The notes under the pieces are model-generated. The model saw only the letters and a program-made list of their open reading frames with translations. It made no database searches and was not told the DNA's origin. Position numbers and translations under genes: made by a program. A stretch of DNA of 64,000 nt from Caenorhabditis elegans (taxonomy: Eukaryota > Nematoda > Chromadorea > Rhabditida > Rhabditidae): contig NC_003280.10 in assembly GCF_000002985.6 (NCBI RefSeq), positions 5,018,501 to 5,082,500 of the forward strand, given 5' to 3'. Below, piece after piece: positions 1-64,000 of this stretch. Each line of letters begins with the position of its first letter. The first letter of the stretch is position 1.

Positions 1-3000
1 TTTAGCAGAAAATTTAAATTTAAATAAAGTAACATTTTTTTATAAGTTTGCCAATGTTAAATTTTCTTAATACCAAAAAAAACTGTTCTATGTCCCATAT
101 CAGTTCCTCAAACTATTGTAAAACACATTGTATACAACGAGACACTCACAAATTCCCAATTGCACACACGCTCATTTAGTAGATCAAGTTTCGCACAAAA
201 ACAACCAATTGACTAAACCATAAGGGTGGTGGCAGTGGTGGTGCTAAACAACACATATTTGATTTTGTTTCGTGTCCCATAGATGATCAGTCTGGTAAAC
301 AAGAAGGTTCTCTCATTTTTCTTCATGATCTGGAATCAATGCGTTACTGATCAAAAACTGGTTGTAATATCAATCAGAGATCTAGTACTTTTTGGATATT
401 TTTCTCTGAAAATGATAGGGTGTTGGCTCAATGCACCCAGTGATTACTTGTGATCACGAAGAAAATGATTTCGTTTTTTTTTTTTACTTTAAAAATTTTA
501 TTTTCAAATTTGAACTCTCATGTACTGGTATTAATAATTCAAAGGAGTATTTTTACTACTCTGTTTTATTTGAAAGAGGCACGTAGTTTACTAATTTTGA
601 GCAGCTTTGCAAGTAAGCAGGCATGCCTTGACGGCTGGGTATCAGGCAGTTAATTTGGAAGTTCAAACACCTGCCTTACAGCTGCGTGCCTACATGTGCC
701 TACTGCCTAAAAAACCTATATGCCTGCCTACCTATGTTTCCTAGTTGTTGGTTGATGCCAGGTAGGCGTCGTTTGCCTAGAAGGCAGGCATTCTTGTGCC
801 TACGTTAATCCCCCAATAAAAAGTACACTTTAAGAAGTGCTATATTTTCTTTCAAACTAGAATCGAAGCCTATCTCTTATGACCTTGAAATCCCTGGTAT
901 TTTTAGAATTTAGGGGAACAGTGTCAAAAAATAAGACACATTGATTGAATATGCGAGGTGCGGCAGGCAGTGGTGGGTATACACAAGTCACACGACAATA
1001 TCAAAGAAAAGAAAAAAGAAGAAGAAGAACTGTTCATATTGATAAGGCTATACATACACCTTACTCTGTATTTTTCTCTATCTCTCTCAACTGTCTACTT
1101 ATTCTCTAATCTCTTTTCATCTGAACACATCAATAATCACACAAACTAATATCTTTTATTTTTCCTTTTTTCCTCACCCACCACCACCAATTTTTGCCAT
1201 TTTGTATCCAATAACCATAAGCCGTAAAAACACTGTCTGACTTGTTTCCATCCATTTTTTGACACACTTTTTTGCTGGTGAGGGTTATGTCTCCTCTCCA
1301 GGAGTGTGTGTCACAATTTCAATTTTTGGTCATTCAATATCAATGATAACACATGAATAACGAAGTTTATTTCTTTTTTCTCGTGTTTTACAGTAGATTC
1401 TTCATTAGTATGTCGATTCTTTTTATTGCCCTCACCGACAGTTTAAGTGTGTGTCTATCAATTGAGTACTAATTGTTTTTCACCTTTTTTTTCAGACTTT
1501 CATTTCCAATTAGACTTTCAATAACTTAATACCAATTAAGAACTAAAAACAAAATAACTATGTACTTTTTCTTCAGTTTCAAAAACATTTCACAAAACCA
1601 ACAATAGGTGTAAACTTGTAAAGCTGAAACTTGAAAAATGAAGACAAATTTGTTAAATTTATTTAAAATAAAATTTAAATATATTATTTAGTTTCCTAAC
1701 ATTGTTATAAAACACTTTAAAAGTTACAGTTTTGAGTTTTTTAGTTTAGACCCGGTGTATTGTAGCTCGAAGTCGCCCACTGCGGAAGCTAGGTACCGAA
1801 CTTGACGGCAAATTCAACTAAGTAGTTTATGACAAGTTAAAAAAAAATTATAAACAGTAAATTGTTGGAAAAATATTCAAAGAAATTATTTTTTACAACA
1901 TCTGAAAGTTTCTTTTTAACAATTTGTTTTGGAAAATAAATCTAAAACATCGACTATGCAACATTAATTTTTTAATTATTTTATTTTATAGCTAAACTGT
2001 TAACTATTTTGATTCAAATTTTTAACGGTTTTCGTAAAAAATCTTGATTAAAAATATCAACATTTTAATTTAAAGACAAAAACTAAAATTAACTAAAATT
2101 TTTGATTTTTTTGGAAACTCTATTCTATGAGTTCTATTTCTTATCAGGAATTCTTTTGCAAGAAGGCAAGTCAACAATAAATTGTTATCAACTAAAGTTT
2201 CGTTGAATATTTTAAAGTTTTGCTCCCCGTTTACATATTCTCTGTTTATTTTGCGTCTCATTTCACATTCCTTATTTCTCATCTAGCGCTGCTGCTTCTT
2301 CTGAAAATGGAAGAAACGAGAAAATAAGAGAAAAAGGACCAACAAAAACACAGATGACAAAACACGGAGACGCTGGAGCAAGAGAGCAAAACGTGACAAT
2401 GGACATGTGATTGTGTCTCGTTGGAAACGTCTAACTCATGCTCCCGGAGCACCTATCATGTTCTTTATTTTCTCTTTTTGATGATCCTTGATTTATAGGT
2501 GTCCCAGATCTTGAGAATTTTCTTCATTAATTTTCAATTTTTAAATCTGTTTTCCATCTAACAAACTGCCTCTAATAGTAACTTCAAGTTTTGAAATTTT
2601 TGCCTGTCATTTTTTGAAAAAAAAAAAAAAAAAACTTCCAGACAAACTCCGGGCAGCTTTAAATTTTAGTTTTGGTAGTAGGCATTCAAAAGTTCTGGAA
2701 CATTTTTCTTTCCCAGATAACAATCGTCTAAAAGCCTTTCCTGCAAAAATTCCTCTGCATCTCCTCAAATATTTGTCGGATATTCTTCTGAACTTTTTTT
2801 CCTCCCCAAATGTTTTCATTCCTCTGCAAAATCGTCTCGCTCATCCGGTTTTCTTTGTCTTTTTTTGCCAAGATATTATTATGTATAGAATCGGATTTTT
2901 CGATTCTTAGTTCTCTGGACAATTGAGAAACCAAATCACAAAGTTCAGTGTCAGAAAACACGCTACATTTTCACTTTTTAATTGATTTTCTCACGAGTTT

Positions 3001-4263
3001 TGCGAAGCTTGTTGGACTAGACGGTTTCAAAAAGTGAGATTACTGTACTTTTCTGAGAATACATTTTTCAGTTTACAATAGTTAGATTTCTTTCCAACAT
3101 GAAGCTTTCTAGAAAACAATTTCCAATTTGATAACTCTTTTGTTTTAATTTGACAAAAGGTCATTTCATGTCGGTTCAAATTACCGTAACCTCTTTATTT
3201 TGGCGGCAGCCAGGTTCCAACTTCATGACCTTGACACTTCAGTGTTCATGAAAAGGGTCTCTGCTGGAAACGAGATGATAATCCTCTTCAGAATTGACAC
3301 AGAGAAGTGTAAAATGAGAAATTGAGAGGGGGAGAGGTGAAAGTATTAGAATCTTGTCGATTTTTGAATTGTGATGTGATATTTTGGTTTTTGTAACTTG
3401 TAAACTAGAACAAAAATCTAGTTTTAACTATCATTATTTAAATTCTCGTAAATTTTCAATTAAAAAAAACTTCTAGCATACTTTCAAATATATCTTATAC
3501 CCACTGTAATATTGCCTGTGGGCAGCAATCCCTCGGTAAATTTACAGAAACTTCCCAGTCCAATTTGATCACTGGAGTTTGTAAAATTAAAACAAATGTA
3601 AAAGTTTTTTAAAAAAATCTGATAAGTTTGAAAATAATATTTGGTTTTATTTAAAAACTCGAATAAAATCTCAAAAAGGGCTGTGAACATTTTTCGGCAA
3701 TTGACAATGTTCAACCAGTTTTTGAAATTTTTCTCGAGTTTCTCAATATAAATAATTCTTAATTTCAAATTAATCAAATATTTTTCATATATTTCTAAAA
3801 TAATTTTTACTTTAAACAGTTTGTTTATCATATCGGAATGATCAGTTTCATTGATGCTTTGCTTTTCCAGTTTCTGCACAGTTGGCTGCAAGATCTTGTA
3901 TTTTTCCAAAATATGCATTCTAATTTTAGAATTCCCAATTAATCTTAGGTTTAACTATCACTTAATCTTTCAATCTTTTATTTTTTTTGCAAATTTTTAG
4001 TTGTTTATTCTCGCCCTCCGTCTTTATCTCTACACCTCTTCCCTTTCGATTCTCAAATTTAGCACTTTATTTGATTTTCCGAACCTTTCCATGTTTATAT
4101 CAGTGGTTTATAATGGTTTATACACTGATAAACTCTGATAGACACCCACGTTCATTTAATCTTCTTTTCCTCTTCTTCTTTTTTTCATTTGCTTGATGTT
4201 CCGTGGTCATCCAAAAAAGAGAGACCCTCCCCGTTATATCATTTTAAAATCTGAAATTTTCAG
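1..4263. other. Non-coding region upstream of nsy-1
   Basis: AT-rich DNA with no multi-exon gene that I can assemble. It holds a GCCTGCC-type repeat near 605-810, homopolymer A/T runs, and one 144-codon open frame on the minus strand (3484-3918) treated under findings. It probably carries upstream regulatory sequence or a long 5' intron of nsy-1. No tRNA or other RNA gene was seen. Confidence 0.5.
605..810. repeat. GCCTGCC/TAGGCAGG interspersed inverted repeat
   Basis: Dense TGCCTAC and GCCTGCC words with inverted partners: TGCCTGCC near 721 and GGCAGGCA near 783 could pair as a hairpin. Related words recur at 24385-24445, 27083-27120, 28668-28775, 30603-30640, 31278-31312 and 40888-40935, so this is a dispersed family in the window. 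Confidence 0.6.
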
Positions 4264-4383
4264 GCAAACCTCCTCAGCTTTTCCCCTTGTACTTCTGCAG
4301 CCCCATGGTGTTCAGAAGTGAGAAGTGCAACTTTTGAGCCCATCCGGTGACTCTTGGCTCCGACCAATTTACAATTTTAATTT
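4254..4383 (+). promoter_or_regulatory. nsy-1 5' leader with acceptor sites and a short upstream ORF
   Basis: A good splice acceptor (AAATTTTCAG ending at 4263) lies 120 bases before the nsy-1 start with no partner donor visible, so it may be a trans-splice site. The leader it defines would contain an 11-codon upstream ORF (4305-4337) that stops before the main ATG. Two further AG sites at about 4300 and 4315 could shorten the leader and remove it. Whether the uORF is in the mature mRNA is not decidable here. Confidence 0.4.
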
Positions 4384-7300
4384 ATGAATAAAACAAAAAA
4401 GAATCAAAAGAAAATGTCGCAGAACAACAAGAGGCAAGTGCAGCATAATCACGAGATGTCTAATGATGTAAGTATTTTTTATTCTTTAGGAAAAAACTTT
4501 TGAAAAAACTGTGCTAAATTTTCAGTCAAAGTTTTTGTAAATGGGAAAATTTTCAAAAATTTGGACTTTTTGAATAACAGTTGAATACGAATCATTACGA
4601 TTTTTTTTTAATATGAAACTTGTAAAAAATCGTTAAAACATTTTCTTTGGGTCGGTTTCCATAATAATTGTAGGAGGAATTTCCTACTTTTATATAATTT
4701 TTTAAGTCTACGAATTTTTGAAAATTATTACTATAATTAGTTTTGATCAATTTCCTCAATGGTTAAACTATACATTTCATAAAATAAAATAAAACCCCCC
4801 AGACATACCGAAAAAAAAATCGAAAAATTCTTGCAAAAAAGTGTCTGGGAGCAAATCATCGATGTGAGATATATTAGACGTCTTCAAAAAGTGACAAGAC
4901 CTCTCTTGAAATGAAAAGTGCGTGCGTCGCAGAAAAATGACATTTTGTTTTATTATTTTGGAATTGTTTCGCACTGGAAATTTTTCAAAATTTCGGCTAG
5001 GATTTAGTATTCGTTCTTTTGAAAATGTTCGAGATAGCAAAATTTTTGACTTGGCTTTTGGAAAAGTTTCCAAACTTCCGAAAAGTGAGTTAAATCGGAA
5101 ATAGATTATTGAAATTGTAAATAAAAATAATCATATTGATTTTTGTTTTCATATTCCAGTTGTCCAGTTACAAATAAAATACAAATTTTTCAGGTGTGTC
5201 CTTTGCCACTACCGCCACGTGGCGCTCCGCCTCCAACCGCATACCACGCAAGTCGAATGGCTGCAACTTCATCCTCAACCAACGGATCTTTCGAAAAGTC
5301 AGCGATTCCAGGAAATGCACGAAAACTTCACGTGGTGATTGTGATTGATCAGAAAGTGCAAAAGAATTTACGCGTTCGAGAAATGGCTCTGAAAGATGTA
5401 CAGAAAGTGGCAGACACATTGAATGTTAATTTAACGGTAAGTATCTGAAAATGCGGAATTGTGTTTTTTTTTTAAACTAAGTTTAAAGATATAAAGAGAT
5501 TCAAGAAAATGTTTTAAGCATATGAAATAATTTTTCAAACTTTTTTTTGTTGAAAAGTTGATATTTTTCTAATTGATTGTTCACTTAAGTTTATGCAATC
5601 TTAGATCCATTTAAAGACTCTTTAAAGTATTTTCATTTGAAAACTTTTATTTTAATGTTTCAGCGCATCGATTTTGACAAATTGGACTTTGGCGAAACAG
5701 AAACTCTGGATCTATTCTACAATGCTGACGTGGCACTTGTTGATGTTACGGTAACCCATCAACAACCAAGTCTTTGTTATCATATTGGAGTTCGTGAGAG
5801 CATGGGACAGTCATACAATATGATACTCACTTATTGGTCTCCTGATCCAGAATATCATATTATGGATGCTTTGAAGAAAACTCATGCACATCTTCCAATG
5901 ATTGTATATATTCATCATCAAGATTCAAATCAATTGCAGAGTTATGATAAGGTTAGTAGATACTCTTGAATTTTAAAATTCTGTCATTTTTATTTCAGAA
6001 TAATAACGATGATGATTCAAAACCTCCATTTGCTAGAACAAATGTTCCAGCAAAAACAATAACTTTTCAACATCGAATGAAACAAGTTTTGAAAAGTGTT
6101 CAAGTGGAAGCATCAGCACATTCTCGCGAGAAGTTCATGTCGGATTTGCGAAAAGCTCGTGAAATCACAGATGGAGATCAGAAGAATGATTATCTTGATA
6201 AAATGAGAACAAGACTTGATAATCCGGATGTATTACATCCAGATACCGTATCCCTTATGATGCTCTCTTATCGTGATAATCAGAATTATGGAGGAATGAT
6301 TCGTCTTGTTGATGATTTGAAAAGAATTCCGGATTGTTTGAAAGTTGTAGACACGCCGGTTATTCGATATCAGTATGCGTTTGCTCTGAACCGGTACGGA
6401 AGATACATTTTGAAATTTGAAACTAGAATCTATTTTTTTCAGAAGAAACAAGGATGGGGACCGTGATTTGGCATTAAATACCGTACTCAGTTTGGTGGAG
6501 GGAACAACTGAAAACGAAGAGAAGAATGGCCCATTGAGTCCAGACGTTGTTTGTCTTGCTGGTGAGTTTTTTTTTTTCGAACAAGTAGATTTGTCGAAAA
6601 CGTTTTCAAGAGGTACTCGAAATTTAAGCTCGAGATTCTAGATCACTGAGGCTATATTTGTGATGGTTTTAAAAAGTTGATAACTGATTTTTCCAAATTT
6701 CAAGAAATCTTTTAGCATTAAAAACTTCCTTTGAAATTCGAAAAATAAAACGGGGTTTAGGCTCAATTTTCAAGAATTACCATAAGCAGTGTGATACGGA
6801 GTTTTGAAAAATTGACTGAATAGCTCCCTAACTAATGATTTGTGAAACGGAGTTTTTTTAAATTTTATCTTAATTGTCTTTCAAACTTTTAGAGGATTAA
6901 ACAATTCATGCATATGAATCAATATCGCAGTTTTAAGTCGCTACTCAGCCAATTTGACTAAACATTATCAACCTTCACCACTTAAAAATAATATTTTCAG
7001 GCCGTATCTACAAAGATAAATTCATTGCATCCAACTACGAAGACCGTGAAAGCCTGAACAGTGCAATTGAATGGTATCGCCGTGCATTCGAAATGTCACC
7101 TCTGGAATATTCAGGAATAAATCTGACAACTCTTCTTCGAGCAAGTGGAGAACACTTTGAGAATAATCTCGAAATGCAGCAAATCGCTGTTGTCCTCAAC
7201 TCGTTGCTCGGACGGAAAGGGGCACTTCAGAACCTAATGGAATATTGGGATGTGGCAACTTATTTCGAAGTTTCTGTTCTAGCAGAGAATTACCAGAAAG

Positions 7301-10300
7301 CATGTGAAGCAGCTTTGATGATGGTCAAGTTGAAACCTCCAGTTTGGTATTTAAAGTCTACGATGGAAAATATCAAATTAATAAATCGATGTGCAGCAAC
7401 AATCAGTCCAATCGAGAAGGAGAAGCAACAATTCCTTTTCTGGAGTGAATTCTTCATGGAGGCAACTGAGGCAGACACTGATATTAGTTGCCCAAGATAC
7501 CCAGTACTTATTCTGGAACTCAATAAGGAATTCACACCTTCTTATCTGACTCTGAATAATGAAGAGGGAACAGTAATTCTGAGTCATGTTCTGGAAAACA
7601 GCCAACAGAAAAAGATTCATCAATCCGAGTTGAGAGGTATACATCGATGGCATTTTGCAAGGAATAATATCAAAGCAGTGACTGAATCGAAACGAGATGA
7701 TCGTCAATTATTCCTTTATGTTCATGAAAATTCAGATGATTTCAACCTTCTGTTCCCGACAAAGGCTCATTGCAAAAAGTTGGTTTTCATTTAAAAAAAA
7801 AGTAAAATAATTTCAGATTTGCAGAGCCTACGATGACATGAAATCAATGGCCGATGTTGCTGATGGAAACTACCAAGGAAGAGTACTAAGCAATCCGGAT
7901 AATGAGAAGATCAGATTCGAGTATGAATTGAGTAATTCAAATGAGCGTGTCGTTCTTGGAAAAGGAACCTATGGAACTGTGTACGCTGCACGAGATATGG
8001 ATACTCAGCGACAAATTGTTGTAAAAGAAATTGAAGTGAAGTATGATGAGGAAGTACAACCGTTGATGGAAGAAATAAGTCTTCATTCCACGTTGTGCCA
8101 TGCTAATATTGTACAATATCTTGGATGTGATTTGGTTGGAAAAGATGGCTCAAATGATCACTTTTTGATTTTTATGGAGCATGTTCCTGGAGGATCACTC
8201 AGTTCATTGCTTCGTTCCAAGTGGGGTCCAATGAATGAAAATGCGATGAACTACTACGGGAAGCAAATTCTGGAGGGTCTTAAGTATCTTCACGAGCTAA
8301 AAATTGTGCATCGAGACATCAAAGGAGACAATGTTCTTGTGAACACTTACTCGGGAGTCTGCAAAATTTCCGATTTTGGAACATGCAAACGTCTTGCTGG
8401 GCTGAATCCAGTAACCGAAACTTTCACTGGAACTCTTCAGTATATGGCTCCAGAAGTTATCGATCATGGACAACGTGGATATGGTGCACCTGCAGATATT
8501 TGGTCATTTGGGTGTACAATGGTTGAAATGGCAACTGGGCGGCCTCCGTTTGTTGAGATGCAGAATCCGCAGGCGGCAATGTTCAGAGTTGGAATGTTCA
8601 AAACTCATCCTCCAATTCCAACGGAAATTACTGAAAAGTGTAGAAACTTTATCAAAAGTTGTTTCTTGCCAGAAGCATGTGATCGTCCATCAGCAAAAGA
8701 TCTTCTCCAAGATCCATTTATTTATCACAACCATCATTCGTAAGTTTTTATTACTTTTTTTTTATTCTAGAGCTTCTAATAAAAGCTATCGAGCTAGAAC
8801 CTTGTATGTCATAATAGGTGTAGATATCTTTATTTTTTTATTTTTTTTTGGGCGAAATACTTATAAATTTATTGCCCTTTTAAAACTTTCAAACAGCCAT
8901 ACAACATTTTTGAGCATTTCTTTGAAAGTTTCATTACAAAATTCGGATATTAAAACAAAAATTCCTTAGTTCTTTACACCAACATCACCTTTTAAGTTGG
9001 AGTCATGTCTATCATTTTGTTAATTTTCCATTTTCCACCTCATTCTAATTTCAGTATTTCAAGAACGCGTAGCGGCTCGATCAACAAGAAACCTGCCACC
9101 AAAATCGAGTTGAATCATGACAAGGAAAAGAAGGAAAAATCGAAAAATCAACGAGAAATGCTCCGTTCAACATCGCATATCGGTGGAATGGGAGTTGTTG
9201 AAAGATCTCCACCAACACCTGAACCAATGTCAGCCACTCTTACTGCTGGATTCTCTCATGTTCACAGTCAAACTGTATCGAATGCATTGTCAACTGCACG
9301 AGAAGAAAAGAAGCTTCATCTCAAGATTGATCATGCAAGGAATCGAACATTCAGTTCAAGTAGTCCAGTACCAGATGGTCAATCATCTGCTGGAACTAAT
9401 ATGTCTCATCCTGGATTCCAATTGAGTCAGCCATCAAGTCCTATTGTCGATGATACAAATCACCCTCATTTGATTGTCTCTCCAATTTCTCTGAATACAA
9501 TGGGATCTCCACTTTCATCAGCTGCACTTCTCAATCGAACAATTTCCGATGAAAGTTCCAATAGTTCAAGTCGATTCTTCATGCTTCAAAAGGATTCAGA
9601 ACGTAGAAGATCCTTGGGACAATTCATGCAAGATTACAAAGACTTGATCATTGACTCTTGGAGCACATTGCTCATTAAACAAAGTGACACGGAACTCGTA
9701 GTGACTGTCTATATGTTGGAAATGTTACTTGATGGAATGAGAGATTTCTTGTTGAAAAAGGATAATACAAAGATGCAAAAAATGATTGATGATATTCGAG
9801 GTCTTTTGGATTATGATACTGCTAAAATTGGCCAGGTTGGTTGAAATTTCTAGAGTTTAGATCTCAACCTATATGCTCTTTACATACAAATTTTCAGATA
9901 AACCTTGCTCTCTACCACTTCTCCGATTCAATTCAACCTGTTCTCCGTCGCCTTGATATAAAGCCTCATTGGATGTTTGCACTTTCAAATCTAATCACTT
10001 CAGCCGTTCAATGTGCCATTTCAATTCTAAGTCCAGATCTTTCTCTCCTACTTCATGCTCAAGATAATCTTCCATCCACATCATCAATTGTTGCAATCAG
10101 AAATTCCTCACTTTCTGAAGGTGAAGCTCTCATTGAATCTCGACCTCCAAGTCGTGAAGAACGAGTTCGTGAGGATCGAAAAGAATTGAGAACTTTACAA
10201 GAAGAAAATGAAATTCTAATTGAACGATTGCTTCAAGTGGAAAGAGAATTAAATGCTCAACTCAAATCCGGAATCACCAGAGCCAATCGTTTCCGAGATT

Positions 10301-11092
10301 TTGCCATGTACCGTAACACATATCCACCATTCCGTACTCCACCAGTCGCTCATGCTCCCCCAACTCCTCCATTCAGTGCTTCATGTGGTGCTCAACCGTC
10401 AGGAACATTTACAAATCAACCTCCGAGCTTCGCCTCAATAAAACCAATTGCTCAGAAAATCATAATGCCACCCGGAACCGAGAATAATTATCAAGTGACA
10501 CGTGTTCAGGAGGAGCTTGTCAGTTGGCTACGTGGATTGGAAATTGACGAACGATCGATTGCTCTGATCGCCTCCGAAGCTTATACAAAGAGCGATATGA
10601 TGGATTTTGTGACAAGAGACGAGCTGCTCAGTATTGGTGTTGGGTTAGTTTTCTCTACACTAATATTTTTTAAGCCTTTTTTCTTTTCTAGGCTAATTTG
10701 ATTACAATTTTTATTATATAAAGTTTGAAGATACAGTACTCTTTAAAGGCGCATTCCTTTTTGCCTTTAACAAACATGTTTCGTTTCGAGACCGCATACC
10801 GTATTTATAGCGCAAAATTACGCGTCTGTGTAATAATCAAGTACTTCTACGAGCAAAAAGCATTTTAAAACATTAAAATTTAATTTTCAAATAAATAATT
10901 TTCTGGTGTTTCAGCGGAGGTTCATCTTGTCGTATAATGCGTGCAATTGGTGAAGTTCGTGAACGTCAACGCCGTCAGCCAGTCTTCCTGTCTCCAATGC
11001 GAAGTCGAGATGATTCTTTGGATGATTATCATTCAAGCAGTGCCGATGATATGTACACTGGCGCTGCTGCTGAAACTTCATCTGGAAACTGA
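4384..11092 (+). CDS. nsy-1: NSY-1, ASK1-family MAP kinase kinase kinase
   Basis: Ser/Thr kinase of the apoptosis signal-regulating kinase family. In worms it acts upstream of SEK-1 and PMK-1 in innate immunity and AWC neuron asymmetry (known for the family and gene). Exons: 4384 (or in-frame ATG 4414)-4467, 5194-5436, 5664-5951, 5999-6393, 6443-6561, 7001-7782, 7817-8739, 9055-9835, 9898-10643, 10915-11092; about 1500 aa, close to the NSY-1 length I recall. The first 600 residues match the central regulatory half of ASK proteins. The kinase domain (about 665-930) has the GKGTYGTV glycine loop, VVKEIE lysine, HRDIKGDN catalytic loop, DFG and APE. A Ser/Pro-rich linker, a coiled coil ([20 protein letters not shown]) and a C-terminal SAM-like segment follow. 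The exon 6 donor is ambiguous (7779 or 7783); both keep frame with different acceptors. The 3' end faces the minus-strand WD-repeat gene. Confidence 0.95.
10723..10835. repeat. Single arm of dispersed 'TACAGTACTCTTTAAAGGCGCA' family
   Basis: In the last nsy-1 intron. It carries ACAGTACTCTTTAAAGGCGCA followed by the GTTTCGAGACCG and ATACCGTATTT modules that recur in the paired elements at 12541-12826, 14771-15145 and 48900-49194. Only one arm is evident here. Confidence 0.6.
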
Positions 11093-11188
11093 TTTTCTGT
11101 AGTTTCTCTGTTCTCTCTCTCTCTCTCTCTCTGGTCATTTTTCTCTCTTCTAGTTTTTCTGTCTCTTTCTCTCATTTTATTGTGATAT

Positions 11189-11222
<34 letters not shown>

Positions 11223-11497
11223 ATCCTCTGTTTCGTGTACAAAGTTTTCAGTTTCTTAATTTGTTCTCTGAAAATCATCAAACCCCTCCAAAATTTGCTT
11301 GCGTGTAGAACTTTTCATTACAAACAAAAACCAAATTGCTAGTGTCTTTCCTATCCAACTACATTATAGAGATTTCTAATCTCATGTCAATTGTTTCATG
11401 TATCATTCTACAAAACTCACACACATCCGAATCATCATAACTATCATAATAATAAGTTTTATTAACCAAAAATAAATAAATATATATTTCATGATCG
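11093..11497. other. Shared 3' UTR interval between nsy-1 and the WD-repeat gene, with (TC)n tracts
   Basis: A 405-base convergent interval. It holds two pyrimidine microsatellites, (TC)n at 11112-11132 and 11192-11221, both in the presumed nsy-1 3' UTR. AATAAA on the + strand lies at 11471 and TTTATT (a minus-strand AATAAA) at about 11456, so the two 3' UTRs probably overlap or abut. Confidence 0.7.
11471..11476 (+). terminator. Probable nsy-1 polyadenylation signal
   Basis: AATAAATAAATA about 380 bases after the nsy-1 stop and only 22 bases before the stop codon of the convergent gene. The cleavage site would therefore fall close to or within the last exon of the neighbour. Confidence 0.5.
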
Positions 11498-13208
11498 TTA
11501 TTCTCCGAGCACTTCCGCATCATCTTCGGCAACCCATAAGTAAATCATTTGTCCTGCTGCAGTCATGAGTCGTTCTTTTTTCGGATGAGCCGTCAGAGAA
11601 TGAATCACTTTTGAAGGATGTTCGAGTTTCGACACGATGTGTGAATCGAGGAGACTGTAATTTATTCTTTCTTTTGAAACTAATATTGTTACCTACCTAT
11701 ACACATAAACGAATCCGTCTTCTGAGCCACTTGCCACGTGCTCGATGGATTGTAAAACTCGGCAGTCTAATTTGTATTCCGTGTTTTGATGACCTTTATA
11801 GCTGAAAATTTATAAATTTATAGCTCCAATTTTCATACAATATTCAAAAATATGTACCTTGCTAGCAATTTTCCACTAGATTTATCAATAAGCCGAACAA
11901 TTCCACCCATTACTCCAGCCAACAGGCAATTACTGTCTGGGGTAAAGCTGACACTGTTTACTGAATCTCCCATGTAGTCGACTGTCATCTGAAAATTAGA
12001 AATTTCTAATAACTTGAAAATTCTTTTTTTTTTTCAATTACATTTCCATCTCTAATACTATAGACTCTGTAATTTCCATCAGCACTTCCAGCAACAATCT
12101 CATGGCCATTAACATCAATTGAGAGAATTCCATCAGTTGATTCATTGAATATTTGAATAGGTTTTTCACTTCGAGATCTGCAGTCAAATGCCTGCATTGT
12201 ACAGTCCATTGAGCCGGAGAATACCACAGATGATTCTTCGTTAAATGCCACTGCATTCACTTGTGCTGAAAATATTGCAGGTGAGATATTACGTGCAGTT
12301 TATTTTTGGAACATTAAAAAAACGGTAATTTTTGGTTTTTTGAATTTCAAAAAAAATTGAAAAATCAAACATGTTCGTTTTTCGACTTTTCGATTTTCCA
12401 GCATTTTGAAAAAAAAACTTCAGATTTTTCGTAAAAAATATCATAAAAATGCTGGAAATTTTTTTTTCTAGCGGAAAATTATATGTTTTTCTCATTTTTT
12501 TAATCAACATAAACGAAATTATTTTAATTGTTTGGGCAAAAAATACGGTACCCGGTCTCGACACGACACGTTTTTGTAAAATGCAAACGGATATGCGCCT
12601 TTGAAGATTACTGTAGTTTTTTAGTACTTTTCTAGTTTTTTCACATACTTTTTCACGATTTTTTCAAATTTCATATGTTTCTGGTTTATTTTAGTTTTTG
12701 AATTAAAAAAAACCTTTTTAAAAAACAATGAAAAATCGATTTTAAAAATTGCGCAACAAAAATTTTTGAAACTACAGTAATCTTGAAAGGCGCCTCGAGA
12801 CCTGGGATCGTATTTTAGCGCAAAAATCACAAGATATCGCGTCAGGGTAATACTTAACTACCTCCATGTGTTCTCCACCGTCTCAATTGTTTTCCAGTTT
12901 CTACATCAAATACTGTACAGGCTCTATCGGCTCCACCAGCAGCTATCTGTGAATTGTCTGATGATGAAGCGGCGTCAAGAACCTCATTTCCAGTTCCAGA
13001 ATATGTTTTAAGAAGACTGCTCTTCAATGGATTCCATAATTTGACAGTTTTGTCACTTCCACATGTTACACAGTAATTTCCATCGACTGAAAATGGACTT
13101 TATTGAATTAAAATATATTGTTTCAAATTTACCATTATATCGAACCGCACGTACTGCACCTTGCTTACAATCAATTGCTCTTGCACGAACCGTTGGGCAT
13201 TTTGACAT
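11498..13208 (-). CDS. WDR83/MORG1-like WD-repeat protein
   Basis: 305 aa in six exons: 13208-13133, 13086-12862, 12265-12042, 11988-11858, 11801-11697, 11654-11498; phases agree throughout. Successive blades read GSDKTVKLWNP, GGADRACTVFDVETGK, SGSMDCTMQAFDCR, GSADGNYRVYSI, GGIVRLIDKSSGK and GSEDGFVYVY, making a seven-bladed propeller. Length (human WDR83 is about 315 aa), the GHQNTEYKLDC motif and the C-terminal AGQMIYLW match WDR83, also called MAPK organizer 1. Vertebrate family members are ERK-cascade scaffolds and spliceosome-associated proteins; the worm role is inferred. It is the last gene of the candidate operon, and its long third intron... the 596-base intron 12266-12861, holds an inverted-repeat element. 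Confidence 0.85.
12541..12826. repeat. Inverted-repeat element in WDR83-like intron
   Basis: Left arm 12541-12616 (ACGGTACCCGGTCTCGACACG then GCGCCTTTGAAGATTACTGTAG) is matched in inverted orientation by 12771-12826 (ACTACAGTAATCTTGAAAGGCGC then TCGAGACC). The right arm has lost the middle segment. Same family as 14771-15145 and 48900-49194. Confidence 0.75.
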
Positions 13209-13491
13209 TTTACTGGATAAATACAACTTTTAATAATTTCAGAAAAACAAATTGAGACTTGTAAGATATGAATGGCTTCTGCTAAACCAGAAAATAGATC
13301 CAAAAGAATTATAAAAAAGGAGAGTAATTCATCAATTTCATCGGGACACTTTCAATACAGTATAATACTCGAACCGAGGTCAAAATAATAAAGATCATCA
13401 CAATTGAAATGTTGAAGGCAACTTATACTTGTTCCTAAATAATACAAACATAATTCAAAACAAGAACTAGATAATTTAAAATATATGTTCT

Positions 13492-15528
13492 TCAGATAAC
13501 TTTGGCAGTAGCTTCTTTCTGTTCGGTAAGAGGACGTGGTGGAATTTCGATGACATCGAAGTATATGTGCTGAAATTATATATAATTAGTTGATACCTAG
13601 CTAACTAGCAAATACCTTAGCCCTAGAATGTGTCAAAAACTTTTGATTGGCAGTTACAGTAGTCGTTTTGGTAACTTCCGCGCATGAGAAGACTCTCTGA
13701 AAATATATGAATTAAATATTGAATAAAGTTTTTTCAAAACCTTTGTAATTGACGTTATTCCTTTGATATTTCGTAATTTGACAACTCTTCCAATTTCATC
13801 TGATGGTTGATCCTGAACACGCTCAATCGTCTTGCTTAGCTCTTCGAATCGCTTCTTCTCCGTAGGCCCGCCGACATTTTTTACGATTTCTGCTACTCTT
13901 CTATAGGCAAGCTCACACATAATCAGATGATGTCCTGAACATTGATAATATTATTTTTGACAAAAATTGCAATCCAAAACCTTTCAATTTTTCCAGCACT
14001 TCAGCCTTCGCAGGTTTCAATCGTTCACATTCCACATGCTTATTGATCATTTCCTCTTTGAATTGATAATTCACACCACCAGGTTCACACATGTTCGAAA
14101 CTAACAACATCACAGCCGAAATATCAAGATTTAAGCGTGGCAGTGTTGACTCTGACTGCGATTGTGAGGAGGGTAGCCTGCAATAGAGTTATTGTAGTAC
14201 GGGAAAAGAGAGAGAGAGAGATGGGGAGACGCAAGAACGTGTTTGCCTTTCAACGGGACAGAAAACATGGCCGCCATAGCTCAGTCGGTTAGAGCGTGGG
14301 TCTAATAAGCCCAAGGTCGCAGGTTCGACCCCTGCTGGCGGCAAAATGTTTTGCTTCTTATTTCATCAAAACCTATTTAAACTTACGTTGGAATAGAAGC
14401 AGCATCTTCATCAACTTCATCCCAGTCAGAATCTTCCTCTTCTCCAAGCCGTTCAATTAATTCTTCGTTCCATTTTCCACGTAAACTAGGATCTGATTTA
14501 TCGACGTGCTCTCCAATAACAACAATTCCATGACGAATGAGTTTTTGGGCCATCTCTGCTAGAACTCCATTTCTGAAGTAAATTCGTATTTGTGGTCGAT
14601 TGAAACGGCGTGATACGAAAAGATGTTGCTTTATTTGTGCAATAACGTCGCCATTTCGTTTTCCGTCTCGATATTCGATGAGAACGGTTTTGGCGGGGCG
14701 ATTCACAAGTTTTATCTGAAAGAAAAATTAAAATTTTATTTGAAAATATATGAAAAGAGTTTAATAATAACCCAAATGCGGATTTCTTTGCGATTTTTGT
14801 TCAAAAAATACGGTGTCTGGTCTCGACGCGATAAATATTTGAGAAATGCTAAAGCGTATGCGCCTTTAAAAGAGTACTGTAATTTCAAACTTTTCAGTTT
14901 CTCGTAAAAAATATTGTTTTTAATTCAGGAACTGAAACAAAACAATTAAAATACACAATTTTAATACAAATTGTGAGAAAAACTATTACAAATCGATAAA
15001 AATTTCACAGTGACGAAAATTCGTTTTATTAAAAATTACAGTACTCTTTGAAAGCGCACACCTGTTTGTTTTATACGAAAAACTGTCGTGTCGAGACCGG
15101 GCACCAAATTTTAGGTGAAAAATGGCAAAAACTCGGATTTGTATAATACTAACCCAAACATTCGGTTCTTTCATCACAATATCTACAGTAACCGATACAT
15201 TATCCCGTTTGAACGTTTTCAGTACGGCCGTCGCATTTTCCATTTCCTCAACTTCATCGATTATTGATTTGTAGAATGCGTAGTTACATGTGACCAAATG
15301 AGTTTCTAGAGCTTTTCGTGTAGCCTGAAAATTCTTAATTTAAAAATCATAAAATCTATAAAATACATTTTGAAGTAGTTCAATTTCCTTGTTAAGCATT
15401 CGTTCCATTCGTTGCAAATTCTCCAATTTTTGGAATTTGGCGCCCGTCAACTTGGCGACTGCTTCTTGAACTTCTTTGATTTTTTCGATTCGCTGCCTCT
15501 CCAAATCATCTTCGTCGACTCCATGCAT
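13492..15528 (-). CDS. C7orf25-like (DUF1308, UPF0415) protein
   Basis: 403 aa in seven exons: 15528-15367, 15324-15154, 14715-14387, 14177-13981, 13934-13741, 13696-13616, 13569-13492; all phases agree. It matches human C7orf25 (about 421 aa) along its length: an N-terminal helical region (LERQRIEKIKEVQEAV), a central segment with acidic stretch EEEDSDWDEVDEDAA, the DUF1308-type LNLDISAVMLLVS and FKEEMINKHVECER blocks, the GGPTEKKRFEELSK/DQPSDEIGR block, and a C-terminal ALTES-like PRPLTEQKEA. The biochemical role of the family is not established to my knowledge. Intron 14178-14386 contains a tRNA-Ile gene on the opposite strand and intron 14716-15153 a foldback repeat. Fourth gene of the candidate operon. 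Confidence 0.85.
14270..14343 (+). tRNA. tRNA-Ile (AAU anticodon, read as IAU)
   Basis: A 74-base cloverleaf including discriminator A. Acceptor stem GCCGCCA/TGGCGGC, D arm GCTC/GAGC, anticodon stem TGGGT/GCCCA with loop CTAATAA (anticodon AAT), and T arm GCAGG/CCTGC with TTCGACC loop. No intron. A TTTT terminator follows at about 14349. It lies antisense within an intron of the C7orf25-like gene and is identical base for base to the copy at 38947-39020. Confidence 0.97.
14771..15145. repeat. Foldback element in C7orf25-like intron
   Basis: The left arm (about 14771-14891) contains ATACGGTGTCTGGTCTCGACGCG and GCGCCTTTAAAAGAGTACTGTAATTTC. The right arm (15034-15145) has the inverse: AATTACAGTACTCTTTGAAAGCGCACACC, GTCGTGTCGAGACCGGGCACC and AAAAACTCGGATTTG. 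The arms flank about 140 bases of AT-rich loop. Confidence 0.8.
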
Positions 15529-15794
15529 TTTTTGTCTGAATTAATTCAGAAATTGAGAAAAAAAAACTTTGTGAATAAAAGATATATGAAATTCGCGAAC
15601 ATAACAGTATTAGAATATTAAATTGAACAATTAAAAGCAGAAAAAGGCTTGGAAACTTTTATTCTTAAGGTGAGATTCAAGATTCAAAAGTGAGAGATTC
15701 GAAATTTAAGGCATCGGACAATTTTTTACCCATTCTGAGATCGGGTTAATTTTTACATATTTAAAAATGAGTAAGGTGAGATAATAATGAAAAA

Positions 15795-17926
15795 TTAGAC
15801 TGCAAATTGGAAGTAATCACATTGGAACGGCGGTTCTCCATTGTTTGTTGAAGTTGTTCTCCGGTAACAGTCGATACAGAGAAGACGGCTGCAATTAATT
15901 AAACTTATTACATTTTTGAAAAATTTATTTGGACAAATGATTAAAACCACTTGTCAACTTTTTTAAATTTAATTTTTTGAAAAAAAAAACTAACTCAAAT
16001 GTGACAAATCTTCCGATCACGTCGACAGAATTAGCAATTTGTCTGGATTGTATAATAAGTGGTCGAATATATCGAATATGCCGAAGTCTGACACATCCTG
16101 TACACAATTCGAGAGATGATATTCCTGGTTTTTCAAACATCAGATCATCCATATCGAAACGAAGTGAGAGTGGAAGGAATTGACGTCCAAATTTCATCGA
16201 TTTTGAGCATCTGAAATGAATTCAATTTAAGATTTTTTTCTTAAAGTTTTAATTTCTCGTACTCTTCTCGATGAATAGCATTCGCAGCAATTGTGCCCAA
16301 TTTGTCGACACCTCCCTCGTGTGTGTATTCGATATTATCAACTTTTGTAAGCAGGCGACGTATGAAAATTGGTCCAATTTCTTCTTCTCTAAAATAAAAA
16401 TCGGTTGCAATAGGCTGCATCGACTTGTCGATTTTAATTATTTTTTTTTAGTTTTTATTCTGTTGGAATTTCACCTATTTAAAATTTTTTTATTCTTTTC
16501 GTTAAAACATGAATTTTTTTTGCAATTTACTAAAAATATAGTTGTTTTTTTTAATTGTTACAAATTTTTTCGGAAATTTTTATTTTGGCTAATTAGCTAA
16601 TTGTCAAACTTGCCGATTGCCGAAACTTTTTCGGGACTTTATATGCAAAATAGTGTGTTTAAAATATATTTTGCAGTTTTTTGGTAAACAATTTTAATTG
16701 AAAAATTTAATTGTTCTTACTTGGAAAATCATAAGTCCGATTTTGCAGCTTGAACATTAAAAATTAAATATTTCCAACAAAAATTAAAAAACTCACAATC
16801 TAACCATTTGATCATTGGCATTAATTCCCACATGTTCGATACTTGGAATTTTTGAGAATACATAAGGTAAAGCTGTCATAAGATTGTTGCTAACATCTAT
16901 TGTATTTAGATTCTGTAGAACTCCAATACGTGATGGAAGATATTTTATTGCGTTATGAGCAGCATTAATAATCTTGAGCTGTTTCAGATGGAAGATTGGA
17001 GGGAAAATCTGAAATATAAATTTGAAGATTATAAAATAATTATTTTCGGAGCCGTACTGAAAGATGATTATCTCCAAAATCCAGTAATGAGATAGAAGTC
17101 GGTAGTTCTCGGAACATCGTACACATTGCTGGAACAGGAATCAACTCCAGGGAACAGCTTCTCATCTCGAGTGACTGTAATTGCTTCAGCTTGCTAAACA
17201 CGTCAAGATCTCTATTATGAGCTCCAATTGGATTTCCATTGAGTGTTAATCTGGTGAGATTATGGCAGAATCTCCAGGCTTTATCAGGTCTCCGTAAATC
17301 GATAGGCTCAATTTTTAGTGTTTTCAGGAATTCGGAGCATGATTGCATTTGCTTTTTGTACGTTGCCTGATTGTTGACCGTGATGGTAGTTGGTTTGAAG
17401 TCGGAACTTTTTACCTGAAATAGTATTTTATTTTAATTCTTTCAATTCCACCGTCAAGCTTAATACCTTCACTTTCTCAATATCCACATTTTCTCCTTTG
17501 ACAATTTTTCTGATGGCTTCTATCAGTTGTGCCAACGCTTCTGGATTCGCCTGAACAATAAAAATTATTATTTTTATATTGAAAAATGCTTTACACGTAC
17601 TTTACTGATGCAAACCATCACAGCAGGAGTTGTTTGAAATGTGATAGTGGTTTTTCCTTGAGCAATAAATTTGTCGAGAATAATTGGCGGCTTGTTGAGC
17701 TCGAATTTATTTCCAGTTTTGTCACCGGCCACGGCCACTGTTATCTGATATTGTGGAGGGGTCTGGAAATATTTTTTTGTTTTGTTACATATTAACTTAT
17801 GAAAATTTAAATTACCTGTCGAAGTTTTTGCAGAATAACAAATCCTTTTTGCGATTTCGTGGGTTTTGGATTAACTCCGGCATTTGCTTTATAACGTGCA
17901 AAAACCACTTCACATGGTAATCGCAT
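15795..17926 (-). CDS. lrr-1: LRR-1, leucine-rich substrate receptor of CUL-2 ubiquitin ligase
   Basis: 453 aa in eight exons: 17926-17816, 17762-17601, 17550-17467, 17414-17058, 17008-16797, 16388-16263, 16210-15995, 15888-15795; phases consistent. The start MRLPCEVVF matches the MKLHCEV start of vertebrate LRR1/PPIL5. After an N-terminal domain of about 150 residues come leucine-rich repeats (LTRLTLNGNPIGA, LQSLEMRSCSLELIP, ISLLDFGDNHLS, LKIINAAHNAIKYLP, LNTIDVSNNLMTALP). A C-terminal Cys-containing domain (LELCTGCVRLRHIRY, LLCIDCYRR) corresponds to the vertebrate region with paired cysteines. Known worm roles are CUL-2-dependent germline cell-cycle control and CMG helicase unloading at replication termination. 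Third gene of the candidate operon, with an acceptor 13 bases before the ATG. Confidence 0.92.
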
Positions 17927-18363
17927 TTTTTATTGAAATCTGGAATAAGCAACTATTGGTAGTTTCTTTGTATTTGAAAAGCAAGTCTCTGAAAATCAAA
18001 ATAAGTTTCTGGAAAATCAAGTTGAACCCGATAAAAGAGCACTGGGGAGAGTTACATTTTAAAGTTTTTACATTTATTCCCAAGAAGAATAATTAACGAA
18101 AAAATAAATAATAATTACCATTTGCTTACCAACTAATCGGACTTCAATAAAATTAATAGAAAATTGTCACTTATAAATATCACAAATGAACACAGGAAGT
18201 GATTGGGGGATGAAAACGATAATTTAAATAAGTCAGCGGGAGAGTCGAAATTTACAAAAAAAACGGGGACTGGAAACAATAAAGAATAATAATTAGCTAA
18301 AAGTTGTACCCACATTATAAGCTAAAAGAAAGTTTACAGTAAAGTCATTATGCACATTTTTAT

Positions 18364-21300
18364 TCAGAGTTCTTGAAGATCTCCAATGCATTGTGTACAG
18401 TGGAGTTGTCCAGCGGGTAGAATTTGGGGTCTCTGTAAAGATATATTTGGGAACGATGAATCAAAGAATATTCTACTTACACTGATATCAGAAATAATTT
18501 CCAAAATTCGTCTAACAGATGCATCTTGGGTTTGCCCGAAAGTATCACTATTATCTTTGTCAGCAGAACAATCCGATAATCGTGGACTATTTTGAGCTTC
18601 CAACACAGTTGGTGGTGGAGTACTTGGAATCTTCTCATCATCACTATTACCATGTACTTTTTCACGCTCTGGAACTTCTTCCAATTTGGCGTCCACCAAA
18701 ACATCTTCGTCTCCGCTCATTTCATCAACTGTCGAATGGCTATAGCTTCGGGAAACTCGGCGAGCTGCTTTTCGGGAGATTGAGCTTGTCTGGTATTCCT
18801 AAAAATTAGCTTGTAGGTATTACAGTTTCATAGATTAATTACCTTTAATACTCCACCTTTGTTAAGTACAGTCATTAACACATTTTGCAGTTCTTGGCAT
18901 CGTGCAACAGTTTTCGTTCTGTCCTCTTCCATAGCCTTCAATTGTTCATCTTTTACACGAAGCCTTTCACGAACCAATTTTCTCTGATGCTGATAGAGAA
19001 CAACGTGATCAGCAATTGTGTCATTTTCGAGTTCTAGCTGCTGGTTGATGTGCTCTAATCGATCAATTGTCTCAACGAGTTCAGCATTCTGAAGCATTGC
19101 TCGAGCGAATCGTTTCTCTAATTCTTTTCGTGCCCATAGATCTTCATGAAGCTCTCTAGAAGACTGCTGATTTTCAGCTTCTTCTGGAACCTTGGTTTCT
19201 TTCAACTCCAGCTGTTCCTGTTTGCTTTCGAGATCTTTCCGTTCTTCCTCTGCTCTTCTATCAGCTCGTTCATCTTCCAATTGTTGACGGCAATTATTAA
19301 AAGCTTCTCTGAGTGCTTCATTTTCGGCATGAAGATCCTGAACTCTGCCAACTGCTTGAGTGAGCTCAACGTGAATCGAATTCTGATTCTCATCTTCTGC
19401 ATTTTGCCTCATTATTTCGTCCATTTGTTCATTATGAGTGTTACTTCGTCTCAAATCAGCACGGACCAGTTGAAGTTCATGAGTTTTCAGCTCTAAATCG
19501 GATCTGATTTCTGCATTTTCTCTTTGAAGCGTTGAGATATTTTCTTTCAATTCTTCATTGAGTTTCACGATTTCTTGAGATTCTTCACGTTGTTCTTGAC
19601 TTGCAGCAGATTCTTGTGATGCTTCGAGATGAGGTTGTCGAGCGATTACTTCTGACAGATTACCAACAAGACCCGCGGTTTCTAAATTCAACTGCTTTGT
19701 CAATTCCCGTACTTGATGCTCAGCAGATTGTTTTGCAAGCTCGACATCTGCTTTTTCTTTCGTAAGAGTAACAAATCGGTCTTCCGTTTCCAAGAGACGT
19801 TCTTTAAGCTCTTTGTTTTGTGCCACTGCGCGGGATACGGTCGCTTTTTCGTTCTGTAAATTCGAAAATTTGAAAAATCAGGGAAAAATATTGAAAATTG
19901 TAAATCTACCTGTAGTTGCTCTGAAAGAGACAACAAATCAGCTCCGTTTGCAGTTGACTCTAACGTTCGTTCTTCCAAAAGTCGATATTTCATTTCAAGT
20001 TCTGCCAATGACTGTTCTCTTTCGAAAATAACTTTGTCTTTTTCTAGAATTTCTTCTTCTCTGCGTTTCTGATCATCCTCACTTCTTCGTTCCCACTTCC
20101 CTCTTTCAACGAAACACGCTTCACGAATCCGTCTTGCTACATCTTCTTCTGTGATAGTTGGAATTTCATCATGCCTCTCAGAAACATCCATATTCATTTG
20201 AAGCTTCTGCAGTTCAGATTGAGCAATTTCGAGTTGATTTTCGAGATGTTCAACTTGATCGTTTGAAGAAAATTTTTGATTATGCAAATGCTCGATTTCT
20301 AAAGCCATCTCTGCTTGCTTTTGTTGAAGTGCATACTCTCGATCAGCATAGTGAGCTTTTAATGTCGCAGATTCGACGAGAAGACGTGATTTTTCAGCTT
20401 TAACGTTCTCCAGCTCACGTTGCAAGTTTTCATAATTCGTATTCTCATTCGGAATCCCTCCCGGCGGTCCTGTGGCTCCAAGTTGTTTCAAATAAAGATC
20501 TTTCATTTGAATGTCTTTCATGAGCTGACTGATGCGATTTTCTTGAGCCGCCGTTTCTTTTATCATACTTTTCACACGTGCTTGTGCTTCACTTCTCTCG
20601 TGTTGAACATTTAGCAGGTTAGCTTGCATTGATGCAACTTCTCGTCGAGCTCCTTCTAGCTCTTGATGACGTGCAGTTAATAGGGAATCTTTTTGTGCAA
20701 TTGCTTCATTGAGTTTTCGAATTTCGTTTGACGAAAGTCCAGATGATGTTGAATTGCTCATTTGGTTGGCAATGTTCTCTGCAGCAGCCAGCTTGTGTCG
20801 AAGTTTTTCGATTTGCTTGTTTGCCTGACGAAGATCACTTTGAGACGAAACTTTCTCTTCAACCATTGCAGACAATGCCTGAATACTCCATCATTAAATT
20901 AAAATAAATAAAACGAGTAATCCTTACATTTTGGAGTTGGACAATTTGATTTTCTGTATCCACATGTATTCCATTTGCATTGACTTGTGAATAAGCGGAA
21001 TGAAGTTGGGAGTAATGGGCACACTAAAATGATTTTTTTTTTAATAAAATCATTATTCATATAATTAACGAATTAGTTTTTGTATTTGTCAATTTCTCAT
21101 TATCCTTACCAATTCGTCATGCTGGGTCTTCAATTGTGTATATGCCTGATACCATTCGTTTCCGTTCGGTTGAAATGGTGAAGCCTGAAGAAAACATTTA
21201 CTCATTTAACGATGTTATCGATTTTCTCACATCCAATCCATTTCTTGCATTCAAACTTTGTGCAGAAGAAGATGAGTGTGGAATTTGAAGCGCTGTCGAA

Positions 21301-21534
21301 TCTTCACTGACAACGCTGCTCCGTCCATTTAAACCTGCTCCAGCACCCGGCTCTGATGAAATGATACTTGATGCAGGAGAATTACGTCCATCGAGTCTTT
21401 GACGTGCTTCAAAGTCTTTCAGCTGTAAAATTTACTCTATAAACTTTGTTTTAATAAAGTTTCCTCACGATTCTCACCTTTTTCCTGGCCGCTGCCAGCA
21501 TTTCAGCTTTGGCAGGTGCAGCGGCATCGACCAT
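18364..21534 (-). CDS. GM130/GOLGA2-like Golgi coiled-coil protein
   Basis: 928 aa in eight exons: 21534-21478, 21422-21231, 21184-21110, 21023-20928, 20878-19910, 19853-18843, 18798-18481, 18432-18364. The start MVDAAAPAKAEMLAAARKKL resembles the basic N-terminus of GM130 (RQSKLAAAKKKLREYQ) that binds the tether p115. A Ser-rich linker is followed by roughly 700 residues of nearly unbroken heptad coiled coil rich in Gln, Glu, Leu and Arg. The C-terminal tail is acidic/Ser-rich and ends in a CTQC segment. The worm gene is F33G12.5 in my recollection. Expected role: cis-Golgi matrix and vesicle tethering. The ATG was chosen because it follows a trans-splice-like acceptor at 21592 and gives the conserved N-terminus. 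Confidence 0.85.
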
Positions 21535-21780
21535 ATCACTGATTAATCCAGCTTTACGCCGAAAAACAGTAAAATCTATCGATTTTAAAAGCTGAAAATG
21601 AAAAAAGACGTGGAAATTAGTGGTTGGACGCAAACACCGCAATTGACGACATAGCGCAGACAACAAAGCGAGTTCGCAATGAAAGCAGCAGAAATTCACA
21701 CAAAAAAGAAAAAATAATAGGTTTATGTACAAATAACTAACGAAACTTTGGAAATAAATGCTAAAAAACAACCGAGCAAA

Positions 21781-22179
21781 TTAGAAAACTGGAGGCTTGT
21801 GATCAGATGAGACAGGCGAATCGGTTTGCCCCTTGGTGAGCCAGGCAAGAGGTTCTCGTGTGAACGTGCGGTATGCTTCTAGAATTAAGTAGTTGAAGAT
21901 AACATTTTAATTGAGAATATCAACTCACTAGCCCACTTTGAATCAGGATTGATCTCATCTTGGAAGTAGGCATAAGAAAATATCAGCATGCCTACTCCAA
22001 ATGCGATTAGGGAGTTCTGGAAAATACTTAATTCGTTTTTAAAATTGATTATCAAAATAGACCTCTCTAAAAGAAAGCTTCTTTCCTCCTTTAGGTAACT
22101 GATTTTCCGTGATTTCCTTCCATTCGGCCTGCCCGTCTTTTCTTCTGATTAAAACACGCAAAATCCGAGTCAATCTCAT
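21781..22179 (-). CDS. Small single-pass membrane protein, possibly mitochondrial
   Basis: 100 aa in three exons: 22179-22063, 22016-21929, 21878-21781; phases 0, 1, 0. The start MRLTRILRVLIRRK is basic and amphipathic, like a mitochondrial targeting sequence. Around residues 40-57 one hydrophobic segment (NSLIAFGVGMLIFSYAYF) is followed by an acidic DEINPDSKWAKAYRTF stretch. This layout is common among small assembly factors or accessory subunits of respiratory complexes, but I do not recognise the family. A TTCCAG acceptor abuts the ATG, so the leader would join directly at the start codon. First gene of the candidate operon. Confidence 0.75.
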
Positions 22180-23449
22180 CTGGAACAAAATCTGTTTTAT
22201 TTTCTGCCTTTTTATTTGTTTTAAAAATTGGAAACGAAAAGGACAAAGCGAGAAGTCAAAGTCTTCCAGTAATTTGATATTTTAGAAGGAATTGAATTGG
22301 TCATGGAATTCCGGAAGGGGACAAAATATTTTTAAACGGACATAGGAAATGGGGAATTTTATGAAGCAAAATATATGTTATATAATCGAATGTATTAAAT
22401 TTGAAAAAAATGTGAAGAAAATTAATAAAAAAATACTAGGAAAAAAAATATCTTCAAAAATTTTTGATGAAAACGCGCCCCATTGGCACTTACTAGAGAC
22501 ACAATACGCAGGAAAACGAAATTTATGAGTACATAGAAGTGAATATTGGAAAATGTTCTTCAAAACTTTTCATGACAGTGTTAAACTGAAAATTAAAAAG
22601 AATGGTGATCATAGTAGCAACGAATTCATATGAGATATATGTAAAATATTTAAAAATGAAGGATAAATGAGGAATATATAATTCCCGAGTGTGGAGGGGT
22701 ACTGTAGGAGAACATAAACAAGCCTATTATCTCTGTATACTGTAAAGCATTAGAATACACAAGCAAATTTGAAGATTATATTTTGGTTATTCGCTCAGTT
22801 TTTAAAAATATTTGGAAAAACACTGATACGAGTTTCCGAAATTTTTGAAGACCAATTGTTCAGTACCTAGAAACCTTTCGGAAAAATAATCAATGTCATT
22901 ACTGTAGTTCTCTGAAAAAATGTGTTATCTGAAACTGTCACTTGCATATAAAATACGACCTTCCTCCAAATCACGCTCTGAGCACAATCGATCTTTCTAC
23001 TCCAGCTGTGTACATGGACGGACATAAAGGACAGCCGTCAGTGTCACTTCCGCGCCACTTTTTTCAAATGTTTTATGCAAGTTTTTGGTTTAGTTTTGTT
23101 TCGAATTTATTCCCAATTGAATTGAATTCGTGACTGCAGAAGAAAATCGAATCGAATCTCCTTTTTAGCGACTCGGATATACCCTGAATTTTTTTTGGAG
23201 TACTGTACTATAAACTTTCTCTCCACTTCAGCAATATTTATAATATCCTATAGGAGAACGGCTACTTTCTCGGAACAAAAATATTTCTACAAAACTATTT
23301 TTTAATTTTTGCGCAAATGAATTAAGAATTCTCCTTTGGCGGCTGCGGTTATATATTAATTCCAAACTTGTATAGAAAACACACGAAGTGAGGTAAAACC
23401 TATTATTATTCAGTTTTTCACTCAAAAATACAGTCCTTGATCTTGCTAC

Positions 23450-23620
23450 GACCGAAATATGTCCGTCGAGTACACGGTAAAGTAGTTTGCGCCTCTAAGG
23501 AGTACAGTAACCAACTATGGGTTACTGTAAGACTTATAGGCGCATACATTTTTAACAGATTCAATTTGAGAACATTTAAATAGTTCGTGGCGAGGCCAAA
23601 TATCGTAATCTTCGTAAAAA
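23450..23620. repeat. Diverged foldback element
   Basis: GTTTGCGCCTCTAAGGAGTACAGTAAC and GTTACTGTAAGACTTATAGGCGCATAC face each other around a short AACTATG centre (about 23488-23558). Outside them lie CGACCGAAATATG... and GGCCAAATATCG, also inverted. It is a compact relative of the GCGCC/TACAGTA family. Confidence 0.65.
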
Positions 23621-23920
23621 TCGGTAAAATTCACGGATTCATATTGGCTAATGTGGTAATTTCAATTATTCAAGAAACTTTCTAAATAGGAAGGAAATCA
23701 CTGAAAAGTTTTAAAAAAAATTACAGTGACTGCTCAATTTACTGGATACACTTACACCTGCAATAGAGTTTTTTTCGACAAGAAAACATCTGACCATAAT
23801 TGTTACTTTGGTGTTGATTCTTGCCAATCTTATTTGAAATGTTTCTTCCAACTTTTTCTTCTCAACTATACAGATGTGTGTGGTGTGCAACACATCCAGT
23901 TTCTTTCCTTTTTGCTCTCG

Positions 23921-23937
23921 CCCCCCCCCCCCCCCCC
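23921..23937. repeat. C17 homopolymer tract
   Basis: Seventeen consecutive C after CTCTCG. The opposite strand is G17, able to form a G-quadruplex. Such monoG tracts are the known targets of deletion in C. elegans dog-1 (FANCJ helicase) mutants. Confidence 0.9.
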
Positions 23938-25353
23938 ATCTCCCTACTTAGTGCAGAAATATAGCATCGAAGTCGTGGAGCTCTCCGTCCCCGAGTGACC
24001 GCCCGTTTTCTCTCTTTTTTATTTGGATCTCTGCGTATCTTCATGATGGTGTCACCCACCATCTCTCTACAACACCAAAACTAGAAGAGAAAATGCTGGA
24101 TGTAGTAGAAGCATTGAGCAGGAGAGAGAGAGTAAGAGAGATTCTATTGTGTTTACCCTCGTACATCTTTTTTTTTCACTCAGCATTTTCCGCTTTTTCA
24201 GCATTCTTGTCCTTTTTTTGAATTATTTATTTTAAAATGCATTTTTGGTAGTTTTTTGTCTATTGTACGGGAATTCTCAAATTACGAAGAGTTTTCTTTA
24301 GTGACTCTGTAATCCTCATGTCTCAAATTTTAAACAATTCAGGTGGCTGAAATTCCTTGTTTAGAATTATGATATTTTACTAGGACTTCCACATAGGCTT
24401 TAGAAAGCTACGCCTGAGCATAGTGCCTACACCTACGCAATAATACAACTTACCAATTTTCATTTCATGAACTTTAACAAACTCATTCTAATTTAAATGT
24501 TCTAAATTCCCTATTCTAAAAACTGAAACAACCGAGATATGAGCTGTCAAAGTAGAGAGACTGAGGTTGAAGTCTACTTTGAATAATACGGTATCAATTT
24601 TCAATTTGAACTTTCAGCATAAACACTGAAATGGATTAATGAGATCTACGGAAAATACCTGTTTTCAAAAATCACATCATTCTAAGCAAAAAATCAAGCT
24701 CCCTTAATTGGCTTATTTTCTTAACTAAGCTTCTGTATCCTATTAATTAATAGCCAGTTAAATATTGCAAACAAAACATCTTGTCTAATTAAACTTCCAT
24801 CATTTTCCCTTCCATTTTTCGTTTCCTCTCATCAGCCTCAATACTCATTTATTTTTTCATAACCATACTAATAGCCTCATTTTTTTCTTCCTGTCTTCCC
24901 GACCCTGCTCATCCTCTTCTTTCCAAGGTTTCTCTAATTCTCACCAGCATCTACAATATTTCAACATTTTGATATATTTATGGATAAGATGAAGTTGTTT
25001 GTCACTGCTCTGGAGGTCCTCCTTGACACCACTTTCAGAGTATTTTTTCTCTGAATTTGACATGCATAAATCATCTAAAGAAATTGATTCGTATAGTCGT
25101 TTTAGTCAGGATGCAGCAGTAAGAGCAAAAGACAAAAAGGTTAGAGTGTGCCACCGAAAGGGTTGGAAAAATTGCTCTGTGTTCAATTTTTAATCGTGTG
25201 CAAATATTTAGGTACGAACTTTCTCATTTGAAAAGTCATATTGCTTTATTAATGTTAAAAAAAAGTGAAATATAATATTGATTTCCTTTTTTGTTTAGCA
25301 GCTAGCTTTCTTCGGTTGTCTTCGGTTTAATCAAACAATTATTAGTTGGTAAA

Positions 25354-25431
25354 ATGTTGTTCATTCTCACAGCATTGTGCATGATTTTGGTGGCATGTGC
25401 ATTGTCAAATGTCGATTTTTCCGAAGAATAA
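25354..25431 (+). CDS. Hypothetical 25-aa signal-peptide-like ORF
   Basis: An ATG 55 bases after a TTTTTTGTTTAG acceptor-like site opens a 25-codon frame: a hydrophobic core with cysteines (LFILTALCMILVACALS) and a short acidic tail ending DFSEE. It looks like a secretory signal sequence with almost no mature part. No partner exon was found, although an upstream unspliced segment (24975-25192) also begins with a KLFVTAL-like start. It may be the remnant or first exon of a small secreted peptide gene, or chance. Confidence 0.2.
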   Translation: MLFILTALCMILVACALSNVDFSEE

Positions 25432-28400
25432 CCTCTCAAAACGTTAATCTAAAATTACCTAGAATATCTTTTCCTTACGAACAATAATTTTTGAACCCTT
25501 TCGCATCCCGAACCCATTCTCCTTAATGTGTCCTCCTATATCTTTCTGCGAATAATAATGGGTACTTAGAGGTTCACATACGAAGGTTAATCGACTCTAT
25601 CTTCCGTCAATTATGCACATTGTACACATTGAAATGCAAAAGATAAGAAGCATTCTTTATTTCCTTTCATTATTCATGCCTCAAGTCTCCAAGTTGACGG
25701 AGACAGCAAGTCTCCGTCAAAATGTTTCATTACATACAGATGAAATGAAGAGACTTCTACCAATTTTTGTTTCCGGTCACTGTGCGTCGTTGTTTCCGCG
25801 TATTTTGACACCTTTTGTGCGCCGGAAAAAGTGAGAATAGGAGGAAACGGGGGAGAAAAAAAAAGAAAAAGAAGAAGACATTTTCGTGTGTGTGTGTGGT
25901 CAAGCGAAATGGGGTTTGCTCTTTGTTCATTCTCGAGCCCACAAAAACCTTTTTCTCCCCTATTTTTATTTGTTGCAGTTACATATTTGGTATTCTTGAT
26001 CGTTGACCAAATATTTCAGCTTTAGAGTGAGAACTAGTATTTCGTTAAAGCTAGGTTTTTTCTCGTCACAGTTCCAAAAAAAAAAATGAAAAAAAAACAT
26101 TTCAAAAATGTGTTGAAAATTACTGCATAATTTGTGGGAATTTCACCTTAAAGGGGAAAATGAAAATTTTGAGAAAATTCATCAAAACGTAACCGTTTTA
26201 TATTTCGCACAATTTCAAGTTTTTACAACTTTTTGAAGGCGAAAATTGGCATTTTTTGTTGGAAAGCAAGTAAAATGTGTACTACAATTTTTTGTAGGTT
26301 TTTCCTTTTTAATTGTGATTTTCAAAAACTTTCATCCCAGATTACCTAAATTGAGTACAACTCAAGGATCTAAAATTTTATATTTAAAAGTAAGAAATAA
26401 ATCATACAAATGAATATCAGCTTTCTCCATGTTCAACAACTTCTTATAAAATCTGAGTATGTTTCGTGTCAATCAAGATGTTCATCCATCATTCTACTCC
26501 TTGAATTTGTAATGATGAATTGAGAATTGGTGCGAGATGAGTCTATTTGAATAATCCCCCCTCCCATCTCTTGTGTTGTGGCTTTTCGCATGCAAATCAT
26601 TGACTCTTTGTGTTCCGCCATTTTCATTTCAATTCCGACCTCGATTTCTCGATTTCTCGCGCAAGTTGCCTCCCATTTCACAATTCTCACACTTTTCGCT
26701 CTTTCAAGCCCAAGTGCAACTGGATTAGAGAGATTGAGACGATTAGTTAACTTGTTCAGATTAAGTCGGCTAATCGACCAGTGTATTTATATGGAGAATC
26801 TAGTATACATTCTGAACACTTTTGTTTTTGTCAAATTAAACCTTGTTTTTCATGAGTTTTTTCGTACAACAGAAGGAAGCGACACACCTGTGAAATTATT
26901 GGATTTATTCATAACATTTGGGAGAATAATTGAGCTTGATGGATGGGAACTTTACGAATAATAAAAATAATGCATCCAGATGTTTTGAATTATACGTTTT
27001 TTTTCTAGAAATCTAGTTTTCAAATGTGTGAAATTCCTTCATACTTATCCAAACAGTAGAAATTATAGGCTTTTTTGGAAAGTAGGCAGGTAGGTTTTTC
27101 TTTGTCCTGCCCGTCTACCACCTATTTTCTGCATTTTTGCACAACCTTCAGTGATTCTAAGTTGTATTCTGTAGCCGTTTTCTTTAAACTTTCAAATTTT
27201 GTTTTTATAATTCTATTTTAAGAAAAAAGAATTTTCCTAAATTCTTTAACTCTGTCAGTGTTCAATATTATCCATGATTTTTGGCTTGAGATGTTCACAA
27301 ATTTTGTATTTCCTTCAAAAATCTTCAAAATTATGACAATTTTTTAGTTTTTTTTACTAAAAATAATAAAAATTATATATTTTGAAATATATGTATAGTA
27401 GAAAAAATTTGCAATCCAGCTTCTTATATTTTTGAAAATCGTCCAAATGCGTTTCACTAAACTTTTATAATTTGTCGTGTTTTGCCACTCATATTTTTGA
27501 AAGTAATTTTGAAAATTTTGAAAATGTGCCAAATCTTTGACTGAAAATTTTTCCTTGATCTCCAGTCATTTTCGTTGCTGAAAGCGTAACACATATGATT
27601 TCAGAACGGCTCTTAAAATTGAGAAATTATTTCAGAATGAAAAACAGCAAAGTGTTCTTCTTCCAATCCCTTCCATCACATGATAATGTTTTCCGATTTT
27701 TGATTTCAATCCGGATATTCAAATCAAATGATTGCAGTTCCAGTTCCATTATCGAAACTTGTTCAAATACAGACAGTTTTCATAAGTAGGTCCCATTGAA
27801 TACGAACAAAGACGCCTGAATGAAAACATAAAGACAGAAGAGAGTGAGGAGAAAAGTGCTCGTAAAATTGGCTCAATTCTTTGTTCCTCTTTTTGTCCGT
27901 CTCTTTTTCTCATTCAAACCACCCTCTTGAAAACGTATTCCAATTGTTGTTTCAGTTCCAATTTTCTTTTTCAAAAGTTTTGCATAAACAAGTAAATGTT
28001 TATGCTCTCTTATAATTATGCCAAAAGAGCTTCGAAAGTGTCTAATACATTTATAATCCCCCTACTCCTCCATCTCGATGGAACACATGGCTTCAGAGGA
28101 GAATGAGAAATGAGTGAGAAATAGAGAAAGTGAATGAAAAAAGTATACATTTTTCATGTTGATGACCTAGACCTATCCTTGTGACGTTGCCACTTTTCCA
28201 CGTGTACATCTGGATCTTGTTAGGTTGCTAAAGAAAGTGCAAAGTGCCCTGCAACTTTTATGACGTGGCATTGCAATAAACGAGACCTTTTTCCAAAGAA
28301 ATCCCGGCTCTAACTCCAAACACCAAGTTTCCTGACCCAATTGTACTTTTAGTACATATCCAACATGCAAGCCGTTTTTGTCGTTTCCCCTTTTACTAAA

Positions 28401-31400
28401 ACACTCAATCATCTTTTTTCTGTTCATCCTTATCCTCTACTCTTTCTCTTTTTGGGGCGACACACTTACTTGATTGAGTGATGCTCCTTTATTCTATTGT
28501 TCCTGTTTCCGAATGCTCAATTTTTTATTTAGGAAAATGAAAAGAAGATTCAGTCAGAGCTGTACTTCCGGTTAATTCTTTTACAGAAAGTTCAACAAAA
28601 AACTTTGATATCTGTCATTTTAAAAATATATGCAGAATAAACTTTTATAGGAAGCATCAAAAACCTGCATATGTGCCTACCTACAAGGCAGTCGTAGCAT
28701 GCCTTGAAGGCGACTGTCGCAGGTAGGTGTCGTTACCGTTACGCCTGCCTAATATAGGTACGTAGGCATGCAGGCAATTTTCAAATTTAAGAATCAGAAA
28801 TCTATATCTAAAATCATTGTTTTGTTCCCTACCAGTTGGTCAAACATATACAAAAACCACTATTGCTTCCATTGAACCATCAAAACCAAATAGTAAAGCA
28901 CGCGCTAGCTGTCCATCTGTCCGCCTTGCTGTGCTTTTTTTTGCCTTCTCTAAACCTTTCCTACACCTGCGTCTCTCAATCTCTCAATCATAATGTCTGA
29001 ATCTCTCTTATCCGCAGTACTATCTATCGCATTCTACCTGTCCTTTCTGTTGAAACGGTCACTCTTGAGATAGGAACATGTCGAACGCGTGTGGGGGCAC
29101 CCTTTGGCCGAAAATGGTCACTTTTTCGGTTCCGTTTCAAAGAGCACTCACCCACTTCAATTTATGTTCTCATTTACAAGAAAACATGCTTGTTTGATGT
29201 CTTAACGCGGTTTGGTAAGATGTCTAATGTGATATTGCAAATCTATTCATTTAATTAAGCTTTGGTTAATTCTAAATTCGATGTTTGAGCTATCCGATTA
29301 AGTTTTTTTTATGAGAATATCATGAAGTTTTTATTTTTTTTAAAACATACAATTTCACTTGTATGATATACTGATAGTGAACAAATTTTAACTAACAAAA
29401 TAAAGCTTATATCTCGGCTCATTGCAAAGATATAATTAAACTTCTTAATACAAAACTATAGAAAAAGAAATAATAAACACTTTGTTAGTTGAGAACTTTT
29501 TGATTAAACAAAAGATACTGTAGATATAAGCTGTCGAAGCTGAGCAATTAGGTGCACGTAAATCTTCAAAAATGCCCATTTTTGTTTCAAAATTCAATTT
29601 ATTTAAAAAAAAAATGTAATAAAAATATAGAAAACTGTTCCATTGACAAGAAAATAATTTTTACTAACTTTGTAATTTTTGCACCTGAACTGGAAGTTGC
29701 CAAAAGCAGCTGCCAAAAATAAACGACAACTTTAACAATTTTTCAGCACCTTTTTTAGCTTAACTTTTTGTAACTTTTCTCGATATTTTTTATTGCCCAA
29801 AAAGTTAATTTATTGTGTCAAAGTGGGCAGTGGTGCATACAGTAGTCGATAAATGTCCATGAAAGCTTTTTTGCTATTCAATCAAGTGTGACATGAAAGT
29901 CAGTAACTGTTGTAAATAACCTCAATAACCTCCATTATAATTCCACAACTGGCTTTACTTCCCAATTCCATAATAGGTATCAATTAATGGGGGAAGCATA
30001 CAAACTATTTTCTCTCTTCAATTCCACAAATGGCTGAGTGTAAACACCGTCTACACATGACTGACTAAATTGTCATGTCCCATCCCTTATATTCAATGAA
30101 TCCATATATGAGAAAACTGTCCTCTTCTTCTTCTTCTTTTTCTCGTGTTGTATTGGGGTGTGTACGATTCGCATTACAAACACATGTGCACACAGTTGTC
30201 AGTGTCTTTATTGACACCATCTATATACATTCTTATTTATATACACTTACAACTCTTTTTGCTCCTTTTTTTGTGGAATTGATCGTTTTATTTTTTTTTT
30301 AGAAAAATAAACCAGAAAACCTAGTCACTTTAAAATTGGTAAGGCTTCTTCTAGAATTTCAGATATTTGACTCTACTATTTGCTTAGAAAAACTAGATTT
30401 TAAGCTCTAAATTAACATGGAATATACAAATAAACAATTTACTAGAAAAACTACTTCTTTTCAAGTTTTTTCAAGTTTTAGAATTTCGAAAATTTTGGAA
30501 CGTTTAGTTTTCCATCTTGTAAAAAGCTTTATTTTCAGTCAAAATTTTGGTAGATTGCCAAACCATTTGAAAATAAAAATTATGCAAAAATATAAAAATG
30601 GAAGGCAGATAGGCAGGCTTTGAGGTAGCTTGATATGAGAACGTGCTATCATAGAAGCTTTTGCAACTTATTATATAACACCTCAATTCCTCGAAACAAA
30701 TATTTGAGCTTTTGAACTCTCGTTTCAATAACACCTGTACTTATTTACAACTTACAAATCCTATATACCTTCTCATTTCAAAGCATTCCGCCACCGTTCA
30801 CGCTTGTCAAAAACGTGTCCACTGCCAATAAATCTTCCTCTCTTCCATTCTCTCTCTTTCGTTTTTTTTCATCTTCTTTTTCGTTTCCACCTCCTTCAAT
30901 AATTGTCCTTCCGGTGTGTCTGTCAATCGTTTTTTCTTCAAAAAGAACATCGGTTCTGCTTATTATAGCCTGAAGAATCAAAAAGTCTTACGGTTTATTC
31001 TACTTCCTCTTACTTGAAAAAGTAACAAAAACAGCCACTTTAGGACCAGTTTTCAACTTGCCCCCGTCTCTCTTTTTTTCATTCTCATTTTGGTTGTTGT
31101 CACTTTGAATTTTCGTCAAAAATGTTTAAAGGTACTATGAGTGTTGAAGACGAATACAAGGTCAAATTAGTGTCAAAATTTACAAGGGCTTGTAGATTTA
31201 AAATTTTGAAAAATTAGATCTTATATTCTATGTTAGATTTGTCAGTTACTGTTAGTACAAAGTCTTACAAGTGTTCTAAGTAGGCATATGCGACCTATGC
31301 CTACTTCCAAAAACTCACTGGAACATATTTTCTTTCCCATTGTTAGCTATATACGTTCAACTTTTTTCTTAGAATTCCTTCTGCATTGTCTTTATTAAAT

Positions 31401-31421
31401 TTTTTCATTTTCAGGGTAACG

Positions 31422-34400
31422 ATGCCTTCATCATTTATCAGAAAACACGTCCGAGGTTTGCTTCGAAACAAGTTCGGACCATCAACAAGTCTGGATAATG
31501 ATAATCCGGTAGGTCCACGTGATTTCACTACGATTGTTTCAATTGGTTCCAAAATATCTTCTTTTCTCTTTGGTATCCGTAGAAGATAAATGAAGAGATG
31601 AATTGATGAATAGACCCTTCGAAATGGCCGCCGCCAATGCTGTTGCTGGTCACCGAATCTAATGATAACAGAGTCGTTAAGTCGGTAGTGGAATTGGCTT
31701 CTTTTGAAGAAAAGAAGGAACAGAAAATAAAATTAAATTTCCGCTGGTCACAAGGGTAATTAGTGGAATTGAATGATTTGAAACTTTTTGGCAGTAGATT
31801 GCCAAAAGAAGAATTAACTTTTGGAAAACCACTGCGAGCTAAAAACGGATCTAGTTTTTTTTTTAACTGTTCACTTTAGCAAAATTTCAATATTTTCCTG
31901 AAAAAAACAACATTCAACAAAATTTTAGGATAATGAGCCAACTACTCCACGCGGTGACAACAACTCGGACCTTCAGCACTTTTTGGGAGGAATCGATCTC
32001 AGGAGACACGAGTTTCCTGAAGTTTATTTTGGAAAGACGGGTCTAGATCTACCTGCAATACAATTAGAAACTCTTGATGCAGATGTATTTGCATCTTTCA
32101 CGGGACCAGAAGGTGGTTTGACTGAAGTTGGAGAAGTTCGACAAGGACATCCGATGGCTCGTATGGCAAATATTGACGATGAAATGTCTTTGTCAATTGA
32201 TGGAACAACAGATGAAGAAGCTGAAGATGAAGAGGATCTAGATGCTCCAATATCTATGAATCTGAAAAAGAGCTCTAGACATTCATTACTTCTTGGTTCA
32301 TGTTCTTCAATTCTCGGACCAAATGGAGAGCATCACGATTTCAGTGCAGGCCGACCATCAGCTGATGATTATGATTGGAGCTCATTTGATGAACAAGGAG
32401 CATATGGAATGAGTGTATCACTTTATGAGAAGAATCCAATAAGTGGAGTGAATGCAGGAGAACCAATTGCCGATGTTTGGGGAGTTGTTGGAAGAAATAA
32501 TAATGGAGTCATGGCATTAGCTGATGGAGTTAACTGGGGAGAAGGTGCCAGGTTGGCAGCGAGATGTGCAATTCGAGGAGCGATAGATCATTTGAATACA
32601 AGAGTTATCAAAGATTCTTTAGCTGATACTACAGTAAGTACTTATTTCACTAATTGATCCTTTAATCGCCTCGGGATTTCCCGAAAAGTTTTCAACTGAT
32701 ACTTTTTTTTAATTGGATAATTTAAAGTTGAAATGGCGCCAGTGGGAATTCCTGTGAAAAATATACTCTAAAAGAATCAAAATATCTAAACTATTATAAA
32801 TAAAACACCCCAAAGTATTATAGATTTTTCTAAATTTTCTCGTTACTTTGAATTGACATATTTAAAGAATTATTTTTATTGAAAACCCTAAAATGTAAAA
32901 ATAAAAGTAGTAAAATGTTTAAAATATAGGAATTTTTTTGGCCGACTTCCAAAATTATTAGAGGTTAACCAAACTGTCAATAAAAAATTTCAAAATATTT
33001 TAGAAAAGTTCCGCTATGATATTTGGTGATTTCAACCTAGAAGTTATTTGAAAAATCAATGGTTCTACAATTAGATGCTTTCAGGAAGTATTCCACGAGA
33101 TGCTCGCTGCTTTCCACTCTGCTCATTCGCTTATTCTTCAAGAAGGTGGAATGCTCACAACTCTGTGTGTTGCTCTTGTTGCTCCAGTTCGACGTGGAAA
33201 TGGATGGGCTCTTTGTGTGTGCAATGTTGGTGATTCTCTGTGTTTTGTTTACAATCGTCATTATGGAGTTCGAGAAGTTACATTAGGAAGTCATGATATT
33301 GATCAAATGAGAGATATGAGAGATGCTGGTGGAGCTCTTGGTCCAGTTGATGGAAGGAATCCCCAACTTCACAATCTAACATGCTCCATGACATTTGTGG
33401 AAGAAGGTGATGTTGTATTCATCACTTCTGATGGTGTTTCGGATAATTTCGATCCAGTTGTCGGAAAGTTTTGTGTGATCAAGAAAAGTGAGCACGAGAA
33501 CAAAGAGAATGCACATCTCCCGCCAAGAGAAGATCGAACTTTGGATGTAACAACTCGTGGAGGTGAAAAAGATAAACATTCAGAATATGCAAGAAATCGT
33601 CCATGTGCTGCATCTCTTCCATGTGTAGATGCTGCCAAACGGCACGAGTTGATGTTAGTTAGGATGAGAGATGTAATTGCAAATGGATTTGGAAATGAAA
33701 CACCAAGAGGCCCAGCATCAGATTATCAATATCCACCAGTCACTGCTTCAACTCTTTGTCATCGACTTATTCATTTTGCAACTCAACTTTCTACGTAAGT
33801 TATTTCTATATTTTTTGGTCTTCAGAGCTAGAATAACAAGAAAATTTTTAAAAAATTGCAATACAGAAAAATTGAAATGCTAGCTGTGATCATTGCCTAA
33901 AAGAATCAGGTTTTCGCTGAATTTTTTCGTCTGAAAATTAAATGTATTTCAATTAAAAACCGCCTTTCCAGCTTTGTGACCTATAAATCAATTCTTTCCA
34001 CTTTCATCTAACCTTTTTTCAGTGCCAAGCGTCGAGTGTTGGAGAATCCGGAACTCTACAAACGAGAGAAAATGACAAAAGCAGAACAGAGAGCCAGGCG
34101 AAAAATGGTTCGTGAGAAGATCGCTGATATGCCAGGAAAACTGGATCATGCATCCGTCGTTGCTTACCATGTTTCGCGACGTGGTGCCGAAAAAGAGCCA
34201 TCAACACCTCCTGGTGGACTCCAAGCGGATCAGTCTCAACTGATTTCATCTACATCAGTGAGCTCTTCTGAAGCAATGGATACAGAACCTACTGTAGCTC
34301 TGAAGCTTGAAAACTCAACATTCACAAGAGTTGCATCGGTGCAATGTGTCGAGCATCTTATTGGGGAACCGCGTGGAATTGAGCAAGTTGAAATGTTAAC

Positions 34401-35160
34401 TCAAGAACCACCGCCGTCACCAATGAGATCAAAACCTGAACAGTTGATATTACATGATTTGGTCGATAAACGGAAAAAGGAGAAGAATAATAATACACCT
34501 GTAGTAGCAAACGGAATTGAAAATCGACCAGTTAGCCCATATGAGCAATTACCGGTGAGCTTCAGTTTCAGAATTGTTATGAGAGCGTAGAAAATGCTTT
34601 AAAGCTCCGCCCACGATTGATGGGTCTCGTTAGGTATTTCAAAACCTTAAACTCAAACACTCTGCGAAACTACTTGAAAACATTTGTGTTTACGGTTTAC
34701 CTAACAAGACCCAACTGTTGGTGGCGGAGCGTTTTCAATTGGCAGTTGAGCACGTTTCCAAATCGATTTCAAAACATTTTACAACATTTCCATATTATTG
34801 GATTTTTTCTCACTTTTCAAGTTCAGATAAGCTCAAGAGATTCTGGAAAACGTAGGAAGAAGCATGGCAGAGGATCCATGGGACGTCATACTTTGGGAGT
34901 TGATGTCCAATGGCTCAAGAAGCTTGTGACCAAGAAAGAAGATCAAAAAACTGCTGACGACATAAGGTTTTCTTGCATTTTAATTTTGAAAATTCCAAAC
35001 AAAGTTTAATTTTTTCAGAGGTGATGTCAGCTTGAGTTCCGCAAATGCCGATCGTAACACACTTCGCCAACGAATCAGAAGCATGTTGGGATCGAATCGT
35101 ACATTATCCAATGTTGACCAATCCACTATGAAAATCTCAATGAAAGCCACCAATGTCTAA
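31422..35160 (+). CDS. PP2C-like phosphatase-domain protein (CG9801-like)
   Basis: 771 aa in six exons: 31422-31508, 31929-32633, 33085-33794, 34023-34554, 34827-34966, 35019-35160; all phases agree. A TTTTCAG acceptor at 31414 lies 7 bases before the ATG. Residues 30-170 hold an acidic region (EEAEDEEDLD). The PP2C-like fold follows: WGVVGRNNNGVMALADGVNWGEGARLA corresponds to the motif around the first metal aspartate, then TTLCVALVAP, LCVCNVGDSLCFVY (VGDS motif) and VVFITSDGVSDNF (SDG motif). The usual DGHGG is replaced by DGVNWG, so metal binding and catalysis are uncertain. The C-terminal third is basic (YKREKMTKAEQRARRKMVREK) and Ser/Thr-rich. The arrangement resembles Drosophila CG9801, recalled from memory. 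Convergent with ify-1. Confidence 0.8.
34590..34745. repeat. Foldback element with GGGTCTCGTTAGGT arms
   Basis: In the intron 34555-34826 of the PP2C-like gene. Left arm AAGCTCCGCCCACG...TGGGTCTCGTTAGGT and right arm ACCTAACAAGACCCAACTGTTGGTGGCGGAGCGTTTTCAATT are imperfect inverted copies. The same family occurs at 42842-43170. Confidence 0.8.
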
Positions 35161-35760
35161 ACACCTCGTCAAATGTATATTTCCATACTTATCCTACCAC
35201 TGAGATTTTGCTATCCCGATGAATATAATTTGCTTCCATGTTTTTCACCCGATCTTTTCGATATTTTATCACTGCGCAGTCATTCATTTATAGGAAAGAA
35301 AATTACAATTTTTGCCAAATTTGTCTTTTCTTGTATTCATTTCTTTCGAAACGGAAAACATCCGTTTTTTCGCTTACGAGTGAATTAAATAATTTGAAAC
35401 AAATTTCCTCTCAATCGTTTTTGCCTCGGTAAATGTCGAATTTCTGTCAAATAAATACTTCAATCCAACACCTGGAATATTAGATTAATTCAAACAAATT
35501 CCAAAAATGCTTCGCGAATTTTTTCTATGTCTTTTCATAGTAGACATCAAACGTCTTTCCGTACATATTTTTCGGGAAAAGCTCCTGGAAAACTTTTTAT
35601 AAGACAAAAACATCTGAAACAGTTATAAAATACATTGATATACCGTTTCATTGTTCAGAGAATGGACATAGAAAATTACCAGTGGGGGGAATGATTGTGG
35701 GGCGAGGGTGATTTCGCCAATATATGTAAAACAGGTAGAAGAGGCTGACGTCGTGGGAAA
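35161..35760. other. Convergent 3' UTR interval (PP2C-like gene and ify-1)
   Basis: 600 bases between two convergent stop codons. + strand AATAAA at 35450. No ORF or RNA gene recognised. Confidence 0.6.
35450..35455 (+). terminator. Probable polyadenylation signal of PP2C-like gene
   Basis: AATAAA 290 bases after the stop, in a T-rich context (TCTGTCAAATAAATACTTC). It is the only canonical hexamer between the convergent genes on this strand. Confidence 0.6.
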
Positions 35761-36655
35761 TCACAGGGGAAGGTTGGCTTCTTCGGCGAGGAGGTCGTAA
35801 CTATCCAAATCGTCCGCAAGCATCGAAAAGAGTTCATTTCTTTCAGCCTTACTCATTTTCACTTCATCAATATCAGCAATAACAGTCCGATGGCGAGTTT
35901 CTTCGAGTTTCACATCACCTTCTTCCGCGAAATCCTCTGTTCTGAGCACATAATTGAAATCGTCGCCAATTCTTGAAGCTGGATCAATTGGTGGATATGA
36001 GTCCCATTCCTCGACTCCCAATTCAGCAAGAGCTTCTGCTTCAGACTCTGCCGGATCGATAACGTCTCCATATGGCCGATCTTCAGAAAGTACGACGTCT
36101 TGATCTTCCAAATTAAGCATATCGTCCTCAATGTCAGCAGCTAGCGAATCGAATGTTTCACATCGGTTTGCAGTGTCGATTGGAGAGCATGGATGTTTTT
36201 CGGTCTAGAAAATGATGAAAATAAAAATTATGAAGCAATACTTTTAATTGTTTTAAGATTAAAACTTCCGTAGTTTTCTTTTCTTTTAATAATTATGCTG
36301 GAAGAAAACATCACCTTTTTAATGGTGGCCACATCGGCAATCTGATCATCTGTCTCATCTTCATAACATTCAAAAGCAATTGGAATAGTGTTCTTCTTGG
36401 TTGAAGGTGGCACTTTACAAGCCGATGCCAAGCTCTGAAGCGATTTTCCGCCAGGAGTTTTTGACGAGTTTACAACCAGCCCCAAACCGCCACGAGAAGG
36501 TGTCTTTTCAAGTTCATTTTGTCTGCCTAGCTTTGCACCTAAAACAAAGACGTTATAAGTAAAATAAATATATTAAAATAAAACTTACTGAAGTGTTGTT
36601 GCAAGGAGGCTGGTATCTGGGTGCTTCCTCTTTCTTCGAAGTTTAGATCCTCCAT
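35761..36655 (-). CDS. ify-1: IFY-1, securin
   Basis: 244 aa in three exons: 36655-36589, 36538-36315, 36204-35761; the length matches IFY-1 as I know it. Securin holds separase (SEP-1) inactive until anaphase and is degraded after APC/C-FZY-1 ubiquitination. The sequence has a textbook destruction box, RGGLGLVVN (RxxLxxxxN, residues 38-46), in a basic N-terminal third. The C-terminal half is strongly acidic, as in other securins (VIDPAESEAEALAELGVEEWDSYPP). A CTTTCTAG acceptor at about 36681 gives a 5' leader of about 25 bases. The gene is divergent from rpl-22 with about 460 bases between starts. Confidence 0.95.
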
Positions 36656-37115
36656 TTTGACTTGTGCGAGTATGAATAGCTAGAAAGTACGAATGCCAGT
36701 TTTCAATTAGTAGGAATGAATACAAAAATTGTTTCGATGATGCAAAAGAATTTAAATTGTTCACGTTTTGCCGCAAAAAGATGGAAACAAAATGTGAAAA
36801 GGAAAAATCAATGATTTAAACTAGCCGGCGTCTTCGAAGTGCCATAGAGCGCAGATGCATAAGAGGGAGGTACGCACAGCTGAAACGAGTGTGACCGTAG
36901 TTATTGTCGTGTTGGGACGCCGACTTGGAAAATGAGTAGAGTTCTCGGCCTAAATTTGCTTCTTTTCTGGGTTTTACCTTCACGCAAGCTTTTTTCAGCA
37001 GATTTAAAACAATTTAATATTGTGTAGCTTTCGAAATCGTTTTTTGTTATTTTCATGATCGTTTATTCCTGAAGATGCCGATAATATTTTGTAAGATCTC
37101 AATTTTTACTTTCAG
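36656..37115. promoter_or_regulatory. Shared divergent promoter region of ify-1 and rpl-22
   Basis: 460 bases separate the two start codons. The middle (about 36825-36930) is clearly GC-richer than its flanks and carries GCCGGCGTC and its partial inverse GACGCCGAC at 36917. The T-rich segment up to the acceptor at 37115 (TACTTTCAG) is the likely outron of rpl-22, consistent with trans-splicing of ribosomal protein mRNAs. No TATA box was seen. Confidence 0.55.
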
Positions 37116-37121
37116 GTAATC

Positions 37122-37678
37122 ATGGTCCCAAAGCCACACGCCAAGTCGGCCAAGAAGGCTCTTCGCAAGAAGAAGGTGCACCTCAAGTTCAACGTTGAGT
37201 GCAAGAACCCAGTTGAGGATGGAATTCTCAGAATCGAAGATCTTGTAAGTTGTAGGCTTTTTAAAATTAATCAGCCTCATCAAGTCGATAGAGTTCCCGT
37301 CTCTATCGCAAGACCAGGCTTAGGGTATATATTGGTCCCTAGTAAGTCCCGGTTGTTTTCAGGAAGCCTTCTTGAACGAGAAGATCAAGGTCAATGGAAA
37401 GACCGGACATTTGGCCGCTAACAACGTCAAGGTCGAGGTCGCCAAGTCCAAGGTCTCAGTCGTCTCCGAGGTCCCATTCTCGAAGAGGTAGCATTTTATT
37501 CAATCAAACTTGTTCTCATATTTTTATATTCAGATACCTCAAGTACCTTACCAAGAAGTACCTCAAGAGAAACTCCCTCCGTGATTGGCTCCGTGTGGTC
37601 GCTGTCAACAAGAACACCTACGAGGTCAGATACTTCCACATCAACGACGGAGAGGACGCAGGAAGCGACCACGAGTAA
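37122..37678 (+). CDS. rpl-22: 60S ribosomal protein L22 (eL22)
   Basis: 130 aa in three exons: 37122-37244, 37363-37487, 37534-37678. The start [20 protein letters not shown] is the basic N-terminal extension, followed by the conserved eL22 core ([60 protein letters not shown]) and the acidic tail GEDAGSDHE. It is a component of the large cytosolic ribosomal subunit. Codon use is strongly biased (AAG, CTC, GAG, GTC), as in highly expressed worm genes and unlike its neighbours. A TTTCAG acceptor 6 bases before the ATG fits SL1 trans-splicing. The 118-base first intron is unusually structured; see findings. Confidence 0.98.
37286..37308 (+). promoter_or_regulatory. Hairpin in rpl-22 intron 1, candidate L22-binding element
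   Basis: CGATAGAG (37286-37293) pairs perfectly with CTCTATCG (37301-37308) around the 7-base loop TTCCCGT. The loop-closing pair is G-C and the last loop base is U in RNA, as in the L22 ligand consensus I recall from in vitro selection. An outer AGCCT/AGGCT pairing (37273-37277 with 37316-37320) could extend the structure. A second small hairpin (TAGGG/CCCTA, 37321-37341) and an internal GTAAGT (37342-37347) follow. Confidence 0.5.
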
Positions 37679-37698
37679 ACTCGGTTTTTTGTTGTTGG

Positions 37699-37704
37699 AA
37701 TAAA
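37699..37704 (+). terminator. rpl-22 polyadenylation signal
   Basis: AATAAA 21 bases after the stop codon, giving a very short 3' UTR typical of ribosomal protein genes. It lies only 24 bases from the stop codon of the convergent phosphatase gene. Confidence 0.8.
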
Positions 37705-37727
37705 TTGTTGTTTCAAATCAGGCTTCA

Positions 37728-39613
37728 TTAGAAAAACAGCAATATGATTATTATCGAGTACCAGTAGGGAATGAGTGGTGAAGATGATTCGAAATCGGAA
37801 TTTTGATGCAAAAATTTTCTTATCCAGGTTGTAACTCTGTTATCCTCCCCTGGTGGTATTTCGCAGAACTCGTGGATGGGTCGGTCTGGCCGGGATTCCT
37901 TTGCTTTGTTTTCGAATGTTCGCATGTCGCAGAACTGTTCTCCTCGGCATCCCTTGATTCTCGACGTGACAGTTTCGAAAGTTGAATGAACATTTTTCTG
38001 ATACAGCACCTGCAATTATGCGATGAGATGGCATTATGAATCGAAACATACTCTGAAATAGGGCTTCTCGTCCGTTTTATTATGGAACAGTTCGATCGCG
38101 ATATCTGAAGCATAGTCAGGCCACTCGCCATATTTCTCAGGTCCTGCAACAATATCCTCAATTCCTAACACAGCGAGGAGAGCGAATACTGTGTGATCAT
38201 GCTGAAATTAAAATGATTCTATTATACAAGTACAGAGGAGTTGTGATTACTGTAGAGTAAGCGTAGTATTTCAGATTTTTGTGATAATTGTCACATTTGG
38301 CTTCATTTTTAGCACAAGTTGCTTTCGTTCTCATTCTTGCAGATATATCGTTTATCATTGGGCCACCCCGTGTTTTTAAGATTTCTCTTCGTACATTGAT
38401 GCCTTGAACAATTGGCGGATCATAAAGTCCCGTAACGAATGCTTTTGAAGGTCTTTCTAAATCGTCAAGATTCTCAAAGAATTCATCAGAATACCATGTT
38501 TGATTTAGTACAGATTCTGGAAAGTGAATTTTCTGAAAATTAAATTTTAAAAGGTTTTAAAATTAAGTAGACCAAGTACTTGAATCATAACAGCATCATG
38601 AACTTGCCACATGTTATCCCATGTAAATGTTTGATTAAATAGTTCAGACAATAATAAAGTTGTGTTCACATACTGGAATTAAATTTTTAAATTATAACTG
38701 GTTTCACTTCTCATACCTTTTCAGATTGTACATAACTCTGAAACTGTTCTCCCTCGTGTGCTATTTTCAGAAGTTCATCTCTGCGCCTACAAATACAAAA
38801 TGCACTAGCAACACAATCTTGACCAGCCGGCCCAGCACTATGAATTGGTACAGGCATAAAACCACGTGGCCATCCTTCTATATCAGGATAGTCGATACCT
38901 GGAATGCCAAAACTACAAAAGTCATTGTAAATTAAAAAAAAAATTTTGCCGCCAGCAGGGGTCGAACCTGCGACCTTGGGCTTATTAGACCCACGCTCTA
39001 ACCGACTGAGCTATGGCGGCCGACAAGTATTCGGGGAACTTGTGCGTACACAAAAAACCGACCTGGTCGGGATACGGAACTGGAGAACATGCCCAGCATG
39101 TTCGAGATAGCAGAATTGATTGTACGGTTTACATCAGTGGAGCGTATGAAAATCTGTTGCATATATTGATGACCATATAGGAAATTTCAGTGTTTAGTGT
39201 CACAAACCTGTTGAGAATCATAGAAATTTTGCAAAAAACCCGTTTTTACATATTTATCACGAAGCTTCTGACCTAAAATGAACTGTTGTTCCATGCCTTC
39301 CTGAAAAAGAGGATTACTGTAGTTTTAAAAATGTGCAATTTCTACCGGAGTCAACTGTCCATATCCACCACCTCCCTTATTCCATTTCGAGGGATCTACC
39401 GGATCATTATTCAGATGACCGTCTTGGCTTCGGTCACCGTGTCTCCAAACCTGCCAAGTTCAAATATTATTTTACGGTACTCGGTATATTCTCGATATAA
39501 TATCTTACTGTATGCACAAAAATAAGCTGAAGCTCTTCTGGAACTGTCTCATTTATCTCAATTGTGAAAATGTTGCCAACAAGGAAGAGTGCAATCAAGA
39601 CATAATATGACAT
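37728..39613 (-). CDS. Histidine acid phosphatase, membrane-anchored type
   Basis: 469 aa in nine exons: 39613-39509, 39450-39346, 39300-39208, 39153-39050, 38912-38717, 38672-38580, 38532-38251, 38201-38052, 38009-37728; phases agree. The N-terminal signal peptide MSYYVLIALFLVGNIFTIE leads to the catalytic VWRHGDR motif (RHGDR about residues 38-42, phosphohistidine site). FIRSTDVNRT is the second arginine motif, and the HDHTVFALL motif near residue 327 holds the acid-base His-Asp pair. The C-terminus ends in a hydrophobic segment (YWYSIIIILLFF), suggesting a GPI or membrane anchor. It belongs to the prostatic/lysosomal acid phosphatase family expanded in worms. The 39050 junction uses a GTACGC donor, chosen to keep frame. 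Intron 38913-39049 contains a tRNA-Ile gene in the sense orientation. Confidence 0.88.
38947..39020 (-). tRNA. tRNA-Ile (AAU anticodon, read as IAU), second copy
   Basis: Identical in all 74 bases to the gene at 14270-14343, on the opposite strand: acceptor GCCGCCA/TGGCGGC, anticodon loop CTAATAA. A long T run (T9 after AAAA) follows on the minus strand and can terminate Pol III. It sits in an intron of the histidine acid phosphatase gene in the same orientation as that gene. Confidence 0.97.
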
Positions 39614-40433
39614 TTCATGGAAACAGGCAATTTTCTGTAAGAATTCGGGATTTAATTTACTAAAATTGAAATATAAAATATTCAGAAATAAATAGAATAT
39701 GTATTCGTAAATCGTATGATTTGACAAAGTTCATAATCCTAGAGACATTCTGTGATAAGAACAAAAACAGGTTTCGTTGGAGACTATTCAAAGATGGAAA
39801 TATAGTTTTTTTGCTGATAGACTTAATAATTGTTCATTCTCATTTCTATCGTATTGGGTTGGCGAGTTGTAAGCAATCAAATGAGTGTGACTTATTGAGT
39901 TAATAGCACAGTAGAGTCAATATAAAACACATTTCATTAATAAAAATTCGGAAAAACCATTAAAACAAACGTGATGATTTCAAGAGAGAAAAACAGATTA
40001 ACATTGAATATCCGAAAAAGGACAGAGAGGAGAATAGTAGTGGAAATCTATAGAAAATATGAAATAAAAATAAATCTGTTTCGTTCGCCGGGCGCACCTC
40101 CCGATCATGTTAAACCAAACTTGCTATATTTGCTTTGAATTTCTGAACTTTTCGTATCGAAATTTGATTTTTTTTCTCTTCTCAGGTGCTCTGGTGCTTT
40201 AGTGAGACTAACAAATCTGGAAATCAAATATTTATTTTTCAAAACAGAGTGCTACCTAGATGTGTTCCTTGGTTTCCTGGAAAACTATGAACCTACATAG
40301 ATTATGCAAATTTTTCAGGACAGTTAGCAACACCAATATGCAAAATATATAAATAGTTTATTTATTTTCTCATTTTCTGATTTTCTAAACCTATAAGTGT
40401 AGACAAATAAATTAATTTTTGGCACCAAATCGA
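39614..40433. other. Intergenic region between tandem phosphatase genes
   Basis: 820 AT-rich bases between the stop of the distal phosphatase and the start of the proximal one. No clear TATA box within 100 bases upstream of the proximal gene and no RNA gene recognised. Confidence 0.5.
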
Positions 40434-42212
40434 TTAGCTGAGATCATCTGTAACATGGCAATATTCAGATATAGGCAGATCAATTTTGAACTTGTTGTAG
40501 ATTTCTTCAAAAGCCTCCAGAAGACAGAAAGAAGATCCATGGCAATTTGGAATTAATGGAGTGATATTTAAAAATTCATTTGAGGAAGATGGGTTACGGT
40601 AGATTACCTGCAATTTCATTTTGGAAGGTTAAAATTAAAAAATATCTAGACTTACCCTAAAATAGGGAGTTCTGTCACTTTGACGGAGAAGAAGCTCGAT
40701 GAAAAGTGAAGAAGCATAAGATGGCCATCCACCAATTTCAGAAGATGTCAGATCTTCAATACCGAGAGCATTGAGGAGAGCATAGAGAGTCATGTCGTGC
40801 TGAAAATATTTAAGATACAAGTTTTGTCATTTTTGATATTCTGGATTTTGTATGTTCTTATAAGAAATATCAATCATCTCAAAAATTGCTCAGGCAGGCA
40901 TGAGCTAGACATGTAGGCATCAAGACGTGCCTATTCCAATCCTTTTCAAATGTCCAACTTACAGATGAATATGCGTAATACTTCATCTTCTGAACTGTCT
41001 CCGAACATCCTAATCTTGAAGCACGTCCTCCACCAACTTGACAGTCTAACTTATTTTTCATTCTCTCAAAGATCTCAGAAACTAATGGTCCTGATCGTAA
41101 CTTCTGAATCTCCTTTCCAACATCCACTCCATTTTCACTTTTCGAAGTGTACAATCCAGATGTGAATCGATTGATTTTTGTGTTCAGAACTTCGAGCTCA
41201 TCGAGCAATCCCTCAGAGTACCAAGGAGTTTTCTTCTCAAATTCACACGGGAAATTCTGTTTTTCACATCTCAAAGTGTCAGGGATTCTCCAAAAGTTGT
41301 CTGCATTGATAACCTCTCCAGTGTGTTCAGATAACTTTGAAAAAAGAGAATTGACCTGGAAAATATTTCGAAGTTATCAGATATCAAGAAAAATGAATTA
41401 AATGATTACCTTGGGATGTTCTACAATATTCTTGTACTCTTCAAGGTTCTTTGCCATATTTTGTAGTTTGCTCCTTCGTTGGCATTTGCACATGACATTA
41501 TTCACACAATCTTTGGAATAGTCATCGGGTACAGTAACCGGAAGGGTGACTGCTCCTTCATTTGGGTACATTCCCAAAAAGTTAGCTTCGGCTGAGAGAA
41601 TTGTTCGGTTGCGATTTGTAGATCGGAATTTGATCTAGAAAAAGTGGAAATATTGAGCTAGCATAGGTTCCTGCTCTTTTTTGTATAAAGCTCACTTTAA
41701 ATGTTTCATTTTCAAATACTCTCTAGGCTCTCTGGTTCGGACCATTTAAAAATCAGGCCATTACACTTTGGTAGTGTTGTTGATTTACGTTATCTCACAA
41801 AAAAACTTGAAAACTTACCATTTCAGGGTCAAATCCCTGCGACAAAAATCCCGATTCAATATATCTCTGGCGAATTGCTTCACCTAGTTGAATCTGTTGT
41901 TTCACTCCTTTCTGAAAATATTTAAAATTAAAAAAAAATCAAAATTTCAGTACACTCTTACATATGTGAGTTGTCCAATTCCACTTCCAATTATCTTCCA
42001 ATCTTCCTCCACAAATTGATCATTCTTATAAGGGTACTGTGCAGCTCGATCCCCATGCCTCCAGAGCTAAAAACGCAAAAAAAATTAACAATAAGATTTT
42101 AGAAGTGTCTCTGAAAACCTACAGCTTGCACAAAAACTAGATCAAATCCATCGTCAGATGGCAATGAAAGACTTGAAATAATTCTAGCAGAAATTAAAAG
42201 AGCAACCAACAT
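40434..42212 (-). CDS. Histidine acid phosphatase, secreted type
   Basis: 407 aa in seven exons: 42212-42123, 42066-41962, 41911-41819, 41634-41410, 41355-40963, 40799-40656, 40607-40434. Signal peptide MLVALLISARIISSLSLP, then ALWRHGDRAAQYPY (RHGDR about residues 33-37), IKFRSTNRNRTILSA and the HDMTLYALLNALGIED motif near residue 303. It is a tandem paralogue of the gene at 37728-39613, and the two share intron positions around the RHG, KGVKQQ/EGMEQQ, FRST and HD blocks. Unlike its neighbour it ends without a hydrophobic tail (EYCHVTDDLS), so it should be soluble in the secretory pathway, lysosome or outside the cell. A TATATAAAAAG box lies about 65 bases upstream. Confidence 0.9.
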
Positions 42213-42275
42213 ATTACTTCAGTCTGATCAGCTGCAAAAAACCAAATTTTGTTCCAAATACAAAAAATGACAAGT

Positions 42276-42286
42276 CTTTTTATATA
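42276..42286 (-). promoter_or_regulatory. TATA box of the secreted phosphatase gene
   Basis: On the minus strand the sequence reads TATATAAAAAG, 64-74 bases upstream of the ATG. A TGATCAG (GATA-like) site lies between it and the start. This fits a directly initiated, tissue-specific (for example intestinal) promoter, which is an inference. Confidence 0.6.
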
Positions 42287-42841
42287 GAAGGCTTAATGGT
42301 CGATGGTTGAACGTCATCAACGGCGGTAACTAAGTGAACTTTTGCCAATTTTGATTCGCTGGGTTTACCCTCCCCTCTGACGTCGCACACTTAATCGGTT
42401 AATAATACAAAGTCTACTGGTGTTTTAACCGGTAATAAACACACAAATTAAACATGTTTTGTAGGTAATATTATTATTATTATTAAAAGTTGAGAAAGAT
42501 TTCGAATGCCTTGGGGGAAAAATGTAATTGTTTACTGTAGGGCAGTGGGTGCATTCCGAAGTTACGGCACAAAAAAACGGCGGAAGTATGTAATGTTACG
42601 TATACATGTAAAAATGTTTTTCCTCTTCTCGTAGAGCTGAAATATGTTTTGAAATGCTATGACACAACCAGACATGTATGTGTTCAGAACAAATAACGAT
42701 CTGTCTGAATTTATTATCAGTGTTCCAATATTTACCCAAGGAACTTTGAAATACTATATTATGGGGACGCAGAAAATGCTCATTTAAAATTGTTTAATTA
42801 AAACTAGAATTCCAAATGAGCTCTACGGCCAATTGCAAAGG

Positions 42842-43170
42842 ATCCGCCCCAAAAAGTTGGGTCTCGTTAGGTGTTTGGCGGAAAAACCGTAAATTTAAAC
42901 TTTTTTATGAATACCGTCGTTTGTCTTTTGTTTAAATAATGTTAAAAATTCAGATAAAGTTGAAAAGCGAATAAGGTTTTCAAAGAAATTGTTTATAAAC
43001 GTTATTTCAACAATTTCAACATAAAAAGACTTTTAAAAAACTAAAAGTTCTTGCAAATTGACTAAATCGACGAAACTGAAGAAGAACATTCGAATTTACT
43101 GTTATGGCGCCGAATACCTAACGAGACCTATCTATTGGGGGCGGAGCGTTTTCATTTGGGCGCGATTGCT
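42842..43170. repeat. Foldback element, second copy of the GGGTCTCGTTAGGT family
   Basis: Left arm ATCCGCCCCAAAAAGTTGGG then TCTCGTTAGGT (42842-42872). Right arm ACCTAACGAGACC...TTGGGGGCGGAGCGTTTTCATTTGG (43116-43170) in inverted orientation. About 240 bases of AT-rich sequence lie between. Related to 34590-34745. Confidence 0.8.
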
Positions 43171-43636
43171 CCTTTTTCGTCCCCATTATAATATTCTGAA
43201 ACCGCTACATAGTAGTCTTATTGTAGACCAAACGCTAAATTATCGCCTAGAGCTCAGCTGGAACGAAAATATGCTCATTACCAGATCGCACTGGATAGGC
43301 TCTTTTTTTTTTTGAACCGGAATCCCATATTTTATTTTTCTAGAAATTACACTAATTTTTTTCCATTACCATATGTAACAGATTTTAGAATATTCCTCCC
43401 CTCTTGGCTATAAAAAATAGCAGATCACATTCTAAGTACCAACCTTCCCCTTTTCCGTAGCGACTGCAAATGCAAATGCGCGCTACTGCTCCTGCTATTT
43501 TTGTTTTATTTCGATTTCCGCGGGAGGCGCCTTCTTTCGAAATATTATAATTTTCTCATTCTTAACTTTTTCAATCAATTAATTTTACTATTATTGTTTA
43601 TTTTTTTCGTAATGAAATACATAATTTCAGGTGATT

Positions 43637-46600
43637 ATGGCCTCGCAAGACAGCGATGAGGCTTTGCCAGCAAATTATAAAGATTATCCGGATGGATCTC
43701 TCCTTCGCGTTGTATTTCATAATTTTCTGTAAGTTAAACAAGAAAAAATCAATGTTATAACTTTTTTAACTTGAAGAACATACGAACACACCTCATTCCT
43801 TCCAACTGCAAGTCTGAATATGATTTTGGGACATAATGGAAGTGGAAAAAGTTCGATTATTTGTGGAATTTGTCTGGCTTGCGGCGGAAGTCCGAAATCA
43901 TTGGGAAGATCAGAGAGAATCGTGGAATATATTAGACATGGATGCACAGAAGGATACGTTGAAATTGCAATGTAGGTGTTGACTGTGTCAATGTTCGGAA
44001 GAACATATTAAAATGTATAATTTCAGTGCTGACAAACAAAAAGGTCCACAAGTTGTTCGCTTAACGATTCGAGTGGGAGAGCAGCCGAAATATCGTTTAA
44101 ATGATAGTGCAACAACACAAAGTGAAATCGCCGATCTAAGAAAGCATTACAATATTCAAGTAAGCTTCATGTTTCAAAACCTTCAATACTAATATTTCTG
44201 CAGATTGACAATCCGTGTGCATTTCTTGCTCAAGACAAAGTCAAGAGTTTTTCCGAGCAATCGTCTATTGAATTGTTAAGAAATACAGAAAAAGCTGCGT
44301 CGGCTGATCTCGATCAACAACACATAGATCTCATGAAACAGCGAGAAGACTCGACTTCAATTGAGGATAAATGTACAACATCTGAAAATGCAATTAAACG
44401 ATTAGAAGATGAAATTGGTAAAATTATGCCACTCGTTGAGAACTATCGAAAGAAGTTAGCTCTCCAGTCAAAACTCCGTTTGCTCGAAAAGAAAATGAAA
44501 ATTATGGAATTTGAAAAGTTCGATCGGGAGTATAAAGCTGAGTTGCAAAACATGGATGGAGCAATGATAGAGTATCGAGAAGTCGAGAAAAGTATTGCAG
44601 AATGCGAAAAGCACAGAAAAAATTTGGAAGATCGGATTAAAAAAGACAGAAGTCAAATCAGTCAGATGGTAAAAAATTCTGCCGATTTTTGAGAAATTAT
44701 AATTGACATTTCAGCAACGTTCTTGTAACGAAATCCTTGCAAAAGTCCAAGAGAAAGGAGATAAAAAGTTGATGGAAGATATGATGCAACGTGCTAAAGC
44801 AAAATTGGAATCGGCGAAAAAAGCAGCAGATCAACATGAAAAAGATGTCGAAAAAGCTCGAAAAATGATTGATCAAGCTCGAGCGAGACTTCAGGAAGCC
44901 GTTGATACTCTTAATGGATACGAAGAGTTTCAATCCGAAATGAAGAGTTTAGAGCAAAAGTATTCGACTGCTGAACGTGACAGTCGTCAAGAAGAAGATG
45001 CAATTCAAAAGAAATCATATGAAATGCGGCAGCTGGAAAATAGTAAATAACTTATCATCAAATATCTTTTACAAAAAAACTTTTTTCCAGAAAAACGAGA
45101 CGAAGAACAGAATTCTCAGTTAAATCGACAAGATCGATATCGCGTTCTTCAAAATTTCAGCAGTGATGCCTCGAAAGCCTATCGCTGGTATCAACAGAAT
45201 CGAAGTCAATTCAAAGGAGACGTATATATGCCCATTATGGATGTAAGGAAGAGATAAGAAAAATCGAAAAAAATGTGTAGAAAATTAAGCTAAAAAGAAC
45301 CACGAAAAAAGATTTTTCAATTTTCCTAAAAACAAAAAAAACCGACACACTTTTTATGAAGTCAAATATTTTTTTGAACTGAAAATAATATTTATTTTTG
45401 TTGAAAAATTAGAAAAATGCACTCAGAAAGTTGCCGTTAAACTATTTGGTAATTTTCAGGCACTATTTGAAGAATTTTTTCGAACGTTTCAACATTAATT
45501 AATATTACTTTCAGATTGGAAGAACCTGTTCCTACAATGTTGAATTTAAAAATTAAAATTATCAAACTAAAATACATATGCGATTTTGTTCGTTTCTCCG
45601 AAAGATTTGACGCACATCGCTTGGAAGAAACGTATTAAAATTCTTAAATTATTTTTTTTATTTCAGATGTGCGGCAAATCTCAAAATTTGCCGAGCTCGG
45701 CATATTCGGCAAATCTCTTTTTTCAATATTTGCCGAGCACGGCAAACTCGGCAAATTTGCCGAGCTCGTCAAATTCGGCAAATTCGGCAATTTTGCCGTG
45801 CTTAACAAACTCGGAAAAATTTGATATTTTTAATGTTTTTTGGAGCACTAAAACTACTGAATTCTTAACACACATCTGGTTTCTGAATAAGTTCCGCGTA
45901 GTGTGTCTGTTTAAGCATCAAAATAGCTCAATTTTGTGTCATTTTACTAAATTTTTGGCTAAAAAATCAATAGTTTTAGTCAAAATTGTACTGTCAAATT
46001 TTTGACGTGTGCGGCAAATTTCGAAATTTGCCGAGCTCGGCAAATTCGGCAAATCTACTTTTTTGAAATTTGCCGTGCTCGGCAAATTCAGCAAATTTGC
46101 CGAGCGCGGCAAACGGCAAATTCGGCAAATTTGCCGCACACCCCTGTTTCAGATGGTTCTCAAAACTCCAGAAGCGGCAAAAGCTCTTGAGAACAGTGTT
46201 GGTGTTCGTGATCGTACTATGTTCGTTTGCTGTTATAAGGAAGATGAACTTTTGATCAACGGAAAACAACATTCATGGCGTATTAACACTTCAGTGGTCC
46301 CTGCTGAAAAAATCTATTCTGAAGATATCGATGCTCAGCTTCCATCTGAACTTTCTCGTCTTGGATTTAAATATCTCGTTTCTAATTGCTTTGATGCTCC
46401 TGCCCCACTCAAACAATTCTTATGCAATGTCAGCGGTTTGAATAGAATTCCATTCGGAGGATCTGATGTTGAGAAAAAGATCGCTGAAGTATCGCAAGCG
46501 ATCGAACAAACGAGATATTCAGTTTTTTTGACAGCCAATATTAGAGTTAGTTCACAATTCCTATTTCCGTGTAAATTAATAATCAATTTTTCAGTGTCAA

Positions 46601-48470
46601 AACTCGAAATCCAGATATGCAAATAACACTCTTCAATCTCAATCGGCCACACGCGAAGCAAATACATGGCGAGACCAGTTCTTCAAAGTTTCTCCAGTTG
46701 CGAAGAGAACCGACAACAGTATTCTTGAAGAAATTCAAAAACTGGTTAGAAATTTACACATTTTTAAACAATGTTAATCATATGTTTTTCAGAAAGCAGA
46801 AATCGATATTCGATCTGAACAACTACGAGAGAAACGTGGAGCAATTCAGAAGGAACGAGATGTTTTACGTCAAGAGCAAATGCAATGGAAGTCGAAGAAA
46901 CAAGTTCATACTAAATGGAAAACAGAATTGGCGAGTGAAATGGCAAAATTGGAAGCTCTCGAAAATGAAGTTGTTGATATTTCTGCAATTGAAGAAGAGT
47001 ATGCGAATGTGGAAAAGAAGGCGATTCTTGAGACGAAAAAGATGCTGGAGAACAGTATTCGGTGGCATGTAGGTTTTTTCTTACTTAAAGAATTATCAAA
47101 TTGCCAAAATAATAATAGAAGGCTTTAAAAAATTAAATAAATCAGATTTGTTTTCAAAAAAATGTTTTCCAAAAATTTTTTTTTTTGCAAAATTTCAAGA
47201 ATTTCTGCAGGTTCGACTAAAAATAAAAATTTTCGTATTTTGCAAATTATCTTTTGAAAAAAAAACTTTTTTATAGTTTTTAGTTATCTCACCCTAAATG
47301 TAATTTTTAATATATTATTTAATTTTTCAGAAAGAAATCATCGACAAGCATCGTTTAATTGGAATTTTCGAGCTGAGTGAATCCATATGCAAATCGAGAG
47401 TGAATAAATCAAATTCGGAAGCTGAAACCCATCGATCGAAGCTTGAAGATTTGAAAAGCGTCAAAGATGCTGCTGAAGATCTACTGAAGACTGCGTTGAA
47501 TCACAAGAAAGCAGCAGCAAGTGCATTGATGAAGGAATGTTCTTTGAAAACTTTAGACGAATCGAAAATGAGTCCCGCTGAAAATAAGATTTATTCATCT
47601 TTAGTTAAAGTGAGTTGAAAATAAATACTTGAGAAAATAATATTGAAATTCACAGATGTTCGAGGAAGCTGATGTTCCGACTGATATGAATACTCTGGAT
47701 CAAGCAATCACTTCAGAGAAAACCCGTTTGAAACTTGCTGAAGATAGCGGCGAAGATGGTTCAATCGTGCATGAACAGAGATTAAAAGTTCTTGATGATG
47801 ATCTCGTTTTGGAAAAAACGCGTCAAGAGAAGCTTATTGAAAACCGTGCACGTATCCACGATAAACTAGGTGATGAGATCAACAATTGGCGTAAGGAAGT
47901 TGAGACAATGATTGAACAAATCAATGTAAACTACGTTCAATTCTTTGATTCTCTTGGTTGTCGCGGAGAAGTTAGTCTTGAAGTTCCCGAAAATCCACTG
48001 GATATTGAAAAATATGGAATCATGATTATGGTGTGCTTCCGCAAAGGAGAAAGTATGAAACGTCTTGACAATAAAGTTCAATCTGGAGGTGAACGAAGTG
48101 TGGCTACGATGCTTTATCTTCTGGCTCTACAACAATTATGCCCAGTTCCATTCAGATGTATTGATGAGATTAATCAGGGAATGGATCCTACAAACGAACG
48201 GAAAGTGTTTGATATTATGGTTGGAATGTGGAATGGAACCACTGGAACACTTTCCAAAACTCAATACTTTTTGCTCTCTCCAAAACTTCTTCATGGTTTG
48301 GATATGCGCGAAAATGTGAACATTGTTATGGTGAATAGTACACTCACCAATTCTCATGGAAAGGTACTAGAACTGGATTTGTATTTCAGAACTTACACAA
48401 CTTTTTTCAGCATTACGACACCAGTGCCAAGATAGATGCGACATTTGCAAAAATGGGAATCAGTGCATGA
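43637..48470 (+). CDS. smc-5: SMC-5, SMC5/6 complex ATPase
   Basis: 1076 aa in twelve exons: 43637-43728, 43777-43971, 44027-44159, 44204-44668, 44715-45042, 45091-45242, 46153-46545, 46595-46744, 46793-47068, 47331-47609, 47656-48363, 48411-48470; phases agree. The N-terminal head has NFLTYEHTSFLP and Walker A GHNGSGKSS (about residues 49-57). Long coiled-coil arms flank a hinge (about residues 455-600, including FDAPAPLKQFLCNVSGLNRIPFG). The C-terminal head has the ABC signature QSGGERSVATMLYLLALQQL and Walker B FRCIDEINQGMD. SMC5/6 acts in recombinational repair and resolution of recombination intermediates, known for worm smc-5 in the germline. The seventh exon is preceded by a 910-base intron carrying TTTGCCGA repeats. 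Exon 2 uses a weak acceptor (ACTTGAAG). Confidence 0.95.
45669..46141. repeat. TTTGCCGA repeat elements in an smc-5 intron
   Basis: Two related copies in direct orientation, 45669-45815 and 46007-46141, about 338 bases apart. Both begin GTGCGGCAAAT and are built from alternating GGCAAATT and TTTGCCGAGC words. The second copy is bounded by perfect 15-base inverted repeats, GTGTGCGGCAAATTT at 46007 and its inverse ending at 46141, like a small non-autonomous element. The first copy lacks the right terminus. Confidence 0.8.
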
Positions 48471-48580
48471 AACGAGTTATTCTAAAAACGGCGTCCCAGA
48501 CATGATCTCTACTGAACTTCTCGGAATTCTCATTCTTTATTGCTTTCTTTTCCAAGTTCTCTAATTTTTTTAATACTAGG

Positions 48581-48586
48581 AATAAA
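48581..48586 (+). terminator. smc-5 polyadenylation signal
   Basis: AATAAA 111 bases after the stop codon. A minus-strand AATAAA (TTTATT at about 48534) for the convergent Ly6-like gene lies upstream of it, so the two 3' UTRs overlap. Confidence 0.6.
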
Positions 48587-48650
48587 TACATTGTTCATAA
48601 ATATTTATACATAAACTCTAGTACGAAAATGCGGTATTCAATTGAAAGAC

Positions 48651-49476
48651 CTAGAAAACCAGGAAGCTTAGGATAATTAGCAATGGGATTAGCTCCAATC
48701 CGTGAGAAATGTTACAAAGTGGTTGTTGGCAGGTGGTTACGCATTCGGAAGAGGTGGTAGTATCCGAATTATGACGACAAGAATAATTGGTGACTAGGTC
48801 GAAACCAGATTTTACAAGTGTTGATTGACATCCACGGAGCACGAGCTTCTTGTTTTCATCGCCTGAAATATGGCTTAATTATTATCTAGGCTCGAAGTTA
48901 TGCGATTTTTGAGCTGAAAATACGGTACTGGTCTCGACACGATAAATTTTTTAATGCAAGGGTAGAAATGCAAGTGTTTTCAATTGTTTTATTTGCGATT
49001 TTAAATGAAAAAGCTTTTTAATTTCTAAAAAGTAAAGGTAAAGTTGTCGAAAAGCTGCAAAACACGAAAATTCCACAGAAAGGAACATTTGAAACCACAG
49101 TACTCTTTACAGGCGCACACCCTTTAACATTTAACAAAACATTTGTCGTGTCGAGACCGGCTACCGTAATTTTGGCGCAAAATGTTTCGTCTGGGCAATA
49201 GAGCTCACCTTCGGATACGATTCGAATACACGTGTCATTTATTACGGGGCAAACTTCTTTCTGAACTGTTCGGAACAGAACATCATTACCCCCATCGGCA
49301 CAATATTCACTAGATGGGGGAATGTTGAACCTTGCAAAAAGAGCTGTCTTCAACGCATTTCGTTCATCTTTTGTAATATCAGCTGTCGTCAACCGATTGA
49401 TACAATGATAACACTGAAGTTGTTGAGAAAAACAAAGAAGCGGCAAAAAGCAGGTCAAAAGAAGTGGTAATCGCAT
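48651..49476 (-). CDS. Ly6/uPAR-like small GPI-anchored Cys-rich protein
   Basis: 159 aa in two exons: 49476-49209 and 48862-48651. N-terminal signal peptide MRLPLLLTCFLPLLCFSQQ, then a Cys-rich module starting LQCYHCINR, with EYCADGG, EVCPVINDTCIRI, LRGCQSTL, NYSCRH and a final CVTTCQQPLCNIS motif matching the CCxxxxCN-type end of three-finger Ly6 domains. The last 18 residues are hydrophobic (LELIPLLIILSFLVF), as for a GPI signal. Expected location is the cell surface. The intron 48863-49208 carries a foldback repeat. Spacing of the first cysteines is somewhat long for a canonical Ly6 domain, so the family call is moderate. Confidence 0.75.
48900..49194. repeat. Foldback element in the Ly6-like gene intron
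   Basis: Left arm 48900-48966 (TGAAAATACGGTACTGGTCTCGACACG). Right arm 49090-49194 (ACCACAGTACTCTTTACAGGCGCACACCC, then TTGTCGTGTCGAGACCGGCTACCGTAATTTTGGCG). The terminal 35 bases pair well. The third intron in this window to hold a pair of this family. Confidence 0.8.
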
Positions 49477-50234
49477 AATATTATCGGATGAGCATGAGCA
49501 CAGAAGCAGCTTTTCGTTGGAGGATTAGATGGTGGCCACACATGCGATTATGTTGCGTGTTAGGGTGTATATATGTGGGGAGGGGGAGCAGTGAGCATAA
49601 AGAGAAGGAGGAGACAGAGCAGTTTTTACTGGAGCACAAGGATGGAGTTGTCATGGTAACCAGAAGCTAGTGTTTCAATGGGAAAGAAATGGGCGAGACT
49701 CTGGGAATGAAGAATGAGTGTTGCGACATTATTTCTAAATGGGACTAGGAATTAAAAATTGATGATTCTTGAACCGAAATTGAAAATAGAAACCTAATGT
49801 AAAATAGGGGAAAAGGGAAATATGCCATTTCTTCCAATGTAGAATAATTTTACCACACAAGCTCCCGGTTACTTTCAGGTTCTCTAGAATGAGACGAGTT
49901 ATTGAAAAGTTAGTAACAAGTTTAAGCTTCTCAGATCAATCAAGAAAATTTCACTACTACAAGCAACAATTTCTGATGAGTTTTCTGATCTAATTCTGAG
50001 GATTTTTCAGCGTTTCTCAAACCAGGCATACTTTGGGGGCCGGTAAATTCCAAGGCTTTGTATGGACAACAACGTTGTTGAACTTTGTCTCTACTCGTTT
50101 TTTATCTAATTCTATGTATATAACATTTTTTTGGTATTTGCGTTAATCAAGAGAGAATCAACTATTTATTTCTCTGAAGTGAGAATCACAGAATTCAAAT
50201 TAAATTAATTAAATTAGTTTAACAAACGCATCGC
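49477..50234. other. Intergenic region, no gene seen
   Basis: 758 bases between the Ly6-like start and the stop of the Cys/Gly-rich gene. A TATATA stretch (about 49568) is the only promoter-like signal for the Ly6-like gene. A perfect 14-base palindrome CAACAACGTTGTTG lies at 50067-50080. No ORF or RNA gene recognised. Confidence 0.5.
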
Positions 50235-51108
50235 TCAGTTGATCACGTCTTTCTTCTCTTCAACCGTAGCATCATTGACAGGAGCCAATGCGTTCATAAC
50301 TGAAGCTTCTACAGCGGATCCCTTCACGACTTTGGCGATTCCTTCGATTTTGTTAGCCAAAGCAATACGGAGATTCTGAAGAGAACGACGTTTACGTCCT
50401 CCACCTCCGCATCCACAACATCCACATCCACATCCACATCCACAACAACATGGACGGCAGCAAGTACAACATCTTGTACAACAGCAAGTACGGCAACATG
50501 TACAGCAACGGCGGCAACAGCAGCAGCATCTGAAAATTTTAAATTTTAAATTACAACGGCAGATGTGCCTAAAAGATACTGTTCTTTTAAGAAAGATGTT
50601 GCTACACTAAAATTTGAACTAAAATTTGCTACATCATTCTGAAAATGCTGAAGATGCAGACGAGTCTGAAAACGTAACGACAAAGTTTAAAACTTTGAGA
50701 TTTAAAGGATTAAAGATCTTTCAAATAGTGAATGTAACATTTCTGGAATTATCAATTAAAAAAGTAGAAGTGTCGAATTCTGAACTTACTTTGGTCTACA
50801 ACAGCAACATCCGCATCCTCCTCCACCTCCTCCACCACATCCGCAGCATCCGCATCCGCATCCACAGCAACCACATCCTCCTTGTCTTTTAACTCTGGAT
50901 GATCCTAATGTATCAATTGATGTTTCAGATGATGAAGTGGTTGAAGCAGATGATGTTATTAATGCTACTTCTTTTGAGGACACTGGTAGTACTGCTGATT
51001 GAACCTGCAAGGATCTTCGAATTCTACACAAGTCCCCTGAAACGTTGATACCTGAGAAATTGCGATTATTGCCAGAATGGCGAAGGTGGAGCAGACGAGC
51101 TTGTTCAT
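50235..51108 (-). CDS. Secreted Cys/Gly-rich proprotein
   Basis: 188 aa in three exons: 51108-51052, 51004-50790, 50529-50235; introns of 47 and 260 bases, phases consistent. Signal peptide MNKLVCSTFAILAIIAIS; Ser/Thr-rich propeptide to about residue 55; basic site RVKRQ (56-60); then a 75-residue domain (61-135) of almost only Cys and Gly with some Arg/Thr and about 38 cysteines, in CGCC, GCGC, CCCCC and CCRTCCCTRCC blocks; a second basic site RKRR (136-139); and a 49-residue tail (SLQNLRIALANKIEGIAKVV...) able to form an amphipathic helix. I do not recognise the family. The density of paired cysteines suggests a disulfide-crosslinked extracellular or cuticle material, or metal binding; neither is shown. 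A TATAAAAG box lies about 40 bases upstream. Confidence 0.85.
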
Positions 51109-51145
51109 GTTAAGTTCGAGTGTATCATTGAACCATTCATGCTTT

Positions 51146-51153
51146 CTTTTATA
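51146..51153 (-). promoter_or_regulatory. TATA box of the Cys/Gly-rich gene
   Basis: The minus strand reads GATATAAAAGAAAG, 38-45 bases before the ATG. The start site would give a very short untrimmed leader, as in many strongly expressed, non-trans-spliced worm genes. Confidence 0.65.
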
Positions 51154-51357
51154 TCACTCAAATATTTACGTAAGTATGCCTGCGGTTGCGCGGTGCGTAG
51201 TGCATTTGACACTTTTCCGGAAGCAAAACTCAACCCTTCCGTATACCCTCGAGAAATCGCGTTGGACTTTGAGGTTTATGGTACAATCACAGAAAAAAAG
51301 AAGAGGTAATCGTAATAAGATAGATAGAGAAACGGAAAATTGAGATAATATAATAAA

Positions 51358-52863
51358 TTAATGAATGACTGGAGTAGCTTGATGAGTTGATAGATGACTC
51401 TGTAGATCGTTTTTTCGTGCAAAGCTAGCATCACACCGATGGCAGGCATATGGTCGAGTATGAGTTCTGACATGAGCATTCAGAGCCTGAAAGAGCATAG
51501 ACTTGAATAGACTTGAAGGGTGTTTTTGGCTTGAAAAATCAATATTAATGAAACCAATAATTCTCAAACATTTATAACGTTTGGTAATCTAGTGGCAATC
51601 TAGAGCTGCATCTTCAAGTTAAAAGAGTTCAAAGGTTCCTTTGAATCTTGCTACGTTTTTTGAAAGGTTTTTACCACTGATACAAAATCTCGTCTCGACA
51701 CGTCCGATGGATGACGGAGTACTGTAGCTCCTATGTAAACGAACGGAAAACATTGAAACAACAATGAAGAAATGTGGACTACAGTACTCCATAAATCTAA
51801 TTTTTTTAAATTTTAAATTCGAGCGCGTGGTCCTGCCTTCAATAAAAAGATTGAAATGACCACCTTTGTGCACTTGTATCCTGGATGAGTGCAATTCTCT
51901 ACGGGACATTTATGCATCATCTGCATATGAACCATCTGAACATGCCTCCGAAGTCCACCTCGCCTTCCAAATTGTGTGTGACAGTACACACATTTCCAAA
52001 CCCTCTGGTCTTGGGGACTGAAACGCCAGAGTATACATTTATAAACACAAAAGTTATAGCTAACAAATTAAATTCTTCAAAAATAGGCAAACCTGTGATA
52101 AATTGCCTTGTGCTCACAAAGCTGAAATGGGGTCCGCTCGTCGCTGTTGCATTCATCGCAAATGTACTGAAATATGAAGGAACTGATGGTGTTCAGGAAA
52201 AGAACATGATAGATACAATTGAAAAAAAGGTTCTCAAAGTAATTGCTAACAGAAGAATATACCAAAAAATGATAGAACAGGAGAAAGAGAGATAAGCTTC
52301 CGCTTACTGTTCCGCCAGCGGGGAGCAATCCATCGTATGTTGGAAACCTGACAGATGACCGTTGAGCTTTTGTGTAGACCTTCAATATATTTTTCATGAA
52401 CATACACTGATAAAATATGTGTAAAACAATTGACTATTGGGATTACTGTAAGTTTGTAGTCTTTTGTTGAAAGTTTTCAATTTCAATAAATGTTTGTGAG
52501 TCTAATATTTAAATATAATATATCTTATTAAATTGAAATATTTACAAGAGCTAAACTCAGAGTAATCGATGGAAAAAGTATTACATACAATACTAATAGG
52601 GGATATACAATATCTTAGAACTGTCAGGAAAATTAGATTAATATTCATATATAGAATAGCTCATATCAAAACCTATCAGTTACCTTTTCTGATTGTTGAT
52701 TGTTGTTCTCCACTTTGGAAGTGAAATCTGGTTTGTCCGATAAACAAATCTGAGCCATGAGAAGACTCTTGCGAACTTTGATTCTTTGAATACTCTGTTC
52801 AAGGTTTGAAGATTTCTTTCCAAAATCTATTTTGGGACTGCCAAATGACATAGTTGAGGTCAT
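51358..52863 (-). CDS. Small C2H2 zinc-finger protein
   Basis: 202 aa in five exons: 52863-52684, 52379-52308, 52166-52093, 52017-51864, 51486-51358; phases consistent. The first 85 residues have no recognised domain. They are followed by an atypical YICDECN segment, a C2H2 finger WKCVYCHTQFGRRGGLRRHVQMVH, a CPVENC...C segment leading into ALNAHVRTH (finger split by an intron), and a classical finger YACHRCDASFARKNDLQSHLSTH. It is likely a nuclear DNA-binding protein. The 52379 acceptor (ATATTGAAG) is weak; the alternative CTGTCAG 36 bases on would break frame. A CATCAG acceptor-like site precedes the ATG by one base; a second in-frame ATG lies 12 bases on. The last intron carries a diverged repeat arm (51640-51800). 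Confidence 0.8.
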
Positions 52864-54808
52864 ACCTGATGAAAAAGATTTAAAGATTTAATGATTATTG
52901 TCAGTAGAGGATTTGGAAAAGTAGTTCAACATGAAAATATAAGAAAAAAAACTCTCCAAAACTGTTAATTGTTAATACATTTTTTTCTGGCAAAGTTTCG
53001 GTCGATTTCCAAAGTTTTAGAAAAGTTCCGATTTCTAAAGATGACTTGATAATTGTTCTAGATCACTAGAATGATTTTGAACAATCTTACTGCAGATACT
53101 TTACCTTTAGAAGAACTTTCAAAAAAACAAATAAGAACTATTTTTTAAATTTGACTAAAACTAAATTCCTAGAGTTCAAAAAAGACAACCGTACTTGAAA
53201 GTTGAAATTTTATAATTTGAGGATTACTGTATGTATTTTGGCAAACGAAACAAAATTCTACAAAAACTAGAAACGCCTTTGTAAATCCCGCAATCTCTCG
53301 GTGAGAGCCAAGACCACCTGCTTGTCGGATTTGGGTGATAAGCCGGAGCAGAAAAGGCAGAACGAGGGAAGAAGAAAAGTGTATATGTGGCGGCGACGGC
53401 GCCTTGTGCCAGCTGAATAACAACAGCAAAGTAGATGATGGGAAGGCACAAGAAGCTGTTGCCATGGAGGCGACAAACGACAGGGGAAATGGGCTTCCAA
53501 GCACAACAAACACACCATCTGATGGTGCTTACTATCACTTTATCTTTTACTGATTGTTGTTTGAGGGTAAACGTGGCTCAGGTGAGCTTGTTTTGATAGA
53601 AAAGTATATCAATCGGGGAAAGTAGTCGACAAGATGGGCAGAATTATAGACAATTTCCTAACAAGAAGAAAATTTCGCCTTACGTCGAGCGAAGATAAGG
53701 GCGGAGTGTAATTTGTACATTTAGTGCATTACAAAGTTACAGTAATAATTCAATGTTCTAAATTGGAATTTTATAACATTGACTAGGCCACAAACAAAAC
53801 TCCTAGCGGCAGCGTGGCTCAAAACATCTGTGATCAGGAAATTGAGATTGTCAGCTAAACTCATCAAAAATTTTTAGGGAACTTCTAAATAGATCTCTAT
53901 CTTTCAACAAAAGTTCGAGCACTGTTGAGATTGACGGAGATCTGCTCAAAATAGTCGTAGGAGTTTTAATTTTCAACTTAGTCTAACAAGTTAAAATCAA
54001 TTCTCAACAAATCTAAAAAAAAATCACAAAGAAGTTAAAAACTTAGGAGTTGTTCGGGGTCAGGCCAGTAGGCAAATCTCTCAGTTAATCTTCTATTTTG
54101 TAAAAAAAATTAATTAGAAACTTGACTACTTTCCAAACTGAGAAGGGGGCAGGAAAGAAGTTTGTATGCAGTTACCCTGTGTTGTCAACCCAACTAAAAC
54201 TAATTTCCTTCACAAAGCTCATGTGTTTTCTCATATATATCCGCTTATAGGACACCCGACTGGCACACAACATATTTGTCCACTTTTGCATTCTGATTTC
54301 CAAGTTAACCAGAACTTATATCATTGATGTCCATAAGAAACATCTGTTATTGAGATTATTCTCGAAAAATATATGCTTCTGCTTCTTCTTCGGGCATGCT
54401 GAAACATTTTTTGATATGGTTAAAACTATGCGTGAATAATAATAATAATAATAAATAACATGACTTTTAGAACGTTCGATAAAAGTTGATTTTAAAACAA
54501 GAAACGATAGAATATCCACATAATGCGTAAAAATAAATTTCCGTTTAACTTTCTTCATCTTCAACGCCATTGTTCCTGAGAATATTCTTCAAAACTGGAA
54601 TCATTTGCTCTTAAACATCTGAAACGTACAGTAATTTTTTAATGTCATTTTAAAGGTCTTACTGTCGGTTGATCCGTGATAACCAACAAGATGTGCCTGA
54701 AGATTATGTCGAAGAGTGAACGAAAGGTATCACATAGAAACTGAAAGAATTTTTTTTTTTTTTCTAATATAGGTGAACAAGGAAGGTTTGCCTACTTACC
54801 TTTTGTGA
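52864..54808. other. Intergenic region left of the minisatellite
   Basis: 1.9 kb without a supported gene. A GC-richer patch at 53270-53550 is open in several frames on both strands (see findings). An AATAATAATAATAA microsatellite lies near 54435-54453. Short open frames here (for example 54316-54570, minus) have tyrosine runs from low-complexity DNA and no splice partners. Confidence 0.5.
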
Positions 54809-57800
54809 GTGTATTTTGAAAGGTCATCACAATAGAAAAAAGGAAGACTACAGAAAAACTAATGAGAGACCCCGAAATACTGGCTGTATTTTGAAAGGTC
54901 ATCTCAATAGAAAAAATGGAAGAAGTGGAAGACTACAGAAAAACTATTGAGAGACCCCGAAATACTGGCTGTATTTTGAAAGGTCATCTCAATAGAAAAG
55001 ATGGAAGACTACAGAAAAACTATTGTGAGACCCCGAAATACTGGCTGTATTTTGAAAGGTCATCTCAATAGAAAAGATGGAAGACTACAGAAAAACTATT
55101 GAGAGACCCCGAAATACTGGGTGTATTTTGAAAGGTCATCTCAATAGAAAAAATGGAAGAAGTGGAAGACTACAGAAAAACTATTGAGAGACCCCGAAAT
55201 ACTGGCTGTATTTTGAAAGGTCATCTCAATAGAAAAGATGGAAGAATACAGAAAAACATTGAGAGACCCCGAAATACTGGCTGTATTTTGAAAGGTCATC
55301 TCAATAGAAAAGAGGAAGACTACAGAAAAACTATTGAGAGACCCCGAAATACTGGCTGTATTTTGAAAGGTCATCTCAATAGAAAAAATGGAAGACTACA
55401 GAAAATCTATTGAGAGACCCCGAAATACTGGATGTATTTTGAAAGGTTATCTCAATAGAAAAGATGGAAGACTACAGAAAAACTATTGAGAGACCCCGAA
55501 ATACTGGCTGTATTTTGAAAGGTCATCTCAATAGAAAAGATGGAAGACTACAGAAAAACTATTGAGAGACCCCGAAATACTGGCTGTATTTTGAAAGGTC
55601 ATCTCAATAGAAAAGATGGAAGACTACAGAAAAACTATTGAGAGACCCCGAAATACTGGCTGTATTTTGAAAGGTCATCTCAATAGAAAAGATGGAAGAC
55701 TACAGAAAAACTATTGAGAGACCCCGAAATACTGGCTGTATTTTGAAAGGTCATCTCAATAGAAAAGATGGAAGACTACAGAAAAACTATTGAGAGACCC
55801 CGAAATACTGGCTGTATTTTGAAAGGTCATCTCAATAGAAAAAATGGAAGAAGTGGAAGACTACAGAAAAACTATTGTGAGACCCCGAAATACTGACTGT
55901 ATTTTGAAAGGTTATCTCAATAGAAAAGATGGAAGACTACAGAAAAACTATTGAGAGACCCCGAAATACTGGCTGTATTTTGAAAGGTCATCTCAATAGA
56001 AAAGATGGAAGAAGTGGAAGACTACAGAAAAACTATTGAGAGACCCCGAAATACTGGCTGTATTTTGAAAGGTCATCTCAATAGAAAAGATGGAAGACTA
56101 CAGAAAAACTATTGAGAGACCCCGAAATACTGGCTGTATTTTGAAAGGTCATCTCAATAGAAAAGATGGAAGACTACAGAATAACTATTAAGAGACCCCG
56201 AAATACTGGCTGTATTTTGAAAGGTCATCTCAATAGAAAAGATGGAAGACTACAGAAAAACTATTGAGAGACCCCGAAATACTGGCTGTATTTTGAAAGG
56301 TCATCTCAATAGAAAAGATGGAAGACTACAGAAAAACTATTGAGAGACCCCGAAATACTGGCTGTATTTTGAAAGGTTATCTCAATAGAAAAGATGGAAG
56401 ACTACAGAAAAACTATTGAGAGACCCCGAAATACTGGCTGTATTTTGAAAGGTCATCTCAATAGAAAAGATGGAAGACTACAGAAAAACTATTAAGAGAC
56501 CCCGAAATACTGGCTGTATTTTGAAAGGTTATCTCAATAGAAAAGATGGAAGACTACAGAAAAACTATTGAGAGACCCCGAAATACTGGCTGTATTTTGA
56601 AAGGTCATCTCAATAGAAAAAATGGAAGAAGTGGAAGACTACAGAAAAACTATTGAGAGGCCCCGAAATACTGGCTGTATTTTGAAAGGTTATCTCAATA
56701 GAAAAGATGGAAGACTACAGAAAAACTATTGTGAGACCCCGAAATACTGGCTGTATTTTGAAAGGTCATCTCAATAGAAAAGATGGAAGACTACAGAAAA
56801 ACTATTGAGAGACCCCGAAATACTGGCTGTATTTTGAAAGGTCATCTCAATAGAAAAGATGGAAGAATACAGAAAAACATTGAGAGACCCCGAAATACTG
56901 GCTGTATTTTGAAAGGTCATCTCAATAGAAAAGAGGAAGACTACAGAAAAACATTGAGAGACCCCGAAATACTGGCTGTATTTTGAAAGGTCATCTCAAT
57001 AGAAAAGAGGAAGACTACAGAAAAACTATTGAGAGACCCCGAAATACTGGCTGTATTTTGAAAGGTCATCTCAATAGAAAAAATGGAAGAAGTGGAAGAC
57101 TACAGAAAAACTATTGAGAGGCCCCGAAATACTGGCTGTATTTTGAAAGGTTATCTCAATAGAAAAGATGGAAGACTACAGAAAAACTATTGTGAGACCC
57201 CGAAATACTGGCTGTATTTTGAAAGGTCATCTCAATAGAAAAGATGGAAGACTACAGAAAAACTATTGAGAGACCCCGAAATACTGGCTGTATTTTGAAA
57301 GGTCATCTCAATAGAAAAGATGGAAGACTACAGAAAAACTATTGAGAGACCCCGAAATACTGGCTGTATTTTGAAAGGTCATCTCAATAGAAAAGATGGA
57401 AGACTACAGAAAAACTATTGAGAGACCCCGAAATACTGGCTGTATTTTGAAAGGTCATCTCAATAGAAAAGATGGAAGACTACAGAAAAACTATTGAGAG
57501 ACCCCGAAATACTGGCTGTATTTTGAAAGGTAATCTCAATAGAAAAGATGGAAGACTACAGAAAAACTATTGAGAGACCCCGAAATACTGGATGTATTTT
57601 GAAAGGTTATCTCAATAGAAAAGATGGAAGACTACAGAAAAACTATTGAGAGACCCCGAAATACTGGCTGTATTTTGAAAGGTCATCTCAATAGAAAAGA
57701 TGGAAGACTACAGAAAAACTATTGTGAGACCCCGAAATACTGGCTGTATTTTGAAAGGTCATCTCAATAGAAAAGATGGAAGACTACAGAAAAACTATTA

Positions 57801-58920
57801 AGAGACCCCGAAATACTGGCTGTATTTTGAAAGGTCATCTCAATAGAAAAGATGGAAGACTACAGAAAAACTATTGAGAGACCCCGAAATACTGGCTGTA
57901 TTTTGAAAGGTTATCTCAATAGCAAAGATGGTAGACTACAGAAAAACTATTGTGAGACCCCGAAATACTGACTGTATTTTGAAAGGTTATCTCAATAGAA
58001 AAGATGGAAGACTACAGAAAAACTATTGAGAGACCCCGAAATACTGGCTGTATTTTGAAAGGTCATCTCAATAGAAAAGATGGAAGACTACAGAAAAACT
58101 ATTGTGAGACCCCGAAATACTGGCTGTATTTTGAAAGGTCATCTCAATAGAAAAGATGGAAGAAGTGGAAGACTACAGAAAAACTATTGAGAGACCCCGA
58201 AATACTGGCTGTATTTTGAAAGGTCATCTCAATAGAAAAGATGGAAGAAGTGGAAGACTACAGAAAAAACTATTGAGAGACCCCGAAATACTGGCTGTAT
58301 TTTGAAAGGTCATCTCAATAGAAAAGAGGAAGACTACAGAGAAACTGTTGAGAGACCCCGAAATACTGGCTGTATTTTGAAAGGTCATCTCAATAGAAAA
58401 GATGGAATACTACAGAAAAACTATTGAGAGACCCCGAAATACTGGCTGTATTTTGAAAGGTCATCTCAATAGAAAAGATGGAAGACTACAGAAAAACTAT
58501 TGAGAGACCCCGAAATACTGGCTGTATTTTGAAAGGTCATCTCAATAGAAAAAATGGAACAAGTGGAAGACTACAGAAAAACTATTGTGAGACCCCGAAA
58601 TACTGGCTGTATTTTGAAAGGTCATCTCAATAGAAAAGATGGAAGACTACAGAAAAACTATTGAGAGACCCCGAAATACTGGCTGTATTTTGAAAGGTCA
58701 TCTCAATAGAAAAGATGGAAGACTACAGAAAAACTATTGAGAGACCCCGAAATACTGGCTGTATTTTGAAAGGTCATCTCAATAGAAAAGATGGAAGACT
58801 ACAGAAAAACTATTGTGAGACCCCGAAATACTGACTGTATTTTGAAAGGTCATCTCAATAGAAAAGATGGAAGAAGTGGAAGACTACAGAAAAACTATTG
58901 AGAGACCCCGAAATACTGGC
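54809..58920. repeat. 76-bp tandem minisatellite, about 54 copies
   Basis: The unit begins CTGTATTTTGAAAGGTCATC and passes through GATGGAAGACTACAG to GAGACCCCGAAATACTGG; start-to-start distances such as 55501 to 55577 are exactly 76. Most units are near identical. Variants include 85-bp units with a 9-base AAGTGGAAG duplication, 75- and 72-bp deletion forms, and point variants (TTGTGAGACC, TTAAGAGACC, GGTTATCTC, GACTGTATT). Since 76 is not a multiple of 3, no frame stays open across the array, so it is not coding. Confidence 0.98.
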
Positions 58921-59289
58921 TGGTGATCCTCATGAATCGAAGACTTTTGTGGGGAGACCGAGGACCTCCGCCTCTGATTTAGGATCCTCCCAGAGTTTTG
59001 AGGGCGTGAATGGGTGTTCGAGCATCCCAGCAGATGAGCGACGCTTCCCGAGGTGTCAGACCCCGATATACTGTATGTATTTGGAAATGTCCTCAGGGGA
59101 CAAACTGGAGTAACGATCGAGATGTACCCAGACACATAATGATATAGTTGTAAATAAAACGAAAAAAATGCAAATAAATTTCAAAGAAATTATGAAATAT
59201 AGAAGAATATTTCACAACAGCGAGTACTTCGAAACTACAGTACTCTTATTAAAGAGTACTGTAGTCTCTGTGACCGCTTCTTTCATTTA
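58921..59289. other. Unique module and degenerate repeat bordering the minisatellite
   Basis: After the last full unit comes about 135 bases of GC-rich unique sequence (58921-59057). Then a diverged half unit CAGACCCCGATATACTGTATGTATTTGGAAATGTCCTC at about 59059 closes the array. 59233-59266 is a perfect short foldback (CTACAGTACTCTT/AAGAGTACTGTAG). No gene seen. Confidence 0.6.
59233..59266. repeat. Short perfect foldback
   Basis: ACTACAGTACTCTT, a loop of about four bases, then AAGAGTACTGTAGT. It is the terminal motif of the GCGCC/TACAGTA family fused to its own inverse without the internal modules. Confidence 0.8.
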
Positions 59290-59548
59290 CTAAAAACAAT
59301 TAAACCCACACTGTACAGTCGTCTGCACATTAACCAAATCCTTTTCGTCCACAATCCGGAAACCGTCGCTTTCTCCTGTGTAGCTTCTCACAGTGACGTC
59401 GTTCCAAAAAACGTTCAAATTGTTGTGTATGTGGCATTCTCGAAATGCTAAAATTTCAGCTATTAAAATGCTCGGAAATATCTGAAATTTTACCTTCAAT
59501 ACACCAGAAACATAGCTCTCTTCCGAGCAGAGGGACTGTCAACGGCAT
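59290..59548 (-). CDS. Conserved-looking 70-aa protein, function unknown
   Basis: Two exons, 59548-59494 and 59447-59290, joined over a 46-base intron. The protein starts MPLTVPLLGRELCFWC and ends VQTTVQCGFNCF, with no signal peptide or membrane segment, four cysteines and an aromatic-rich core (NLNVFWNDVTVRSY). I do not recognise it. It lies 380 bases downstream of dsh-2 on the same strand, a distance compatible with an operon, but I saw no strong U-rich spacer. The intron consensus is good, so the gene is probably real, though the first exon could be longer. Confidence 0.5.
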
Positions 59549-59928
59549 TTTGATTGGAAGCCGAAATAAAAATGATATTGGTAGCCTTTCCAAGTTGGAT
59601 TGCCACGTGTAGAGTTCAAGTTTTTAATTCACGTCAAAACGAAAATGTATTCAAACTTTGGATTTTTTGCTAACTTCACGCTTATTTATTGTGGCCACGT
59701 TTATTCTTTTTTTAATCGAAATTAAATTTTTATTAAAACTTTGAAAACGTTTATTATTGAACATGAAAAGTGCTGATATCAAATTAAAAGTCGCTATTTA
59801 GATGAGAACATGAAAAAGGCAGTGGATGTCGAGAGATTAAAAATGACAAATATCCCGTTGGGAGGAATACACAGTTAACACAAATTAAAACATATCAAAA
59901 AATACAGAGAAACAAGAACATCTACTAA
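59549..59928. other. dsh-2 3' flank
   Basis: 380 AT-rich bases between the dsh-2 stop and the 70-aa gene. A TTTATT (minus-strand AATAAA) occurs at about 59692. Nothing else recognised. Confidence 0.5.
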
Positions 59929-62657
59929 TCAATTATCAATGTTAAACTGTGGATGACTTCCGTTCATTGCAGCTCGAAACGAGCTTCTCGAAGCGACGCG
60001 GTCCAGATCAACAGCTAAACCAGACCCACTGCTGAGTGATGCAGGCTTCCGTGGTAGTTCGACGTACCTAAAGGAATAAAACGTTTTAAATTTTTTTTAA
60101 ATGATTTATCAATCTGCACCTTCTCGAGCTTCCTCTACTACTCCCACTCGCTTGACTTCTCTGATCATCTCGCGTCCTTCTGCAATCATTGACAGATGCC
60201 TTTCCGTGAGGAAATGGAGACGCCGGTAGTGATGCGTATCCGCCAGTCATTGAAGAAGGTAGAATGACCGAATTTCGATGATTGCACTGCGCCAGCTGTT
60301 GGCGGTTGTGGTGGGTACATTGATGGAGGGAAGATCAGATTGTTGCTGCTATGACCAGACGCAGATGATGCGTGACTTTGTGGATACTTGTATCCTCCGT
60401 CAGGTCCTCGCAGTTGGGTGTAGTCTAGAAAATGAATTTTAAATGTTTTAAATTGGAATTTTTCTTCAAATCCTTACCTGCACACTCATCTCCCATGACG
60501 TAGTAGCATTCTTTCGTAAAACTCTGCTTTCCAACTCCAGGTCTGATGTATCCAAGCTTCAACATTTCCTCAGCAAACTCACGAGCTTTCTTCTTCGTCT
60601 CAAGCCCTTGAACATGCTTGACAAGCCACTCGACTAGATCAGTTCCCAAGAAAGACATGGGGATTGGGATCTTAAACCAGTAACGATCCTTGATGTCAAG
60701 ACCTGATCCTGGAGCTGCCATTACTTCTACTACATATTTCTTATCCGTCATCACGTTCAAACAGTTAGCTGGCGGAGGCCCGCCAAACGGAGTTCCACTC
60801 GCAGAACTGTTCGTTGGCCAATCATCTGGAATGGGCGTTGACGAGCTTTCTGTAAGGAAAAATTCTTTTAATTTCAGACTTAAAATGTAAATGTCCTCAC
60901 CTTCAGATATACTTGGCATTGCCTTCATAGCATTCGTGGCATGCTTCACCCATTCGTTTGGATCAATTGGCCGAATTGGCTCTGCACGTGGATTTCTCGG
61001 AAAAGCATTTTGCTTTGGATCTCCAGTTTTTGCAATCGTCAATGTCAAGTATTGACGCTGAACTGCCTCTCGTAACAGTTGTACTGCTTCCTTGTTCGAG
61101 TAATTTCCCAAACTAATTTCATTGATTCCAACGATCATATCTCCAATATCAATTCTACCATCCAGTGCAACAGCTCCACGATCCTGAATATCTCCAACGT
61201 AAAGACCAGCATCTCCTCGAGCGTTGGTATGTCCTGAAGGCGTCATTCCAAGTGGTATTGTTTCAAGGTTCAAACGAACAGTGATTACTTCTAGACCCAT
61301 TGACGATTCTAAAAAAAGGACAGGATTATTGAATTGGAATTCGAGAATACAAAAATTTAGACAAACTAAGTATACACACCGGTGATGCTTGAAAATGAAG
61401 ATGAAGCCGTCGAGATTGATGGCATTCGTTTCCACTTGTTCCTCATTTCCTTTTGCTGTTGACGCCATTTTTGCTTCAAATGAACTTGCGAAACCGACGT
61501 TAAATCAGTATTGATGGATCTGCTGTCGTCTTCATCTTCATCATAATATGTGACACCGTCTCGGTAATGATCATCCGACTCTGTTGTTACATCGAATGTG
61601 GATTCTTCATAATGATTTTGACGATGGTGATTGTGGCGGTTGTTGTGCTTCATGTGGGGCAGGTGACGTTCTGCAAAATTAAGAGATTTGGAGATATAAA
61701 ACCTTTATAAAGTTACCATAAGCTTGCGGTGCATGTTTTCTATTGTAAGCATGCGCCTTTTTAACATAAGTCGGAAGAGATGATGCTTGAGATTCGTCAT
61801 CAGAAAATGGAGCTGCAAATTCAAGTGTATTGTTTGAAAATATTTTTTTTAAACTAACTTGGATTATCGTAATGATGGGCAGCTCTGAGATATTCTCTCG
61901 ATCCACTGCTTCCCTTCGAGGATCCGTCTTGCTTCCTTCTATGTCTTCCTGAGCTGGTGTCAGAGTGCACAGATCCCTCGACGGTAAGCAAATACAACTC
62001 GAATCGTCCATTTTTCAAAGGATATAGCCGTCGAGAATCGTCACGAACTTCAGCTTTCACTTCCCTGAAATTCAGTTTATCAATAATAAACATGATAATA
62101 AAAAACAAAAACCCAGTAAAAACTTACAATCCAGTATCAGGATCCAGCGCGATGCAATAATACTTGAAATTTGTTCTCATCAGCTTCCGTTTGACATCTC
62201 GCAAAGTTATGCAATCAGGTGGTACGTGCACTTCCACCATGTAAGGATGTTCTTGATCGTCCAAGTGACAGTAAACCTGAAATGTTGAATTTGAATTGTT
62301 TTTTGTTAAACTTAAAATTGATAAAAATCCCTGCTTAATTACCTTTGTAATGGTCCTGGCAAATGTAAGAGGTTTAGGAAGTGGCTCCATAACTGACGAA
62401 ACAGTATCACCAAACTCTTTGGAAAAATCATCCACATAAATGTTAGAAACATCTTCTTCATGCTCTCCATGTGCGATATTTTTCGATTCCTGTGTTTCAT
62501 GTGTTTCTGTAAAAGCATCAAAGCTGTCCAGATTTTCTTGATCTTCCTCAAGACCATTTCGATTTCTCAGAGAAATTTTTGCGGCAATAACTGTGCAAGG
62601 CGTGGCAACATCTGATGCGTCAAATGATGAATCAATTGGTGAAGGGGAATCTGTCAT
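59929..62657 (-). CDS. dsh-2: DSH-2, Dishevelled Wnt-signalling protein
   Basis: Exons: 62657-62343, 62276-62128, 62064-61859, 61812-61717, 61670-61380, 61308-60901, 60849-60478, then 60424-60120 (internally problematic) and 60067-59929. Domains: DIX (about residues 90-175, VYCHLDDQEHPYMVEVHVPP), a His/Asp-rich linker, PDZ (about 358-445, ITVRLNLETIPLGMTPSG), DEP (about 525-610, WFKIPIPMSFLGTDLVEWL), and a C-terminal ASRSSFRAAMNGSHPQF that matches the ASRQSFRMAMGNP end of vertebrate Dvl. DSH-2 transduces Frizzled signals in asymmetric division and spindle orientation in worms. The 60120-60424 exon switches frame; a 127-base intron (60287-60161, GTGCAA...ATCAG) would restore it and give 717 aa. 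TTTTCAG lies 10 bases before the ATG. Confidence 0.92.
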
Positions 62658-63207
62658 TTTGTCTTATCTGAAAAGAAAAAAAAACAATAAAATAGTATAC
62701 TTTTAAGCTAGAAGTACAAAATAAATCCGATAAGATAAACGTTCATAGCAAATAACAAAAGAAAACCGATATTTTATGATGGAAAACCAGAACCCTGAAG
62801 ACAATAAATTTGAACATTGTCTGACTAGCGCTTTTTTTTGCATTAGGTTCATACACCGTGACGTAGAAATGCATACAGTCTTTCTCTGCGTCTCCTCTTC
62901 TTGTGGTCTCTTGCTCTCATTAGATGTCAACGCGTCTTCAGCCAAGGTCAGGTCAATTGACATGTGGGGACTCATCAAGAAAATCGATAATAATATTGTT
63001 TGTTTATTTGGACAAAGAGTATACCCAATGACATAATAATTATTGTACATAAAAATCGGAATCCCATTGCGTTAATATTTAGAGGTGTTGGAAAGATCAT
63101 CACAATATAAATGTTTTGTTATGTAAATTTTAAAGACCAGATACCCAAACTAAAATGCTAATAGTGCGAGAGCAAATATAATATCGAGTTAGCTCATTAT
63201 CTCCAAT
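62658..63207. other. Upstream region of dsh-2
   Basis: 550 bases between the dsh-2 start and the stop of the next minus-strand gene. The TTTTCAG acceptor at 62668 implies trans-splicing. The stretch at 62820-62950 is GC-richer and open on both strands by chance. No RNA gene seen. Confidence 0.5.
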
Positions 63208-63864
63208 TCAATTAACTGGAGCCAGATTTCGCAAGAGCTGTTGCGAAACTGACGCGAATGCAATTGAGAGAAGCTCTTTGGAGTCGTACGGAGCAAAGCT
63301 TCCCGGCTCCCACGTGGTAACAGATGTCTTGTAAACCTATAAAGTAACTGGTGTAAAGATTAATGTTTCCACTTCATGTCTCACATTTTTAATAGCTTGT
63401 GTCACCGATGTGGAAAATTCATCATCTGGAAGGCCTTCAGATTTGGCGGCTCGTTGAATCACTTCTACAAGAGTGGATGGAATTTCTAAAAGCTGTGAAA
63501 TCGCATCAAAATATTTCGATTCATGATGTAGAACTATTTTGCATGTTGAGTAATATCTGCAAATGAGATTGACTGTAATTTTTTGTCTTGAACTTTTGAT
63601 CTAGATTTACCTTCCAGAAATCTCCATTAAAAATGGTTGAATCACAACAACAGCAGCATCTTCTTTTGCTTTATTCGTTTTTCGTGCAGCTTCCACTTTT
63701 ATCTCACACATCTTGCGAGCCTTCTCTTCACCAGCTACTAATGGCCTGAAGTTTGCGATAACGGACGTGAGTCCCCGACAGATTGCCATGGCTCCGGATT
63801 TCGTGAATGCATCAGAAGCGACGGTTAACAAATCAGCGTCACAGTTGAATAAGGCGAATTCAAT
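63208..63864 (-). CDS. Unrecognised protein, C-terminal part (gene runs off the window)
   Basis: Three 3' exons: 63864-63611, 63556-63385, 63336-63208, in frame, giving the last 185 residues. The sequence is helical and hydrophilic (ADLLTVASDAFTKSGAMAICRGLTSVIANFRPLVAGEEKARKM split by short loops) with no obvious catalytic motif, signal or membrane segment. More 5' exons should lie beyond 64000, because the first exon seen starts at a TTTTCAG acceptor without an ATG. I cannot name the family. It lies 550 bases upstream of dsh-2 on the same strand. Confidence 0.75.
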
Positions 63865-63922
63865 CTGAAAATTCAAATATAATTTCAGCATTATTAACCA
63901 GCCGGGAAAATAGAAAAAAAAA

Positions 63923-64000
63923 TACGGTATCCGGTCTCGACGCGACGATTTTTGTAAAATACAAACAAGTGTGCGTCTTTAAAGAGTACTTTAATTTCAT
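63923..64000. repeat. Arm of the GCGCC/TACAGTA family at the window edge
   Basis: AAATACGGTATCCGGTCTCGACGCGACG followed by GTGCGTCTTTAAAGAGTACT. Inside an intron of the partial gene; its partner arm, if any, lies outside. Confidence 0.65.

Follow-up and report, generated by a model that had tools for sequence, protein, structure and literature searches.

The rpl-22 Locus

The window, i.e., the whole stretch of 64,000 nt of Caenorhabditis elegans DNA that was analysed, carries on its plus strand a gene that we take to be rpl-22 (C27A2.2) of strain N2 (Table 1). Its product, RPL-22, has 130 residues and the same sequence as the eL22 chain of PDB 9bh5. In the genome (100,286,401 bases, 7 contigs) rpl-22 is the sole eL22 gene found by protein search, with 3 matches all situated at the rpl-22 locus (C2:5055622-5056175), and by a search with the Pfam L22e model, whose 2 matches are both located there as well. 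RPL-22 contains KKYLKR, compared to KKYLKK in the other aligned eL22 chains (8q7z, 7o7y, and 7oyc), and an RNA-binding mutant of L22 was made in KKYLKK (PMC3750023). From this alignment, worm RPL-22 should retain the same RNA-binding surface. According to PMC7615767, rpl-22 undergoes trans-splicing to SL1.

Nematode relatives were not found in the searched genome contigs and viral contigs. The contig L005, assigned to a Desulfosporosinus MAG, encodes a eukaryotic-type L22 (45% identity) at positions 246-602, which is probably explained by eukaryotic contamination of the bin, and this sequence was not used. Two tRNA-Ile(AAU) genes are situated on opposite strands of the window (14270-14343 and 38947-39020), the second of which was also detected in the Rfam search and follows rpl-22 at a distance of about 1.3 kb.

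Table 1. Features of rpl-22 and of its intron 1 (window positions).
Feature	Position	Strand	Basis and remarks
5' leader	37116..37121	+	between presumed SL1 acceptor (CAG ending 37115) and start codon; exact site inferred
Coding exon 1	37122..37244	+	translation; matches PDB 9bh5 eL22
Intron 1	37245..37362	+	118 nt; open in exon-1 frame; single copy in the genome by DNA search
Alternative 5' hairpin AGGCU/AGCCU (37254-37258 with 37273-37277)	37254..37277	+	pair probability 0.66-0.68
Possible clamp over 3' splice site (37254-37262 with 37361-37369)	37254..37369	+	minimum-energy fold; 5 inner pairs 0.20-0.24
Extended main hairpin, outer stem AGCCU/AGGCU (37273-37277 with 37316-37320)	37273..37320	+	pair probability 0.26-0.32
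8-bp hairpin, 7-nt loop UUCCCGU; proposed RPL-22 site resembling 26S nt 1766-1788	37286..37308	+	sequence, folding, shuffles, genome pattern search
Internal GTAAGT, judged a non-working 5' splice site	37342..37347	+	21 nt to acceptor 37362
Coding exon 2	37363..37487	+	retained-intron frame ends at TAA 37419-37421
Intron 2	37488..37533	+	46 nt
Coding exon 3 through normal stop	37534..37678	+	sequence, translation

Reading Frame and Splice Sites of Intron 1

The elements that the sequence-only reading had described in intron 1 were all present at their positions when the sequence was checked, including a second short hairpin, in which TAGGG (37321-37325) can pair with CCCTA (37337-37341). Likewise, its claim that the intron is open in frame and that retention leads to a stop in exon 2 was confirmed; the TAA of the retained frame is located 66 nt upstream of the exon 2/exon 3 junction, the last junction of the gene. 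Judged by sequence, the product of intron-1 retention would be unproductive. An open retained frame was also obtained in 395 of 10000 shuffles of the intron.

Both splice sites of intron 1 appear strong, and its splicing is therefore probably efficient by default. The GTAAGT at 37342 had been proposed as an additional, internal 5' splice site. Due to its distance of only 21 nt to the acceptor at 37362, which is too short for a worm intron, this proposal was rejected and the motif carries no weight. In combination with the intron-2 acceptor at 37533 it would give a shifted frame of 129 codons with a stop beyond the normal one (position by arithmetic); since this stop comes after the normal stop codon, such a product is not a poison isoform.

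An L22-Type Hairpin in Intron 1

The arms of the main hairpin are formed by CGATAGAG (37286-37293) and CTCTATCG (37301-37308), which enclose the loop TTCCCGT (37294-37300). Folded within a 586-nt segment, the stem shows pair probabilities of 0.92-1.00, and the loop is unpaired with a probability of 0.97-1.00. Ligands of L22 were defined by human SELEX as hairpins with a G-C closing pair, a loop of 5-9 nt, and a U as the 3'-most loop base (PMC4838235, PMC3750023), and an alternative form of this rule is given as G(N)7CU (PMC5755908). The intron hairpin is closed by G37293-C37301 and has a 7-nt loop with a final U, and G37293-UUCCCGU-C37301-U37302 agrees with all published forms of the rule, G(N)7CU included. 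Together with the likeness to a hairpin of the same type in 26S rRNA (see below), this agreement supports, at the level of sequence, the earlier reading of the hairpin as L22-type.

Hairpins of this type are rare. With at least 8 Watson-Crick pairs they were obtained in 7 of 20000 dinucleotide shuffles of intron 1, with at least 6 pairs in 148 of 20000, while any hairpin of at least 8 bp (loop 3-9) arose in 86 of 20000. In 528,000 bases of strand sequence, consisting of 20 genome samples and the window, L22-type hairpins with at least 8 pairs occur 14 times, the intron-1 hairpin included, which corresponds to a frequency of about 0.25% per intron-sized stretch.

The intron has the structured fold that autoregulation of a ribosomal protein gene calls for. 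Folded alone it reaches -30.5 kcal/mol (z -3.4; 1 of 200 shuffles equally stable), and a second run with 40 shuffles gave z -3.2. A z of -3.4 or lower was found for 65 of the 1084 118-nt segments of the window; the stability of the whole intron is thus only moderately unusual and taken alone weak evidence. Several of the 12 most structured among the 1084 segments derive from a tandem array at 54926-58922, in which a 76-base unit is repeated about 52 times with 94% matches. Within 45667-46138, the minus-strand segments at 45667 and 46021 show z of -8.1 and -8.8, respectively, and the one at 46021 has z -6.9 when folded as plus strand; these very stable folds suggest inverted repeats.

Likeness to a 26S rRNA Hairpin

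For comparison with rRNA, rDNA was taken from the genome, and 26 candidate hairpins were listed in 26S by matches to the L22 motif (at least 4 pairs, G-U allowed). Among these 26, nt 1766-1788, with the sequence AGCUAGAG-UUUUCUU-CUCUAGUU and, like the intron hairpin, 8 pairs, is the best match to the intron stem (10 of 10 letters). Common to both hairpins is UAGAG-UU....U-CUCUA with a loop length of 7 nt. This likeness is new relative to the sequence-only reading.

Searches of the genome indicate how often such a hairpin is to be expected. The pattern TAGAGTTNNNNTCTCTA has 5 matches (rDNA, intron 1, and three others), compared to 11 for a reversed control; only rDNA and intron 1 reach 8 pairs, the other three having 5 to 7. 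One of these three (G000:C5:11430922-11430938, minus strand, L012; stem of 7 pairs with G-U) could be another target of RPL-22, provided that the mimicry is real. The pattern TAGAGNNNNNNTCTCTA, which covers stem, loop size, and final U, gave 35 matches in the 100-Mb genome versus 36 for its control. These 35 include one in rDNA and one in rpl-22 intron 1, and the loop CGGCAG is common to 13 of them. From the 33 matches without rDNA and intron 1, a chance of 1.7e-5 per 118-nt stretch and strand is estimated, which increases to about 4e-4 when multiplied by the 26 candidate hairpins. Among 63 L22-type hairpins with a 7-nt loop and at least 5 pairs in the 528 kb, only intron 1 matches the 26S core in 14 of 17 positions, the next best reaching 12.

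Plain sequence, in contrast to hairpins, gives no such rarity. Within the 528 kb of strand sequence, 4 stretches, among them intron 1, score 14 of 17. In direct comparisons of the intron with rRNA, another 26S site equals the match to nt 1766-1788 at 17 letters, one 26S and one 18S site tie with it at 20 letters, 26S nt 1955-1977 exceeds it at 23 letters, and an 18S site ties with it at 26 letters. The whole intron aligned with 26S scores no higher than 215 of 1000 shuffles, and a derivation of intron 1 as a piece of 26S was rejected on these grounds. Taken alone, the plain sequence likeness to rRNA is not significant. The case therefore rests on how closely one hairpin resembles the other, and on its occurrence in the gene that encodes RPL-22 itself.

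In the Rfam eukaryotic LSU model, 26S nt 1766-1788 forms a helix, the first of three hairpins in that region. By the usual order of the helices, this is probably helix 57; an initial assignment to helix 59 was dropped due to the first-of-three place in the alignment. With helix 57 rather than helix 59, the link to eL22 is less direct. Neighbourhood of eL22 has been described for helix 59 (PMC11186639, PMC7363849). At the tunnel exit, eL22 shares a single attachment site with eL31 (PMC10118133), and bacterial bL17, which occupies roughly the place of eL31, reaches helix 57 (PMC11354259). In yeast, Rpl22 touches a stem-loop of 25S rRNA whose form seems to agree with the SELEX rule (PMC4838235). 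The passages cited place eL22 near the region and do not name the hairpin of nt 1766-1788, and no statement of contact between eL22 and helix 57 was found in a literature search. Contact of eL22 with this hairpin is putative.

Alternative Folds of Intron 1

The outer AGCCT/AGGCT pairing that had been noticed around the main hairpin can form (37273 with 37316), but in the 586-nt segment the AGGCT at 37254 is the more probable partner of the shared AGCCT. In the same segment, the 3' splice site region (37365-37369) is a further possible partner of 37254-37258, with a probability of 0.20-0.24. The opposite preference was observed for the shorter stretch 37239-37390, for which the extended, clamped structure has the lowest energy (-47.2 kcal/mol), compared to -43.3 kcal/mol for the structure with the 5' hairpin. 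The intron folded alone adopts the 5' hairpin fold. A clamp helix of at least 9 pairs occurs in 114 of 5000 shuffles.

Based on these folds, intron 1 might be seen as a two-state switch that is run by rRNA mimicry. AGCCU 37273-37277 would pair either with AGGCU 37254, so that the 3' splice site stays accessible, or with AGGCU 37316 in the extended hairpin; RPL-22 would lock the latter, by which 37254-37262 would be freed to pair with AGGAAGCCU (37361-37369) and to cover the 3' splice site. The gated clamp is possible in the predicted folds but speculative, and we consider the two-state switch as a whole unlikely. If true, a ribosomal protein gene of an animal would contain a splice-site clamp that is gated by a protein.

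Proposed Feedback Control of rpl-22 and Its Rivals

The likeliest explanation, in which we have moderate confidence and which represents a testable prediction, is feedback control of rpl-22 splicing through rRNA mimicry. Intron 1 would carry a decoy of the rRNA hairpin, and free RPL-22 that is not used by new 60S subunits would bind 37286-37308 much as it binds rRNA. Binding would slow the splicing of intron 1, and the retained mRNA would be read in the shifted frame, stop at 37419 in exon 2, and be removed by nonsense-mediated decay, so that RPL-22 lowers its own output. The binding by RPL-22, the splicing block, and the decay of the intron-1 isoform are proposed steps of this model. The interpretation given by the sequence-only reading is plausible and partly supported, and it is somewhat strengthened because the intron hairpin resembles the 26S hairpin.

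The main rival is chance: an ordinary, constitutively spliced intron would happen to contain a strong hairpin with an L22-like loop, and its likeness to 26S would be coincidental. We regard this as a tentative but serious possibility, to which the chance level of the plain sequence likeness, the equal or lower z-scores of 65 among the 1084 window segments, and three of the other same-stem genome sites all contribute, the loops of these three sites being nearer to 26S (4 of 6 free loop letters as in 26S, versus 3 of 6 in intron 1). It is opposed by the fact that hairpin-to-hairpin likeness combined with the L22 rule is rare and falls in the very gene of the protein concerned.

Two further rivals leave L22 aside. 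The hairpin could aid splicing by shortening the effective intron or by bringing the splice sites together, in agreement with the minimum-energy fold of 37239-37390, which pairs the 5' and 3' intron ends. This is improbable, however, as an intron of 118 nt requires no splicing help, the fold covers the 3' splice site (37361-37369) and should hinder its use, and an end-to-end helix is frequent enough in the shuffles mentioned above. Very improbable is another kind of RNA element, i.e., a remnant inverted repeat, a small RNA precursor, or the site of another RNA-binding protein: the strong short stem would suit it, but intron 1 is single copy, GATAGAGNNNNNNTCTCTATC was found once in the genome, and the Rfam search of the intron gave no match at gathering score, with the best weak match (E 1.3) on the opposite strand. 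Accordingly, a snoRNA, a miRNA, or another Rfam family was rejected for lack of any match at gathering score, and a mobile repeat due to the single copy.

Retained rpl-22 mRNA in the Literature

The earlier statement that no such regulation had been described for worm rpl-22 holds in part. An intron-retained rpl-22 mRNA is in print: it was chosen from the dietary-restriction RNA-seq of PMC6600014 and measured in PMC10755965, where retention is reported to be up under food dilution, not on fasting, and the discussion says that it is decreased there. The passages on this retention leave the intron unspecified, and it may be intron 2. Control of rpl-22 splicing by L22, by contrast, was not found described among the papers listed in a literature search, judged on titles and abstract openings, and the literature search found no L22-binding experiment on worm rpl-22 RNA and no NMD-mutant data for rpl-22. 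By name, rpl-22 is absent from the main text of PMC6600014 and from that of the worm NMD-substrate paper PMC5765348. If the feedback explanation is true, it might bear on the diet-linked change of the reported retained-intron mRNA.

Comparison with Known Systems

Other ribosomal protein genes of the worm also yield NMD-targeted isoforms, for which the available parts of the two papers describe no L22-type or rRNA-like hairpin (PMC10755965, PMC5765348). The Drosophila RpL22 paper concerns DNA binding by the histone-like N-terminus (PMC8872304).

In vertebrates, Rpl22 acts on Rpl22l1 mRNA in a similar way: it attaches to a hairpin in which a U follows the G-C neck, and it lowers expression (PMC3750023). 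There, the hairpin is situated in a coding exon of the paralog and is linked to mRNA stability, whereas the worm hairpin is intronic and part of the gene's own RNA. The exon-1 stretch of rpl-22 at the position of the zebrafish Rpl22l1 hairpin, as located by eye, was rejected as a counterpart; in its predicted fold, a stem of 8 bp encloses a loop of 3 nt, which is not L22-type. Human RPL22 binds intronic stem-loops and alters the splicing of MDM4 exon 6 (reviewed in PMC12110047), which is similar to the proposed worm case except that RPL22 acts there on a different gene and causes an exon to be skipped.

Closest to the proposed worm case are RPL22B of S. cerevisiae and RPL22 of K. lactis, in which L22 represses splicing of its own gene via a structured intron (PMC4838235, PMC5755908). 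Unlike the worm hairpin, the yeast RPL22B element is larger (intron nt 153-225), the letters of its apical loop are irrelevant, and according to both papers it does not resemble the rRNA structure, while the worm hairpin resembles both rRNA and the SELEX motif. Furthermore, in contrast to yeast RPL22B, no paralog was found in the worm. Self-control by L22 is thus known in yeast, and control of one paralog by another in vertebrates; the RNA elements involved seem to have nothing in common. If the feedback explanation is true, an intron imitating a 26S hairpin in a genome in which no paralog was found would suggest a simple origin for the off-ribosome RNA targets of L22, and worm rpl-22 would offer a clean genetic test of feedback control.
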